Below, piece after piece: positions 1 through 64,000 of a stretch of DNA of 64,000 bases. The notes under the pieces were generated by a model. The model was not told the DNA's origin. It saw only the letters and a list, made by a program, of their open reading frames with translations, and searched no databases. The translations under genes were made by a program, and so were the position numbers. This DNA comes from Chloroflexota bacterium (GTDB taxonomy: Bacteria; Chloroflexota; Limnocylindria; Limnocylindrales; CSP1-4): the NCBI GenBank assembly GCA_016191345.1, contig JACPOU010000012.1:1-64000 (forward strand), read 5' to 3'. Numbering within the stretch: the stretch's first letter is position 1; each line of letters opens with the position of its first letter.

Positions 1-14
1 TCGAAGCTCCTATG

Positions 15-1061
15 TCAAGCGGCCGCCGCGAGGGTGGCTCGCGGGGTCGCCCTGAGGCGCTCATCGTGGCCCATCCGGCGGTACACCTCGTCGCTGATCC
101 GCCGCCGGAGGGCGCGGATGGCCTCGGCCTTCGTGTCACCGGCAGCGAGCCGCTTGTCGAAGTACGCCCGACCGGCACCGCCGAGGCGGATCTGAGTGAT
201 GGCGATGCGGTGAAGGACCAGGTTGAGCTGGCGGTTGCCGGTCCGACTGAGCCGATGACGCTCGGTGTTGCCCGACCAGACCGGCAGCGGCGCCGTCCCG
301 TTGTGGCGAGCGAACGCGGCGGCCGATCGGAAGCGACCGACGCCGGCCGTCTCGCCGACCAGCTTGGCCGCACCGAGCGACCCGCAACCGACCAGCTCGA
401 GCAGGGTCGGGCTGAGGGTGGCCGCGAACCCAGCGATCTCGCGCTCGAGGTCGTTGATCGTTGCCGTCAGCTCACGGATCCGGACGACCAGCTCGCGGGC
501 GATCCGTCCGACCGTGCCCGGGGCCTCGGCCAGACGCTCGGCCAGGGCGTCGAGGATGACCGCCCGGTCGAGGGCGCGGGCGACTGGCTCGTTGCCGGGG
601 TCGAGCTCGTGGAGGTGCCAGCGCAGGCGGTTCTGCATCCGGGTCCGCTCGGCCACCAGGTCGTCGCGGTGATCGACGAGCAGGCGGACCTCGCGCTCGG
701 GACCGTCGAGGACCGCGGCCGGGAGGTCCTCACGCAGGGCCGCCCGGGCCACCGCGAGGGCGTCGATCGGGTCCGACTTGCCGCGCTCACGCGACGAGCG
801 CCGGGCCCCGGCCATCAGCTTGGGCGGGACATGGACCACCGCCTCGCCAGCGATGAGCAGGTCGGTCGACAGGCGCCGGGACAGATGCCGGACATCCTCG
901 ACCGCGAACGTCCGCTCGCCGAAGCGGGCGGCCCAGCGGACCAGCTCGAGATGACCCGTGCTGCGGGCGGCCACCGTCTTCTCGCCGAGCTTGCGGCCGG
1001 TCCCGTCGACGGCCACCGCAGTGTGCGTGGACTTGTGCGGATCGATCCCGATGACGATCAT
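15..1061 (-). CDS. IS110-family transposase (DEDD N-terminal domain plus C-terminal transposase domain)
   Basis: Translation from ATG at 1061: MIVIGIDPHKSTHTAVAVDGTGRKLGEK...KSDPIDALAVARAAL...LVGCGSLGAAKLVGETAGVGRFRSAAAFARHNGTAPLPVWSGNTERHRLSRTGNRQLN; typical IS110 pattern. Confidence 0.93.
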   Translation of the reverse strand: MIVIGIDPHKSTHTAVAVDGTGRKLGEKTVAARSTGHLELVRWAARFGERTFAVEDVRHLSRRLSTDLLIAGEAVVHVPPKLMAGARRSSRERGKSDPIDALAVARAALREDLPAAVLDGPEREVRLLVDHRDDLVAERTRMQNRLRWHLHELDPGNEPVARALDRAVILDALAERLAEAPGTVGRIARELVVRIRELTATINDLEREIAGFAATLSPTLLELVGCGSLGAAKLVGETAGVGRFRSAAAFARHNGTAPLPVWSGNTERHRLSRTGNRQLNLVLHRIAITQIRLGGAGRAYFDKRLAAGDTKAEAIRALRRRISDEVYRRMGHDERLRATPRATLAAAA

Positions 1062-1228
1062 CTCCTCGTCGCCTCCTGATCTGGGGTGACACCTTCCGGA
1101 CCGGCCGGTGGACACGCCTGAGTGGGGGCGGATACCACGCTCCTATGAAGTCACACCGGTCGGTCCGATCCATGTCCGGCGACCGGCACTTCGATGCGAG
1201 GCCACACCCGTCGGTGGGCAGCGATGCT
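1062..1228 (-). ncRNA. Candidate IS110 bridge (seek) RNA region
   Basis: Non-coding region 5' of an IS110-group transposase; strong hairpin at 1156-1186 (ccggtcg-gt-ccg-atccatgtc-cgg-cgaccgg). Confidence 0.3.
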
Positions 1229-1302
1229 ATGAGCCAGATCGCCGGACCCCGAAAGCGTGACACTCATGAGCCAGATCGCCGGACCCCGAAAGCGTGACAC
1301 TC
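1229..1302. repeat. Perfect 37-bp tandem direct repeat, 2 copies
   Basis: atgagccagatcgccggaccccgaaagcgtgacactc at 1229-1265 and 1266-1302, identical. Confidence 0.95.
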
Positions 1303-1335
1303 ACCCGCGATGGTAGCGGCCGGATCCGGATCGCC

Positions 1336-2481
1336 TCAGGCGACCTCGCGCCGGATCGTCGTCGCCCCGAGAACCACGAAGAAGATCGCGATCCCGGCGA
1401 GCACCGCCAGGTCCAGCTGCACAGCGCGGGTGCCCAGGTCGGCGCCCTTGATCATGACCTCGCGGAGGGCATCGACCGCGTACGTGACGGGCAGGATCCG
1501 GGCCACCGCCTGGAGGACGTCCGGCAGCCGCTCGACGGGCCAGAACACGCCGCCGAGGAGGCTCTGGGGCAGGATCACGAGCGGGATGAACTGGAGCATC
1601 TGGAGCTCAGTCCGGGCGAACGTCGAGAGGAAGATTCCCAGGTTGACCGCGCCGACGGCGAGGACCACGGCCACGAGGAACGCGATGAGCGGGCTGCCAG
1701 CCGACGCGACGCCCAGGCCGATCGTGAAGGCCGGGATCGGCCCGAGGGCCGGCACGTCGACGTTGGCCAGGATGAACAGGGTGAGGATGAGGACCTGGAG
1801 GACCGCGAAGAACCCGAAGCCGAGGCTGTAGCCGACGACGATCTCGGCCCGCGTCACGGGCGTCGAGAGCAGCCGCTCCAGCGTCCCGCCGACGCGCTCC
1901 CGGAGGAAGCTGATCCCGGTCAGGATGAAGACGAAGAAGTAGGCGAACAGGCCCAGGAACACCGGCGCGAGGGCATCGAGCTGGTCGGCGTCGGGCGAGA
2001 GGTAGATCGTCTCGTGCTCGATCGTGGGCAGGGTGGCGCCCGGAATGGGCAGGAGGGCGCCCGCGGCGCCGATGACCAGGCCCTGGACGGCCGCGATCTG
2101 GCCACCCTCCGCGGCCGGCTCCGACCCGTCGGTCACGAGCGTCAAACCCATCTGCAGGCCGGACCCGGAGACGATCAGGGCCATGTCACTCGCGCCCGAG
2201 CGGACCGCCTCCCGGGCCGCCGCCGCGTCGTCGGCCGTGCCGATCCCGATCCGGACGTCTCCGGGTGCCGCGAGCGCCGCGTCTCGCAGTGCCGTGACGA
2301 GCGCGTCCGGCGCCCCGGCCACCGCCACCTCGATCGACCCGCCGGTGGAGCCCCGGATCACCCAGCCGAGCAGGCCCGTGACGAGTAGCGGCGCGACGAT
2401 GAGGAGCGCGAGCGATCGGTGGTCGCGGCGGAAGCCCTGGGCGATCCGCCGCGCGACGGTCAGGACCCGGCGGAGACTCAT
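1336..2481 (-). CDS. ABC-2 type transporter permease
   Basis: Hydrophobic protein with FLRERVGGTLERLLSTPVTRAEIVVGYSLGFG and LPVTYAVDALREVM; ABC-2 permease hallmarks; overlaps the ATPase gene stop. Confidence 0.88.
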   Translation of the reverse strand: MSLRRVLTVARRIAQGFRRDHRSLALLIVAPLLVTGLLGWVIRGSTGGSIEVAVAGAPDALVTALRDAALAAPGDVRIGIGTADDAAAAREAVRSGASDMALIVSGSGLQMGLTLVTDGSEPAAEGGQIAAVQGLVIGAAGALLPIPGATLPTIEHETIYLSPDADQLDALAPVFLGLFAYFFVFILTGISFLRERVGGTLERLLSTPVTRAEIVVGYSLGFGFFAVLQVLILTLFILANVDVPALGPIPAFTIGLGVASAGSPLIAFLVAVVLAVGAVNLGIFLSTFARTELQMLQFIPLVILPQSLLGGVFWPVERLPDVLQAVARILPVTYAVDALREVMIKGADLGTRAVQLDLAVLAGIAIFFVVLGATTIRREVA

Positions 2482-3245
2482 CGCTCCCCCACCTCGTTCT
2501 CGGAACCGGCGACCGGCCGCCCCTCCGCGTCGAGGCCGGCGAACTGGAGAAAGGCGGTCTCGAGGTTGTCGGTCCCGGCGGTCGCGCGCAGCTCGGCGCC
2601 CGTCCCGCGCGCGATGACCCGGCCGGCGCGCACGAAGACGAGCTCGTCGCAGCGATCCGCCTCGTCCATGACGTGGCTCGCCACGAGGATGGTGGCGCCC
2701 TCCGCCGCCAGGCGCCGGAAGTGCGTCCAGAACTGGACGCGGAGCGCCGGATCGACGCCGACCGTGGGCTCGTCGAGGAACACGATCGGCGGCCGGTGGA
2801 CGAGCGTGATCGCGAGCGACAGCCGCCGCCGCATCCCCCCGGAGAGCTCCAGCGCCGGCGCCCCGCGCCGGTCCGTCAGCTCGACGAGGGCAAGCGCCGC
2901 ATCGAGGTCGGCGCGCGACGGCGACCCCTCGAGGTTGGCGAAGAAGGAGAGGTTCTCCCAGACGGACAGGTCCGGATAGAGGGCCTCGGCCTGGGGCATG
3001 TAGCCGATCCGTCCGAGCGTCGGCCGGTCCGGCATGGTCGTGCCGAGGACGCGGACGTGGCCGGCGGTCGGCCGGGCGAGGCCGGCGAGGAGGCGGATGA
3101 GCGTCGTCTTGCCTGATCCGTTCGGGCCGAGCAGACCGTAGATCCGGCCGGGCGCGAGCGCGAGGTCAACGCCGTCCACCGCGCGGATCGATCCGAAGAC
3201 CTTGCGCAGGCCGACGGCCTCCACCGCTGCCTCGAGGCCGTTCAT
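2478..3245 (-). CDS. ABC transporter ATP-binding protein
   Basis: Walker A GPNGSGKTT, signature LSGGMRRRLSLA, Walker B IVFLDEPTVGVDP; start ATG 3245. Confidence 0.93.
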   Translation of the reverse strand: MNGLEAAVEAVGLRKVFGSIRAVDGVDLALAPGRIYGLLGPNGSGKTTLIRLLAGLARPTAGHVRVLGTTMPDRPTLGRIGYMPQAEALYPDLSVWENLSFFANLEGSPSRADLDAALALVELTDRRGAPALELSGGMRRRLSLAITLVHRPPIVFLDEPTVGVDPALRVQFWTHFRRLAAEGATILVASHVMDEADRCDELVFVRAGRVIARGTGAELRATAGTDNLETAFLQFAGLDAEGRPVAGSENEVGER

Positions 3246-4333
3246 CCGCCGGGAGGATAGTCCTCCCCGCGACGCGCGGTGGGCTTGCGGCGCGGCTCGG
3301 CCCACCTGCCGCCGTCGGCGTGTGCCTGGGGCGCCGGGCCCCGCCTGCCGCCGTCGGCGTGTGCCTGCGGCCCCCCGGCGCCCGTTGGGCTCTTGCGCCG
3401 CTGCTGCGGCCGGCCCGGTTCCGCCGGCGGCGCGGCGGGCTTCGGCACGCGGCCGCCGGACTTGCCCGGCCCGGACCGTCCGGGGGCCACGGGCTTGCGC
3501 GGTCGGGTCGTGCCCGGGTCGACGGTCCGTGGCCCGCTCGGCGCCCGGCGGACCGGGCCCGGCACGCCCGCCCCAAGGCTCCGGATCTCGGGCGCCCGGA
3601 GGAGGCGCGCGCGGCCCGAGGGCAGGTCGTCGACCCGGAGCGGCCCGATCCGGACCCGGACGAGCCGTTCGATGGGCGCCCCGACTGCCCCGAACATCCG
3701 CCGGAGCTGGCGCTTCCAGCCCTGGCCGAGGATCGCCCGGTACCAGGTGAGCCCGTCGGACGGCTCGGGGTCGAGGAGTGCCACCAGGCGGCGGGTCTCG
3801 ATCCCCGTCGCGAGCCGGAGCGGCGACTCGAGCCTGGCGAGGCCCTCCTCGAGCGGGATGCCGGCCTTGAGCTGTGTCAGCTGCTCGGCGTCGAGCGCGC
3901 GGCCGACCCCGATCGCGTACTCGCGCTGGACGCCGAACCGCGGGTGCAGGACCTTCTCCGACCACTCCCCGTCGTTCGTGAGGATCAGGAGGCCCTCGGA
4001 ATCCTGGTCCAGCCGGCCGACCGGGTAGAGCCGCGTCCCGTCCGGGACGAGCGCCGTCGGGACGAGGTCAAGGACGGTCGTGTCGGCGTGCCGGTCGCGG
4101 GTCGTGGAGGTGACCCCGGCGGGCTTGTGGAGGGCCACGTAGGCGCGCGCCGCGCCGACGCCGACGGGCCAGCCGTCCACCTCGATCCGGGCGACCGCGG
4201 GATCCACCTTCTGCCCGATCGTGGCCGCCCGCCCGTCAACCCGGACGCGGCCGGCCGCGATCATCGCCTCGCTCTCGCGGCGCGACGCCACGCCGGCAGC
4301 GGCGAGCACCTTCTGGAGCCGTTCCTCAGGCAT
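3242..4333 (-). CDS. rluB: rRNA pseudouridine synthase (RluB/RsuA family) with repetitive basic C-terminal tail
   Basis: S4 domain MPEERLQKVLAAAGVASRRESEAMI; catalytic GRLDQDSEGLLILTNDG; sits next to scpB. Confidence 0.9.
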   Translation of the reverse strand: MPEERLQKVLAAAGVASRRESEAMIAAGRVRVDGRAATIGQKVDPAVARIEVDGWPVGVGAARAYVALHKPAGVTSTTRDRHADTTVLDLVPTALVPDGTRLYPVGRLDQDSEGLLILTNDGEWSEKVLHPRFGVQREYAIGVGRALDAEQLTQLKAGIPLEEGLARLESPLRLATGIETRRLVALLDPEPSDGLTWYRAILGQGWKRQLRRMFGAVGAPIERLVRVRIGPLRVDDLPSGRARLLRAPEIRSLGAGVPGPVRRAPSGPRTVDPGTTRPRKPVAPGRSGPGKSGGRVPKPAAPPAEPGRPQQRRKSPTGAGGPQAHADGGRRGPAPQAHADGGRWAEPRRKPTARRGEDYPPGG

Positions 4334-5027
4334 CAGCGCTGCCGTCGAGGTCGAAGAGGCCGCGCACCGGCTGGCCCTCCGCCTCCGGATCCGGCTCCAT
4401 CCGGGCCATCGCGTCGGGAACCGTCTCAGCCGCGAGGCGGCCGGCGACCTCCACCTCGAGGGGCGGCAGGTCGTCGACCGACGTCAGCCCGAAACGCTCC
4501 AGGAAGTCGAAGCCGGTGCCGTAGAGGATCGGCCGGCCCGGCGCGTCGGCGCGACCCAGCTCCACGATCAATCGCCGGTGCAGCAGGCTCCGCAGGCTGT
4601 AGTCCGAATCGACGCCCCGGATCCGCTCCACGGCGGCCTTCGTGACGGGTTGCCGGTAGGCGACGATCGCGAGAGTCTCGAGGACCGCGGTCGAGAGGCG
4701 GACCGCGTCCGTGCCCACGTAGCGGGCGATGAGGGCGCCTGCCTCCGGCGCGGTGACGAGCTCGACCCGGTCCCCGGACAGGACGAGGCGGATCCCGCGG
4801 TCGGCAAGGCTGACCTCGAGGTCGCCGAGGCGCGCATCGACGGTGGCGCGGTCCACGCCCGCGAGCGTCGCGATCTCGCGGCGGGAGAGGGGCCGTTCCG
4901 AGACGAACAGGAGCGCCTCCAGGGCGGCCTCGCTCAGCTCGATGGGCGCGGCCGCGGCCGGCGTCCCTTCGGCCTCGGCCGTCGTCGAGGCATCCGCGGC
5001 CACGTCGAGGTTGCGCTCGAGGGTCAT
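4326..5027 (-). CDS. scpB: Segregation and condensation protein B
   Basis: EAALEALLFVSERPLSRREIATLAG...LETLAIVAYRQPVTKAAVERIRGVDSDYSLRSLLHRRLI. Confidence 0.95.
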   Translation of the reverse strand: MTLERNLDVAADASTTAEAEGTPAAAAPIELSEAALEALLFVSERPLSRREIATLAGVDRATVDARLGDLEVSLADRGIRLVLSGDRVELVTAPEAGALIARYVGTDAVRLSTAVLETLAIVAYRQPVTKAAVERIRGVDSDYSLRSLLHRRLIVELGRADAPGRPILYGTGFDFLERFGLTSVDDLPPLEVEVAGRLAAETVPDAMARMEPDPEAEGQPVRGLFDLDGSADA

Positions 5028-5917
5028 CGGAAGGATCCCAGTGATTCATCGAGCGGCTCGTCGGCGGCGGGGACGGAGAGGCCCGAGGCCGCCCGCTCCG
5101 CGACGGTCGTTCGCCGGGCCACGATCGGCCCGAACGGCTCCGCCTGCTCGACCACGATCTCGCGCCGCTTCGTCAGCTCCAGCATCGCGAGAAAGGTCAC
5201 CGCGATGACGACACGGTCCCGAACACCGTCGAGGAGCTCCTGGAGGACGAAGGACGGGGCGTCGCGCAGGGCCTCGCGGATGATCCGGGCCCGCTGCGTG
5301 AGCGTCACCGTCCGGGGCACCGTCTCCGGCGGTGGAGGCGGCGGCGCGATGATCCGGGCGAGCGAGCCAAGCGCGTTCCCGAGGGACGCCGGGTCGAGGG
5401 GCGGGAGGTCGGCCGGCCGTGCCTCGGCGATCCCGGCCGCCTGGGCGGCCGCCGGCTCGCGCCGGAACAGCCCGATCCGCTCGCTGGCCATGGCCTGGAG
5501 CGCCGCGCCGGCATCGCGGTACGCCTTGTAGAGCAGCAGCCGTGCCCGCAGCTCCGCCTCCGGATCGGCCCCCTCGTCGGGGAGCTCGCCGGGCTCGGCG
5601 GGCGCTTCCCGGCGCGGCAGGATGGCCCGGCTCTTGATGAGGATGAGCTGGCTCGCCACGGCCACGAACGCGCTGATATTCCCGATCCGGTCATCGTCGA
5701 GGCCGGCGAGCGCATCGAGGTAGGCCTCGGCGAGCCCGCCCAACGGCACGCTCAGGACGTCCAGCCGGCGCGCCTCGATGAGGGAGAGCAGGAGTCCCAG
5801 CGGGCCCTCCCAGAGATCCAGCTGGACGTGCGTCGCCTGCTCCGGCTGGCGCCCCGCCCCGAACCGGACGCCCGGGTTCGTGCGGGCGACCGGAACGCCG
5901 ATCGGCGCCTCGAGCAT
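5024..5917 (-). CDS. scpA: Segregation and condensation protein A
   Basis: DLWEGPLGLLLSLIEARRLDVLSVPLGGLAEAYL...SAFVAVASQLILIKSRAILP; start ATG 5917. Confidence 0.95.
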   Translation of the reverse strand: MLEAPIGVPVARTNPGVRFGAGRQPEQATHVQLDLWEGPLGLLLSLIEARRLDVLSVPLGGLAEAYLDALAGLDDDRIGNISAFVAVASQLILIKSRAILPRREAPAEPGELPDEGADPEAELRARLLLYKAYRDAGAALQAMASERIGLFRREPAAAQAAGIAEARPADLPPLDPASLGNALGSLARIIAPPPPPPETVPRTVTLTQRARIIREALRDAPSFVLQELLDGVRDRVVIAVTFLAMLELTKRREIVVEQAEPFGPIVARRTTVAERAASGLSVPAADEPLDESLGSFR

Positions 5918-5919
5918 CG

Positions 5920-6423
5920 TCAGTTCGCCTCGTCCGCGAGCCGCAGGCGCTCGCCGAACTCGGGATCGCGCGGCGCCTCCTGCCAGCGGATGAGCTCCAC
6001 GGTCCGGGCGGAGCAGCCGGCCGCGGCAGCCAGGCGAGCGGACAGCTCGGGGTGGTCGCGGAGACGGTCGAGTGGCGCCGCGAGGCCCGGGATGCGGTGG
6101 GCGGCCGCGGTGACCCAGCCGCCCCAAGCCTGGCCCAGGGAATGCAGGACGCGGGGCAGCGGGCCGGTGGCGCCCTTGCCCGCGTCGTGGAGCAGGCCCG
6201 CGGCGAGCACGTCGGGCTCGTCGACGCCCTCCGCTCGGAGCGTCGCGGCGACATCGAGGCCGTGGCGCCGGTCGGCGACGTGCATCGCGTCGAAGAGCTC
6301 CAGCTGGGCCGGCGTGAGCCAGCCCTCGAGCGACGCGCGCTCCGCCGCGCTCACGCGGGCCCGGAGGTGAGAACGGAACTGGCGGAGCTTCCCGGCCCAC
6401 CAGGACCGCGAACCGGGCCTCAC
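5920..6423 (-). CDS. HD-domain protein
   Basis: AGLLHDAGKGATGPLPRV and QLELFDAMHVADRRHGLDVAATL; HD phosphohydrolase-like. Confidence 0.7.
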   Translation of the reverse strand: MRPGSRSWWAGKLRQFRSHLRARVSAAERASLEGWLTPAQLELFDAMHVADRRHGLDVAATLRAEGVDEPDVLAAGLLHDAGKGATGPLPRVLHSLGQAWGGWVTAAAHRIPGLAAPLDRLRDHPELSARLAAAAGCSARTVELIRWQEAPRDPEFGERLRLADEAN

Positions 6424-7055
6424 TGCCCCAGCAGGAAGCGGGTGATCGGGTCCGCCACGACGTCGAAGACGATGTTCAGGGGCGACGGGAGGCCGATGAG
6501 CCGCGGCACGAAGATCAGGGCCAGGAGGATCATCGGCCCGTACTGGTCGAGCGTCGCCCGGAGCCGGAACGAGGTCTGCTGGTCCACGAGCGCGTAGAGG
6601 ACCTTCGAGCCGTCGAGCGGTGGCAGCGGGATCAGGTTGAAGACCATGAGCAGGACGTTGATCGAGATGAAGAACTCGAGGATCGTCAGGGCGACGATCG
6701 GCACCTCCATGCCGGTCAGGACGATGTAGCGGTACGGGATCGCGGCCGCGGTCGCGAGGACGAGATTGGAGAACGGGCCCGCGACCGCCACGATCGCCTC
6801 GCCGTTCCGCCCGCCCCGCAGGTTGAACGGGTTGTACGGCGTCGGCTTGGCCCAGCCGAAGCCGGCGACGAGGATGAGGATCGCGCCGAGCGGGTCCAGG
6901 TGGGCGAGCGGATTGAGGGTCAGGCGTCCGAGGAGCTTCGCGGTCCCGTCCCCGAGCCGGTACGCGGCCAGCGCGTGGCTGAACTCGTGGAACGGCAGCG
7001 CCACGAGGAGGACGAGCGCGGCGGCGATGATGAACTCGGGGGTCAGGTTGAACAT
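6420..7055 (-). CDS. Site-2 protease family (M50) membrane metalloprotease
   Basis: HEFSHALAAYRLGD (HExxH), NPLAHLDPLGAIL, LIPLPPLDGSKVLYAL. Confidence 0.9.
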   Translation of the reverse strand: MFNLTPEFIIAAALVLLVALPFHEFSHALAAYRLGDGTAKLLGRLTLNPLAHLDPLGAILILVAGFGWAKPTPYNPFNLRGGRNGEAIVAVAGPFSNLVLATAAAIPYRYIVLTGMEVPIVALTILEFFISINVLLMVFNLIPLPPLDGSKVLYALVDQQTSFRLRATLDQYGPMILLALIFVPRLIGLPSPLNIVFDVVADPITRFLLGQ

Positions 7056-7113
7056 GCGGGTGGAGACTCCGGTCGGCGGGGGGGGGTCGGCCAATGGTAG
7101 CCGCCCGGTCCGG

Positions 7114-7797
7114 CTAGAGCCGCGCGAGGAGCTCCTGCTTCTTGGCCTCGTACTCCGCCGGGCTGATCGCGCCGCGATCGCGGAGCGTCGCCAGCTCGCC
7201 GAGGGAGCGGGTCACCTCGTCCGGCGTCATCGGCCGGGCCGGCGTCCCGCCGGTGCCCGGCGCGCGGAGCGGGGGCGACGGCATTCGCTGGCCCTCGGAC
7301 TCGAGGAGGTACTTCTGGTCGAGCATGACCTTCTTGAACGTCGCCGCCTGGTTGAGCATCCGGTACCGGTCCACGGCGACGTCCGCCGCGGTCAGGATGT
7401 CGAGGTCGCCGTAGCCGAAGATCCGGCCGAACAGGTTCTGCTCCAGGACCGCGTCGTTGATCTTCTCGAGCGAGCTGTCGGCGGAGCGCTTGTTGATGAT
7501 CCCCTCGACCTTGAGGACGCGGCGATTCGTCACGAGGTAGTCCTGCGCGTACCAGCTCCAATAGTGCCGGGCGAGGAGCAAGACGGAGATGACGAGCATG
7601 GCCAGGATGACGTAGCCCGCGAGGAGGTCCGCGGCGCCGTCCAGCTTGAGCTGGAGGCGCAGGACGATCAGGACGACCGCGGCGAGGAAGAGTGCCCAGG
7701 GCACCCGGGCGTCCACGATCGTCGCGAGCCAGTGCTGCCGCGTGCGGAGCGCGATCCGCTCGCCGTCCGAGAGCAGGGTGTCGGCATACCGGGCCAC
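7114..7797 (-). CDS. PH-domain (bPH2) membrane protein with C-terminal SHOCT-like motif
   Basis: DYLVTNRRVLKVEGIINKRSADSSLEKINDAVLEQNLFGRIFGYGDLDI; LRDRGAISPAEYEAKKQELLARL. Confidence 0.8.
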   Translation of the reverse strand: MARYADTLLSDGERIALRTRQHWLATIVDARVPWALFLAAVVLIVLRLQLKLDGAADLLAGYVILAMLVISVLLLARHYWSWYAQDYLVTNRRVLKVEGIINKRSADSSLEKINDAVLEQNLFGRIFGYGDLDILTAADVAVDRYRMLNQAATFKKVMLDQKYLLESEGQRMPSPPLRAPGTGGTPARPMTPDEVTRSLGELATLRDRGAISPAEYEAKKQELLARL

Positions 7798-7812
7798 GGG
7801 CTGTGATCCTCC

Positions 7813-8778
7813 TCAGGCTCGCGGATGGGCTCGGGCGTACACCTCGCGGATCCGCTCGCCGGTCAGGTGCGTGTAAAGCTGGGTCGTGCTGATACTCGCA
7901 TGCCCGAGCAACTCCTGGACGATGCGCAGGTCCGCCCCGCCCTCGAGGAGGTGGGTCGCGAACGAGTGACGCAGCGTGTGCGGGCTGACCCGGTCCGCGA
8001 GCCCCGCGATCGCGGCCGCGCGCTTCACGGCCGCCCAGGCCTGCTGGCGCGCGAGCCGCCGCCCGCGGTCGCCGAGGAAGAGCGGGCCGCCGCGCGGCGG
8101 CGCGACGTGGCGGGCAGCCAGGAGCACGATGCGCGGGCCGTCGATCCAGCGGCCGAGGGCGGCCAGGGCCTCGTCGCCGACCGGCACCAGCCGTTCCTTG
8201 TCGCCCTTGCCGATGACCCGGACGAAGGCCGATTCGATCGACAGGTCCTCGCGGTCCAGGCCGAGCGCCTCGGAGATCCGGAGTCCCGCCGCGTAGAGGA
8301 GCTCGAGGAGGGCACGATCGCGGATCGTCCGCGCCCACGGATCGCCGGCCTCATCACCGGAGCCGTCGGCGCCCGCTCGGCCGCCGTCCGTGGCGTCGAG
8401 GAGCCGCTCGACCTCGTCGACCGTGAGGGTCTCGGGGAGCAGCCGCGACATCTTCGGCAGGTCGAGGTGGGCGGCGACGTCCACCCTGATCAGCCCCTCG
8501 CCGAAGGCGAAGCGGTAGAAGCCGCGGATCGCGGCCGTCCGGCGGCGGAGGCTCGTCGGCGCGAGCCCGGGATCCGAGGGCCGGCCGCGACGGGTCCGCG
8601 CGGCGAGGTAGCGGACCGCGGCGTCGGGACCGCGGGCCCAGTCTCGGCCGGTGCCGCGGGCGGCGGCGAAGTCGTCCAGGTCGCCCCGATAGGCCCGGAT
8701 CGTCGCCGGCGAGAGGCCCTTCTCGACCTGTAGGAAGTCCAGGTAGGCGGCGATCGCCGCGTCGACGTCCGTGGCCAC
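7813..8778 (-). CDS. xerD: Tyrosine recombinase, XerC/XerD family
   Basis: LLELLYAAGLRISEALGL, SPHTLRHSFATHLLEGGADLRIVQELLGHASISTTQLYTH; GTG start 8778 inferred. Confidence 0.88.
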   Translation of the reverse strand: MATDVDAAIAAYLDFLQVEKGLSPATIRAYRGDLDDFAAARGTGRDWARGPDAAVRYLAARTRRGRPSDPGLAPTSLRRRTAAIRGFYRFAFGEGLIRVDVAAHLDLPKMSRLLPETLTVDEVERLLDATDGGRAGADGSGDEAGDPWARTIRDRALLELLYAAGLRISEALGLDREDLSIESAFVRVIGKGDKERLVPVGDEALAALGRWIDGPRIVLLAARHVAPPRGGPLFLGDRGRRLARQQAWAAVKRAAAIAGLADRVSPHTLRHSFATHLLEGGADLRIVQELLGHASISTTQLYTHLTGERIREVYARAHPRA

Positions 8779-8791
8779 GGCCGGGCCGGCG

Positions 8792-10492
8792 TCAGCCGGC
8801 GAGCACCGGCTTGCCGCGCCACGCCTCGGCGACGTCGAGGAGCTCCCGGGCGGCAGCCAGCGCCGCGCCGTCGGCGGCGCCGAGCATCGCCCCCAGCTCC
8901 ACGATCCGGCCCTCCCGGTCGAGGAGATCGACCTCCGTGACGGTCCGGCCGTCGCGCTGGCGCTTCGAGATCCGGAAGTGGGCATCGGCATGGGCTGCGA
9001 CCTGGGGCAGGTGCGTCACGACGAGGACCTGGTGCGCCCGGCCGAGCGTCCAGAGGCTTCGCCCCAGCGAATCCCCGAGGCGGCCGCCGATCCCGGCGTC
9101 GATCTCGTCGAACACGAGCGTCGGCGTCTCGTCGGCCTGGGCGAGGACCTGCTTCACGGCCAGCGCGACGCGCGACAGCTCGCCCCCGGAGGCGATCTTC
9201 GCCAACGGCCGGGCCGGCTCGCCGGGATTCGGCGCGAACCGGAAGACGACATCGTCCGCGCCCGAGGCATCGAACGCCAGCGCGTCGCCGTCGAGCTCAA
9301 TGGCCGGCTCGTCCTTCGCCGCGATCCGCCGGCCCACGTCCACTCCGAATGCCCCGGCCGGAAAGCCGAGGCCGCGGAGCACCTCGTCGACGCCGTCCGC
9401 TAGGCGGCTCGCGGCGGCTCGCCTGAGCGTGCCGAGGACCTCGGCCGCGGTCGCGACCTCGACCAGGAGCACCGCCTCGTCGCGCAGCCGCGCCGCCCGC
9501 TCCGTCTCGAGGTTCCGCAGGCGGTCCGCCTCCTCGGCCGCCCGCTCGCCGTGGGCGATGATCGCCGCCTCGTCGTCGCCGTAGCGCCGCTCCAGCGCAT
9601 AGATGGTCCCGAGCCGTTCCTCGAGCGCCTCGAGGGCAGAGGTGTCCAGCTCCACGGCGTCGAGGAGCGTCCGGACCTCGCTCGCGATGTCGTCGAGCTC
9701 AGCGTCCGCTCCGAGGAGGCGGGCTTCGACGGCCTCGAAGCGAGGGTCGAGGCGGGCCAGGGCCCGCGCCTCGCGGAGCGCCTCCCCGGCGGCGGCCCGG
9801 GCACCCCCATCCCCGTCGAGCGCCTCGCGGATCGCGGCCCCGCCGCGGGCGATCGTCGCCCCCTGCTTCGCGGCCCCGAGCCGGCCCCGGATCTCGTCCG
9901 CTTCCCCGACCCGGAGATGCGCCGCCGCGATCTCTGCGGCCTCGTGCTCGAGGAGCTCGAGCCGGCGGGCCGCTTCCCGGGGGTCGATCGCCAGCGCCGC
10001 CAGGAGCGTCCGGTTCTCGCGCCAGCGCCCCACCGCGGCCGCGACCGCCGCCCGCGCGTCGCCATGCCCGCCGAAGGCATCGAGCAGGTCCCGCTGCCAG
10101 CGGGCGTCGACGAGCCGCGACTGCTCGTGCTGGCCGTGGAACTCGACGAGCGGCGCGGTCGTCTCCGCGAGTCGCGCGGTCGTGACCGCCGCATCGTCGA
10201 GGCGGGCCGTGGAACGCCCGGACGTCGCGACCTCGCGGACCACGATGAGCGGCTCGGGCAGGCGGTCGAAGAGGGCCTCCACGCGCGCGGCCTCGGCCCC
10301 GTGCCGGACGAGCGACGTGTCCGCGCGCGCGCCGAGCGCGAGCCCCAGTGCGTCGATGAGCAGGCTCTTCCCCGCCCCCGTCTCGCCGGTCAGGACGTTG
10401 AGCCCCGGCTGGAGCTCCAGGCGCAGCCGGTCGATGAGCGCCAGGTCCGTGACCGACAGCTCCAGGAGCCGCCCTGGTCGCGCCTCGCTCAC
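8792..10492 (-). CDS. recN: DNA repair protein RecN
   Basis: LSVTDLALIDRLRLELQPGLNVLTGETGAGKSLLIDAL; FRFAPNPGEPARPLAKIASGGELSRVALA; LVFDEIDAGIGG. Confidence 0.95.
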   Translation of the reverse strand: MSEARPGRLLELSVTDLALIDRLRLELQPGLNVLTGETGAGKSLLIDALGLALGARADTSLVRHGAEAARVEALFDRLPEPLIVVREVATSGRSTARLDDAAVTTARLAETTAPLVEFHGQHEQSRLVDARWQRDLLDAFGGHGDARAAVAAAVGRWRENRTLLAALAIDPREAARRLELLEHEAAEIAAAHLRVGEADEIRGRLGAAKQGATIARGGAAIREALDGDGGARAAAGEALREARALARLDPRFEAVEARLLGADAELDDIASEVRTLLDAVELDTSALEALEERLGTIYALERRYGDDEAAIIAHGERAAEEADRLRNLETERAARLRDEAVLLVEVATAAEVLGTLRRAAASRLADGVDEVLRGLGFPAGAFGVDVGRRIAAKDEPAIELDGDALAFDASGADDVVFRFAPNPGEPARPLAKIASGGELSRVALAVKQVLAQADETPTLVFDEIDAGIGGRLGDSLGRSLWTLGRAHQVLVVTHLPQVAAHADAHFRISKRQRDGRTVTEVDLLDREGRIVELGAMLGAADGAALAAARELLDVAEAWRGKPVLAG

Positions 10493-11355
10493 GACGGCAG
10501 GAGCTCCACCTTCTTGCGGACGAGGTCCCAGAACGGCAGCGAGCCCTCGGGCTGGACGAGGCGGATCGGCCGCTCCAGCGCCCGGACCTCCACGACGTCG
10601 CCCACGGCGATCGGCACGTCCTCGCGGCCGTCGATCGAGACGAGCGCCTCGTGGGCGTCGGCGACCCGGCAGCGGACGACGACCTCGGCGCCGACGACCA
10701 CGGAGCGGATCGTCGTCAGGTACGCGGCGATGGGCGTGACGACGAGGTTCCGGGCCGTGGGATCGAGGATCGGGCCGCCGGCCGAGAACGAATAGCCGGT
10801 CGACCCCGTCGGCGTGGCGACGACCAGGCCGTCCGCGACGTACGTGGCGAGGTGGATCCCGTCGATGGAGACGTCGAGGCGGCAGACGCGGGCGAGCGCG
10901 CCCCGGGCGACGACGACGTCGTTGAGGGCGATGTGGGGCTCTGCGTCCCCTGTTGCCCGGTCGTCCACGCGGCCGCCGCGCAGGATCCGGCCCTCGATCG
11001 CCATCCGGTGCTCGAGGGTGTATCGCCCGGCCTGGAGGAGGTCGAGGACGCGATCGAGGTCGCCGGCCTCGACCTTCGAGAGGAAGCCGACCTTGCCGAC
11101 GTTGATGCCGAGCAGCGGGACGTCCACGTCGGCCACCCCGCGTGCGGCGCGGAGGAACGTTCCGTCGCCACCGAGGACGACGAGGAGGTCGGTCGTGGGC
11201 AGCTCGCGGTGGAGCGCCTCGCGATCGGCGGCCGTGGTGGCCCAGTGGTCCAGGCCGCGCATCGCCGCCCAGCCCGAGGCGCGCTCGCGGAGCTCGATCG
11301 CGGCGTCGCTCGTGGGGTTGTAGGCGAACCCGATCCGTCGGAGCTGGCTGATCAC
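10489..11355 (-). CDS. nadK: NAD kinase
   Basis: LLVVLGGDGTFLRAARGVADVDVPLLGINVGKVGFLSKV; VATPTGSTGYSFSAGGPILDP; GTG start 11355. Confidence 0.94.
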   Translation of the reverse strand: MISQLRRIGFAYNPTSDAAIELRERASGWAAMRGLDHWATTAADREALHRELPTTDLLVVLGGDGTFLRAARGVADVDVPLLGINVGKVGFLSKVEAGDLDRVLDLLQAGRYTLEHRMAIEGRILRGGRVDDRATGDAEPHIALNDVVVARGALARVCRLDVSIDGIHLATYVADGLVVATPTGSTGYSFSAGGPILDPTARNLVVTPIAAYLTTIRSVVVGAEVVVRCRVADAHEALVSIDGREDVPIAVGDVVEVRALERPIRLVQPEGSLPFWDLVRKKVELLPS

Positions 11356-11389
11356 CCGGCTATCGTGGCACAGCCGACTTCGCCGCGGC

Positions 11390-12208
11390 TCACCCCGCGA
11401 TCGTGGCGTCGATGCGGGCGCCGAGGTCCACGCTCGGCCGCGCGCTGCCCCCACGCCCCTCCCCGACCCGCAGGTGGAGCAGGAACTCGCGATTGCCCTC
11501 CGGCCCGAGGATCGGCGAGGCGACGACATCGATCGGGCGCAGCCCGGCGCGCACGGCCGCACTCGCGACCCGCGCGATCGTGGCGCGGTGCACGGCGGGG
11601 TCCCGCACGACGCCCCCGGGGACCTGCCCGCGCCCCGCCTCGAACTGCGGCTTCACGAGGGCGACGATGTCGCCGCCCGCGTCGTCGAACGTGCTCGCCA
11701 CCGGTCCCAGGATGAGGCCCAGGGAGATGAACGAGACGTCGATCGTCGCCAGCGACACCCGCTCCGGCAGCGAGAGCGCGATCAGCGAGCGCGCGTTCGT
11801 CCGCTCCATCGAGACGACCCGGGGATCGCGTCGGAGGGCCTCGGCAAGCTGGCCCCGGCCCACGTCGACGGCATAGACCCGCGCCGCGCCGCGCTGGAGG
11901 AGCACGTCCGTGAACCCGCCCGTCGAGGCGCCCGCATCCAGGCAGGTCCGGCCCGCCGGATCGATCCCGAACGCGTCGAGCGCCGCAACAAGCTTGTGCC
12001 CGCCCCGGCTGACGTACGGCTCCGGGGCGACGACGTCGATCTCGATGCCGATCTCGACGAGGTCGCCGGCCTTGCGGTCCAGGCGCGCCGCGTCCCCGAT
12101 TCCCGTCCGGACCTTGCCGCCCAGGATGAGGGCCTGGGCCCGCGACCTCGACTCGGCGAGGCCCCGGTCCACGACCAGCTGGTCGAGGCGACGGCGCTCG
12201 CGATTCAG
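11390..12208 (-). CDS. tlyA: TlyA family rRNA (cytidine-2'-O)-methyltransferase
   Basis: S4 domain RRRLDQLVVDRGLAESRSRAQALILGGKV; YVSRGGHKLVAALDAF; CLDAGASTGGFTDVLLQRGA; probable CTG start at 12206-12208. Confidence 0.9.
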   Translation of the reverse strand: MNRERRRLDQLVVDRGLAESRSRAQALILGGKVRTGIGDAARLDRKAGDLVEIGIEIDVVAPEPYVSRGGHKLVAALDAFGIDPAGRTCLDAGASTGGFTDVLLQRGAARVYAVDVGRGQLAEALRRDPRVVSMERTNARSLIALSLPERVSLATIDVSFISLGLILGPVASTFDDAGGDIVALVKPQFEAGRGQVPGGVVRDPAVHRATIARVASAAVRAGLRPIDVVASPILGPEGNREFLLHLRVGEGRGGSARPSVDLGARIDATIAG

Positions 12209-13011
12209 CGGACGAGGCTCCGCTCCGGTGCCCAGCGCAGGGCGAGTTCCCGCGTCGCCGCCGCGGTGTCGATGTCGGCGACCGCGACACCGACCTCGCC
12301 GTAGGACAGGCTCGCCAGGAGCTCCCCGTCCGGGTCGATGATCCCGGTGATCGACCCCTGCGTGGACGCCGCGCAGTTCGCCGCGGCGACGAAGACCGTG
12401 TTCTCGAGCGCCCGCGAGCGGAGGGCGGATTCGTTGTACGGGTTCGAGGGCGCGCGCCACGCGGTCGGCAGCGTCCCGTCCTCGGTCGTGACGAACTGCG
12501 GCGCGAAGATCACGTCGGCGCCGGCGAGGACCATCGACCGGACGAGCTCGGGGTAGCGGAAGCCCTCGTGGCAGATCGCGATCCCGAACGTCAGCCCGGC
12601 CACCGTGAAGACGCGCCGCCCCGAGCCGGGCACGTACCCGCCTTCGGACTCCTCGGTCGGGTCGACTTGGGTCTTTACCTGTTCCCCCAGCCGCGTGCCG
12701 TCCGCACCGATGACGATCGACACGATCTCGCGGCCGCCCTCGACCGGGCGCTCCGTCCCGACGATCGCCACGACCCCCGCCCGTCGAGCGGCGTCCGCGA
12801 CGACCGCCAGCGCCGCGTCGAGCGAGGCCTGGTCGACGTCCGGCACGGGGAGGCCCTGGAGGCGATGGCCGGGCAGCCCCGTCTCGGGCAGGCACACGAT
12901 CCGCGCCCCGAGGCGCGCCGCTGTCTCGATCGCCGCGACCGCGGCGGGCACGGCCTCGTCGAGCGTCCGAGTCAGGGGCGTCGAGGCGACGCCGATCCGG
13001 ATCGTCGGCAT
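12205..13011 (-). CDS. Carbon-nitrogen hydrolase (nitrilase superfamily)
   Basis: AARLGARIVCLPETGLPGHRLQG (catalytic Glu), EQVKTQVDPTEE (Lys region), FGIAICHEGFRYPELVRSMVLAGADVIFAP (catalytic Cys). Confidence 0.88.
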   Translation of the reverse strand: MPTIRIGVASTPLTRTLDEAVPAAVAAIETAARLGARIVCLPETGLPGHRLQGLPVPDVDQASLDAALAVVADAARRAGVVAIVGTERPVEGGREIVSIVIGADGTRLGEQVKTQVDPTEESEGGYVPGSGRRVFTVAGLTFGIAICHEGFRYPELVRSMVLAGADVIFAPQFVTTEDGTLPTAWRAPSNPYNESALRSRALENTVFVAAANCAASTQGSITGIIDPDGELLASLSYGEVGVAVADIDTAAATRELALRWAPERSLVR

Positions 13012-13021
13012 CGGGCGCGGG

Positions 13022-15064
13022 TCAGCCCGCGGGAGCCGCCGGGGAGCCGCTGGAGCTCGGCGTCGCGCGGCGCGCCTCGAGCGCCTCGCGGACCTGGGCG
13101 GCGAGCCCGTCGGCATCGAGGCGGAGCATCCGCCGGAGGTCCGCCACGGAGCCGTGGTCCACGAACCGGTCGCCGGGGATCCCGAGGATCCGGACCGACA
13201 CCTCGCGATAGGCGGGATCGGTGGTCCGCGCCTCCTCGATGGCCTCGAGGACCGCGCTCCCGAAGCCGCCGGTCACCACGGATTCCTCGAACGTCACCAC
13301 GAGCTGCTTGCCCCGCGCGGCATCGAGGATGAGCTGGCGGTCGAGCGGCTTCGCGAACCGCGCGTTGATCTGCCCGACGGACCAGCCATCGCCCTCGAGG
13401 ATCGCCGCCGCCGCCGCCATCCGCTGGACGATCGGCCCGAAGCCCACGAAGAGGACGTCGCGACCCTCGGCGAGGACCTCGCCCCGCCCGACGGGGATCT
13501 CGACCGGCGCCGTCTCGGGCAGGCCGAGCCCCGGGTCGCGGGGATAGTGGAGCGCGAACGGGTGGTCCTGGGCCATCGCCGTCCGGACGAGGCTCCGGAG
13601 CTCCTGCTCGTCCTTGGGTGAGGCGATCACGAGGTACGGCAGCTGGCGCTGCGCGGGCAGCGTGAACATGCCCTGGTGCGACGTCCCGTCCTCGCCGACG
13701 AGGCCCGCCCGGTCGACACCGAGCAGGACCGGCAGGTCGTTCTGGCAGACGTCGTGGACGGTCTGGTCGAAGGCCCGCTGGAGGAACGTGGAGTAGAGCG
13801 CGACCACCGGCCGCATCCCGCCGAGCGCGAGCCCTGCGGCGAGCGTGACCGCATGCTGCTCCGCGATCCCGACGTCGATGGAGCGGTCCGGGTAGGCCGC
13901 CGCGAACTTCGCCATGCCGGTGCCCGTCGGCATCCCGGCCGTGATCCCGACGATCCGCCGATCCGTCTTCCCGAGCTCCACGAGGGTGTCCGCGAAGACC
14001 GAGGTGTAGTTCGGGGGCTTGCTGGGCGCGTCGGGCTTCGCGGCCGGCGGCACGGCGTCGCCGTTGGAGCCCTTTCCATGGGGCGTGGCCGGCCCGATCG
14101 TCGCCGGCGTCCGCGACGCCCCGTCGTGGGCATCGGCGTTCGGGGCCAGCTCGATCGGCGGCAGGGCGGCCCCGTGGAAGGACACCTGGTCCGCCTCGGC
14201 CGGGCGGAAGCCGCGGCCCTTCTGGGTCCGGACGTGGACGAGGACCGGGCCCTTCAGCTCGAGGACACGCTCGAACGTCTCGAGGAGGGCGTGCAGATCA
14301 TGGCCCGGCACGACGCCGATGTAGGTGACGCCGAGGTCCTCGAAGAGCTGGCCCGGCGAGGCGAGGTTGACCACGGACCGGCGGAGCCGCTGGCTCCACT
14401 CGAGCGCGCCGCCGCCGACGACCGGGATCCTCTCGACGAGCCCGTCGTAGGCCGACTTGCTCTGCTGCCAGGCCGTGCTGAGCTTGATCTTCGAGAGGTA
14501 GGTGGAGAAGGCGCCGACGGTCGGGCTGATCGACATCTCGTTGTCGTTGAGGACGATGAGGAGCTGCGTCCCCTTGTGGCCGATGTCGTTGAGCGCCTCG
14601 AGCGAGAGGCCGCTCATGAGAGCCGCGTCGCCGACGACGACCGCGATCCGCTCCAGGCCGTGGCGCATGTCGCGCGCCGTGGCAAGGCCCTGGGCGATCG
14701 AGAGGCCCGTCCCCGCGTGCCCGCCGTCGAAGACATCGTGCTCGCTCTCCGAGCGCCGCGGGAATCCGCCGACCCCGTCGAGCTGGCGGAGGGTGTCGAA
14801 CCGATCCAGGCGGCCCGTGAGGAGCTTGTGGGCGTAGGCCTGGTGGCCGGTGTCCCAGACGATCCGGTCATGCGGCGATTCGAGGAGCCGGTGGAGGGCG
14901 ATGGTCAGCTCCACCACGCCGAGCGACGAGCCGAGATGGCCGCCGGTCGTGGCGACGGTCCGGATGATCGTCTCGCGGATCTCCGCGGCGAGGACCGCCA
15001 ACTGGCCCTCATCGAGGCCGCGCAGGTCGGCGGGTCCGGTCAGGCGTTCGAGGATCGAGGTCAC
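13022..15064 (-). CDS. dxs: 1-deoxy-D-xylulose-5-phosphate synthase
   Basis: TGGHLGSSLGVVELTIALH; VWDTGHQAYAHKLLTGR; GDAALMSGLSLEALNDIG; FDQTVHDVCQNDLPVLLGVDRAGLVGEDGTSHQGMF; GTG start 15064. Confidence 0.96.
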   Translation of the reverse strand: MTSILERLTGPADLRGLDEGQLAVLAAEIRETIIRTVATTGGHLGSSLGVVELTIALHRLLESPHDRIVWDTGHQAYAHKLLTGRLDRFDTLRQLDGVGGFPRRSESEHDVFDGGHAGTGLSIAQGLATARDMRHGLERIAVVVGDAALMSGLSLEALNDIGHKGTQLLIVLNDNEMSISPTVGAFSTYLSKIKLSTAWQQSKSAYDGLVERIPVVGGGALEWSQRLRRSVVNLASPGQLFEDLGVTYIGVVPGHDLHALLETFERVLELKGPVLVHVRTQKGRGFRPAEADQVSFHGAALPPIELAPNADAHDGASRTPATIGPATPHGKGSNGDAVPPAAKPDAPSKPPNYTSVFADTLVELGKTDRRIVGITAGMPTGTGMAKFAAAYPDRSIDVGIAEQHAVTLAAGLALGGMRPVVALYSTFLQRAFDQTVHDVCQNDLPVLLGVDRAGLVGEDGTSHQGMFTLPAQRQLPYLVIASPKDEQELRSLVRTAMAQDHPFALHYPRDPGLGLPETAPVEIPVGRGEVLAEGRDVLFVGFGPIVQRMAAAAAILEGDGWSVGQINARFAKPLDRQLILDAARGKQLVVTFEESVVTGGFGSAVLEAIEEARTTDPAYREVSVRILGIPGDRFVDHGSVADLRRMLRLDADGLAAQVREALEARRATPSSSGSPAAPAG

Positions 15065-15374
15065 GGGTGGCGGCGCTCCTGGGGCGTTTCGGACGGGTGC
15101 GAGTCTACCCCGACGTTGGACGAGCGCCCGGGTCCTGACGTGCCGGGGAGGCCTCGCCGGCGCCGACGGGAACGTGATACCACACGGGCGCAGGTTTCGC
15201 AACGGCCCGGCGGGTCGGGGCCGTGAGCGATTCCATCGGTTACGAATGAGCGTCGTCGTATTCGGCGGGAGAGACCCATTCGGGGTCAGGTACGAACGAG
15301 GGTCGTCATCGGTGCGTCGGGGCAGCCGGAGCGTCAATCAGCGACCCGAATTCCCGGTTGCAGTGAACACGGAG

Positions 15375-15414
15375 CCGCCACCCCGAACCGGCGGCCCGCC
15401 GCGGCGGGTGGCGG
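15375..15414. other. Intergenic hairpin (9-bp perfect stem ccgccaccc/gggtggcgg)
   Basis: ccgccaccc 15375-15383 is the exact reverse complement of gggtggcgg 15406-15414, with a GC-rich inner dyad; no T-tract. Confidence 0.5.
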
Positions 15415-15482
15415 AATCGCACCTACCACGATGCCCGGTCGTTTCCGGGCCTCGGACGCCTGACGCTCGACTCAGCCGGCGA

Positions 15483-15863
15483 TCAGCCCGTCGGCCGGAT
15501 CTTCCAGTACGAATCCTTCTTCACGACGCGGCCGTCGCGGAACGTCCACAGGTCGCAGCCGCGGACCTCGATCCGCTGGCCGTCGGTCGTGGTCCCGGAC
15601 AGGGTCCACTCGGAGGCGCCGCGGTCGCCGTCGACGAAGTGCTCGTCGTCCTGGTAGCGGACGTCCGGGATGCCGGCAAATCGGCCGGCGAAGGCCTCGC
15701 GAACCGCCGCCGCCCCGACGAAGCGCGTCCCCCAGGCCTCCGAACCCCGTGGACCCTCGAAGACGGCGTCGTCGGCGAAGTGGGCCATGATCCCGTCGAG
15801 ATCGTGCGTGTCGAAGGCCGTCGCGATCGCCTTGAGCATCCGCATGCCGTCGTCGTGGTTCAT
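15483..15863 (-). CDS. SnoaL/NTF2-like fold protein
   Basis: MLKAIATAFDTHDLDGIMAHFADDAVFEGPRGSEAWGTRFVGAAAVREAFAGRFAGIPDVRYQDDEHFVDGDRGASEWTLSGT. Confidence 0.85.
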   Translation of the reverse strand: MNHDDGMRMLKAIATAFDTHDLDGIMAHFADDAVFEGPRGSEAWGTRFVGAAAVREAFAGRFAGIPDVRYQDDEHFVDGDRGASEWTLSGTTTDGQRIEVRGCDLWTFRDGRVVKKDSYWKIRPTG

Positions 15864-15959
15864 GGTGTCCTCCTGGTCGTTCGGGCGGTTCAGCGGCGCG
15901 ATGCCGGTACCCGACGACCGGCACTTGACACGAGGTGCGAAGGGGCGCAGACCATCCCC

Positions 15960-16187
15960 ATGACCTTCGGCAACAACGGCCCCATCGTGGGCCACGCCAT
16001 CATCAAGGCCACGGGAACCGAGCGCGAGGCGTCGGCGCGGGCGCATGAGGCGGCCGCCAGCCGCGCGGCGCTCGACGAGGACGAGCTGCGCGAGGTCGAG
16101 TACGCGGCCATGGGCCTGCCGCTGCCCCACCGGGAGACGTCATCGCGCCCCCGACGCTCCATCCTGCGGCGCCTGCTCCGGCGCTAG
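15960..16187 (+). CDS. Small hypothetical protein (75 aa) with Arg-rich C-terminus
   Basis: MTFGNNGPIVGHAIIKATGTEREASARAHEAAASRAALDEDELREVEYAAMGLPLPHRETSSRPRRSILRRLLRR; amphipathic composition, not a shadow of a known gene. Confidence 0.45.
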   Translation: MTFGNNGPIVGHAIIKATGTEREASARAHEAAASRAALDEDELREVEYAAMGLPLPHRETSSRPRRSILRRLLRR

Positions 16188-16225
16188 CCAGCCGGCCTCG
16201 CGGCCGCGCCACCCGGCACGATCGC

Positions 16226-16840
16226 TCAACTTGACGTCCGGTCACCGCGGCCGCCGACAACCCTGCGCCCGATGAGCGCGAGCAAGGTCGCGGCCACGAT
16301 GAGGCCCAGGATCGTCTGAGTCGCCCGGGCGAACGCGTCTGGATCGGCGGCCGGACGGCCCTCACCCGCTTCGGGGCCGGTTGCGAAGGCGAGGGCGTCG
16401 TCATCGGTGATCCGTTCGAACGCAATCCCGGCAGGCGGCTGGCCGGCCACCCAGGCCACGGTGCTGTACAGACTGCCCGTTGCCTCCCGCCGTGCGTCGA
16501 GCGCGAGGGCGATCCGGTCGCCCACCCGAACGACGACCCGCGACGCGCAGGGCACCGTCGCGACGCTGGAGAGTTCCCAGATGAGCGGTGCCGAGCCGCG
16601 GATCGTCGCGGCGACCCGAATGGTGAACTCGGGCGACCAGCCGTCGACCACTGGATCGACCGCGCCACCCTCGTTCACGTCGACCACATCGCCGATGACG
16701 ATGGTCCGGGCCGTCGCCGCCGTCTCGGCGAACGCCGGGTAGCGGCCCTCCGGGTTGCATTCCGCCGCGACGCCGCCGGGCAGGGCCATGCCGAGCAGCA
16801 CGAGGAGCGCGCCAGTCCGCAGGCGATTGATCCTGATCAC
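16226..16840 (-). CDS. Hypothetical exported protein with signal peptide and C-terminal transmembrane anchor
   Basis: VIRINRLRTGALLVLLGMALPGGVAAECNPEGRYPAFAETA...ATQTILGLIVAATLLALIGRRVVGG. Confidence 0.65.
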   Translation of the reverse strand: MIRINRLRTGALLVLLGMALPGGVAAECNPEGRYPAFAETAATARTIVIGDVVDVNEGGAVDPVVDGWSPEFTIRVAATIRGSAPLIWELSSVATVPCASRVVVRVGDRIALALDARREATGSLYSTVAWVAGQPPAGIAFERITDDDALAFATGPEAGEGRPAADPDAFARATQTILGLIVAATLLALIGRRVVGGRGDRTSS

Positions 16841-16869
16841 GCGGCCGCGCGGCGAACGTCGCCAGGCCC

Positions 16870-17676
16870 TCACGAGGGGCTGGCAGCCGTCCCGCGGCCG
16901 ATCGGGATCGCCACGACCTCGAGCCCACCGGAGCGCCCGGCGATCTCGACCTGTCGAGCGGCGACATCGGCCGTCCCGTCCGCCCGGCTCCAGCTGTCGC
17001 GGCTCACGAGGAGCTCGCCGGGTCCCGCCACGCTCCCGAGCCGGGCGGCGACGTTCACGGAGTCGCCCAGCGCCGTGAAGTCGATCTTGCCCTCGCTGCC
17101 GATCGCCCCGACGAATGCCTCGCCGGTGTGCACCCCTGCGCCCACGCGGAACCCCTGCTCCGACAGCCCGCTGCGGTCCACGCCCTCGAGGATGGCGGTG
17201 GCCGCCCGGATCGCCCGGGCGGCGTGGTTCTCGCCCGCGATGACCGGAATGAACAGGGCCATGACGCCATCCCCGAGGAACTTGTCGACGATCCCGCCGT
17301 TGTGATCCACCGCCGTGGCGGCGACGCGGTAATACTCCTGGAGCAGCCCCCGGTAGCGGGCCGCGCTGATGCGCTCGGCGAGGCCGGTCGATCCCCGGAC
17401 ATCGGCGAAGACGATGCTGATCTCCAGCTCCGCGCCACCCGGAAAATTCGCCAGGTGCCCGAAGCACGCCTTGCAAAGGAGTGGATTGTCCTGGACGGGG
17501 CCGTGCCACATGAGCCTGGCCGCGGCCCCGCCGACGCCGTGGAAGGGCGAGGCGCAGACCTTGCACCGTGGCGCCGACGGGACACGCTTCCAGAGGCTCC
17601 GGACCTTCAGGAGGGACGGATCTTCACCGGTCAGTAGCGCACGCCACTGCGCGCTCGCGGGATCGTCGAGCGTCAT
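16870..17676 (-). CDS. Class III adenylate/guanylate cyclase with N-terminal cysteine (CxxC) pair module
   Basis: SIVFADVRGSTGLAERI, GIVDKFLGDGVMALFIPV, KIDFTALGDSVNVAARLGSVAGPGELLVS; CKVC...CKAC upstream; start could also be 17715. Confidence 0.85.
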   Translation of the reverse strand: MTLDDPASAQWRALLTGEDPSLLKVRSLWKRVPSAPRCKVCASPFHGVGGAAARLMWHGPVQDNPLLCKACFGHLANFPGGAELEISIVFADVRGSTGLAERISAARYRGLLQEYYRVAATAVDHNGGIVDKFLGDGVMALFIPVIAGENHAARAIRAATAILEGVDRSGLSEQGFRVGAGVHTGEAFVGAIGSEGKIDFTALGDSVNVAARLGSVAGPGELLVSRDSWSRADGTADVAARQVEIAGRSGGLEVVAIPIGRGTAASPS

Positions 17677-17802
17677 GCCGGCGATGGTACGCCGAAGTAG
17701 TGCTGCCGAGGACATCGCGATCCGGACTCCAGCGCGCGGATGCTGACGGTTCGCCCGGTCAACGTCGACGTCGCTTGGCTTGCGGGAATGTCACCCGGCG
17801 GA

Positions 17803-19203
17803 TCAGACCGGGGCGGCCTCGGTCCCGCGATCAGGAGTATCTCCTGCCCTCCGGCGCGTCACGAGATCCTGATAGGGCGGGAAGGCGTCCATTAGAGCGG
17901 CGATTCGTTCGATTGAGAAGCCGCACTGCAGCAGGATGCTGGCTTGCACGGCGATCGCAAGCACCTGGTTGAGGCGAAAGAGCGCTTCGCCTTGTGCCGC
18001 CTTCGGCGCCATGTCCTCGTCGAAGTGCGTGTAGTAGTGGCGCGTGTTGGCTGTCAGGCGGGCGAGTTGAGGGTCCGGCGAGATTGGGGTGAGAACAGAC
18101 TCCAGGGGGCCGAACAGTGCCGTGAGCCTCTCCACGAGCGATGGTTCGTTCGAGTGGGCCAGCTTAGTCACGAGCCAGCCGCGTACTTCCTCCGGGACAG
18201 CCCCCGCGATCGAATCGACCAAGGTGCGGTGCTCTCGCTTTGATCGCACTCGGTTCGGGCGCGTTCGCCTGTGCAGGACTTCCAATGCTTGGGATAGGGC
18301 CAGGAATTTGGTCTCAACGAAGGAAGAGGAGTACTGAGTCGTGAAGTACAGATCGATGGTTTCGCGCAAGACCTCTGAGTTGCTGAACCAACCAATTAGG
18401 AGGTCGGGGAACTGCTCTTCGACATCCGAGAGGGCGAACAGCATCTCGTGCGGCATCGGAGAGGATCGACGTGGCGGCTCTGGCGGCTCGACGACCTGAT
18501 AGATCGCTTGGATCAGGTCTCCGGGCGCAGTTGAAGGACCGTCGGAGGTGCGGAACGAGAGCTTCGTGATCACGCATGGTCTGCCGACGGCGATTGACAG
18601 GAACTCCTGAAATGGCTGTAGCCACTCGCGGACGAGTGCCTCGAATGATGACCCTTCGGGGAACTGGAGGCGGACTGCCCGCGAGACACTCAACCCCCTC
18701 TCATGGACCCGGTTACCGGTTACCTGCCAGCCCGTGGCTAGGGCGAGAGTTATCCCTCCAATCACGACCGACGGGAGCGGCGGATCGGTGACCGCCACTT
18801 CATATCCGCGTGGTTCAAGGGCACGCTCCGCCATCCCTCTGGCCCAGATCCACTCGGCAAGGTACGTGAACTCAAGGAAGGCTTCTGAGATCACAACGCT
18901 CCGGTAGTCGACATGTCCGCCGACTAGGACGAGCGGCGCGGCAATCGTCTGTGTTGTGAATCCGGGTGCGCTGAAGTTGGACGACTTCTCCATCGCGTTG
19001 GCGATCGTGATGGACTTTCCGCGATCGGTGAAGCCGAAGATTTGGGGATAGTCGACGTCTGCGAACGTATCAGCAAGTTCCTTGAAGCTGCCGATGAGTC
19101 GCAGCTCTGCTAGCGCGGACGGCCGCGTCTCAAGCGTCCCAGTAAGCTTGCGCTCCTCATTCTCGGGGAGCCACCAGAGCCCGGAGTAAATCGCATGATC
19201 CAT
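17803..19203 (-). CDS. apeA: ApeA-like HEPN-domain protein, putative anti-phage/abortive infection
   Basis: N-term GLWWLPENEERKLTGTLETRPSALAELRLIGSF...YPQIFGFTDRGKSITI (ApeA_NTD-like); C-term HEPN-type Rx4H motif in ANTRHYYTHFDED (18025-18042). Confidence 0.75.
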   Translation of the reverse strand: MDHAIYSGLWWLPENEERKLTGTLETRPSALAELRLIGSFKELADTFADVDYPQIFGFTDRGKSITIANAMEKSSNFSAPGFTTQTIAAPLVLVGGHVDYRSVVISEAFLEFTYLAEWIWARGMAERALEPRGYEVAVTDPPLPSVVIGGITLALATGWQVTGNRVHERGLSVSRAVRLQFPEGSSFEALVREWLQPFQEFLSIAVGRPCVITKLSFRTSDGPSTAPGDLIQAIYQVVEPPEPPRRSSPMPHEMLFALSDVEEQFPDLLIGWFSNSEVLRETIDLYFTTQYSSSFVETKFLALSQALEVLHRRTRPNRVRSKREHRTLVDSIAGAVPEEVRGWLVTKLAHSNEPSLVERLTALFGPLESVLTPISPDPQLARLTANTRHYYTHFDEDMAPKAAQGEALFRLNQVLAIAVQASILLQCGFSIERIAALMDAFPPYQDLVTRRRAGDTPDRGTEAAPV

Positions 19204-19342
19204 GCGTATGTCCCCAATCGCGGTCGCAATCGCTTCCGGGACTATGCGCCCTCTTCAGTCAAAGGTGGCGTGGGCGAAGGAGGCAGTCCGAGCGAACGTC
19301 TCGCGAATCGGACCGCTGAGATTCTGTCATTCGGCGTGCACG

Positions 19343-19609
19343 TCACTCGACCTCGCGGGCGTCCTCGGGGCGGACGTCGATCGTGCTCAGGGCACCGCCG
19401 GCACGGGTGACCAGCTGCTGGACCTTGAGCTCCGCCTCGGCGAGGAGGGCGGCGCAGCGCTCGTGGAGGGCGACGCCGCGCTCGTAGAGCGCGATCGAGC
19501 GTTCGAGGGCCAGGCCACCGGTCTCCAGCTCGGCCACCGTCTTCTGCAGCTCGGCGAGCGCCTCGTCGAAGGTCAGGCGGTCGATCGGGGTCTCAGTCGT
19601 CTCCGCCAC
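19343..19609 (-). CDS. xseB: Exodeoxyribonuclease VII small subunit
   Basis: LTFDEALAELQKTVAELETGGLALERSIALYERGVALHERCAALLAEAELKVQQL. Confidence 0.93.
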   Translation of the reverse strand: MAETTETPIDRLTFDEALAELQKTVAELETGGLALERSIALYERGVALHERCAALLAEAELKVQQLVTRAGGALSTIDVRPEDAREVE

Positions 19610-19736
19610 CGGGCTCCTCGTCGCTGCGTTCGGCCAGCCGCGTGAGCCGCGGCGAGAGCCACACCATACCGAAGGCGGCGCCGGCCAGCCCGACGATGGC
19701 CGCGATGCCGAGGAAGAGGAGCAGTTCGCCGGCCAT
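19593..19736 (-). CDS. Small single-pass membrane protein (47 aa) between xseA and xseB
   Basis: MAGELLLFLGIAAIVGLAGAAFGMVWLSPRLTRLAERSDEEPGGGDD; stop overlaps xseB start, start lies just after the xseA stop. Confidence 0.6.
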   Translation of the reverse strand: MAGELLLFLGIAAIVGLAGAAFGMVWLSPRLTRLAERSDEEPGGGDD

Positions 19737-19738
19737 GC

Positions 19739-21112
19739 TCAGCGCCGCCGACGTGCCGCGCCGGGGCCACTGGAGTCTCCGGCCGTCGCCGGGAACTCGC
19801 CGCGCGCAACTCGGATGCTGAGCGCGGCGCCCGACCGCACCTCCGCCGGATCGCGGATGACCGCGCCGTCGTCCGCCCGGCGCACGATCGCGTAGCCGCG
19901 CTCCAGCGTCGCGCCCGGCCCGAGGGCCGAGAGTGCCGCACCCGCGGCCGCCAGCTGTGCCGAGGCGAGCGCGCTCCGCCGCGCGACCAAGGCCGGTAGT
20001 CGTTCCGCCAGCCGCGCCTCTCCACTCCGTCCATCGGCGATCCGCTGCTGGGCCGCCCGCGTCGCGCGGTCGAGGAGCTCCCCGGCCCGCTCCCGCGAGG
20101 CGGCCAGACGCGCCGCCGGGTGGAGCCGCTCGAGGACTCGCCGCTCCGCGATGACCTCCCGCGACGCGGAGGTCACCACGCGCCCCGCGGCCGCATGCAT
20201 CCGGTCCGCGCCACGGGCGAGCGAGGCCGCGAAGTCGGCCCGGTTCGGGACCACGAGCTCCGCGGCCGCGGATGGGGTGGGCGCCCGGACGTCCGCGGCG
20301 AAGTCGGCCAGCGTCACGTCCACCTCGTGCCCGATCCCGGCGACGACCGGCAGCGTATGGGCCACGACCGCCCGGACAACTCGCTCGTCGTTGAACGACC
20401 AGAGGTCCTCCATCGAGCCGCCGCCCCTGGCGAGGATCGTGACCGCGGGCGCTTCCGAGGCCCGACCCTCGTGGCGCAGCTCCTCGACGTGCCGATCCAG
20501 GTGCCGGAACGCTGCCACGATGCTCAGCGCACTCCCCTCCCCCTGGACCTTGCAGGCGACGAGGACGACCCGGGCGAGGGGCCACCGCCGCCCAAGGACC
20601 TGGCAGACGTCCTTCCAGACGGCGCCGGTGGGCGAGGTGATGACCGCGATCGCGGCCGGCCGCACCGGCAGCGGCCGCTTCCGCGCGGCGTCGAAGAGGC
20701 CCTCCGCCGCGAGCTTCGCCTTCAGCTGCTCGAAGCGGATCGCGAGGTCCCCCACCCCGGCGGGCTGGAGCGACTCCACGTACAGCTGGAGGGCGCCCTG
20801 TGGCTCGTAGAGGTCCATCCGGCCGTGGACCACGACGCGCAGCCCGGTCTGCGGCTGGAACGCCGAGCGGACCCGCTCGTCGCGGAACCACACGCACTGG
20901 AGCTGGGACTTGTCGTCCTTCAGGGCAAAGTAGGCGTGTCCGGCGGTCGAGATCGTGACGCGCCCGACCTCGCCCTCGACCCACAGGTCGCGGAGCCGCT
21001 CGTCCGCCCGGACGAGGCCCGCGACGACCTTTGCCGCCTCGCTGACCGCGAGGATCCGGACGCCGAACGTACCGGGCGCGCCGGCGGGCCGCGGGTCGGG
21101 TCGAAGGTCCAT
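19739..21112 (-). CDS. xseA: Exodeoxyribonuclease VII large subunit
   Basis: OB fold LWVEGEVGRVTISTAGHAYFALKDDKSQLQCVWFR; ITSPTGAVWKDVCQVL; ILARGGGSMEDLWSFNDERVVRAV; AGIGHEVDVTLADFAADVRAPTPSAAAE. Confidence 0.95.
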   Translation of the reverse strand: MDLRPDPRPAGAPGTFGVRILAVSEAAKVVAGLVRADERLRDLWVEGEVGRVTISTAGHAYFALKDDKSQLQCVWFRDERVRSAFQPQTGLRVVVHGRMDLYEPQGALQLYVESLQPAGVGDLAIRFEQLKAKLAAEGLFDAARKRPLPVRPAAIAVITSPTGAVWKDVCQVLGRRWPLARVVLVACKVQGEGSALSIVAAFRHLDRHVEELRHEGRASEAPAVTILARGGGSMEDLWSFNDERVVRAVVAHTLPVVAGIGHEVDVTLADFAADVRAPTPSAAAELVVPNRADFAASLARGADRMHAAAGRVVTSASREVIAERRVLERLHPAARLAASRERAGELLDRATRAAQQRIADGRSGEARLAERLPALVARRSALASAQLAAAGAALSALGPGATLERGYAIVRRADDGAVIRDPAEVRSGAALSIRVARGEFPATAGDSSGPGAARRRR

Positions 21113-21159
21113 GTGCCGCCCATCGTAGGGCGCTCGGCACTGGGTGGCGGACCGGCGCC

Positions 21160-21495
21160 GTGTCGCGGCGGCTCGTCGACTGGCTGTGGCTCCTCGCCGG
21201 CATCGAGGTCGGGGCGCTCCACCTCGTGCAGACGCCCGTCGCCGCGCAGCTCTCCGTCCTCGTCGTGACGGTGTCATCGGGGCGATGCACGACGCTCGAG
21301 ACGGCCCGCGGCATCCCGACCGCGAGCCCGTCCGACGAGGTCAGTCGACGTCCGGGCGCGGCTCCGCGCCCGTGCCGACCGCCAGATCGGCGGGGGCTGC
21401 GGGTTCGCGTCCTGCGGATCCTCCTCGTCGTGGCCGGGCTCTTCGCCCTGGTCCAGGTCATCGTCAGCGTGCCGGGCGCGACGCCGGGCTCCTGA
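21160..21495 (+). CDS. Possible small membrane protein
   Basis: Two hydrophobic stretches (DWLWLLAGIEVGALHL; LRILLVVAGLFALVQVIVSV); GTG start, otherwise unsupported. Confidence 0.25.
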   Translation: MSRRLVDWLWLLAGIEVGALHLVQTPVAAQLSVLVVTVSSGRCTTLETARGIPTASPSDEVSRRPGAAPRPCRPPDRRGLRVRVLRILLVVAGLFALVQVIVSVPGATPGS

Positions 21496-21548
21496 CGGCA
21501 CCGCCGCCCGCGTACACTCCGGCCGATCGTTCAGGCGAGGAGGTCGAA

Positions 21549-23018
21549 GTGTCGGACGCGTTCGATCGGCTCCAGGAGCGACTCGGACCGGCCCTCGACG
21601 CGAACCGCGAGGGCTCGGGCGTCGAGAACGTGCTCATCGCGCTGCCGTCGTTCAGCGTCAGTGAGTCGCTGCTGTCGCACTACGGCGATCGGGTGACGTC
21701 GCTCGAGCACCGGTATCTCGGATCCATGCTCATCTCGAGCCGCATCGAGACCTGCACGATCCTGTACCTCCCGACCCGCGCGCCGGACCCCGAGATCGTC
21801 GAGTACTACGTCGCCCTCGTGCCACCGGACCGGCGGGATGCCGTTCGGGCCCGGACCCGCGTCATCGAGGTCGGGGGCGGCGTGCGGCGATCGGTCGCCG
21901 CGCGCCTGGTGGACCGTCCGGATCTGATCGAGCGCCTCCGGGCGGAGATCGGCGACCGGCCCGCGCTCATCGAGCCATGGAACGTGACCGAGCACGAGGT
22001 GGCCTTCGCGCTCGCCCTCGGGGTGCCGATCAACGGCACGGCACCCGAGCTCCGGCCGATTGGCTTCAAGAGCGCCGGGCGTCGGCTCTTCACGGATGCC
22101 CGTGTCGCGATGCCGTACGGGCTCGAGGACGTCCGGTCGGTCGACGACGTCGTGGACGCGGTCCTCGCGATCCGCGCCGCCCGACCCGAGGCGCCCGGCG
22201 TCGTCATCAAGCACGACGACAGTGGCGCCGGAGACGGGAACGTCGTCCTCGACCTCGGGCCGATGGATGGCGCCGCGGACCCGGCGGCCTGGGTTCGCGC
22301 CCAGGTCGAAGCCCTCCCGCACTGGTACCGGGCCGACCTCGCGCTCGGTGGCATCGTCGAGGAGCGGATCACCGGCGTGCGGTTCACGAGCCCCAGCGCC
22401 CAGGTCGACATCCGCCCCGGCCGCGAGGTCGTCGTCCTCGCAACCCACGAGCAGGTCCTCGGCGGTCCGGGGGGGCAGGTGTACCTCGGCTGCCGCTTCC
22501 CCGCGGACCCCGCGTACGCGCCGCGCCTCGCGGAGGACGCGGCGAGGATTGGGGAGCAGCTGGCGATGCGGGGCGCGCTCGGGCGCTTCAGCGTGGATTA
22601 CGTGGCGGCGGCCGACGACGACGGAGTCTGGCGGATCTTCGCTCTGGAGGTGAACCTCCGGAAAGGCGGGACGACCCATCCCTACTCCGCGCTGCGGAAC
22701 CTCGTGCCCGGTCGCTACGACGCGGCCGCGGGGCGATGGATCGCCCGCGACGGCTCGACTCGGGCCTACAGCGCGACCGACAACCTCGTGGATCCGGCGT
22801 GGCTCGGGCTGCCCCAGGGGGCCGTCATCGAGGCCGTGCGGGCCGCCGGGCTCCAGTTCGACCCGGGGAATGCCACGGGCGTCGTGCTCCACATGCTGTC
22901 CGGGCTCTCGATCGACGGCCGCCTCGGGGTCACCGCCATTGCCCGGACGCCCGCCGAGGCGGAGGCGATGGCGAACGGGGTCCGGAGCGCGATCGACGGG
23001 CTCGCCGCAGCGCGCTGA
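21549..23018 (+). CDS. ATP-grasp protein, PGM1-related peptide ligase family
   Basis: PSFSVSESLLSHYGDRVTSLEHRYL (pre-ATP-grasp), GVVIKHDDSGAGDGNVVLDL, FALEVNLRKGGTTHPYSALRNL (Mg/ATP site), PGM1_C-like C-terminus; GTG start 21549. Confidence 0.8.
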   Translation: MSDAFDRLQERLGPALDANREGSGVENVLIALPSFSVSESLLSHYGDRVTSLEHRYLGSMLISSRIETCTILYLPTRAPDPEIVEYYVALVPPDRRDAVRARTRVIEVGGGVRRSVAARLVDRPDLIERLRAEIGDRPALIEPWNVTEHEVAFALALGVPINGTAPELRPIGFKSAGRRLFTDARVAMPYGLEDVRSVDDVVDAVLAIRAARPEAPGVVIKHDDSGAGDGNVVLDLGPMDGAADPAAWVRAQVEALPHWYRADLALGGIVEERITGVRFTSPSAQVDIRPGREVVVLATHEQVLGGPGGQVYLGCRFPADPAYAPRLAEDAARIGEQLAMRGALGRFSVDYVAAADDDGVWRIFALEVNLRKGGTTHPYSALRNLVPGRYDAAAGRWIARDGSTRAYSATDNLVDPAWLGLPQGAVIEAVRAAGLQFDPGNATGVVLHMLSGLSIDGRLGVTAIARTPAEAEAMANGVRSAIDGLAAAR

Positions 23019-23087
23019 GGGCAGTCAGGAGTCCGTGCCGGCCGGCAGGGAACCGGCGCCACCGGCCGCGGAGGGTGGCCTCCAGCC

Positions 23088-23645
23088 CTAGACCCGGGTC
23101 TGGTACTCGCCCGTCCGGGTGTCAACGCGGACGATGTCGCCCTCGTTGACGAAGAGCGGCACGGAGACGACGAGCCCCGTCTCGAGCGTCGCGTTCTTGC
23201 GGGCGCCCTGGGCCGTGTCGCCGGCGAAGCCGGGTTCCGTCTCGGTCACCCGGAGGTCCACCGTGACGGGCAGCTCCACCCCGATCGTCTCGCCCTGGTA
23301 GGTCGTCCGGTCGAGGATCATCCCGTCCTTCAGGTACTCGCTGACGTCGACGAGCTGGTCCGCGCGGAGCATGAACTGGTCGTACGTGTCCGTGTCCATG
23401 AAGTGGTAGTCGGCGTCGTCGCGGTAGAGGAACTGGACCGGGCGGCGCTCCATCGAGGCGCGCGGCCACTTCGTGCCGGCCTGGAACGAGCGCTCGACCG
23501 TCTGGCCGCGGCGGATGTTCCGGAGCGTGATCTTCACCTGGGCCGAGCCGCGGCCCATCTTGATGTGGTGGTAGTCGAGGATCTGCCAGAGCTCGCCATC
23601 GAGCTCGATGGCCACGCCCTTGCGCAGCTCGCCGGTGCTGATCAT
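23088..23645 (-). CDS. efp: Translation elongation factor P
   Basis: MISTGELRKGVAIELDGELWQILDYHHIKMGRGSAQVKITLRNIRRGQTVERSFQAGTKW. Confidence 0.97.
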   Translation of the reverse strand: MISTGELRKGVAIELDGELWQILDYHHIKMGRGSAQVKITLRNIRRGQTVERSFQAGTKWPRASMERRPVQFLYRDDADYHFMDTDTYDQFMLRADQLVDVSEYLKDGMILDRTTYQGETIGVELPVTVDLRVTETEPGFAGDTAQGARKNATLETGLVVSVPLFVNEGDIVRVDTRTGEYQTRV

Positions 23646-23802
23646 GGGATCGGTGACTCCTGGGCTGGCGTGCCGGGGCAGGCGCGCGCCGGCCGGTTCG
23701 ATCGGGATGTGGTCGCCGGATTGTAGCCGAGGCGCCGCCGGGCCCTCGCGGCTCGGGGCTGGGGCTGGGCTCGGGGCCAGGGCGGAGCGCGCCGCGCGCG
23801 CG

Positions 23803-25044
23803 TCAGCTGCCGACGATCACCGGCGACGTCGGGAAGCGCGTCAGGCGGTCAAGGGATCCGGCCGAAGCGTCGATCGCGACGAGGTCCTCGATCCGGACCC
23901 CCGTCTCGCCCTCGAGGTAGATGCCGGGCTCGATCGAGAAGACCGTCGGCGTCGGGAGGGGCGTCGCGGCGGAGTGCCGGCCGAGCCCCGGCAGCTCGTG
24001 GACGGCGATGCCGATCCCGTGGCCCAGGCCATGGCCGAACGCCGGCCAGCGGCCGTCGGCCTCGATGACGCCCCGCGAGATCGCATCGACGTCCGGGCCG
24101 CTCGGCAGCGGGGCGCCGTGGCGGGCCGCGGCCAGGGCATCACGAACCGTCGAGATCGCCGCCTCCTGCGACGCGGCGACGACCTCGTAGACGCCGAGGT
24201 CCCGCTCGCCGGGCTCGCCGACGAACAGCGTCCGCGTCATGTCGCTGCGATAGCCCGCGACCTGCGCCCCGAAGTCGAAGAGCAGCACCTGGCCCGCCTG
24301 GATCCGCGCCTCGCCGGGCGAGCCGTGGGGCAGCGCGGCGTTCGGGCCGGCCAGGCAGGCGACGTCGAAGGCGAGCCGCTCCGCGCCCCCGGTCCGCATC
24401 CGCCATTCGAGGTCCAGGGCCAGCTCCGCCTCGGTGACACCGGGCCGGATCGACGGCAGCAGGGAGGCGAGGGCCCGGTCGGAGACCGCGCAGGCGGCGG
24501 CGATCCGCTCGATCTCGGCGGGCTCCTTGACCTGCCGGTCCGCCTCCACCCAGCCCTCGATCGGCACCAGCTCGACGCCCGGCGCCGCGGCCGCCAGCCG
24601 CTCCCAGACGAGGTGCGGGATCGTCGTCGCCTCGACCGCGACACGCTGCACGCCGGCCTCGGCGACGAGATCCGGCCAGCGGGCGGCCAGGGCGTTGTAG
24701 CACTCGAAGACGCGCGATTCCGGCGCATCGCGGCGGACGGCGATCGTGTAGCGGCTGTCGGCGAGGACGATCGACGCTGTGCCCGTGATCAGGAACTTGC
24801 CGGAATCACCGGCGCTGGTGACCTCGCGCTCGTCGAAGGGCAGGCCCGTGAGGTAGCGCATGTGCTCCCAGCGGAGGCCGAAGTAGCCGTCGACGCCTGC
24901 CTCCTCCATCCGCTGCCGGAGGCGGGCGAGGCGCGCCGGGCGGGCTGCACGGTCTGCCTCGGTCCACCGCTCGAGGTCGGCCCGGGCTGGCGGGGCCGCG
25001 AAGTCCGCCGGGTGCGGCCACGCGGCTGATTCCGCGCCCGTCAT
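23803..25044 (-). CDS. M24 family Xaa-Pro peptidase
   Basis: LLFDFGAQVAGYRSDMTRTLFVGEP; FGHGLGHGIGIAVHELPGLGR; FSIEPGIYLEGETGVRIEDLV. Confidence 0.94.
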   Translation of the reverse strand: MTGAESAAWPHPADFAAPPARADLERWTEADRAARPARLARLRQRMEEAGVDGYFGLRWEHMRYLTGLPFDEREVTSAGDSGKFLITGTASIVLADSRYTIAVRRDAPESRVFECYNALAARWPDLVAEAGVQRVAVEATTIPHLVWERLAAAAPGVELVPIEGWVEADRQVKEPAEIERIAAACAVSDRALASLLPSIRPGVTEAELALDLEWRMRTGGAERLAFDVACLAGPNAALPHGSPGEARIQAGQVLLFDFGAQVAGYRSDMTRTLFVGEPGERDLGVYEVVAASQEAAISTVRDALAAARHGAPLPSGPDVDAISRGVIEADGRWPAFGHGLGHGIGIAVHELPGLGRHSAATPLPTPTVFSIEPGIYLEGETGVRIEDLVAIDASAGSLDRLTRFPTSPVIVGS

Positions 25045-25054
25045 CGTCGATCGA

Positions 25055-26446
25055 TCACTGGTAACCGTACTTGGCCTTGTTCGCGTTGTGCTCGGCCAGG
25101 GTCTTCGCGAACGCGTGCGTGCCGCTGCCGTCCGGGATGGCGAGAAAGTACAGGTAGCCGTCGGCGGTGTCAGGGTTCAGGGCGGCATCGATGGAGGCGA
25201 CGGACGGCGTGCAGATGGGGCCCGGGATCAGGCCCCGGTTCTGGTACGTCTGGTAGCCCCGAAGGTCGTCGGTCACCTGGACGTTGCCGAGTCCGCCCTC
25301 CGGGACGCTCCAGAAGAAGTAGGTCACCCAGTCGGCGAACGGGAGGTCCCGCAGCTTCATCGTGTCGACCGCGTAGAGGACGGTCGGATCGGCATTGAGG
25401 ATCGTCTTGGAGCCGCCCTTGCCCTCGATGCGGTTCTGGTAGACGCCCGCGATGAGTGCCCGCTCCTCGTCGAGGACGGCCTCGCGCTCGACGATCGAGG
25501 CCAGCGACAGGACCTGGTAGAAGGTCAGGCCGCGGCTCTCCGGAACGGTCATCCGCGCCTCGCCGACCGCCGTGTAGAACTTGTCGAGCATCATCCGGAC
25601 CAGGGCCTCGGCCGTCGTGACCTCGAAGGGCCCGCCGTTCGCTCCGGTGACCAGCCGGTACGTCGCCGGGTAGAGGAAGCCCTCGAGGGAGGCGCCCTCG
25701 GGCAACCCGGCCGTCGCGAGCCAGGGATAGTCGGCGAGGAGCTCCGGGGTGGGCTTCGAGGCGAGGTCGTAGAACGCCTTCGCGTCGACGCCGGACTGGA
25801 TCGTCTGGAGCTGGGCAGCGATCTGCTCGAGGCGGATCCCCTCCCGGAAGGTCACGTCCACCGTCTCGACGACGACCCGGCCGTTCACGAGCGCATCGAC
25901 GACCTGCCCGGGCGTCATGTCCCGGCGGAGCACGAAGAGACCCGCCTTGAGGTTGGCGGCGAGGTCGTCCTGAATGGCCGTGAAGATGAACGCGCGTTCC
26001 GACTTGACGAAGCCGTCCTCCTTGAGGCGTGGGGCCAGGAGGACGGGCGTATCGCCGGCCTGGACCTCGAACACGGCCTCCGTCGGATCGGAGCCCGCCG
26101 GATCGGTGAGCTGGGTGCCGAGCTCCTCGCCCACCAGCTCCGCCACGAACGGCACCCGCAGCGAGCTCGGGTTGTCCCAGGCCCAGCTCGACACGGCGCC
26201 CTTCAGCAGGGGCCGCAGCGCCGTGAGGAGGGCGATGACCACGACGACGGCAAGGAGCCCCGCGAAGAGGAAGAACTTGAGCAACCCCGGAATGCCACCG
26301 CGTCGCTCGCGGACGGGCCGCCGGCCGGGCGGGGGGCCGCCGCGCCCGTCCGTTCCGCGCCAGGAGGGCATGTCCGCGCCCTCGTAGGCGCCGGGTGCCA
26401 GCCGGCGAGCCCGGTCGCGGGGGCGGCCACTGTCGCGGATGCTCAT
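25055..26446 (-). CDS. mltG: Endolytic transglycosylase MltG
   Basis: VTFREGIRLEQIAAQL; LEGFLYPATYRL; LASIVEREAVLDEERALIAGVYQNRI; LNADPTVLYAV; YQTYQNRGLIPGPICTPSVASIDAALNP. Confidence 0.95.
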   Translation of the reverse strand: MSIRDSGRPRDRARRLAPGAYEGADMPSWRGTDGRGGPPPGRRPVRERRGGIPGLLKFFLFAGLLAVVVVIALLTALRPLLKGAVSSWAWDNPSSLRVPFVAELVGEELGTQLTDPAGSDPTEAVFEVQAGDTPVLLAPRLKEDGFVKSERAFIFTAIQDDLAANLKAGLFVLRRDMTPGQVVDALVNGRVVVETVDVTFREGIRLEQIAAQLQTIQSGVDAKAFYDLASKPTPELLADYPWLATAGLPEGASLEGFLYPATYRLVTGANGGPFEVTTAEALVRMMLDKFYTAVGEARMTVPESRGLTFYQVLSLASIVEREAVLDEERALIAGVYQNRIEGKGGSKTILNADPTVLYAVDTMKLRDLPFADWVTYFFWSVPEGGLGNVQVTDDLRGYQTYQNRGLIPGPICTPSVASIDAALNPDTADGYLYFLAIPDGSGTHAFAKTLAEHNANKAKYGYQ

Positions 26447-26901
26447 CGGGCGCTCACGTCCCGGGCCTCGAGCTCATCGCGCAGGATGAGCGCAGCAGCT
26501 TCGCGATCCACGCGCGAACGATACCGCTCCCGCTGCGTCGGCGACGGCGGGCCGCCGGATCGGCCGCGGGGCATGGGTCCCAGGGCCTCCTCCGCGCGGT
26601 GGCTCGAGAGCCGCTCGTCCCGGAGCCAGACGGCGACCCCGAGCGCGGCGCTGATCGCCGCGGCCCATTCGCGCGCGGCCGCGGCCATGGCGCCCTCGCT
26701 GCCGCGCGCCTCGAGCGGCAGGCCGACCACCAGCTCGTCGATCCGCTGCTCTCGGACCACGGCCCCGATCCGGGCCACGTCCTCGGCGAGGGTCGCGCCG
26801 CGGCGCACGGTCGCGAACGCATGCGCCGGATCGCGGCCCGTCTCGGCGATGGCCAGCCCGATCCGCTTCTCCCCGAGATCGATGCCGAGCAGCCGCGTCA
26901 C
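26443..26901 (-). CDS. ruvX: Holliday junction resolvase RuvX/YqgF
   Basis: LLGIDLGEKRIGLAIAETGRDPAHAFATVRRG; DELVVGLPLEARGSEGAMA; LRDERLSSHRAEEAL. Confidence 0.93.
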   Translation of the reverse strand: MTRLLGIDLGEKRIGLAIAETGRDPAHAFATVRRGATLAEDVARIGAVVREQRIDELVVGLPLEARGSEGAMAAAAREWAAAISAALGVAVWLRDERLSSHRAEEALGPMPRGRSGGPPSPTQRERYRSRVDREAAALILRDELEARDVSAR

Positions 26902-28628
26902 GGAGCCGGGCTCGCGGCTGGTCCCGTGCCGGGACTCGTTCCCGGCGAGGTTGTTGGCGAGGGTGCGTCACTCCGCGAGGGCTCGCCGCTGGTCCCGGGG
27001 CTGGCCTCCGGGGAGGCTGCCTCGATCGTGAGCGTCGCGCGGTCCTCCCGCGTCGGGATCGCCGTGACCCAGTCCGGCCAGACCGTGATCCGGACCGCGC
27101 CGTAGGCGCCGAGAACCGTCCGTGCCTGGGGCAGCCCGAGGCCCCGGACCTTCGCCAGGAGCTCCGCCGGATCGAGCTCGCGGATCTCCAGGGCCCGGAC
27201 GGTCACCGGGAAGGTGATGATCGAGCCCGCGACGATCGGGTCGCCGACCTGGACATTGATCGTCGCCTCGTCGAGGGCAAAGCCGTCATCGACGGCGGCC
27301 CGGAGCCGCGCCTCGGCGAGGGTCGAGACCGGGCCGGGATCCACGCCGATCACCGTCCCCTCCGCGGACACGCCCAACTCGAACTCGGCGGCCTCCGTGC
27401 CGACGAGGGTCGCGGGGTCGATCGTCGGCGTGGCCGCCCCGAGGGCCTTCGTCGCCGGGAAGAGCGTCGTCCCGTCGGGAACGCCCGTGGCGCCGGCGAT
27501 CTGCTCGTCGAACGCGGTCGCGAGGCTCGCGTCGAGGGTTCGAAGCGCGGCGTCGACGTCCGACTGCTGGACCTGGGGCGACTCGGTACGCGAGCCGCCG
27601 GTCGTCGGGTCCTGGTTGGAGACCTTCGTCCGGAGCGGGTTCTCGTTCTCGGGCACGACGACGATCGTGCCGGCCGCGACGTTGCCGGACGGTCCGGGCG
27701 CGACGGCCTCCACGCCGACCTTGCGGGTCGACGGAATGACGACGAATGCCGGCGGATCGCCGGCGATGCCGATCTCGGCCGGTGGCAGCTCCACGTCGGC
27801 GAGGGTCCGGAACTGGATCCCGGATTCCGTCTGCACGATGGCGCCCTGCCTGATCGTGTTCGAGCCGCCGGTGTTCAGGCTCGAGAACGTGACCTCGCCC
27901 GTCGCGCCCGTCTCGGTGACCTTCACGCCGGTCGCCGGGAACGTGTCGGTGGCGGTCACCGTGAACGGGAAGCGGACCGCCGGCACGAGCAGGTTCACGG
28001 GGTCCGGGGCCGTCACGCCCGCCTGGGCGGTCACGTTGAGCTCGATGGGACCCACCTGGTCCGTGGCCGGGACGAGCGTGATCTGGGCGCTCGGGAGGAG
28101 GAGGAACGCGGCGGTTCCGGATGTGGCGAGGACCGCGATGAGGACCAGGACGGCCGCAACGACCGGCCAGCGGCGCCTCGCCGGCGGACGGCCGACCTGC
28201 GGCACCGGGCTCCGCTCTGCCGGTTTCGTGAGGGTCGGGACGGCGGGGACGACGACGGTCGGGCTGTCGTCGGCGGGCCTGCCGGGGCCCGGATCGGCCG
28301 CCACGCCGCCGGTGGCCACGGCCGCGCCACCGGCGCCTGCCCGCGCCGCCGCGGGCTGCGGGCCCGCCTCGAACGCGGCCACGGATTCATGGGTCGGCAG
28401 GCCCGCCGACGCGGCGAGCGCCCGCGCCGACGCATCGTTCGTGATCACGTCGACCTGCTTCCCGTGCGTCGCTGCCTCGCGGGCGAGGAGCCGGAAGTTG
28501 ATCCGCGACGTCGAGAGCCGCGATCCGGCCGGCAGCACCAGTCCGATCCGCTCGTCGGTGAGGCTTCGGATCCTGGCCGCCGCCGAGGTGATCTCGTCGT
28601 CGATGTCGAGGTAGACGATCGCCGCCAT
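26898..28628 (-). CDS. Baseplate-J/gp47-like single-pass membrane protein
   Basis: N-term MAAIVYLDIDDEITSAAARIRSLTDERIGLVLPAG, central TM VVAAVLVLIAVLATSGTAAFLLL, beta-rich TGEVTFSSLNTGGSNTIRQGAIVQTESGIQFRTLADVELP, Pro/Ser C-terminus. Confidence 0.65.
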   Translation of the reverse strand: MAAIVYLDIDDEITSAAARIRSLTDERIGLVLPAGSRLSTSRINFRLLAREAATHGKQVDVITNDASARALAASAGLPTHESVAAFEAGPQPAAARAGAGGAAVATGGVAADPGPGRPADDSPTVVVPAVPTLTKPAERSPVPQVGRPPARRRWPVVAAVLVLIAVLATSGTAAFLLLPSAQITLVPATDQVGPIELNVTAQAGVTAPDPVNLLVPAVRFPFTVTATDTFPATGVKVTETGATGEVTFSSLNTGGSNTIRQGAIVQTESGIQFRTLADVELPPAEIGIAGDPPAFVVIPSTRKVGVEAVAPGPSGNVAAGTIVVVPENENPLRTKVSNQDPTTGGSRTESPQVQQSDVDAALRTLDASLATAFDEQIAGATGVPDGTTLFPATKALGAATPTIDPATLVGTEAAEFELGVSAEGTVIGVDPGPVSTLAEARLRAAVDDGFALDEATINVQVGDPIVAGSIITFPVTVRALEIRELDPAELLAKVRGLGLPQARTVLGAYGAVRITVWPDWVTAIPTREDRATLTIEAASPEASPGTSGEPSRSDAPSPTTSPGTSPGTGPAASPAP

Positions 28629-28630
28629 CG

Positions 28631-29896
28631 TCAGATCCGCATCTGGCGGACGACCCGCCGCAGCGCGGCATCGAGCGGGTTGGTGCTCGTCCCGAGCTCG
28701 ATCGCCTGGAAGGCCAGGCCCATCGGGGTGACGTCCTGCTGGTCCACGAGGAGCTTCGTCTCGTCGCGGATCGTCTCGACCTGGTCCGGGGCCATGATCG
28801 TGACCTCGGGCGGTCGCGAGAAGGGCAGCCGCTTCGAGAACCGCTCGTCGTCGAGGACCGCCCGGATCTCCGGCAGCCTCGAGCCGCCGCCGCAGATATA
28901 GATCCGGCCCGGCAGCAGGTCCCCGGCCGCGAGCTCCTCCATGACGAGCTCAACGCCGGCCGCCCAGACGGCGACGTCGTCGGCGACGATCTCCCGGACC
29001 GCGTCCGCGCGGTCGCCGGCGATGCCCCGGGCATAGTCGACCTTGAGCGCCTCGGCCCGCGGGAACGGCAGCTCCAGGCGATCGGCAATGGACTTCGTGA
29101 AGGCGCGCCCGCCGAGCGCGAACATCCGGGTCCCCTCGATGCCGCCCTGGCGAACGAGGGCAACGTCCGTCGTGCCGCCGCCGACATCGATGAACAGCGC
29201 ACCGGCCTGCCTGACCTGGTCGGCGTTGAGGACCCGCGCCACCGCGTACGGCTCGGCGACGACCCCCACGAGGTCGAGATCGAGGCGCGTGGCGACGGTC
29301 TGGAGCGCGCCGAGGTGGACGAGCGGCGCGAACGCGTCGAAGACCGCGATCTTCACGTGCCGGCCCTGAAAGCCGATCGGGTTCGTGACCGCGTAGCCGT
29401 CGATCCAGGCCCCGACGACGGCTGCGTGGACGAGACGGACGTCGACGTTGGCGAGGCCGGTCTCCCAGGTGATCGAGCGCTCCGCCTCGCGGATCGCCTC
29501 GCGCTGGACGCCCTCGATGAGCTTCTGGAGCTCCGCCTCGGTGATCTGCGCGTCCGGCCGGGGCCGCTCCTGCGAGTGCGCCGTCGTGAAGCCCTTGACG
29601 AGCTCGCCGGCGATCCCGATGACGACCTGCGACGGCCGGAAGCCGGCCATCTCCTCCGCCTCCTGGAGCGCGATCGCGCAGTTGTCCACCACGGCCGAGA
29701 TGTCGGCGACGGTCCCGGATTGCATGTGGGACAGGCCCTGTCGCTTCCGCCCGACGCCCCGGACGATGCCCTTGCCCGCCTCGTCGATCTCGAACGCGAG
29801 CGCCTTGGCGAACTCGGTCCCGATGTCGAGCGCGGTGCAGGCGGTCAGCGCCTCGTCATCCTCGCCGCGGGTCCAGATGCGCCGGAGGAAGGTCAT
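28631..29896 (-). CDS. FtsA/PilM-like actin-fold ATPase
   Basis: ALDIGTEFAKAL (phosphate 1), FIDVGGGTTDVALVRQGGIEGTRMFALGGRAFTKSIA, IYICGGGSRLPEI (adenosine). Confidence 0.85.
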   Translation of the reverse strand: MTFLRRIWTRGEDDEALTACTALDIGTEFAKALAFEIDEAGKGIVRGVGRKRQGLSHMQSGTVADISAVVDNCAIALQEAEEMAGFRPSQVVIGIAGELVKGFTTAHSQERPRPDAQITEAELQKLIEGVQREAIREAERSITWETGLANVDVRLVHAAVVGAWIDGYAVTNPIGFQGRHVKIAVFDAFAPLVHLGALQTVATRLDLDLVGVVAEPYAVARVLNADQVRQAGALFIDVGGGTTDVALVRQGGIEGTRMFALGGRAFTKSIADRLELPFPRAEALKVDYARGIAGDRADAVREIVADDVAVWAAGVELVMEELAAGDLLPGRIYICGGGSRLPEIRAVLDDERFSKRLPFSRPPEVTIMAPDQVETIRDETKLLVDQQDVTPMGLAFQAIELGTSTNPLDAALRRVVRQMRI

Positions 29897-32697
29897 CCGG
29901 GGCGGGACCGGGCCGCCGCGCGAGCCGCGGCCTCGATCACGGCGAGCGCCTCCCCGAGCCCGTCGCGGCGCGTGCCCCTGCCCTGCGCCATCTCCGGCCG
30001 TCCGCCACCCCTGCCGTCGATGGCGGGCATCGCCGCCTTCACGAGCTCGCCGGCGGCCAGGCCGTCGCCGAGCAGGTCGTCCGAGATCGTGACGAAGATC
30101 CCGGGCTCGTCCGCATCGAGGCCGAGGGCGACGATGCCGCTGCCCAGGACTCCGCGGACGTCCTTCGCCACGCCCTTCATCGCCTCCATCGATTCGAACG
30201 GCGCGGCCACGATGGCGAGCCGGAACCCGTTGCCGATCTCGATCGCCGCGGCCGCGATCTCGCCGGGCTTCGGGAGGGCCGTGGCCGCGCCGCCGGCGCG
30301 GAGCCTGCGCTTCGCCTCGCGGAGCTCGTCCTGGAGCGCGGCGACGCGGGCCGGGATGGCCTGGACCGTCTGCGCACCGGTGGCGGCCAACGCGTCGTCG
30401 AGGGCGTCGGAGCGGGCGCGGAACCAGGCATCGGCACCGGCGCCGGTCAGCGCCTCGATCCGCCGCATCCCCGAGCCGATGCTCCGGTCCGAGGTGATCA
30501 CGAAGCTCCCGACCTGCCCGGAGGCGCGGCAGTGCGTGCCGCCGCAGAGCTCGAAGCTGTAGTCCTGGACCCGGATCGTGCGGACCGTCTCACCGTACTT
30601 CTCGTCGAAGAAGGCGTCCGCGCCGGCATCGAGGGCGGCCTGCATGCCCATGAAGGCGATCGTGACCGGACGGTCGTCGCGAACGATCCGGCGGACCTCG
30701 TCCTCGATCTCGCGGCGCTCGTCGGCGGTCAGCGCGCGGTCGAACGGGTAGTCGAAGCGGAGATGGTCCGGGGTCACGAGCGAGCCGGCCTGGCGGGCCC
30801 GGTCGCCGACGACGTTCCGGAGCGCCCGATGCAGCAGGTGCGTGCCGGTGTGGTTGCGCATCGTGTGCGCCCGGCGCTCGGCGTCGACCTCGGCGATGAC
30901 CCCCTGCCCGACTGCGATCCTGCCACGCAACGTGCCGCGATGGACGATCAGCCCGCCGACGGGCTTCTGGGTGTCCTCGACCTCGAAGAGCACTTCGCCG
31001 CCGAGGCCCCGGATCACGCCTCGATCTCCGACCTGTCCGCCGCCTTCGGCGTAGAAGGGCGTCGCATTCAGGACGATCTCGGCCGCCGCACCGGGCTCGG
31101 TCCGGAGCTCCTCGTCTCCCTTCGCCTGGAGGTTCTCGTACTCGACATCGTCGCGGAGGACGGCCACGACACTGACCCCGTCCTCGAGGCGGGTCGCCTC
31201 ATAGCCATAGAAGGCGGTGTCGCCCGAGCGGCCCTGGATGGACTGGTAGAGCGAGGTCAGCTCGGCATGGCGCGCCAGCTCCGCCTTCTTGCCGGAGCGC
31301 GACCGGTCGCGCTGCTCCGCGAGCGCAGCGTCGAAGCCCTCACGATCCACGCCGACGCCGTACTCGGCCGCCAGCTCGATCGTGAGGTCGATCGGAAAGC
31401 CGAACGTGTCGTGGAGCTTGAACGCCACCGCGCCCGGAATCCGAGACGCGTCCACGGGCAGATCCTCGGGCCGGAGGCCCACCCGGCGGGCGTTCGAGGT
31501 CAGCGGGATGAGCGCGTCCTCGAGGATCTCCGTGCCGGCCTCGAGAGTCCGCACGAACTGCGCCTCCTCCCGGATGATCGCCCCGAGGACCTCGTCGCGG
31601 CGCTCGAGGAGGTGGGGGTACGCCTCACCCATCGTCTCGATGACGACCTTCGCGGTCTCGGCCAGGAACGGCTCACGCCGGCCAAGGAGCCGGCCGTGGC
31701 GGACGGCACGGCGGATGATCCGGCGCAGGACGTAGCCGCGGCCCTCGTTCGACGGCAGGACCCCGTCGGCGACGAGGAATGCCGCCGCCCGGGAATGGTC
31801 CGCGATGACCTGGTAGCTGAACCGTTCGGCCTCGAAGGCCTCCGGGTCGTGGCCGAGGAGCTCGCCGAGGCGCGCGTGGATGGGCGTGAAGAGGTCCGTG
31901 TCGTAGTTCGAGGGGACCTGCTGGATGACGCTCGCCAGCCGCTCGAGGCCCATGCCCGTGTCCACGCCGGGGGCCGGCAGCGGCGTCAGGCTCCGGTCGG
32001 GATGGAGCTCGTACTCCATGAAGACGAGGTTCCAGACCTCGAGCCAGCGGGGGCACTGTTCCGAGTGGTCCGGGACACAGAAGTCCCCCTCGCTGAACTC
32101 GATGCCGCGGTCGTAGTGGATCTCCGAGCAGGGGCCGCACGGCCCGATGTCGGCCATCCGCCACCAGTTCTTCTCGTCACCGTTCGGGAAGTCGCCCCAG
32201 CGCGCGACCCGCTCGGCAGGCAGGCCGATCTCGGATCGCCAGACATCGTAGGCGAGGTCGTCCGTGGAGTAGACCGTGGCCGCCAGCCGGTCGCCGGGGA
32301 TGCCGAGGTCCTTCGTGAGGAAGTCCCAGGCGTAGTGGATCGCCTCGCGCTTGAAGTAGTCGCCGAAGCTGAAGTTGCCGAGCATCTCGAACAGCGTGTG
32401 GTGGCGGGGCGTCCGGCCGACCTCCTCGAAGTCGTTGTGCTTGCCGGCGACCCGCAGGCAGCGCTGGTAGTCGACCGCCCGGTTGTAGCTCCGCTGCTCC
32501 GCGCCGGTCAGGGCGTCCTTGAACTGGACCATCCCGGAGTTCGTGAAGAGAAGTGTCTGGTCGCCGCCCGGGACGAGGCTCGCGCTCGGGACGGGGGTGT
32601 GGCCGCGCTCGGCGAAGAACTCCACGAAGCGGCGGCGGATCTCGGCGGCCGGGAGCGGCCGGATCCGGGGATCGGGGGTGAACGACGGGCTCGACAT
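29893..32697 (-). CDS. alaS: Alanyl-tRNA synthetase
   Basis: EIRRRFVEFFAERGHTPVPSASLVPGGDQTLLFTNSGMVQFKD; FSFGDYFKREAI; HTGTHLLHRALR; ELCGGTHCRASGQVG. Confidence 0.98.
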   Translation of the reverse strand: MSSPSFTPDPRIRPLPAAEIRRRFVEFFAERGHTPVPSASLVPGGDQTLLFTNSGMVQFKDALTGAEQRSYNRAVDYQRCLRVAGKHNDFEEVGRTPRHHTLFEMLGNFSFGDYFKREAIHYAWDFLTKDLGIPGDRLAATVYSTDDLAYDVWRSEIGLPAERVARWGDFPNGDEKNWWRMADIGPCGPCSEIHYDRGIEFSEGDFCVPDHSEQCPRWLEVWNLVFMEYELHPDRSLTPLPAPGVDTGMGLERLASVIQQVPSNYDTDLFTPIHARLGELLGHDPEAFEAERFSYQVIADHSRAAAFLVADGVLPSNEGRGYVLRRIIRRAVRHGRLLGRREPFLAETAKVVIETMGEAYPHLLERRDEVLGAIIREEAQFVRTLEAGTEILEDALIPLTSNARRVGLRPEDLPVDASRIPGAVAFKLHDTFGFPIDLTIELAAEYGVGVDREGFDAALAEQRDRSRSGKKAELARHAELTSLYQSIQGRSGDTAFYGYEATRLEDGVSVVAVLRDDVEYENLQAKGDEELRTEPGAAAEIVLNATPFYAEGGGQVGDRGVIRGLGGEVLFEVEDTQKPVGGLIVHRGTLRGRIAVGQGVIAEVDAERRAHTMRNHTGTHLLHRALRNVVGDRARQAGSLVTPDHLRFDYPFDRALTADERREIEDEVRRIVRDDRPVTIAFMGMQAALDAGADAFFDEKYGETVRTIRVQDYSFELCGGTHCRASGQVGSFVITSDRSIGSGMRRIEALTGAGADAWFRARSDALDDALAATGAQTVQAIPARVAALQDELREAKRRLRAGGAATALPKPGEIAAAAIEIGNGFRLAIVAAPFESMEAMKGVAKDVRGVLGSGIVALGLDADEPGIFVTISDDLLGDGLAAGELVKAAMPAIDGRGGGRPEMAQGRGTRRDGLGEALAVIEAAARAAARSRPG

Positions 32698-32746
32698 CCG
32701 GCCGCAATGGTAGCCGAGCCCGGCGGCCCGGCCGCGGGCGGCGCGC

Positions 32747-32983
32747 TCAGACGCCGGGCGTCTCGTCGCTCGCGGGATCGGGGACGAGCTCGTCGAGGCG
32801 GTCCGCCGGACTGCCTGCCGACAGCTCGCGGAGCCGCGCCCGGGCCTTCCGGCGCTCCCAGATCGTGGAGCCGGCGATCGCCGCCCCGACGATCGCGCCG
32901 ATCGCAAGACCGCGCATGAAGCGCGAGCCCGACGGCACGAGGTCCGTGATCAGGTCGACGGCGGAGCTGGTACGGGATGTCAT
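32747..32983 (-). CDS. Small YtxH-like membrane protein (78 aa)
   Basis: [55 protein letters not shown]; 4-bp overlap with upstream gene. Confidence 0.65.
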   Translation of the reverse strand: MTSRTSSAVDLITDLVPSGSRFMRGLAIGAIVGAAIAGSTIWERRKARARLRELSAGSPADRLDELVPDPASDETPGV

Positions 32984-33309
32984 CGGGGCACCTCTGGGCT
33001 GGATGGGGCGACGGGGTCGGGCGTGAGACGCGCGTCGCGGGGCTCGCGCTGCGCGAGGACCGAGATGAGGGCCACCGAGATGATCCCGACCCAGGCGAGG
33101 ACGGAGGCGCCGACGAGGTGGAAGTCCCCGATCCGAAGGGGGTCGACCCCCAGGCGTCCGGCGAGGGCGTCGCCGGCCCAGGCGCCCAGGAACGCGGCGA
33201 GGACGAGGATCGGGAGCCGCTGGCCCGCGCTGCCGCGGACGAGGATGTACACGGAGACGTGGAGGATGCCGACGAGGAACGCGAGGATCGGCGCCGGCCC
33301 GAGGCTCAT
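32980..33309 (-). CDS. Small multi-pass membrane protein
   Basis: [54 protein letters not shown]...; 4-bp overlap with mnmA. Confidence 0.7.
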
Positions 33310-34439
33310 CCGACCACCACCCGCTCCCCGGCCGCCGCGCGCTCGCCGACCGGGACGGCCGGCCGCGCGATGCGGCCGCCGCCGAGGCATGCATCCCCGT
33401 CGTACAGCACGGCCGCCTGGCCGGGCGCGATCGCCCAGACCGGCGCGTCCGTCTCGATGAACCAGGCTCCGCCTTCGCGGCGGACCGCCGCCGGGACCGG
33501 GGTGCCCCGGTGACGAATCCGGACCGCCGCACGGAAGGACGAGCGCGCCTCGCGGTCGTCGATGAAGCGGACGTCCTCGAGCTCGATGCGCCGCGTCTCG
33601 AGGTCCTCGCGCCGACCCAGCGTGATCGTGTTCGTGACCGGATCCACGCGCGACACGTAGCGCGGCGCGCCGAGCGCGATCCCGAGGCCCTGGCGCTGGC
33701 CGGGCGTGAAGCCGGCCGCTCCGTCGTGATCCCCGACGCGCGATCCGTCCCCGTCGAGGACCGGACCCCGCTCCCCTGCCCAGCCGGCCCGTTCCCGGAG
33801 TGCGCCCCGGACGTCGCCGTCGGGGATGAAGCAGATGCCCTGGCTCTCCGGCTTCTCGGCCGTGGCGAGGCCGAGCCGCCGCGCGACGTCGCGGACCTCC
33901 GGCTTCGTCAGCTCGCCGAGGGGGAAGCGCGCGTCGCGGAGCTGGTCCTGCCGGAGGCCGTAGAGGAAGTACGTCTGGTCCTTGTCCTCGTCGCGGGCCC
34001 GCAGCATTCGCGCCCGGCCGTCCTCGTCGACGACGCGGCGCGCATAGTGGCCGGTCGCGACCGCGTCGCAGTCGTAGAGGTGCCGGGCCCGCCCCAGGAG
34101 CGCCCCGAACTTGACGGTCGTGTTGCAGTCGATGCAGGGGCTCGGCGTCCGGCCGTCGAGGTACGCGCCGAGGAATGGCGACAGGACGCCGTCATCGAAC
34201 TCGCGCTCCAGGTTCATGACGTAGAACGGGATGTCGAGCTGGGCCGCGACGCGCCGGGCGTCCTCGGCCGCGTCGAGGGAGCAGCAGCTCTTCTTGAACT
34301 CCGAGATCGAGTCCGCCACGTCGTGGAGCCGCATCCAGACGCCGACGACGTCATAGCCCTGCTCCACGAGGAGCGCCGCCGCGACCGACGAATCCACCCC
34401 GCCGGACATCGCGACGAGGACGCGCTCGCGCGCGCTCAC
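33306..34439 (-). CDS. mnmA: tRNA-specific 2-thiouridylase MnmA
   Basis: [63 protein letters not shown]. Confidence 0.97.
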
Positions 34440-35650
34440 CGCACGGGCGCCGTCGTGCTGCCGGTTGCCGGATACCGGCCCGCCGCCGCGTCCGCGAGTC
34501 GGACGGCCGCGGCGCGCGCCAGCGAGACGACGCGCGGCACGATCTCGACCGCCTCGTCGATCTCCGCGTCCGTGGTCGCGTGGCCGAACGAGATCCGCAG
34601 CGACCCGCGCGACTCCTCCTCCGGATAGCCCATGGCGGTGAGGACGTGCGACGGCTCGGCCGAGCCGGTCGTGCAGGCCGAGCCGACGGACGCGGCGACA
34701 CCCTCGAGATCGAGCTTGACGACGATCGATGCCCCGTCGACGTCGCGGACGATCACGGACGCGAGGCCGGGCAGGCGATCCTTCGGATGGCCCGTCAGCT
34801 CCACGCCCTCGGCGCCGGTGAGCGCGGCGAGGAGCCGGTCGCGGCCGCGCCGGAGCCGGCGCGCGGTGGCGTCCCGCTGCTCGACGGCGAGCTCGTACGC
34901 GACGGCCATCCCGACTGCGGCCGCGACGTCCTCCGTCCCGGCGCGCCGGAAGCGCTCCTGCGAGCCGCCCTGCTGCTGGCTGAGGATGTGGGTCCCGCCA
35001 CGCAGGAAGAGCGCGCCGGCTCCCTTGGGGCCCTCGAACTTGTGGGCGGCGATCGCGAGCAGATCGACGTCCATCGCCTGGACGTCCACCGGCAGGTACG
35101 GCGCCGATGCGATCGCGTCCACGGCGATGAGGCAGCCCCTGGGCCCCTGGGTCCGGACGCGACGGACGATCTCGGCCAGCGGCTGGATGGTCCCGACCTC
35201 GTTGTTCGCATGGCCGATGGCGACGAGGATCGTGCGGTCCGTCAGGGCGGCCGTGACGGCCTCGGGATCGACCCGCCCGTAGCGGTCCACGGGCAGCTCC
35301 ACGACCTCGAAGCCGAACTTCTCGAGCTGCTGGAGGGGGTGCAGGACCGCGTGGTGCTCCACCTTCGTCGTGATGATCCGGTGGCCGCGGGCCTTGCCGG
35401 CCCAGGCCGCGCCCTTCAGCGCGAGGTTGAGGGCCTCGGTGCCGCCGCTCGTGATGACGAGCTCCCGCGCGGTGCAGCCGAGGCGGGCGGCGATCCGCTC
35501 GTGCGCGTCATCGAGGGCAGCCCGGGCCTTGCGGCCCCACGCGTGGGGCGAGCTCGGGTTGCCGAACTGCTCCCCGAGGTACGGGAGCATCGCCTCCCGC
35601 GCCTCTGTCCGGAGCGGCGTGGTCGCGGCGTGGTCGAGGTAGAGGGGCAT
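34436..35650 (-). CDS. iscS: Cysteine desulfurase
   Basis: [74 protein letters not shown]; start ATG 35650. Confidence 0.95.
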
Positions 35651-35685
35651 CCCCGCGATTGTAGGCGCCCGGGCGCCGATGCCCG

Positions 35686-37605
35686 TCAGGCCTCCGCGCG
35701 GCTCCGGTCGTACTCGCGGCCACGCTCCCGTTCGCGCTCGTGCTTCGGGAGCAGGCGCTTCCGGAGGCGGATCGAATCCGGGGTCGCCTCGACGAGCTCG
35801 TCGCTGGCGATGAACTCGAGGGCGGATTCCAGCGTGAGCGGGCGGGGCGGCGTGAGCCGGAGCGCCTCGTCGTGCGAGTGGGTCCGGATGTTCGTGAGCT
35901 TCTTCTCCTTGGCCGGGTTGACGTCGAGGTCGCCCGACCGGGAGTTCTCGCCGACGATCATGCCCTCGTAGACCTCGACCCCGGCGCCGATGAACAGGGC
36001 GGCCCGCTCCTGGAGGTTGAAGAGCCCGTAGGCATTCGAGATGCCTGTCCGGTCGCTGACGAGCACGCCCGACGTCCGGTGCGTGACCTCGCCGGCCCAC
36101 GGCCCGTAGCCCTCGCCGATCTGGTGGAGCAACGCTGTGCCCCGGGTCTCGGTGAGGAGCTGGCCGCGATAGCCGATGAGCCCGCGGACCGGCAGGACGA
36201 ACTCCATCCGGACCCGGCCGTCGGCATCGGTCGACATCTGCTCGAGGCGGCCCTTGCGCGCCGCGAGCGCGGTCTGGATCTCGCCGATGAACTCCGGCGG
36301 GATGTCGACCGTGATCCGCTCGTACGGCTCCTGGACCTCGCCATCGACCTCGCGGAGGATGACCTCGGGGCGGGAGGCCGTGAGCTCGTAGCCTTCGCGG
36401 CGCATCTGCTCGATGAGGACCGCGAGCTGGAGCTCGCCGCGGCCGCGGACCTCGAACGTGTCGCCCGATTCCGTCGGATAGACCTCGATCGAGACGTTGC
36501 CGAGGATCTCCTTGTCGAGGCGGGCCTTGATCTGGCGAGACGTGACGTACCTGCCCTCGCGGCCGGCGAGCGGCGACGTGTTCACCCCGAACGTCATCCG
36601 GAGGGTCGGCGCGTCGACGTCGAGGCGCGGCAGCGGGCGCGGGTCGCCGGGTTCCGTCAGGGTGTCGCCGATCGTGACATCCGGCAGGCCGGCGACGGAC
36701 ACGATGTCGCCCGCGGTTGCCTCGCTGATGTCGATGCGCTCGATCCCCCGGGCGGTCTGGAGGCTCGTCACCTGGCCCGACAGCGTCACCGTCCGCCCCG
36801 GCTCCACCGCGCCGGCCGTGTCGCCGGCCTCCTCGCGGACGACGACGATCTTCTGGCCGACCCGGACGGCGCCGTTCCGGATCCGCCCGACGGCCATCCG
36901 TCCGACGTACTCGTTGGCGCTCAGGTTCGTCACGAGGAGCTGGAGCGGGTGGCCGGGCACATGGCGTGGCGGCGGCGTCACCTCGACCAGCAGGTCGAGG
37001 AGCGGCCGGAGGTCCGTCCCGGGAACCGCCAGGTCCAGCGTCGCCGTGCCGAGCTTGGCGTTCGTGTAGACGACCGGGAAGTCGATCTGGTCGTCGTCGG
37101 CGCCGAGGTTGATGAAGAGCTCGTAGACCGCGTCGAGGACCTCGGCCGGGCGGGCGTCGTGGCGGTCGACCTTGTTGAGGGCGACGATCACCGGCAGGCG
37201 CTTGGCCATCGCCTTCTGGAGCACGTAGCGGGTCTGGGGCAGCGGGCCCTCGGCCGCGTCCACGAGGAGCAGCACGGCATCGACCATCAGGAGCGAGCGC
37301 TCCACCTCGCCGCCGAAGTCGGCGTGGCCCGGCGTGTCGACGATGTTCAGGCGGACGCCGTCATGCTCGACCGTCGTCTGCTTGGCGAGGATCGTGATCC
37401 CCTTCTCCTTCTCGAGGTCCATCGAATCCATGACCCGGTCGGCCACGATCTGGTTGGATCGGAAGGCCCCGGTCTGGCGGAGAAGGGCATCGACGAGGGT
37501 CGTCTTGCCGTGGTCGACGTGGGCGACGATCGCGACGTTCCGGAGGTCCTCGCGGGGGACCGAACCGTCGGCGGCGGGCATGGCGGACAGGGTCGGCTCG
37601 TTCAT
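35686..37605 (-). CDS. typA: Ribosome-associated GTPase TypA/BipA
   Basis: RNVAIVAHVDHGKTTLVDALLRQTG; EKEKGITILAKQTTV; NIVDTPGHADFGGEVERSL; GLIGYRGQLLTETRGTALL. Confidence 0.97.
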   Translation of the reverse strand: MNEPTLSAMPAADGSVPREDLRNVAIVAHVDHGKTTLVDALLRQTGAFRSNQIVADRVMDSMDLEKEKGITILAKQTTVEHDGVRLNIVDTPGHADFGGEVERSLLMVDAVLLLVDAAEGPLPQTRYVLQKAMAKRLPVIVALNKVDRHDARPAEVLDAVYELFINLGADDDQIDFPVVYTNAKLGTATLDLAVPGTDLRPLLDLLVEVTPPPRHVPGHPLQLLVTNLSANEYVGRMAVGRIRNGAVRVGQKIVVVREEAGDTAGAVEPGRTVTLSGQVTSLQTARGIERIDISEATAGDIVSVAGLPDVTIGDTLTEPGDPRPLPRLDVDAPTLRMTFGVNTSPLAGREGRYVTSRQIKARLDKEILGNVSIEVYPTESGDTFEVRGRGELQLAVLIEQMRREGYELTASRPEVILREVDGEVQEPYERITVDIPPEFIGEIQTALAARKGRLEQMSTDADGRVRMEFVLPVRGLIGYRGQLLTETRGTALLHQIGEGYGPWAGEVTHRTSGVLVSDRTGISNAYGLFNLQERAALFIGAGVEVYEGMIVGENSRSGDLDVNPAKEKKLTNIRTHSHDEALRLTPPRPLTLESALEFIASDELVEATPDSIRLRKRLLPKHERERERGREYDRSRAEA

Positions 37606-37653
37606 GGGCCGGCGGATTGTCGCACAGGATGCCGCCGCTGCTAGCATCCGGCC

Positions 37654-38355
37654 ATGACCGTTGCCGCCGTCATCCTCGCCGCATCCCCCGGGAGCGCCCT
37701 CGCCGACGCGGACGGACTCGCCGCCGTGAGGCGGATCGCGGACGTCGCCTGGAGCGGCGGCGCGACGCCGATCGTGGTGGGGTCCTTCGACCCGGACGGC
37801 GGCGTGGCCGCGGCGCTCGCCGGCGCGCCGGTGACCCTCGCCGCGCCCGCGCCCGTGGAGGGCGGGCCCGTGGCCCAGATCCGGCGGGTCATCGACGTCG
37901 CCCGGGCCGAGATCTCCGGCACGGACGCGGCGCTCGTGTGGCCGGCCCGGATCACGTGGGTCGGACCGGAGACCGTGACGTCGCTCATCGAGGCCCACGG
38001 CCTCGACCCCGATGCGATCCTCCGCCCCGCCTACGACGGCGAGGCCGGCTGGCCGGTCCTCGTTCCGGTGGCCCACGCGGCGGCGCTCGCGACCATCGCC
38101 TCCGACCGCCTGCCCGGCGATGTCATCGACGACCTCGCGGCGACCGGGATCCGGGTCCTGGAGCTCGAGCTGGGCGACCCGGGCACGACCCACGACCGGT
38201 CCACCGCCCTGTCCGACCTGCCGCCGTACGTCGGGCCGTCGGAACCCGCCCGCGGCCACAGCCATGAGTGGGGCGCCGAGGTGGCCGCCACGGCCGACGA
38301 CGGCCCCCTCGAAGGACCGTCGCTCGCGCCGTACCCGCCCGCCGATCCGGGCTGA
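37654..38355 (+). CDS. MobA-like NTP transferase domain protein
   Basis: MTVAAVILAASPGSALADADGLAAVRRIADVAWSGGATPIVVGSF...ALVWPARITWVGPETVTSLIEAHG. Confidence 0.65.
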   Translation: MTVAAVILAASPGSALADADGLAAVRRIADVAWSGGATPIVVGSFDPDGGVAAALAGAPVTLAAPAPVEGGPVAQIRRVIDVARAEISGTDAALVWPARITWVGPETVTSLIEAHGLDPDAILRPAYDGEAGWPVLVPVAHAAALATIASDRLPGDVIDDLAATGIRVLELELGDPGTTHDRSTALSDLPPYVGPSEPARGHSHEWGAEVAATADDGPLEGPSLAPYPPADPG

Positions 38356-38438
38356 CCGTCGCCCTGCGGCAACCATGCGCCGGGCGGCGACCCGGCGCCG
38401 GGCGGCGCCCCGATCGTTCGCGCGTCGGGGACGAAACG

Positions 38439-40313
38439 TCAGGGCTGGGGCTTGCCCGGAACCCCCACGAATCGCAGGCCGAGTTCCGCGTACTGGTTCG
38501 CGTCCGGCTCGGACGGGGCATCGAGCATCGGGTCGCTCCCCGACTGGGTCTTCGGGAACGCCATGACCTCGCGGATGTTCACCTGGTGGCTCAGCAGGGC
38601 CGCCCACCGGTCGATGCCGAGCGCGATCCCGCCGTGGGGCGGCGCGCCGTACTCGAAGGCATCGAGGATGGCTCCGAACATGTTCCGCATCCGGTCGATG
38701 GTGTAGCCCTGCAGGGCGAAACTCCGTTCCAGGAGGTCCCGGCGCCAGATGCGGATCGAGCCGCCACCGAGCTCCCAGCCGTTCAATACGAGGTCGTACT
38801 GGAGGGCACGGGCACGGCCGGCGGGATCGCCGGGGCTGGGCCTCGACGGGTCGCCGGAGAGGGTCTCGAGGAGCGCCTCGTCCTCCGCGACGACGCCGGA
38901 GAACGGGTTGTGCGTCGCGTCCCAGCGGCCGCCCTCGACGTCCCACTGGTACATCGGGAAGCGATGGACCCAGGCATAGGCGAGGACGGCGGGATCGGCG
39001 AGGCGCAGGCTCGTCCCGAGCTCGGCCCGCAGCCGGCCGAGGACGTCGTGGGTAACGCCCGCCGCGTCGGCCAGGATGAGCACGAGGTCGCCGGGGTTGG
39101 CGCCGCTTCGCCGGACGAGCCGGTCCACGAGCGCATCGCCGAGGAACTTCGCGATGGGCGACTTGATCGAGCCGTCGGCGCCCACCGCCAGGTAGGCGAG
39201 ACCCTTCGCCCCGAAGCGCTTCGCGGTCTCGGTCAGCTCATCGATCCGGCTGCGCGGCACGTCGCCCAGGCCCGGCGCGACGATCGCCTTCACGCGGCCC
39301 CCGGTCGCGAGCGCCTCGTCGAACACCCGGAAGCCGGACGCCGGCGCGCCGCCGGGACCGGAGAGCTCCGGCGCGAGGTCCACGAGCTCCATGCCGAACC
39401 GCAGGTCCGGCTTGTCCGAACCGTACCGCTCCATGACGTCGTCGAAGGTGTAGACCGGGAAGGGATCGCTCTGGATCGGGCGGTCCGGCACCACGGCACG
39501 GCTGACCTCGAGGACCATCCGCTCGATGAACGCCATCACCGTCGGCTCGTCGACGAAGCTCATCTCGAGGTCCAGCTGGGTGAACTCCGGCTGGCGGTCG
39601 CCGCGGAGGTCCTCGTCCCGGAAGCAGCGCGCGATCTGGAAGTAGCGGTCCACGCCGGCGACCATGAGGAGCTGCTTCAGCTGCTGCGGGCTCTGCGGCA
39701 GGGCGTAGACGGCGCCGGGCTGGAGGCGCGACGGGACGATGAAGTCGCGGGCGCCCTCGGGCGTGCTCTTGATGAGGTTCGGCGTCTCGACCTCGATGAA
39801 GCCGCTCGCGTGGTGGACCTCGCGGATCGCCTGGACGAGGCGGCTCCGGAGCAGGAGCCGACGCTGCATCGCCTCGCGGCGGATGTCGAGGTAGCGGTAC
39901 CGGAGGCGCAGGGTCTCGTCGATCGAGGCGTCCGGGTCGTTGATGTAGAAGGGCGGCGTCTTCGCCTCGTTGAGGATCACGACGTCGGTCGCCCGGAGCT
40001 CGATGGCGCCGGTCGGCAGCTTCGCGTTCTCCGTCCCCGGAAGCCGCCGCGCGACCGTGCCCGACACCGTCACGACGAACTCCGACCGGGCCCGCGACGC
40101 GATCGCGTGCGCCTCGGGTGCGTCCGTCGCGTCGATCACCACCTGGGTGATGCCGTGGCGGTCGCGGAGGTCGACGAAGATCAACTGGCCATGGTCGCGG
40201 CGGCGATGGACCCAGCCCGAGAGGCGGGCGTTCGCGCCGGCATCGACGTCGCGCAGCGCCCCGCAGGTGTGGGTCCGGTAGGGCGTGGCGAGATGGGTGG
40301 TCGAGTCGGTCAT
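38439..40313 (-). CDS. aspS: Aspartyl-tRNA synthetase
   Basis: RTHTCGALRDVDAGANARLSGWVHRRRDHGQLIFVDLRDRHGITQVV; FIEVETPNLIKSTPEGARDFIVPSR; QSPQQLKQLLM; GIALGIDRWAALL. Confidence 0.97.
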   Translation of the reverse strand: MTDSTTHLATPYRTHTCGALRDVDAGANARLSGWVHRRRDHGQLIFVDLRDRHGITQVVIDATDAPEAHAIASRARSEFVVTVSGTVARRLPGTENAKLPTGAIELRATDVVILNEAKTPPFYINDPDASIDETLRLRYRYLDIRREAMQRRLLLRSRLVQAIREVHHASGFIEVETPNLIKSTPEGARDFIVPSRLQPGAVYALPQSPQQLKQLLMVAGVDRYFQIARCFRDEDLRGDRQPEFTQLDLEMSFVDEPTVMAFIERMVLEVSRAVVPDRPIQSDPFPVYTFDDVMERYGSDKPDLRFGMELVDLAPELSGPGGAPASGFRVFDEALATGGRVKAIVAPGLGDVPRSRIDELTETAKRFGAKGLAYLAVGADGSIKSPIAKFLGDALVDRLVRRSGANPGDLVLILADAAGVTHDVLGRLRAELGTSLRLADPAVLAYAWVHRFPMYQWDVEGGRWDATHNPFSGVVAEDEALLETLSGDPSRPSPGDPAGRARALQYDLVLNGWELGGGSIRIWRRDLLERSFALQGYTIDRMRNMFGAILDAFEYGAPPHGGIALGIDRWAALLSHQVNIREVMAFPKTQSGSDPMLDAPSEPDANQYAELGLRFVGVPGKPQP

Positions 40314-40466
40314 GGCGCTGGGTATCGTAGCCGCCGGGCGCCGATGCGGCGGGGATCGCCAGGTTCCCGGGCCGCGGATCACGCTGGTCGGGGATCACCC
40401 GCCGTTGCGGCGGGGGTTCGCGCTGCCTCGCCGTCCTCGCGTCGGCGGGGCGTCCGTCGCAGGCCC

Positions 40467-40691
40467 GTCGTATTCCTGATTCCGGCCGGTGCTCGCGGCT
40501 TTCGGAACGTCACGCCTGTCGCCGTCATACGAACACGGCACGCTCGGAGCCTGCCGACCGCGGCCGGCTCGCCCGTTGAGGGCCTTGGCGGCGTACCTCG
40601 CCAGTCGGGCCCGCCGGATCCCGCCTCGTATGACGTCGACGGGCATCGCGGGCAAGATGCTCCCCGAAGTCCCCGGATTCGGGAATACGAC
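40467..40691. repeat. Imperfect inverted repeat (~66-bp arms, conserved at both ends of each arm)
   Basis: 40467-40485 vs reverse complement of 40673-40691: 17/19; 40515-40532 vs reverse complement of 40626-40643: about 16/18; identical 29-bp internal spacing in both arms. Confidence 0.6.
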
Positions 40692-40708
40692 CGCTGGCAA
40701 CCGGGCAC

Positions 40709-40798
40709 CCGGCCGCCGCCAACCGGCCGCCGCCAACCGGCCGCCGCCAACCGGCCGCCGCCAACCGGCCGGCGCCGTCCCGAACCGGCCGCCGCCAA
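40709..40798. repeat. 14-bp tandem repeat ccggccgccgccaa: 4 contiguous copies, a 20-bp variant, then a 5th copy
   Basis: Exact copies at 40709, 40723, 40737, 40751 and 40785. Confidence 0.95.
40764..40791. repeat. 28-bp direct repeat, copy A (flanks hisS)
   Basis: accggccggcgccgtcccgaaccggccg, identical to 42127-42154. Confidence 0.9.
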
Positions 40799-40817
40799 CC
40801 GTCCCCCAGCGCGAGCC

Positions 40818-42113
40818 CTATCCTCCCTCGCCGTGGTGGTGCTGCTTCACCGCACGGCCAAGTTCACGAGTCAGGTCGGACAGCGGAACGAGCCGCTGCG
40901 TTCCCGCCTTGAGGTCGCGGAGGCCGACCTGGCCTTCCTGAAGCTCGTCGCCGACGATGACGGCGAAGTGGGCGCCGTCGCGGTCGGCGGCCTCGAGCTG
41001 GCGGCCAAGCCTTCGGCGGCCGAGGTCCGCCCGCGTCCGGAGGCCCGCCGCCCGCAGCCCCGTCGCGATCCGGAGCCGCTCGACCGACGCCCCCGGATCA
41101 GTGAAGACCACGACGGCATCGAGCGGAACCCCGTCCTCGGGCGCCGGCGACTGCTCCCCGAGCACGAGGGCCACCCGGTCGAGGCCCAGCCCGAACCCGA
41201 TGCCCGGCGTCGGCTTGCCGCCGAGCAGCTCCACGAGCCCGTCGTAGCGGCCACCGCCGCCCAGTGCCTGCTGCTGGCCCTCGCGGCCGGCCACGTAGTA
41301 CTCGAAGGCTGTCCGGGTGTAGTAGTCGAGGCCGCGGACCAGGCCGGGCGAGACGCGGTACGGGACGCCGATGGCATCGAGGTGGGCGCGCACGGCGCCG
41401 AAGTGCGCCTCGCACGTCGCGCACAGGTGGTCGGTGATCCGGGGCGCATCCGCATTGATCACCGCCATCGAAGGGTGCTTCGAGTCGAGGAGGCGGAGCG
41501 CATTCCGCTCGAGGCGATCTGCCTCGGCCGGAGGCAGCGCGGCGAGATGGCCGCGGTAGTACGCGACGAGTGCCTCCAGGTACGCCGGCCGGCAGGCCTT
41601 GTCCCCGATGGAATTGACGAGGACCTCGACCTCGGTGACCCCGACCTCCGAGTAGAACCGGTGCCCGAGCTCGATGATCTCCGCATCGATCGCGGGGCCG
41701 GGATCGCCGATCGCCTCGACGTCGAACTGCCAGAACTGACGGTATCGACCGGCCTGGGGCCGGTCGTAGCGGAACATCGGCCCGATCATGGCCAGCCGCA
41801 CGGGTTGCGGCCACGTCTGCATCCCATGCTGGACATACGCTCGAACGATCCCGGCCGTCGGCTCCGGGCGGAGGGCCCACGCCTCCGCCTCCTCGGTCCG
41901 CCGCGCAATCCGGAAGAGCTCCTTCTCGACGACGTCGGTGACCTCGCCGATCCCCCGCTCGAAGACCGCGCTCTGCTCGAAGATGGGCGTCTCGATGGGC
42001 CGGTAGCCGTAGCGATCCGCCAGGTCGCGCGCGACCCGCCCAAAGCGCACGAATCGGGCGGCCTCGTTCGGCAGCAGGTCGCGCGTACCTCGGGGGGCGC
42101 GGAAAGACGGCAT
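40818..42113 (-). CDS. hisS: Histidyl-tRNA synthetase
   Basis: FRAPRGTRDLLPNEAARFVRFGRVARDLADRYGYRPIETPIFEQSAVFERGIGEVTDVVEKE; GLVRGLDYYTRTAFEY; GGGRYDGLVELLGG. Confidence 0.97.
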   Translation of the reverse strand: MPSFRAPRGTRDLLPNEAARFVRFGRVARDLADRYGYRPIETPIFEQSAVFERGIGEVTDVVEKELFRIARRTEEAEAWALRPEPTAGIVRAYVQHGMQTWPQPVRLAMIGPMFRYDRPQAGRYRQFWQFDVEAIGDPGPAIDAEIIELGHRFYSEVGVTEVEVLVNSIGDKACRPAYLEALVAYYRGHLAALPPAEADRLERNALRLLDSKHPSMAVINADAPRITDHLCATCEAHFGAVRAHLDAIGVPYRVSPGLVRGLDYYTRTAFEYYVAGREGQQQALGGGGRYDGLVELLGGKPTPGIGFGLGLDRVALVLGEQSPAPEDGVPLDAVVVFTDPGASVERLRIATGLRAAGLRTRADLGRRRLGRQLEAADRDGAHFAVIVGDELQEGQVGLRDLKAGTQRLVPLSDLTRELGRAVKQHHHGEGG

Positions 42114-42126
42114 TGCCAGTGAGTCT

Positions 42127-42154
42127 ACCGGCCGGCGCCGTCCCGAACCGGCCG
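42127..42154. repeat. 28-bp direct repeat, copy B (flanks hisS)
   Basis: Identical to 40764-40791; adjoins cgggtgatccccgacc (42153-42168), the exact reverse complement of 40386-40401. Confidence 0.9.
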
Positions 42155-42240
42155 GGTGATCCCCGACCGGAGGACGTTCTGTCAGCGCTCCACGGTGGGT
42201 CTGCTCGGGTGGCGACCCCGCCCTCTGCCTCGCGCCCGCG

Positions 42241-42615
42241 TCAGGCGGCGAGGACCGGGACCCCGTAGTCCCGCATCCGGCGGTCGCTCGTCGCGATCGT
42301 CAGGCCCTCAGCGATCGCCTGCGCGACGATGACCCGATCGAACGGGTCCTCGTGGAGTCGAGGCAAGGAACCCGCGAGCCAGCCGTGCTCGGGGGTCACG
42401 GACAGGGCCTCGAATCCCGCCTGGGCGACGCGATCCATGAGGTCGTCAGGGACGGAGAGCCTGCCCTTCGCGCGCTTGATCGCGATCTCCCAGACCGATG
42501 CGGCCGAGACATGCACGAGGTCCGCGGCCAGGATCGCCTCTCGGACGTGGGCCCCGAGGCGAATATCGTCGGCCATGGCCCAGATCAGGACCTGGCTGTC
42601 AAGCAGCAGCCTCAT
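42241..42615 (-). CDS. PIN-domain toxin, type II toxin-antitoxin (VapC-like)
   Basis: MRLLLDSQVLIWAMADD; VSAASVWEIAIKRAKGRL; EDPFDRVIVAQAIAEGLTIATSDRRMRDYGV. Confidence 0.9.
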   Translation of the reverse strand: MRLLLDSQVLIWAMADDIRLGAHVREAILAADLVHVSAASVWEIAIKRAKGRLSVPDDLMDRVAQAGFEALSVTPEHGWLAGSLPRLHEDPFDRVIVAQAIAEGLTIATSDRRMRDYGVPVLAA

Positions 42616-42872
42616 CGGAGCGGATCGTTGGGATCTTCGCGATAGAAGTCGGCCGCAATCTCCTCGTTGTCGGCGTCGAAGTCGCCGTGGACGACGATCT
42701 GACTCTTGAGCAGGCCGAGGATCCGCTTGCGCCGCTCGGGTGTGTACGGGACCAGCTTTGCGACAGGCTTGCCCGCCCGCCCGATGACGATCTCCTCCCC
42801 GGCCTCCGCCCGTTCGATGAGCCGCGACAGGTTGGTCTTGGCGGCGTGGACGTTGACGACCTCGATTGACAT
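42612..42872 (-). CDS. Phd/YefM-family antitoxin
   Basis: VNVHAAKTNLSRLIERAEAGEEIVIGRAGKPVAKLVPY; ATGA-type overlap with the toxin. Confidence 0.9.
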   Translation of the reverse strand: MSIEVVNVHAAKTNLSRLIERAEAGEEIVIGRAGKPVAKLVPYTPERRKRILGLLKSQIVVHGDFDADNEEIAADFYREDPNDPLR

Positions 42873-42878
42873 GGACTA

Positions 42879-42906
42879 ACTGTAGCTAAGTATGCCGCCG
42901 TGTCAA
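42879..42906 (-). promoter_or_regulatory. Putative sigma70-type promoter of the toxin-antitoxin operon (TTGACA-N16-TACAGT), leaderless
   Basis: Minus strand: ggcaTTGACAcggcggcatacttagcTACAGTtagtccATG; expected start site falls at or near the antitoxin ATG. Confidence 0.5.
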
Positions 42907-43059
42907 TGCCGCCGTCCCCCCAATCACGGTTTGGACCAACGACAACTTCCGAACATCGAGTCGGTTCCCTCTCCCGACCTGCGGCACCAGAGACACCTAC
43001 TATCAGTCGAACAACGCCTGTGGCGATGCCGACGGCCGCATCGGCGGCAGCGTTAACAC

Positions 43060-43833
43060 GTGGGTCACCAGCGGCTGCGCGTTCCTGCTCTCGTATACGG
43101 CGTTTGCCAGCCCGGGAGGATAGCTGAGATCGTGGACCGCGTCCTGGGCCTCCTTCCGTGGGTTCTCGCCTTCGTCGCGGTCGTCGCCTTTCCGCTCCTC
43201 CTCGGGCCCGTCGGCTTCGCCTACAGCCTCCTCTGGTCGACTGCGCTTGTCCTTGTCCGGAGGATCGCGGGAGATGATCGCGAGCGGCGCCTCGCTAGCG
43301 ACGCGTTGGCCGCGGTCGGGTGCTTCCTCGGGGCATACCTGGGAGGCTGGTACCTGCTTCCCTCTGTTGCCGCATTCGCGATACTCGATCTCAGGGGCCC
43401 ACGCGTCCTGAAAGCGCCGAGCAGCAGGGACCTGGCGTTCACGACGGGCATCGGCTCGGCCGTTGCCGGAATACTGGCCGCTTCCCTCCTCGTTCTTGGG
43501 AGGCTGTACGCGACCGCGACATCGATCGCGGGCCAGGACGGGGCGCGGGACACCATTGCGAGCAACGAGACGTTCCTTGAGGTAACTGGTGCGGCCGGCT
43601 TCGCGGTCGTTGCGGTTCTTGTCTCCTGCTCTGTCGCCATGCTCTTCGGCACCGCGGCTCACCGAGCACGCCGCGGGATCGCGCGGCCTCTCTTCGTGCT
43701 GGGTGCTCTCGGGTTCTCGCTCGTCGCGGTCCCCGGGGCTCTGAGCGTCGGGCTCTACGTCGCCCCCGCCGCCTTCCTCGCGTGGGTCGCAACGGTCGCG
43801 TCCTGGCGACCCGTCCGAGGACCCAGCGCCTGA
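43060..43833 (+). CDS. Multi-pass membrane protein of unknown function
   Basis: VLGLLPWVLAFVAVVAFPLLLGPVGFAYSLLWSTALVLVRR... several TM segments; start may be GTG at 43132. Confidence 0.65.
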   Translation: MGHQRLRVPALVYGVCQPGRIAEIVDRVLGLLPWVLAFVAVVAFPLLLGPVGFAYSLLWSTALVLVRRIAGDDRERRLASDALAAVGCFLGAYLGGWYLLPSVAAFAILDLRGPRVLKAPSSRDLAFTTGIGSAVAGILAASLLVLGRLYATATSIAGQDGARDTIASNETFLEVTGAAGFAVVAVLVSCSVAMLFGTAAHRARRGIARPLFVLGALGFSLVAVPGALSVGLYVAPAAFLAWVATVASWRPVRGPSA

Positions 43834-43889
43834 GCACCACGGACGTCGTCTCGGGTGCGCGTGCCTCGCTCGCGCGACGGCAGGGAGGC

Positions 43890-46151
43890 TCAGCCGAGGT
43901 CGCGCGACACGCTGATGACGTCCTTGAGACCCTCGATCCGGCCGAGGACACGGGCGAGCTGGCTCACCGACGCGACCTGGAGGGTGGCCCGGACGATCGC
44001 AACGTGGTCGGGTCCCACGGCCACGCTCGCCGACAGGATGTTGACCTTCGCCTCGGCCACGACCTGGGTGATGTCGCTGAGCAGGCCGGTCCGGTCGTAC
44101 GCCTCGACCCGGATCGCGATCGGGTAGGTCTGGGCGGGCGCGGCCTCCCACTCGACCTCGATCAGCCGCGTCACCTCGCGCTCGTTGATGACCGTCGGAC
44201 AGCTCCGGAGGTGCACGGTGACGCCCTTGCCGCGGGTGATGAAGCCCTGGATCGGGTCGCCCGGGATCGGATGGCAGCAGCGGGCGAAGCGGACGAGGAG
44301 GTCCCCCACCCCCTTGACCCGGACGCCGCCGGCCTTGGCGGGCTGGATCGGCGGCGCGGTGGTCGGCAGGGCCAGCTGCGCGTCGTCGACGACGCCGAGG
44401 CGCATGACGACCGACTGCGCCGAGACCGCGCCGTAGCCGACCGCGGCGAGGAAGTCGTCGAGGGTGTCGAAGTTCAGCTGCCGGGCGACCTCCATGACCC
44501 GCTCCTGGCCGAGCGTGGAGATCGAGGTCCGGGCAAGGCGGCGGAGCTCGCGATCCAGCGACTCGCGCCCGTGGACGATGTTCTCGTCCCGTTCCTGGCG
44601 CTTGAACCATTGCCGGATCTTCTCCCGGGCATGGCTCGTCCGGACGAGGTTCAGCCAGTCGCGCGAGGGGCCGTGCTCCGCCTTCGTGGTCACGATCTCG
44701 ACGATGTCGCCGTTCTTCAGCCGGTAGTCGAGCGGGACAAGACGGTTGTTCACCTTTGCCCCGATCGTCCGGTGGCCGACGTCGGTGTGGATCCGGTACG
44801 CGAAGTCGAGCGGCGTCGCCTGCGACGGCAGGTCCTTGATCTCGCCCTTCGGGGTGAAGACGAAAACCTGGTCCTGGAAGATGTCGAGCTTGATGCCCTC
44901 GACGAACTCGGTCGCGTCGCTGACGTCGCGCTGCCAGTCCATGAGCTGGCGCAGCCAGGCGAGCTTGGCGTCGTAGTCGCGATCCGACTTCGTGCCCTCC
45001 TTGTAGCGCCAGTGAGCCGCGATGCCGACCTCGGAGACGGCATGCATGGCCTGGGTCCGGATCTGGATCTCGAGGGGCTTGCCGTCGAGGGCGATGACCG
45101 CGGTGTGGAGCGACTGGTAGAGGTTGTTCTTGGGGACGGCGATGTAGTCGTCGAACTGGCCGGGGATCGGGCGCCACAGCGAGTGGACGATTCCGAGCGC
45201 GGCGTAGCAGTCGCGGAGGTCCTCGACGAGGATGCGGATGGCGTAGACGTCGTAGATCTCGCCGAACTCCGCGCTCTTTCGCTGCATCTTCTTCCAGATG
45301 CTGTAGAGGTGCTTCGGGCGGCCCTGGAGGTCGGCCTTGATGCCCGCCTCCTCGAGGCGCGGCTCCAGCTCGGCGATGGCGCGCTCGATGTACGTCTCGC
45401 GGCCCTTCCGCCGCGTGTCGAGGAGCTTCGCGAGCTCGCGGAACCGCCCCGGCTCCAGGACCTTGAAGGCGAGGTCCTCCAGCTCCCACTTGACCTGCCA
45501 GATCCCGAGCCGCTCCGCGAGCGGGGCATAGATCTCCAGCGTCTGGCGGGCGATGCGGACCTGCTTCTCGAGGGGCAGCGCCTGGAGCGTCCGCATGTTG
45601 TGGAGCCGGTCGGCCAGCTTGATGAGGACGACCCGGATGTCCTGGGCCATCGCCAGGAACATCTTCCGGATGTTCTCGGCCTGCTGCTGCTCGTGGGTCA
45701 GGGTGCTGAACCGGCCGAGCTTGGTGACTCCGTCGACGAGCTGGGTGACCTCCTGGCCGAAGCGCTCCTCGATGTCGGACAGCGCGAGCTCCGTGTCCTC
45801 CGGGACGTCGTGGAGGACGGCGGCCTGGATCGCCACCGGGTCGATCCCGAGCTCGGCGAGGATCTCCGCCGCGGCGATCGGATGGGTGACGTACGGCTCG
45901 CCCGAGGCGCGGCGCGGGTCGCCGTGGGCCTCGATCGCGGTCGCGACCGCGCGCTCCACGTCGGCGAGGTCCGCGTGCGGGTAGTGCACGCGGATCGCGC
46001 TGAGGAGGCGGGCCGTGAGCGTCTCGACCGAGGGAACGTCGGATGTCGGCCGGGCCCTCGAGAGCGCGGTGCCGCCGGCCCGCCGGGCCCGTGACGGTGG
46101 CACGGGCGTCCGGGTGGCGGCGGCATCGGCACGAGTCCGGGGAGCGACCAT
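43890..46151 (-). CDS. relA: Bifunctional (p)ppGpp synthetase/hydrolase (RelA/SpoT)
   Basis: HD: PIAAAEILAELGIDPVAIQAAVLHDVPEDTE; synthetase YDVYAIRILVEDLRDCYAALGIVHSLWRPIPGQFDDYIAVPKNNLYQSLHT; TGS and ACT domains. Confidence 0.97.
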   Translation of the reverse strand: MVAPRTRADAAATRTPVPPSRARRAGGTALSRARPTSDVPSVETLTARLLSAIRVHYPHADLADVERAVATAIEAHGDPRRASGEPYVTHPIAAAEILAELGIDPVAIQAAVLHDVPEDTELALSDIEERFGQEVTQLVDGVTKLGRFSTLTHEQQQAENIRKMFLAMAQDIRVVLIKLADRLHNMRTLQALPLEKQVRIARQTLEIYAPLAERLGIWQVKWELEDLAFKVLEPGRFRELAKLLDTRRKGRETYIERAIAELEPRLEEAGIKADLQGRPKHLYSIWKKMQRKSAEFGEIYDVYAIRILVEDLRDCYAALGIVHSLWRPIPGQFDDYIAVPKNNLYQSLHTAVIALDGKPLEIQIRTQAMHAVSEVGIAAHWRYKEGTKSDRDYDAKLAWLRQLMDWQRDVSDATEFVEGIKLDIFQDQVFVFTPKGEIKDLPSQATPLDFAYRIHTDVGHRTIGAKVNNRLVPLDYRLKNGDIVEIVTTKAEHGPSRDWLNLVRTSHAREKIRQWFKRQERDENIVHGRESLDRELRRLARTSISTLGQERVMEVARQLNFDTLDDFLAAVGYGAVSAQSVVMRLGVVDDAQLALPTTAPPIQPAKAGGVRVKGVGDLLVRFARCCHPIPGDPIQGFITRGKGVTVHLRSCPTVINEREVTRLIEVEWEAAPAQTYPIAIRVEAYDRTGLLSDITQVVAEAKVNILSASVAVGPDHVAIVRATLQVASVSQLARVLGRIEGLKDVISVSRDLG

Positions 46152-46202
46152 CGTGCGGGGAAGTCTAGCAGCGGCCCCCTGCGTGCCCGATGCCTCGCGT
46201 GC

Positions 46203-47852
46203 TCAGCGTGATCGGCGCGGCCCTGGGACTGCCGGCACCCCGGCGTCGTCCCAGCCGAGCGCGGCCAGGGCCGCGAACGCCTCCTCGCGCTCGTTCCACG
46301 GCTCGGCGCGGTCGGCGTGGAGGATCGTCGGCTCGTGGCCCTTGCCCGCGAGCAGGACGACGTCACTGGGACGCGCGGCCTCGAGGGCCGTGCGGATCGC
46401 CAGGCGCCGATCGACGATGAGCAGGAGGTCCTCGCCTTCGCGTCGCCCGGCCGCGACCGCGCCGGCCGCGATCTCGCGGAGGATCGCCTCGCGGTCCTCG
46501 CCGCGTGGGTCCTCGTCCGTGAGGACGACGAGCCGGCAGCGCTCCCCCGCGACGCGGCCCATCATCGGTCGCTTCTCGCGGTCCCGCTCCCCCGCCGATC
46601 CGAACACGACGATGACCCCGCCGCCCGCGGCCCTGGCCGCCGCGCCGAGCTCGTCGAGGACGACGCGCAGCGATGCCGGGCTGTGGGCGTAATCGACGAC
46701 GACGCTGAACGGCTGGCCGGCCTCGAGACGCTCCATCCGCCCGGGGACGCCCGCGAGGCCCTCGAGGCCGGCCCGGACCCGCGCCGGGTCGAGGTCGAAC
46801 GCCTCGCCGAGGGCCACGATCGCGAGGGCGTTCCAGGCGTTGAACCGGCCCGCGAGCCGGAGCCGCACCTCCGCGGCCCCGGACGGCGCGTCATAGGCGA
46901 CCCGGAGGCGGCCGTCCTCCTCCGCCACGGACCGGATCCGCACGTCGGCCCCGGCCGCCTCGCCGTAGGTGAGGAGGCGCGCCCCGGCCTCGCGGGTCGC
47001 CGCGGCGAAGACCGGACCGGCCGGATCGTCCGCGTTCACGATCCCGGCCCGCGGCCACGCCAGGCCAGGCTTCGGCGGATTCGAGGAACCGCTCGCGAGC
47101 CGCTCGAACAGCGAGCGCTTCGCCGCGCGATAGGCCTCGAACGAGCCGTGGAACTCGAGATGCTCATGGCTGAGGTTCGTGAAGATCGCCGCGTCGTAGC
47201 CGATCCCGCCGACCCGCTCGAGGGCGAGCGCGTGCGACGTCGTCTCGACGACGGCCACGCGATCGCCCGCGGCGACCATCGCCCGGAGGGCGGCCTGGAG
47301 CTGGGGCGCGGCGGGCGTCGTGGCGTGCTCCACGTTGACCTCCCGGACGCCGCCGATCTGGGTCGCGACGGTCCCCAGGAGCCCCGCCGGCACGCCGGCC
47401 GCTCCCAGCGCGGCGGCGGCGAGGAACGAGGTCGAGGTCTTGCCGTCCGTGCCGGTGATCCCCACCACGCCGAGCTCGCGCGATGGGTCGCCGTACCACC
47501 AGGCCGCGGCCTCGGCGAGCGCGAGCTGGCTCCGGTCGACGACGACCTGGACGACCCGCGACGGGAGGTCCGGGAGGCGCCGCTCCACGACGATCGCGGC
47601 CGCGCCGCGCGTGGCCGCGTCGGCCGCAAAGCGGTGGCCGTCGACGTGCGCACCGGGAATCGCGACGAAGACCCCGCCGGGCCGGACGGCCCGCGAATCC
47701 TCCGTGACGCCGCCCCGGATCTTCGTCGCCAGATACCGGCCGGCCGGGTCCGACCGGAGCCGTCCGGCGACACGCAGCCGCTCCACCAGCCCGCTGAGCG
47801 GTCGGGGCGTCCGCGGCTCGGCGGCGGCGAGAAGCTCGGTGAGCGTCGTCAT
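46203..47852 (-). CDS. murE: UDP-N-acetylmuramoyl-tripeptide synthetase MurE
   Basis: GITGTDGKTSTSFLAAAALGAAG; EHATTPAAPQLQAALRAMV; VDYAHSPASLRVVLDEL; LAGKGHEPTIL. Confidence 0.95.
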   Translation of the reverse strand: MTTLTELLAAAEPRTPRPLSGLVERLRVAGRLRSDPAGRYLATKIRGGVTEDSRAVRPGGVFVAIPGAHVDGHRFAADAATRGAAAIVVERRLPDLPSRVVQVVVDRSQLALAEAAAWWYGDPSRELGVVGITGTDGKTSTSFLAAAALGAAGVPAGLLGTVATQIGGVREVNVEHATTPAAPQLQAALRAMVAAGDRVAVVETTSHALALERVGGIGYDAAIFTNLSHEHLEFHGSFEAYRAAKRSLFERLASGSSNPPKPGLAWPRAGIVNADDPAGPVFAAATREAGARLLTYGEAAGADVRIRSVAEEDGRLRVAYDAPSGAAEVRLRLAGRFNAWNALAIVALGEAFDLDPARVRAGLEGLAGVPGRMERLEAGQPFSVVVDYAHSPASLRVVLDELGAAARAAGGGVIVVFGSAGERDREKRPMMGRVAGERCRLVVLTDEDPRGEDREAILREIAAGAVAAGRREGEDLLLIVDRRLAIRTALEAARPSDVVLLAGKGHEPTILHADRAEPWNEREEAFAALAALGWDDAGVPAVPGPRRSR

Positions 47853-48958
47853 CGCGAGCCCGGCATGCGAACGAGCCGCGCGGCCCGGGCGACGACGCGC
47901 CCGATCGCGTACCGGCGCGGCCGGATGACCCGCTCATGGGCGCCGGTCATGTCAACCCACGTCGCGCCGAACGAGCGCTTGTGCTCATAGAGTCCGAACA
48001 TCGGTTCCCCCTCGACCGGCTCGCGGCGGGCTCCCGGCAGGTCCGCTCCACCGAGGTCCATCTCCGCGCATCCCTCGCGGATCGCGAGCTGGATCGCCCG
48101 CCAGCGGAGGAGGTGGAGGGCGCCGGGGTGCTCGCGACGCTGCGACGCGTGGTCGCCCGAGTGGACGGTGCTGAGGCGCCCGCCGTGCCGGTACAGGACC
48201 AGCCCGGCGAGCGGCGCGCCGTCGGCGGACCGTGCCTCGAGGTAGACGAGCCAGCCGGCCGCGAACGCGGCGCGCCACCAGCCGACGAACGAGGCGCGCG
48301 GGCCGAACGTGAACTCGCGGCGCTCGCCGGTCTCGAGCAGGAGGTCGTAGAAACGGTCGAGGGCGTCAGCGGAGGGCTCGTCGGGAACGGCAAAGCCATC
48401 GCCGGGCGGCGCGTCCGGCTCCAGCGTGCCATCGTGGCGGACGACGGCGATCCCGGAGCGCTCCGCGGCCCGGACCCGCTGCCGGGTGGCCTTCGCCAGG
48501 CCGGCCATGGCCGCTTCCTCGTCCACGCCGCGGCCGAGCTGGAGCGAGAGGTGATGCCGGGACGGCTGGATCTCCTCGATCGCGTGGAATCCCGCGGCCC
48601 GGATCCGGTGGCCGTACCCCGTTGCCGCCGGGACCTCCGCGTCCGTCGCGACGACATCGATGCCGCGGCCGGCGAGCCACCCCGTGAACCCCTCGAGCCG
48701 GGCAGCCATGGCGGCCGCGTCCCCGGCCGGGATCGGTCCACGGGGCAGGTAGGCGCTGCCGCCTCCGATGATGGGCCACGGCCGCTCCAGGGCGAGGACG
48801 GCCGACCCATCGTCAGCCACGAGATGGTGCGGGCGCCAGCCCGCCGCCGCCCGATGCCGGGCCCAGGCCATGGACTGGTAGACGTGGCCGCCGCCGGGAC
48901 GCACCACCAGGTCGTCCCAGACCTCGAGCTCCCGGGCGTTGGCCGGCCGGACCGGCAT
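47849..48958 (-). CDS. FemAB-family aminoacyltransferase (copy 1)
   Basis: GHVYQSMAWARHRAAAGWRPHHLVADDG; YLEARSADGAPLAGLVLYRHGGRLSTVHSGDHASQRREHPGALHLLRWRAIQLAIREGCAEMDLGG. Confidence 0.85.
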   Translation of the reverse strand: MPVRPANARELEVWDDLVVRPGGGHVYQSMAWARHRAAAGWRPHHLVADDGSAVLALERPWPIIGGGSAYLPRGPIPAGDAAAMAARLEGFTGWLAGRGIDVVATDAEVPAATGYGHRIRAAGFHAIEEIQPSRHHLSLQLGRGVDEEAAMAGLAKATRQRVRAAERSGIAVVRHDGTLEPDAPPGDGFAVPDEPSADALDRFYDLLLETGERREFTFGPRASFVGWWRAAFAAGWLVYLEARSADGAPLAGLVLYRHGGRLSTVHSGDHASQRREHPGALHLLRWRAIQLAIREGCAEMDLGGADLPGARREPVEGEPMFGLYEHKRSFGATWVDMTGAHERVIRPRRYAIGRVVARAARLVRMPGSR

Positions 48959-50043
48959 CAGGCCTCGGAGCCGGCGTCGCCGCCGTCGCCGCCCGTGCCC
49001 GGGGCCGTCGCCGAGCCCGAGCCCAGGCCGTGCCGGCGCCGGGTGAGCCAGACCCGTCCACGCTGGGCCGTCCCGTACACGAACCGGCCGAGTGGATCGA
49101 GGACGAAGTCCCACGCCCCGATATACCGGATCTCGCGGCCGCCGAAGCCCGCCTTGAAGTGGGCGATGCCGGGGTGGGCGAGGCCCCACAGGTCGTAGGC
49201 GGTCGCCCCGGCCTCGCGCGACGAGCGGATCGCCTCCCACTTCAGGAGATAGTTGGCGCGGGATTCGGCACCCGCCTGGGTCATCCCGCCATACGGCTCA
49301 ACGACGCGCGTACCACAGCGGACGAGGAACAGGGCCGCGGCGGGCTCGCCGTCCGGGAGCCGGGCGATGAGCAGCCGCGCCAGGCCGTGCGGCCGGTACG
49401 CGTTCCAGACGTCGCGATAGGCCTGCTCCGTCCGGATCAGGAAGCCGGCACGCGCGGCGGTCTCGCGATAGATCTCGTAGAAGATCGGCAGCGAATCGCC
49501 GTCGGCGTCCTCGACGGTGACACCGCCCGTGCGGGCCCGGTTCACGTACTGCCGCCACTTCTTCCGCAGGTCGGCAAGGAGCGCCGCCTCATCCGCCCGG
49601 AGGTCGATCATCCGCGTCGATGCGGGCTGGATCGCCGGGGCGGGCCGCCAGCCCGCCGCGCGGAGGGCGCGCCGCAGGGCACCGTCGGGATCCTGGGGGC
49701 CGTCGGCCTCGATCTCGGGATCGATCCGCAGGTGCGAGACGCGGCCCGTGGCGGCGAGGCCGCGCTGGACGGCGTCGGTGAACGGCGCGACGGCTCCCGG
49801 AGACCAGGCGGCCGTCACCGGGCCGCGCGGCGCATACGCGAAGGCCCATGGCAGCGGTCCCGGCCGGCGGAGGAGCACCTGGGCACCGATCAGGCCGCCG
49901 GGGGCCTCGGCCGCGACGCGCGTCGACGTCCAGCCATTGACGGCCTTGACCTCGGCCCACGCCCCCAGCTGCAGGTAGGAGCCGGGTTCCGTGCCCTGGA
50001 CGAACGCATCCCAGGCGGATCGGTCGGTGAGGTCGAGCGTCAC
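48958..50043 (-). CDS. FemAB-family aminoacyltransferase (copy 2)
   Basis: GSYLQLGAWAEVKAVNGWTSTRV; DLRKKWRQYVNRARTGGVTVED; GGMTQAGAESRANYLLKWEAIRSSREAGATAYDLWGL. Confidence 0.9.
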   Translation of the reverse strand: MTLDLTDRSAWDAFVQGTEPGSYLQLGAWAEVKAVNGWTSTRVAAEAPGGLIGAQVLLRRPGPLPWAFAYAPRGPVTAAWSPGAVAPFTDAVQRGLAATGRVSHLRIDPEIEADGPQDPDGALRRALRAAGWRPAPAIQPASTRMIDLRADEAALLADLRKKWRQYVNRARTGGVTVEDADGDSLPIFYEIYRETAARAGFLIRTEQAYRDVWNAYRPHGLARLLIARLPDGEPAAALFLVRCGTRVVEPYGGMTQAGAESRANYLLKWEAIRSSREAGATAYDLWGLAHPGIAHFKAGFGGREIRYIGAWDFVLDPLGRFVYGTAQRGRVWLTRRRHGLGSGSATAPGTGGDGGDAGSEA

Positions 50044-51629
50044 GGTCGCGACCGGCGCCGGCGCCGGATCTGATCGCTCACGAGGCCGACGATAGAGGGC
50101 AGCTCGGGGATGCGCAAGGCGAGCGCTGCGGCGATGAAGACGGCCATCCCGCCCGTGGACGCGATCGCGGCGCCGACGAGGATCGTCAGCTTCGACGCCC
50201 CGGGCTCCAGCCAGCTGCCGAGCACCCCGGCCACCGCCGTCGCGACGATCGCGGCTGCAGCCCCACCGGCGATCGCCTCGAGGAGGACACGGAGGATTCC
50301 GCCGAGCTCGAACGTCGGGACGTGCCGGCCCAGCGCGACCAGGAGGACCGCGGCCTCGATCCACGCGGCCACGGCGATCGCGAGCGCGAGCCCGGGCAGC
50401 CCCAGCGGGCCGACCAGCAGCACGCCGAGGATCGTGTTGACGATGACCGCCAGGATCGCCGCCGCGACGGGCGTCCGGGTGTCCTGCCGGGCATAGAAGG
50501 CCCGGGCGAGCACAGCGATCGTGGCATGCGCCGGCAGGCCGAGGAGGAAGAGCGCGAGCGTCTCGGCGGTGCTTCCGATGGCCTCGGCGTCGAACTTGCC
50601 GTAGCCGAAGAGGAGTTCGACGGTCGGGACGCGAAGGGCGATTCCGAGCGCGGCGATCGGGACCATCGCGAAGACGAGCAGGCGGACCGAGCGCGTCACG
50701 AGGGCGACGTACGAGTCGATCGCGCCGACCGCGTGCTCGCGGGAGATCGACGGGAAGATGACGACGCCGAGCGGCACGCCGATGACCCCGACCGGGATCT
50801 GGAGCAGGGCGAAGGCGAGCGTGTAGTTCGAGATCGCGCCCTCGCCGAGCGACGAGGCGAGGGCCGTCATGACGATGAAGGTGACCTGCGAGGCGCCCAG
50901 TCCGAGCGTGCGCGGGGCGAGCAGTCCCAGCACCCGCCGCGCGGCCGCATCCGACAGGTCGAGGACGCGCGCCGGCCGGAACCCGAGGCCGAAGAGCGGC
51001 GGCAGCTGGACGAGGACGTGGCCGGCCGCGCCGGCAACGACGCCGATCGCGAGGCCGGTGACGCCCATCGTCGGCCCGAGAATGATCGCCGACCCGATGA
51101 TTCCGAGGTTGTAGACGATCGGGGCGAAGGCCGCGGCCGTGAACCGGCCCTCGGCATTGAGCGCGCTCGTCGCGACGGCGCCCAGGGCCAGGAGGACCGG
51201 CGCCGCGAGCATCATCCGGGTGAGCTCCGTGGTCCGGGCAAGGTCGACGTCGTCGAAGCCCGGGGCCAGCAGCCGCACGAGGATCGGTGCCGCAAGGAAG
51301 GCGAGCAGGGCGAGCGTCGTCAGGGCCGCAAGGAGGAGATTCGCGAGCGTCGCGATGACCCGCCAGGCGTGGGCCCGGTCCCCTGCCGCGAACAGCCCCG
51401 AGACGACGGGGATCAGCGCCGATCCCATCGCCCCGGCCGCGACGACCTGGTAGATGAGGTCCGGGAGCCGGAACGCGGCGAAGAAGTCATCGAGCTCGGG
51501 TCCCGACCCGAAGGTCGTGGCGAGGACGACGCTCCGGACGTAGCCCAGGACCCGGGACACGAGGAACGCAAGGGCGAGGATCATCCCCGCCCTGACGAGG
51601 GCGCCGCGGGCGGGCGTGGTCCCCGTCAC
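50040..51629 (-). CDS. murJ: Lipid II flippase MurJ (MviN)
   Basis: ILALAFLVSRVLGYVRSVVLATTFGSGPELDDFFAAFRLPDLIYQVVAAGAMGSALIPV; multi-pass. Confidence 0.94.
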   Translation of the reverse strand: MTGTTPARGALVRAGMILALAFLVSRVLGYVRSVVLATTFGSGPELDDFFAAFRLPDLIYQVVAAGAMGSALIPVVSGLFAAGDRAHAWRVIATLANLLLAALTTLALLAFLAAPILVRLLAPGFDDVDLARTTELTRMMLAAPVLLALGAVATSALNAEGRFTAAAFAPIVYNLGIIGSAIILGPTMGVTGLAIGVVAGAAGHVLVQLPPLFGLGFRPARVLDLSDAAARRVLGLLAPRTLGLGASQVTFIVMTALASSLGEGAISNYTLAFALLQIPVGVIGVPLGVVIFPSISREHAVGAIDSYVALVTRSVRLLVFAMVPIAALGIALRVPTVELLFGYGKFDAEAIGSTAETLALFLLGLPAHATIAVLARAFYARQDTRTPVAAAILAVIVNTILGVLLVGPLGLPGLALAIAVAAWIEAAVLLVALGRHVPTFELGGILRVLLEAIAGGAAAAIVATAVAGVLGSWLEPGASKLTILVGAAIASTGGMAVFIAAALALRIPELPSIVGLVSDQIRRRRRSRP

Positions 51630-51636
51630 CGCGCGG

Positions 51637-52620
51637 TCACGGGGCGGGCTCCGCAATGCGCCGGGCGCGCGGGTGGGCGGAGCGGTAGGCGTCGCGGAGC
51701 CGTGCCGGGGAGACATGCGTGTAGATCTGGGTCGTGGCCAGGCTCTCGTGGCCAAGGAGCTCCTGGACGACGCGGAGGTCGGCCCCGCCGTCGAGGAGGT
51801 GCGTCGCAAAGGAGTGCCGGAGCGTGTGCGGGGAGACGCCGTCCGGCAGGCCGGCAGCCCGGCAGAGACCGTCGATCCGGAGCCGGAGCCCACGGACGCC
51901 GATCGCGTCGCCACGATGGTTGAGGAACAGTTCGGCGGGATCCGGGCCCGGCGAGCGGCGGAGCGCGAGGAGCACTGGCCGGGATTCCTCCAGGTACGTC
52001 GTCAGCGCCGCGACCGCCGGCCGCCCGAGCAGCCCGACACGCTCCTTCCGGCCCTTCCCGAGGACGCGGATCTCGCCGCGACGAAGGGCGAGTGAGCCGA
52101 GGTCCGCGGAGGCGAGCTCGCTGATCCGGAGGCCCGCCGCATAGGCGACCTCGACGATCGCCCGGTCCCGGAGCGCGATGGCCGTGGCCACGCCCGTGCC
52201 GCGCCGGCGATCCGTGCCGGCCGCCCTGGCGAGCTCCGCGTCAACCGCCCCGAGGAGCCGCTCCACCTGCTCGACCTCGAGCACGCGTGGCAATCGCCGC
52301 GGGAGGCGCGGCGTCGAGATCGCGCCCCACGGATCCCCGGCGGCCAGGCCGTCCCGGGCCGCGAACCGATGAAAGGCGCGAATGGCCGCGAGGCGCTGGG
52401 CGACCGAGGTGCGGACGGCGGTCGAGGAGAGCCGGGCGAGGTAGGCCCGCAGGTCGCTGCGGCCGGGGCTCCGCCAGTCGATCCCCCGCTCCCCGAGCCA
52501 GTCGAGGTAGGCCGCCAGCGCGGTCCGGTAGGCCCGGATCGTGTGCGGCGACGCGTCACGCGCGGCGAGCGCCTGCAGGAAGCGCGCGAGGGCGCGTCCG
52601 GAATCGCTCGGCGCGGTCAC
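51637..52620 (-). CDS. xerC: Tyrosine recombinase, XerC/XerD family
   Basis: AYAAGLRISELASADLGSL; SPHTLRHSFATHLLDGGADLRVVQELLGHESLATTQIYTHVS; GTG start overlaps topA stop. Confidence 0.9.
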   Translation of the reverse strand: MTAPSDSGRALARFLQALAARDASPHTIRAYRTALAAYLDWLGERGIDWRSPGRSDLRAYLARLSSTAVRTSVAQRLAAIRAFHRFAARDGLAAGDPWGAISTPRLPRRLPRVLEVEQVERLLGAVDAELARAAGTDRRRGTGVATAIALRDRAIVEVAYAAGLRISELASADLGSLALRRGEIRVLGKGRKERVGLLGRPAVAALTTYLEESRPVLLALRRSPGPDPAELFLNHRGDAIGVRGLRLRIDGLCRAAGLPDGVSPHTLRHSFATHLLDGGADLRVVQELLGHESLATTQIYTHVSPARLRDAYRSAHPRARRIAEPAP

Positions 52621-55055
52621 GCGGCCGGCGCGCTGTCGCCCCGCGATCGGCGACTGGCCGGTGTCGACCGGCCGCCGGACGTCGAGCCGCCGCGCGCTCC
52701 GGATGCGCGTCTGGCGCCGCCACGCGCCCCGCCGCGGGCCGGCCGCTTCGGGGCCAGCGCGGCGGGATCCGGCTGTCCACCGGCCAGGCGGCGCCCGACG
52801 AGCGGTGCCTCGCCCTCGGGGAGCTCGATCGCGGCACCGCACCGCAGGCAGAGCGCGCCATCCGGGCGGCGGCCCACCGGGCCGTCGTCGGCATCGTGGA
52901 CCGCCCCGAGCGGCTCGAAGTTCGTCGTGAAGTCGCACTTCGGGTAGGCGGAGCAGCCCCAGAAGACGTTGCCGGTCCGCCGCGCGCGACGCGCGACGAG
53001 ATGGCCGTCGCCGTTCTTCGGACAGATGACCTCGAACGGGAGCTGGTCCGGCGGCGGCGGCCCGTCGCGCTGGATGAAGTCGCAGTCCGGGTACCGCGAG
53101 CAGCCGACGAACGGCCCGAACCGTCCGCTCCGCGACGTCAGGACGCCCTCGCCGCACTTCGGGCAGACCTCGCCCGTCCCCGGCAGCTGCGGCGCCTCGT
53201 CCCCCGGCAGCGGCCGCGATTCCTTGTGCTCCGGATACTCGGAGCAGGCGAGGAACCGGCCGTTCCGGCCGAGGCGAATGACCATCGGGTGGCCGAGCGA
53301 GCAGACCTCGTCAGACGCTTCCGTCGTGAAGTCCTTGCGCTTCAGTTCCCGGCGCTTCTCGGCCACTCGATCCCTGAGAGGCCCGTAGAACGCCTCGAGG
53401 AGGGGCACCCACGGCCGCTCGCCTCGGGCGACCTCGTCCAGCTCCTCCTCCATCCGGGCGGTGAAGGCGACGTCGACGTAGTCGCCGAAGTGCTCGACGA
53501 GGAGGTCGGTGACGATGTCACCGATCAGCTCCGGCCGGAGCCGCCGCTCCTCGATCCGGACGTAGCCCCGGTCCACGATCGTCGAGAGCGTCGCCGCGTA
53601 TGTCGACGGCCGGCCGATCCCATGCTCCTCGAGGGCCTTGACGAGCGAGGCCTCGGTGAACCGCGGCGGCGGCTCGGTGAAGTGCTGCGTCGGCTCCACC
53701 TCGGTGACGGTCGTCCGGTCGCCCTCGGCGAGCGCCGGCAGGCGGCCCTCGGACTCCTCCTCGCCGTCATCGTCGCGGCCTTCCGTGTAGACCCGGGCAA
53801 AGCCGTCGAAGAGCGTCCGCGTCGCGCTGGCCCGGAGCTCGTACGGGCCCGCGGCGAGCTCCGCGGTCGTCGTCTCGAGCTGCTTGGCCGCCATCTGCGA
53901 GGCGAGGGCGCGCTGCCAGATCAGCCGGTAGAGGCGCAGCTCCTCAGGCTTGAGCATGCTCGCGAGGCTGTCCGGATCCCGCCGGAAGCTCGTGGGCCGG
54001 ATCGATTCGTGGGCCTCCTGGGCGCCCTTGCTCTTCGTCCTGTAGACGCGGCCCTTCGGCATCGTGTACGGCTGGCCGTACCGGTCGGCGATGACCTCGC
54101 GGGCCTCGCCCATCGCGATTCCGGCGATGGCCGTCGAGTCGGTTCGCATGTAGGTGATGAGGCCGACGTGGCCGTCGAGCGTGTCCACGCCCTCGTAGAG
54201 CCGCTGGGCGACAGACATCGTCCGCTTCGGGCTGAAGCTGAGCTTCCGGCTCGCCTCCTGCTGGAGCGTCGACGTCGTGAACGGCGGGGCCGGGCTTCGC
54301 TGCTGGGTCCGCGTCCCGATGCTCGAGACGACCGGCTGCAGGGACCGGAGGGCCTCGGCGTGATGCGTCGCCGACGCCTCGTCCGCGACGTCGAGCGGCT
54401 TGCCGTCGACCTTGACGAGATCGGCGCCGAAGGCCTCGCCAGCGGCCGTCGCGAGCGTCGCGCGCAGCGTCCAATACTCGCGGGCGGTGAAGGCGAGGAT
54501 CTCCCGCTCGCGCTCGACCACGAGCCGGACCGCGACCGACTGGACGCGCCCGGCCGACAGGCCGCCGCGGACCTTCCGGGACAGGAGCGGGCTCAGGGTG
54601 TAGCCGACGAGGCGGTCCACGATCCGCCGCGCCTGCTGCGCGTCCACGAGGTCCGTGTCGATCTCACGCGGGTGGTCGAACGCGTCGCGGACGGCCCGCT
54701 CGGTGATCTCGGAGAAGGTCACCCGGCGCGTCTTCGAGGCCGGGACGTGAGCCGCCTCGGCGACGTGCCACGCGATCGCCTCGCCCTCCCGATCGAGGTC
54801 CGTGGCGAGGAAGACCGTGTCCGCCGTCCGGGCCGCCTTCTCGATCGCGTCGACCTGCTTCCGCCGGTCGTCCGAGATGACGTACTCGGGCGTGAAGCCA
54901 TGGTCGACGTCGACGCCGAACTTGCCCTTGCCGGGATTCTCGGGCAGGTCCCGGACGTGACCGTACGAGGCCAGGACGCGGTAATCGTCGCCGAGGTAGC
55001 GCTCGATCGTGCGGGCCTTGGCCGGCGACTCAACGATCACCAGGTGCTTCGGCAT
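52617..55055 (-). CDS. topA: DNA topoisomerase I
   Basis: MPKHLVIVESPAKARTIERYLG (Toprim); LATDLDREGEAIAWHVAE; LITYMRTDSTAIA; C-terminal zinc-ribbon repeats. Confidence 0.97.
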   Translation of the reverse strand: MPKHLVIVESPAKARTIERYLGDDYRVLASYGHVRDLPENPGKGKFGVDVDHGFTPEYVISDDRRKQVDAIEKAARTADTVFLATDLDREGEAIAWHVAEAAHVPASKTRRVTFSEITERAVRDAFDHPREIDTDLVDAQQARRIVDRLVGYTLSPLLSRKVRGGLSAGRVQSVAVRLVVEREREILAFTAREYWTLRATLATAAGEAFGADLVKVDGKPLDVADEASATHHAEALRSLQPVVSSIGTRTQQRSPAPPFTTSTLQQEASRKLSFSPKRTMSVAQRLYEGVDTLDGHVGLITYMRTDSTAIAGIAMGEAREVIADRYGQPYTMPKGRVYRTKSKGAQEAHESIRPTSFRRDPDSLASMLKPEELRLYRLIWQRALASQMAAKQLETTTAELAAGPYELRASATRTLFDGFARVYTEGRDDDGEEESEGRLPALAEGDRTTVTEVEPTQHFTEPPPRFTEASLVKALEEHGIGRPSTYAATLSTIVDRGYVRIEERRLRPELIGDIVTDLLVEHFGDYVDVAFTARMEEELDEVARGERPWVPLLEAFYGPLRDRVAEKRRELKRKDFTTEASDEVCSLGHPMVIRLGRNGRFLACSEYPEHKESRPLPGDEAPQLPGTGEVCPKCGEGVLTSRSGRFGPFVGCSRYPDCDFIQRDGPPPPDQLPFEVICPKNGDGHLVARRARRTGNVFWGCSAYPKCDFTTNFEPLGAVHDADDGPVGRRPDGALCLRCGAAIELPEGEAPLVGRRLAGGQPDPAALAPKRPARGGARGGARRASGARGGSTSGGRSTPASRRSRGDSAPAA

Positions 55056-55108
55056 CGGGCGGGACTATACCTCAGGCCCCTGCACGCCCCGTTATCCCGG
55101 GATCCCGG

Positions 55109-55435
55109 TCAGGCCTCGCGTACGCGCCGCAGGAAGTCCTCGTCGATCTCGACGTCCTCGTCGCCCGCCGGCGCCGGCGCCGCGGGCCGGCCCTCGACGA
55201 CCTCGTCCCTCGGCCGACCGGCGCTGTCCGTGCCCGCCGCGTGGATCTCGAGGAAGCGGATGTGGAGGTACGGAAAGACGAAGGTCGAGCTGGAGCTGTC
55301 GACGAACACGGGCCGCCGGCCGTCGAGGGTCCGGAGATTCGTGCAGATCAGGTTGAGGTCGGTGGGCTTCGGCTCCTCGAGAAGGTCGGCGAGGACCGGC
55401 TGCTCGCTGAGCAGGTGGATCACGACGCGCTGCAT
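55109..55435 (-). CDS. Conserved-looking hypothetical protein (108 aa)
   Basis: MQRVVIHLLSEQPVLADLLEEPKPTDLNLICTNLRTLDGRRPVFVDSSSSTFVFPYLHIRFLEIHAAG; upstream of topA on the same strand. Confidence 0.7.
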   Translation of the reverse strand: MQRVVIHLLSEQPVLADLLEEPKPTDLNLICTNLRTLDGRRPVFVDSSSSTFVFPYLHIRFLEIHAAGTDSAGRPRDEVVEGRPAAPAPAGDEDVEIDEDFLRRVREA

Positions 55436-55445
55436 GGCCGGCGGT

Positions 55446-57182
55446 TCAGCGCGGGCGGTAGAAGTCGACGACGAGGCGGACGCGACCGCTGGCCGCCCAG
55501 ACCCCGATGCCGACCCGGTCGTACTTGGTGTTCATCAGGTTGACCCAGTGGCCGCCGCTGTAACTCCGTTCGCTCTGGTAGAAGAGGTGTGTCCCGAGAA
55601 CGGAGGCATACGGCTCGCCGCTCCGGCAGCCCAGGTTCTCCGCCCAGATGTAGCTCGTATAGCCGGCGGCCTTCAGGCGGTCGGCCGGCGTGCCCCCGGA
55701 GAAGTGGGTGCACAGGTTGCTGAGGGCGAGCTTCTTCGCATAGGGGCGGGAGACGGTGGCGCTGATCCCGGCGTCCTGCACCAGCGGGGGCACGACCTGG
55801 CCGCCGGAGGCGGTACAGCCGCCGCTGGACGTGACGAGGCCGCCGCCGCGATTGCAGTTCATGAGCTTCAGGTAGTAGGTCTCCACGGCGCCCCAGGTGC
55901 CGGAGCCGAGGCTGCCGCCCGAGGTTCCGCCGGACGTTCCGCCGGCCGTCCCGCCGGACGTCCCGCCGCTCGTGCTGGGCGGTTTCGGCGGCACCGGCCT
56001 GGCGGCGGTCGTGAAGGAGACCGAGCTCGCGGCCCGGACCGGGAGTCCGGCCTTCGAGGTCGCTCCGGTGCCGATCGCGATCGTCACCGACTGCGAGTAG
56101 CCCAGGACGACCTTCGGATCGAAGATGAGGACGGTGTCGTTCTCGGCCCAGCTGAAGCTGCCCGCGATGGCCACGGCGCCCTGGGTCGCGGACCAGGCCG
56201 CCTCCGTCGTCGATCGGTCCATCGGCTCCGTGAAGCGGACCGAGAGGTTCTGGCTCCAGGCGACGCCTGCCGAGCGGTTGGCGGGCCGGAAGCGGACGAC
56301 CGCGGGCGCGGCGGCAGTCCGGATCTGCAGCGCCTGGCCGCCGACCTCGACCCCCTCCGCGTCGAGGACCCCGGCGGCGAGCGCCACGCGGTAGGCCGTG
56401 TCCCCCCGGAGCGGGGCGTCCGGGACGAACTCGAAGGCAGGAGCGTCGGGTACGGCGTCCGCGGCCGGGACCAGCCGCCCGGCCAGCGCCGGCTCCACAT
56501 CGAGGCCGACGGTCGACGCGTCGACCGGACCGTCAAAGGTGATCCGGAAGGTCGTCGCCGCGGTCGCCTCATTGCCGGCGAGGTTCGTCGCCGCGAGGGT
56601 GGCCGCAACGGGCGGGCGGGTATTGAAGGCGGCCCGGAGCCGCCGCTCGAGGGGCCGGCCGTCCGCATCGAGGGCGCCGGGCAGGACCGTGATCGAGTAG
56701 AAGGTCCCCGTCCGCCAGATGGTGGCGGGGCGAATGATCAGGCGCGTCGCCGTGTCATCCCATCCGAAGGTCACGTCCGTCGCGGGCGTGACCCGGATCA
56801 TCGACTCGACGCTCGCCGCGTTCATGGCCGCCGCGAACGAGATCGTGACGGGAGCGACCGGTGATTCGGACGTCAGGATCTCGGTCGTGAACTCGGTCGG
56901 GTCGATGGCGGTTGCGCGCGACGGAGGCGTCGCCGCCGTGGGCGCGGGACGGGTGCCGGGGAACGCGACGATCGCGCCGACGGCGAGGACGATCGCGAGG
57001 ACGAAGAGGCGGCGAGCCCCCGCGCGACTGACGAGCGATCGGCCGATCACGCCGGCGAGGACGGGGACCGCCAGGGCGGTCGCGAACACGTTCCGCAATA
57101 CGTTCAGTCTCCTGGCACGTCGCTGGGACGATGGCATCGTGAGGCTGGGCGCCGAGCTTGGCGGCCGGTCGAAGGATAGCAC
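55446..57182 (-). CDS. Secreted/anchored protein with Ig-like (Big_5-type) domains and C-terminal CAP/SCP domain
   Basis: Signal/TM, TRLIIRPATIWRTGTFYSITVLPGALDADG repeats, TSGGTSGGTAGG linker, CAP-like YTSYIWAENLGCRSGEPYASVLGTHLFYQSERSYSGGHWVNLMNTKYDRVGIGVWAASGRVRLVVDFY. Confidence 0.85.
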   Translation of the reverse strand: MLSFDRPPSSAPSLTMPSSQRRARRLNVLRNVFATALAVPVLAGVIGRSLVSRAGARRLFVLAIVLAVGAIVAFPGTRPAPTAATPPSRATAIDPTEFTTEILTSESPVAPVTISFAAAMNAASVESMIRVTPATDVTFGWDDTATRLIIRPATIWRTGTFYSITVLPGALDADGRPLERRLRAAFNTRPPVAATLAATNLAGNEATAATTFRITFDGPVDASTVGLDVEPALAGRLVPAADAVPDAPAFEFVPDAPLRGDTAYRVALAAGVLDAEGVEVGGQALQIRTAAAPAVVRFRPANRSAGVAWSQNLSVRFTEPMDRSTTEAAWSATQGAVAIAGSFSWAENDTVLIFDPKVVLGYSQSVTIAIGTGATSKAGLPVRAASSVSFTTAARPVPPKPPSTSGGTSGGTAGGTSGGTSGGSLGSGTWGAVETYYLKLMNCNRGGGLVTSSGGCTASGGQVVPPLVQDAGISATVSRPYAKKLALSNLCTHFSGGTPADRLKAAGYTSYIWAENLGCRSGEPYASVLGTHLFYQSERSYSGGHWVNLMNTKYDRVGIGVWAASGRVRLVVDFYRPR

Positions 57183-57210
57183 GGCCCATTCCGGAGTCGC
57201 CTCCGAGGGG

Positions 57211-58662
57211 TCAGGCAGCCGGATCTCCGGCCCGCGCCGGCGGCTCCATCTCGAGGCGGCCGGCGGGCCGGTAACGGCCGAAGGAGCCCGTCACGAGGCC
57301 CCGTGCCTCGAGCGCGGTGAGGCCGCCCAGCACGGCCGCGAGCGGCATCGTCGTGACCGCCACGAGCTCGTCGACGGTCGCAGCGCCGGCGACGAGCGCA
57401 TCCGCGAGACGCGCATCGCGAGGGGCGAGCTCCAGGCGGCGGGCGGCCGAGGTCGGCTCGCGGACGGGTCGTGGCGAGGGGCGAAGGGAGGGCGCCGTCG
57501 CCGGGCCGGAGCGGCGTGCGGGCAGCGGCGCCGGAAACGCGGCCGGAAACGCGGCCGGAAACGCGGCCGCGGCGACGAGCCCGAGGTCGTCGAGGAGCTG
57601 CGGGATCCCGGCGACGATCCGCGCCTCGCCCGGGAATTCCCGGAGCCAGGACAGGCAGCCCGCCGATTCCGGAGCGTCGATCGGTCCCGGCACGACGAAG
57701 AGGTCGCGGCCCTGGTCCAGCGCCCAGCGGGCGGTCACGAGCGCCCCGCTCGTCGCCCCGGCCTCGACGACGACGACGGCATCGGCGAGGCCGCTGATGA
57801 TCCGGTTGCGGCGGGGAAACGTCCCGCGCGTGGGCTCGGTGCCCGGCGGATGCTCGGACACGATCGCGCCCCCGGAGGCGACGATCGCGTCGGCGAGGTG
57901 ATCGTGGGATTTCGGGAAGAGCCGGTCGTGCCCGCCGCCGATCACGCCCACGGTCCGGCCGTTCGCGAGAACGACGGCCTGGTGGGCCGCCCCGTCGATG
58001 CCGGTCGCGAGCCCGCTGGTCACGAGCGCGCCGGCGCGCGCCAGGGCCGCTCCGAGGCGCGCGGCGGTTCGACGGCCGGCATCGGTCGGCCGTCGCGTCC
58101 CCACCACGGCCACGGCGTGGCTGGCCTCGAGGGCTGAGACCTCGCCGCGGACGAACAGGACCCGCGGCGGCAGCTCGATCCGGCGGAGCCGCTGCGGGTA
58201 GCGGGAATCTGCGGACGACAGTGGCGCGACGCCCGCCGCCGCCATCGCGTCGAGGATCCGTCCGGGCTGCCGCGCCGCGACCGCGAGCGCCTCCGCCGCG
58301 CCATCGCTCATGGCATGTCCGCGACGGTCCGGATCCGGGTCCCGGCTGGCACCGAGCAGGGCCCGGACCCCGCTGGGCACGAGGGCCGCGGCCAGCACCT
58401 CGCGCGGATCGCCGAATGCCTCGAGGAGCCGTTCCAGGAAGATGGGCCCGACGCCGGTCGCGGACGTGAGGACGGCGAGCGCCTCGGCCTCGGAGAGCGC
58501 ATCGACCGCCGGCGAGGCGCTGGCGCCCCCGGTGCCCGCACCCGGAGCGCGGACATCGGCGCCCGGCCCGCGGTCCATCCCCGGCGCACCGTCGCCGCCG
58601 TCCGCCTCCGGGAGGTGGGCCGCCAGCGGTCCGAGCGGTCCATGCCGTCCGATGCCGAGCAT
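57211..58662 (-). CDS. dprA: DNA-processing protein DprA
   Basis: VGTRRPTDAGRRTAARLGAALARAGALVTSGLATGIDGAAHQAVV; TFPRRNRIISGLADAVVVVEAGATSGALVTARWALDQGRDLFVVPG. Confidence 0.95.
   Translation of the reverse strand: MLGIGRHGPLGPLAAHLPEADGGDGAPGMDRGPGADVRAPGAGTGGASASPAVDALSEAEALAVLTSATGVGPIFLERLLEAFGDPREVLAAALVPSGVRALLGASRDPDPDRRGHAMSDGAAEALAVAARQPGRILDAMAAAGVAPLSSADSRYPQRLRRIELPPRVLFVRGEVSALEASHAVAVVGTRRPTDAGRRTAARLGAALARAGALVTSGLATGIDGAAHQAVVLANGRTVGVIGGGHDRLFPKSHDHLADAIVASGGAIVSEHPPGTEPTRGTFPRRNRIISGLADAVVVVEAGATSGALVTARWALDQGRDLFVVPGPIDAPESAGCLSWLREFPGEARIVAGIPQLLDDLGLVAAAAFPAAFPAAFPAPLPARRSGPATAPSLRPSPRPVREPTSAARRLELAPRDARLADALVAGAATVDELVAVTTMPLAAVLGGLTALEARGLVTGSFGRYRPAGRLEMEPPARAGDPAA
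57531..57566. repeat. 12-bp perfect tandem repeat x3 within dprA (ccggaaacgcgg; encodes AFPA units)
   Basis: Read directly; protein FPAAFPAAFPAPLP. Confidence 0.95.
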
Positions 58663-60290
58663 CAGCCGGCCAGGGCGCGGGCTGGGTCCGAGGCCGGCGC
58701 CCGCCACCGCGCCGCCTCCTCGAGATGGGCCTCCTCGACGGCCTCTGCGCCTTCGAGGTCCGCGATCGTCCGGGCGACCCGCAGGAGGCGATCCGTGCCG
58801 CGTCCCGACAGCCGCTCCAGCTCCGCGAGCGCCACGGCACTCCCGCGCGTGGCCGGGGTCAGCCGGCAGGCCGTGCGCAGCGCGCGGCCCGAGCTGCGGG
58901 CGTTGAGGAGGAAGGGCGGACGCCCGAGCTGGACCGCGCGGGCCGCGGCGATCCGTGCGGCGACGGTCGCGGAGTCCTCGGGCTCCGTGCCGCCCACGAG
59001 CGCCGCCGCGCGGAGGCGCGGCATCCCGACCCACAGGTCGATCCGGTCGCGGAGGGGTCCCGAGATCCGGCCGACGTAGCGCTCCGGCCCGTAGAGCGGG
59101 CAGGTGCACGGGAGATCCGTCCCCGCGAAGCCGCACCGGCAGGGGTTCATCGCGGCCACGAGCTGGAAGCGGGCCGGCAGGATGGCCTGGCGCGTCGCCC
59201 GCGCGATGGCGACGCGGCCCTCCTCGAGAGGCTGGCGGAGTGCCTCGAGCACGTCCCGGGCGAACTCGGGCAGCTCGTCGAGGAAGAGAACCCCGTGATC
59301 CGCCCGAGTGACCTCGCCTGGCAGCAGCCCCGGACCGCCGCCCACGATCGCGGCGTAGGACGCCGTATGGTGCGGTGCCCGGAACGGCGGCTGGCGGACA
59401 AGGGCCCGCACCGCGCGCTCGGCCGAGACCGAGGCAACGGTCGTGGCGGCGAGGGCCTCGGCGTCGCCCAGTGGCGGCAGGAGCGTCGGGATGGTCCGGG
59501 CCAGGAGCGTCTTGCCGCTCCCCGGGGGCCCGATGAGCAGGAGCGCGTGACCACCGGCCAGCGCCACCTCGAGCGCGCGGCGGGCCTCCGCCTGCCCGCG
59601 GACCTCGGCGAGGTCGGGCGCGGGAGTCCCCACGCCGTCAAGGACCGGACCCGGGCCGGGCCCGACGCCGGACGCCGGGCCCGGCGGGCCCGGCAGGTCG
59701 CCCGCGGTCACCGCGCCGCCCCCGCGAGCCGTGACGACCTCGGCCAGCTCGACGCGGTTCGGTCGCAGCGGTCCCGCGCGGCGGCGGGCCCGGAGCCGAT
59801 CCACGGCCTCGCCGAGCGTCGCGCACCCGATCGCCTCGATACCGGGCACGAGCGCGGCCTCCTCGAGCGAGGCGGACGGCACGAGCGCTCGCGGCACGCC
59901 CCGCGCGGCAAGGGCCGCGAGCATCGGGAGGATCCCCGGCACGGGCCGGACCTCGCTGCCAAGCGAGAGCTCTCCGATGAGCGCCGTCCGGCCGAGCGAC
60001 GCGGTGAACTGCTCCGAGCCGAGGAGGATCCCGATGGCGATGGCGAGGTCCAGGCTGGCGCCGCCCTTGGGCAGGTCCGCCGGGGCGAGGTTCACGGTGA
60101 TGCGCCGTGCCGGGTGGAGGAACCCCGCGTTCCGGATCGCGCCGCGGACACGCTCCCGCGCCTCGCGCAGGGACGCATCGGCGAGGCCGACGATCGTGAA
60201 CCCGGGCAGGCCGGGGGCCACGTCGACCTCGACCCGGATCTGGCGGCCGTCGAGGCCGATGAGCGTGGCGGAGAGCAGGGTTGCGAGCAC
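58662..60290 (-). CDS. comM: YifB/ComM-family Mg-chelatase-like AAA ATPase
   Basis: VDVAPGLPGFTIVGLADASLREARERVRGAIRNAG; LLIGPPGSGKTLLARTIPTLLPPL; LFLDELPEFARDVLEALRQPLEEG; AAMNPCRCGF. Confidence 0.96.
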   Translation of the reverse strand: MLATLLSATLIGLDGRQIRVEVDVAPGLPGFTIVGLADASLREARERVRGAIRNAGFLHPARRITVNLAPADLPKGGASLDLAIAIGILLGSEQFTASLGRTALIGELSLGSEVRPVPGILPMLAALAARGVPRALVPSASLEEAALVPGIEAIGCATLGEAVDRLRARRRAGPLRPNRVELAEVVTARGGGAVTAGDLPGPPGPASGVGPGPGPVLDGVGTPAPDLAEVRGQAEARRALEVALAGGHALLLIGPPGSGKTLLARTIPTLLPPLGDAEALAATTVASVSAERAVRALVRQPPFRAPHHTASYAAIVGGGPGLLPGEVTRADHGVLFLDELPEFARDVLEALRQPLEEGRVAIARATRQAILPARFQLVAAMNPCRCGFAGTDLPCTCPLYGPERYVGRISGPLRDRIDLWVGMPRLRAAALVGGTEPEDSATVAARIAAARAVQLGRPPFLLNARSSGRALRTACRLTPATRGSAVALAELERLSGRGTDRLLRVARTIADLEGAEAVEEAHLEEAARWRAPASDPARALAG

Positions 60291-60396
60291 GGGCGGAACC
60301 GTACCCGGAGGCCCTTATCGGCCGATCACCTGTCGGCCATGCGCCGCGGCCTGCCGGCCGCGCCCGGCGCATTCGGCACCGCGCGCCGCCGCAGGC

Positions 60397-61566
60397 TCAG
60401 CGCGCGACGGACTTCGCGGGGGCCGCCGGCGCGTGGATCTTGTCGATCGTGGCCGCCATCGCCGCGACCTCGCGGCCGAGCGGCGAATCCGCCTTCGTGA
60501 AGGCGAACGGCGAGCCCGAATTCTGGGCGCTGATCGCGACCCGGTACTCGTTCGCGATCTTGTACTCGAAGGGCCGCTTCAGGGCGCCCTCGGCAGCCTG
60601 GATGCTGATCCCCGTGAAGGCATTCGAGCGGTTGAGGAGGAGCTTGACCTTGCTCTGCTCGTAGCCGATCCGGCCGAGAGCCTCCAGCACGAGGCGGACG
60701 TTCTTCAGGCAGGAGAGGTCCGCGGTCATGACGACGAAGATCATGTCGGCGTGGTCGAGGACCGAGAGGGTGAGGTCGCCGAGCCGCTTCTCCACGTCGA
60801 CGACGACGTAGTCATACATCGTCCGGAGCTGGGCCAGGGACTGCGACATCTGGCTCTCGTGGACGAGGTCGCTCTCCTCCGGGTTCGGCGGGGCCAGCAG
60901 GAGGTCCACCCCGGAGTCGTGGCGGACGACGACCGACTTCAGGAGGTCGGCGTCGATGGCGGGGGCATTCACGACGTCGGCGATGCTCTTGCGGTCGTTG
61001 CCGAGATCGAGGAAGACCCGGTGGTCGCCGAACTGCAGCACGCCGTCCACGAGCGCGACGCGCCGGTGCTGCTCCTGGTGGAGCGAGATCGCGGTGTTGA
61101 TCGCGAGGGTCGTGGTCCCCACGCCGCCCTTGGCCCCATAGAAGGCCAGCAGCTTGCCGAGCGGCGGACGTCCGCCGCCCGTGCCCTCGCGCGCGCCGAA
61201 GCGGGCGAGGAGGCTCTTCATCCGGGCGAGGAGCTCGGCCTGGTGGAAGGGCTTGACGAGGTAATCGTCCGCACCGGCACGCAGGCCCCGGACCTTCTGC
61301 TCGACCTCCTTCTCGGCGGTCAGCATGATGATCGGGACGTGGGTCTCCTGGCCCTCGACCTCGCGGATCCTGGTCGCCACCGCGTAGCCGTCGACCTTCG
61401 GCAGCGTGACGTCGAGCAGGATGAGGTCTGGCGCGTCCGCCTCCCAGAGCCGGAGGCCCTCGGTGCCGTCACCCGCGACGACGACCTCGAAGCCTTCCTG
61501 CTTCAGGGTGACGCGAAGGAGGCGCTGGACGTTCGGGTCGTCGTCGACGACGAGGATCTTGGTCAT
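60397..61566 (-). CDS. Receiver domain fused to CpaE/TadZ-like MinD-family ATPase
   Basis: ILVVDDDPNVQRLL...LILLDVTLPKVDG...DDYLVKPF; YGAKGGVGTTTLAINTAISL; YDYVVVDVEKRLGDLTLSVLDHADMIFVV. Confidence 0.9.
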   Translation of the reverse strand: MTKILVVDDDPNVQRLLRVTLKQEGFEVVVAGDGTEGLRLWEADAPDLILLDVTLPKVDGYAVATRIREVEGQETHVPIIMLTAEKEVEQKVRGLRAGADDYLVKPFHQAELLARMKSLLARFGAREGTGGGRPPLGKLLAFYGAKGGVGTTTLAINTAISLHQEQHRRVALVDGVLQFGDHRVFLDLGNDRKSIADVVNAPAIDADLLKSVVVRHDSGVDLLLAPPNPEESDLVHESQMSQSLAQLRTMYDYVVVDVEKRLGDLTLSVLDHADMIFVVMTADLSCLKNVRLVLEALGRIGYEQSKVKLLLNRSNAFTGISIQAAEGALKRPFEYKIANEYRVAISAQNSGSPFAFTKADSPLGREVAAMAATIDKIHAPAAPAKSVAR

Positions 61567-62609
61567 GCCGGGTGGTCAGCCTCCGCGCGGAGCGACGGCC
61601 CGTCGGATTCGTCCGACGCCCCCGTCGCGGCCGAGGCGAGTATACCGACCGGCGCATCGCGGTCCCGCGCCGTTTCGAAGGCCCGCCGGAGGAAGGCGCT
61701 GACCCGCTCGTCCCAGGCGTCGCCGGCGGCCCGGCGTCCGGCCGCGTGGGCCGCGCCCGGGACCATCCAGGTCTCCGTCCCCTCGGGCGCTGCCGCGATC
61801 AGGCGGCGGGCTTCGGGCGGCGGGACGGTCGTGTCGGCGTCGCCGTGGATGAGGAGCAGCGGAAGGTCCTCGAGGAGCCCGACGAGCCGCACCGGCTCCG
61901 TCGATCGCAGGTCCTCGCCCACAAGCTGCGCCGCGATCGTGAACGCGCGACGGGCGAGGGCATGGCGCAGGAACGTCGGTCCGCGCAGCCGGTTCGCGAC
62001 GACCGTCGGCAGCTCGGCGGTGACCGCCTCCGCGACGATCCCGGCGATCTGGGGTCGTGGCGCGGGGGACGTCAGCTTCGGCGCGTCCGCATCCGAATCG
62101 GCCGAGGCGAGGCCGCCGTCGCCGAGGATCACGGCCGCGGCGATGGCGGTGATCCCGCCCATCGACGTTCCGACGAGGGCCACGCGCCGGATGCCGCGCT
62201 CCCCGAGCCAGGCGAGCGCCCCGCCGACGTCGTCGACCTCGCGCAGCCCGAAGGTCGTCAGACTCGCGTCGGAGCCGCCGTGGCCCCGGAAGTCGAGGCC
62301 GAGCACGCCGGCCGTCCGCCGGAGGGTCGGGCCGTACTCGACGAGGTCCGGCGTGACGGACCCCGAGTAGCCGTGAAGGAGGAGGATCGCCTCCCGCGGA
62401 TCCGGCTTCCAGCCCGCGCCAGAGCCGGCTCCGGGACCGGCGGCGTCGCGATCGGCGTCCAGCCAGCGGCCCGCAAGCCGGACCCCGTCGCGCGACACGA
62501 GCCGGACGACCTCGCCGCCGAGGCGGTCCAGCGCCGGCTTGAGCGCCGCCTCCTCCGGCCGCGTCCGGGGCGCGTCCAGCATCCGCCTGGCGATGCGCCC
62601 GGCGATCAC
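61563..62609 (-). CDS. Alpha/beta hydrolase
   Basis: REAILLLHGYSGSVTPDLVEYGPTLR; VALVGTSMGGITAIAAAV; LLIHGDADTTVPPPEARRL; GTG start 62609 or ATG 62669. Confidence 0.87.
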   Translation of the reverse strand: MIAGRIARRMLDAPRTRPEEAALKPALDRLGGEVVRLVSRDGVRLAGRWLDADRDAAGPGAGSGAGWKPDPREAILLLHGYSGSVTPDLVEYGPTLRRTAGVLGLDFRGHGGSDASLTTFGLREVDDVGGALAWLGERGIRRVALVGTSMGGITAIAAAVILGDGGLASADSDADAPKLTSPAPRPQIAGIVAEAVTAELPTVVANRLRGPTFLRHALARRAFTIAAQLVGEDLRSTEPVRLVGLLEDLPLLLIHGDADTTVPPPEARRLIAAAPEGTETWMVPGAAHAAGRRAAGDAWDERVSAFLRRAFETARDRDAPVGILASAATGASDESDGPSLRAEADHPA

Positions 62610-62619
62610 CGGGCGGTCG

Positions 62620-63525
62620 TCACGGGCGGGAGCCGCCGCCGCCCTCGTCGGCGCCCATGCCCCGGGCAAGGATGCCCGTGAACGGCTCGATGAGGCGGGT
62701 GAACTCGGTCGGGATGACGAACTTCGTCGACGGGCTCGCCCCCAGCGCCTTGAGCGCCTCGAGGTACTGGAGGGCCATCGTCTTCTGGTCGATGCCCTTG
62801 GCCGCCGAGAAGATCTGCTGGAGCGCCTCGGAGAAGCCCTGGGCCCGGAGGATCGCCGCCTGGCGATCGCCCTCGGCCTTCAGGATCTCGCCCTGCTTCG
62901 TGCCCTCGGCGACATTGATGGCGGCCTGCCGGGTGCCCTCCGATTCGGTGATCACGGCGCGCCGGGTGCGCTCGGCGGAGAGCTGGCGGTTCATCGCGTC
63001 CTGGACGTCGCGCGGCGGCGTGATCTCCCGGATCTCGACCGTCGTGACCTTGCCACCCCAGCGCTCGGTGACCTCGTCCAGCTTGGTCCGGAGAACCTCG
63101 TTGATCTGCTCCCGCTTCGAGAGGACCTCGTCGAGCGGGATGTCGCCGATGACGGCGCGAAGGGTCGTCGCCGCGACGCCGAGGAGCATGTCGTCGAGGC
63201 GCTGCGGCGCCAGGACGCTGGTCAGCGGGTCCGCGATCCGCCAGTAGACGAGGAAGTCGACCTCGATCGGGGCGTTGTCGCGGGTGATCGTCCGCTGGCT
63301 CGGGACCTCGGTCAGGGTCTCCCGGAGGTCGATCTTCACGGGCCGGTCGATGATCGGGATGAGGAAGTTGATCCCCGCCCCACGGACCATCGAGGCGTCC
63401 GTCCGGCCCAGCCGGAACACGACCATCTTCTCGTACTGCTGGACGATCCGGACCGACAGGTAGAGCAGCACGAGCAGGACCACGACGAGGAACGCCGCGA
63501 TCGAGAGCGTGAGCGGGAATTCCAT
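62620..63525 (-). CDS. SPFH/stomatin-like protein
   Basis: VRIVQQYEKMVVFRLGRTDASMVRGAGINFLIPIIDRPVKIDLRE; ERWGGKVTTVEIREITPPRDVQDAMNRQLSAERTRRAVITESEGTRQAAI. Confidence 0.94.
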   Translation of the reverse strand: MEFPLTLSIAAFLVVVLLVLLYLSVRIVQQYEKMVVFRLGRTDASMVRGAGINFLIPIIDRPVKIDLRETLTEVPSQRTITRDNAPIEVDFLVYWRIADPLTSVLAPQRLDDMLLGVAATTLRAVIGDIPLDEVLSKREQINEVLRTKLDEVTERWGGKVTTVEIREITPPRDVQDAMNRQLSAERTRRAVITESEGTRQAAINVAEGTKQGEILKAEGDRQAAILRAQGFSEALQQIFSAAKGIDQKTMALQYLEALKALGASPSTKFVIPTEFTRLIEPFTGILARGMGADEGGGGSRP

Positions 63526-63556
63526 GCGATGCCTCCTCTGCTGCCCGGCCGGCGGC

Positions 63557-64000
63557 TCAGGCAGGACTCGATGATGACGGGTCCGGCTCGACGACGAGCG
63601 TCAGGCCCTCGATGCGCACGACCCGGACCGCCGTTCCCCGTCCGAGCGGCAGGCCATCCAGCGACTTTGCCGACCATTCCTCGCCGCTGGCGTGGACGGT
63701 CCCGATCGGGCCGAGCGTCGATCTGACCTCGCCGCGGGTGCCCGTCGGGACGGCGACCGCCCCGGCGTATGGGGTCGTGCCGATCCGCCGGCTGCGCAGC
63801 GCACCCCAGGCGATGAACCCGGCGAACGCCGCGGTCGTGAGGGTGGTCACGGCGAGGAGCGGGGCGCCGACGCTGAGGAGCGGCGCCATCGGGTCGCCGG
63901 GGGCCGTGTAGAGCGCAGAGGCGCCCAGCACGAAGGCGACGAGCCCGCCGACCGTCAGCAGGCCGTGGCTCGTGACGGTCGTCTCGAGCGCGAAGAGGAC
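63557..64000 (-). CDS. NfeD-like membrane protein, 5' end beyond the right window edge
   Basis: Frame stays open to the window edge: ...FALETTVTSHGLLTVGGLVAFVLGASALYTAPGDP...GTRGEVRSTLGPIGTVHASGEEWSAKSLDGLPLGRGTAVRVVRIEGLTLVVEP. Confidence 0.85.
   Translation of the reverse strand, partial: VLFALETTVTSHGLLTVGGLVAFVLGASALYTAPGDPMAPLLSVGAPLLAVTTLTTAAFAGFIAWGALRSRRIGTTPYAGAVAVPTGTRGEVRSTLGPIGTVHASGEEWSAKSLDGLPLGRGTAVRVVRIEGLTLVVEPDPSSSSPA

Follow-up and report, generated by a model that had tools for sequence, protein, structure and literature searches.

The locus and its gene

The window is the whole analysed stretch of DNA, 64,000 nucleotides long, from a Chloroflexota bacterium. Its minus strand carries an apeA-like gene, with two exonuclease VII genes on one side and a nucleotidyl cyclase gene followed by dxs on the other. 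The features discussed below are these:

13022..15337, minus strand: dxs, conserved gene bounding the variable interval on the side away from xseB (DXP synthase Pfam match)
16870..17715, minus strand: class III nucleotidyl cyclase (adenylate/guanylate), neighbouring gene (PF00211)
17803..19203, minus strand: apeA-like gene, 466 aa, ATG start (ORF call, Pfam, PADLOC, AlphaFold2 model)
17914..18303, minus strand: HEPN_Apea domain, all-alpha, presumed RNase, residues 301-430 (PF18739)
18025..18042, minus strand: Rx4H motif RHYYTH, R388-H393, predicted catalytic (translation and homologue alignment)
18268..18282, minus strand: E308-V-L-H311-R312 motif in an upstream helix of the HEPN domain (homologue alignment)
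18394..19188, minus strand: ApeA_NTD1 domain, beta-rich, presumed sensor, residues 6-270 (PF18862)
19343..19609, minus strand: xseB, exonuclease VII small subunit, upstream neighbour (PF02609, E 1.8e-16)
19739..21277, minus strand: xseA, exonuclease VII large subunit (PF02601, E 6.5e-82)

In Pfam, the 466-aa protein matches PF18862 (ApeA_NTD1) with E 7.2e-39 and 134 bits over profile positions 2-269 of 271, and PF18739 (HEPN_Apea) with E 1.2e-24 and 88 bits over profile positions 1-133 of 136. Both matches are far above the curated cut-offs of 25.5 and 24.4 bits, respectively. The best PADLOC match is PDC-S58, a single-gene defence candidate (E 4.4e-82, residues 1-440 of 466), and the PADLOC Cas13-ApeA model matches the C-terminal domain (E 6.4e-39). 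NCBIfam has no model for this protein, and no solved relative was found in PDB by sequence and profile search. The original prediction had recognized an ApeA-like N-terminus and a C-terminal Rx4H HEPN motif in an open reading frame that is present, with the N-terminal peptide quoted for it, exactly at 17803-19203 on the minus strand. The full-length PF18862 match bears out the former, R388-H393 falls within the PF18739 region, and the suggested profile search for ApeA and HEPN families gave strong full-length matches in both Pfam and PADLOC. The ApeA/BMEI1217 HEPN family, its conserved motif, and ApeA-NTD1 were defined earlier (PMC3710099), and ApeA counts as one of the anti-phage systems from Gao et al. 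2020 (PMC10952713, PMC7699616). Judged from its translation, the gene at 17803-19203 is an intact single-gene member of this known family of anti-phage RNases, an ordinary but divergent new addition to a group already described.

Conserved residues and predicted structure

Conservation was read from an alignment of 71 full-length members fetched by a DNA pattern around the catalytic motif, and from a 58-row subset. R388, T392, and H393 were fixed by the search pattern, and their 100% conservation in the 71-member set is therefore no evidence; columns outside the catalytic motif are unbiased. Among these, G57, E308, and R359 are invariant across the 71 members, and G8, G22, L34, T66, L67, G95, W118, W272, L285, F300, L301, H311, R312, N352, and L356 are each more than 90% conserved. 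In the motif of the upstream helix, E308 is found in 71/71, H311 in 93%, and R312 in 94% of the aligned homologues. The window protein has the consensus at every residue conserved above 90% except for I67 in place of L, a conservative change, and G57, W272, E308, H311, R312, N352, and R359 are all present.

R388 and H393 align with the R-N-x3-H of homologues. The residue after the motif R is N in 68 of the 71 members and H in the other three, with the window protein (RHYYTH) among them. The phylum members fetched by HMM that reach the motif also retain R and H, with the exception of L040. This homologue (L040:8493-9803, from phylum member G132) leaves the family at its 3' end in the Rx4H motif (RNTFRRES), and it is possibly a frameshifted or decayed copy. 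In the window, the conserved residues and the Rx4H motif are retained, and the apeA-like gene therefore looks intact.

The AlphaFold2 model of the full protein, computed from 58 sequences, is a confident two-domain structure (mean pLDDT 91.3, pTM 0.89), with a beta-rich part at about residues 4-235 and an all-alpha part at about residues 265-452. Modelled alone, the HEPN part is all-helical, with pLDDT of 95.2. In Foldseek against PDB, neither the whole model nor the HEPN domain gave a match with E <= 0.001. The HEPN toxins 7ae8, 8xdj, 8xeh, 7ae6, and 7ae9 are in the top 50 for the HEPN part, with E of 1.2 to 2.8. What supports the HEPN assignment is therefore the Pfam profile, together with Anantharaman et al. 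2013 (PMC3710099), rather than structural similarity to a solved protein. In Foldseek, the beta-rich N-terminal domain weakly resembled MrkH, Hcp2, and tail tube proteins, but these matches were below significance and were set aside.

Insertion site and base composition

The adjacency of xseB and xseA is conserved in 12 relatives from the genus, and dxs then follows at a variable distance. Homology of the window to the relatives stops at the xseB stop (19325-19345) and restarts at 15202 in the 5' part of dxs. The xseB-dxs interval measures about 0 and 0.2 kb in G002 and G013, about 1.2-1.9 kb in four species, 4.6 kb in one species of the genus, and 10.7 kb in another; in G003 it runs for more than 11.5 kb after xseB without reaching dxs. 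Its contents vary among the relatives and include an AlkZ-like protein, an ABC transporter, lipoprotein-like genes, and others. The eight intervals of genus relatives that are fully assembled (0 to 11 kb) carry no apeA. At the spot where apeA lies in the window, G003 has a serine recombinase with Resolvase, Recombinase, and Zn-ribbon domains about 42 bases past the xseB stop, and then a replication-associated protein (L035:2486-4784). Within the genus, the interval seems to be a hotspot for integration.

The break in homology at the xseB stop and dxs, together with the varying content of the interval, supports the view that apeA was gained at a variable site. A contaminant contig was ruled out, as both flanks match genus relatives in the same order and with 72-86% DNA identity. 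Direct repeats flanking the insert are only short and imperfect, of chance type rather than att-like, and give no pointer to the element that carried apeA in. There is no tRNA at the insertion site; the window has a single tRNA, at 46432.

The gene had been described as interrupting a housekeeping stretch between the cyclase and xseB. This is correct on the xseB side, but the cyclase is not part of a conserved housekeeping stretch, and the true borders are xseA-xseB and dxs. The closest genus orthologues of the cyclase (74% and 67%) are on other contigs than the xseB-dxs spot, and this gene is probably unrelated to apeA. It matches PycC models weakly, up to 6.6e-20 over the catalytic domain, as is the case with class III cyclases. 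Pycsar was ruled out, since no effector model hits the gene beside the cyclase and the genus orthologues do not have the same neighbour.

On its other side, apeA follows xseB in the same orientation after 139 bp, and short oligonucleotides are a product of exonuclease VII. The ApeA activator reported in the title of a preprint cited in PMC13405049 is a deoxydinucleotide. The two genes could accordingly be read as partners, with the adjacent exonuclease VII (xseAB) making the small DNA fragments that activate ApeA. Such cooperation is extremely improbable. An xseA match was found nearby in 1 of about 95 ApeA loci, a Vibrio locus where it is 3.8 kb off, and a functional link of apeA with exonuclease VII was rejected on this count. 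Because the interval holds many unrelated genes in the genus, the insertion spot is the best explanation for apeA and xseB lying side by side.

The gene has a GC of 0.610, whereas other stretches of 1401 bp average 0.731 (sd 0.023; z about -5.3). It is the lowest-GC stretch of this length: none of the 1196 others is as low, and the next-lowest value outside the gene is 0.658, in agreement with the original prediction that it is less GC-rich than its neighbours. The low GC agrees with foreign origin, but it recurs across the family: of the 70 ApeA homologues for which flanks were compared (L040-L142), 68 are AT-richer than those flanks, by a mean of 8 percentage points and in any host. AT-richness relative to the surroundings appears to be a trait of the ApeA family, and low GC alone therefore cannot date the gain.

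Distribution and relatives

The genome of the window has one apeA copy, and the 14 other species of its genus have none (0/14). The HEPN_Apea domain is present in 4/177 genomes of the class and ApeA_NTD1 in 9/399 genomes of the phylum, with the window's own genome counted in both. Vertical conservation across the lineage was thus not seen. The horizontal gain that had been proposed is supported by this patchy presence together with the apeA-free intervals, and the anomalous GC agrees with it. The compared sequences favour acquisition into a spot that varies within the genus and adjoins DNA-repair genes.

Distant members, when first aligned, differed too much for the alignment to serve in scanning the collection. 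A single motif pattern, run against 85,462 species genomes, recovered 118 relatives from bacteria and archaea, the best of them about 30% identical. ApeA members are also present on plasmids, from Sinorhizobium, Listeria, Pseudomonas, and Halobacterium; phage records and viral contigs yielded no homologue of the apeA-like gene. Phyla are interleaved in the tree built from 82 members, with 27 changes compared with a minimum of 16. Chloroflexota sequences are the nearest rows to the window protein, on long branches and with no strong support. In G460, from the same family, there are two diverged apeA genes, L062:1297-2694 and L063:8301-9719, with 30% and 25% identity to the window protein, respectively.

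Defence context

As had been predicted, apeA is a stand-alone gene, with no convincing defence gene beside it within the window. No sigma-70-like promoter was seen upstream. Several homologues have defence genes as neighbours: HmaA (PADLOC) at L082, a type IIG restriction enzyme at L086, SIR2 and HerA on the Listeria plasmid (L050), and a TIR-type PDC-S73 protein on the Pseudomonas plasmid (L051). A PADLOC comparison at 1e-15 gave 144 matching models for 148 neighbours, drawn from 21 homologues, and 7 for 47 control proteins, figures which count models and not genes and which use a control (45 window proteins and two from L035) that is essentially one genome. This excess is only supportive of a link to defence. 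The neighbours of apeA are not conserved among relatives or homologues, and it has no obligate partner gene. An apeA homologue from Alteromonadales (L097:3590-11420) is in an array with attC-like repeats (CTAACAA ... GCGTTAG) that is integron-cassette-like.

HEPN domains are common as toxins (PMC3710099), and apeA is mobile and patchy. The gene might on these grounds be a selfish or toxin-like HEPN gene on mobile DNA, either an addiction module or an orphan toxin, with no anti-phage benefit. This explanation is very unlikely, as no antitoxin-like partner adjoins the gene or was seen to recur, and the family is filed among the PADLOC defence candidates, with the neighbours listed above.

Proposed mechanism

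We consider it likely, reasoning from sequence, that the gene is a functional, horizontally acquired ApeA, a single-protein abortive-infection RNase with deoxydinucleotides as its probable trigger. For the window protein, we infer activity, dimerisation, trigger, RNA target, and abortive outcome as follows. In the uninfected cell, the protein would be held inactive. Infection by a phage would supply the trigger; going by what is reported for other ApeA proteins, this would probably be deoxydinucleotides, short products of DNA breakdown. The beta-rich N-terminal domain would sense the DNA fragment and presumably release the HEPN dimer, in which paired R388 and H393 may cut host and/or phage RNA, perhaps tRNA. 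The cell would then be arrested before phage release.

As the closest relative found is only about 30% identical, this protein may differ from better-known members in its trigger and its target. The ApeA fold could have been kept while the fast-evolving N-terminal domain came to respond to something other than DNA-breakdown products, for example a structural protein of a phage or the product of a mobile element. None of the homologues found exceeds 36% identity, and ApeA-NTD1 is poorly conserved (PMC3710099), both of which would suit a different trigger, but the glycines and aromatics that mark the family at the N-terminus (G8, W11, P13, G22, G57, T66, G95, and W118) are all retained, and a different trigger is rather unlikely. 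We also regard it as unlikely, slightly more so, that the chloroflexotal branch to which the window protein belongs has shifted to another trigger or RNA target than studied ApeA; if this were true, the branch would be a functionally distinct ApeA subtype. A functional ApeA triggered by deoxydinucleotides remains the preferred reading.

Comparison with known systems and significance

With ApeA of Gao et al. 2020, the window protein shares the full-length two-domain architecture, the Rx4H and E-x2-H-R motifs, the single-gene organization, and the patchy distribution. It differs in its full-length identity to homologues, about 30% or less, and in having H and not the usual N after the predicted catalytic R. 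PDC-S58, the model that matches it best (residues 1-440), is a candidate category without an assigned mechanism. The HEPN RNase motif is common to this protein and Cas13, the type VI CRISPR effector, and ApeA HEPN domains are putative ancestors of Cas13 effectors (PMC7699616). The window protein has no guide-RNA module and only one HEPN domain, however, and it is not a CRISPR effector. The HEPN effector of the type IX retron (retron-Kva2) is also a HEPN RNase for abortive infection (PMC13405049), but that system is multi-component, controlled by msDNA, and without the canonical Rx4H motif, unlike the apeA-like gene.

The overall picture of the ApeA family is unchanged by the window gene. The family gains an intact and highly divergent ApeA, encoded by an uncultured lineage of Chloroflexota in which such genes are rare, and apeA is placed in a genus-level xseB-dxs variable spot with documented apeA-free alleles. 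The divergence of this protein is useful for comparing what ApeA senses.
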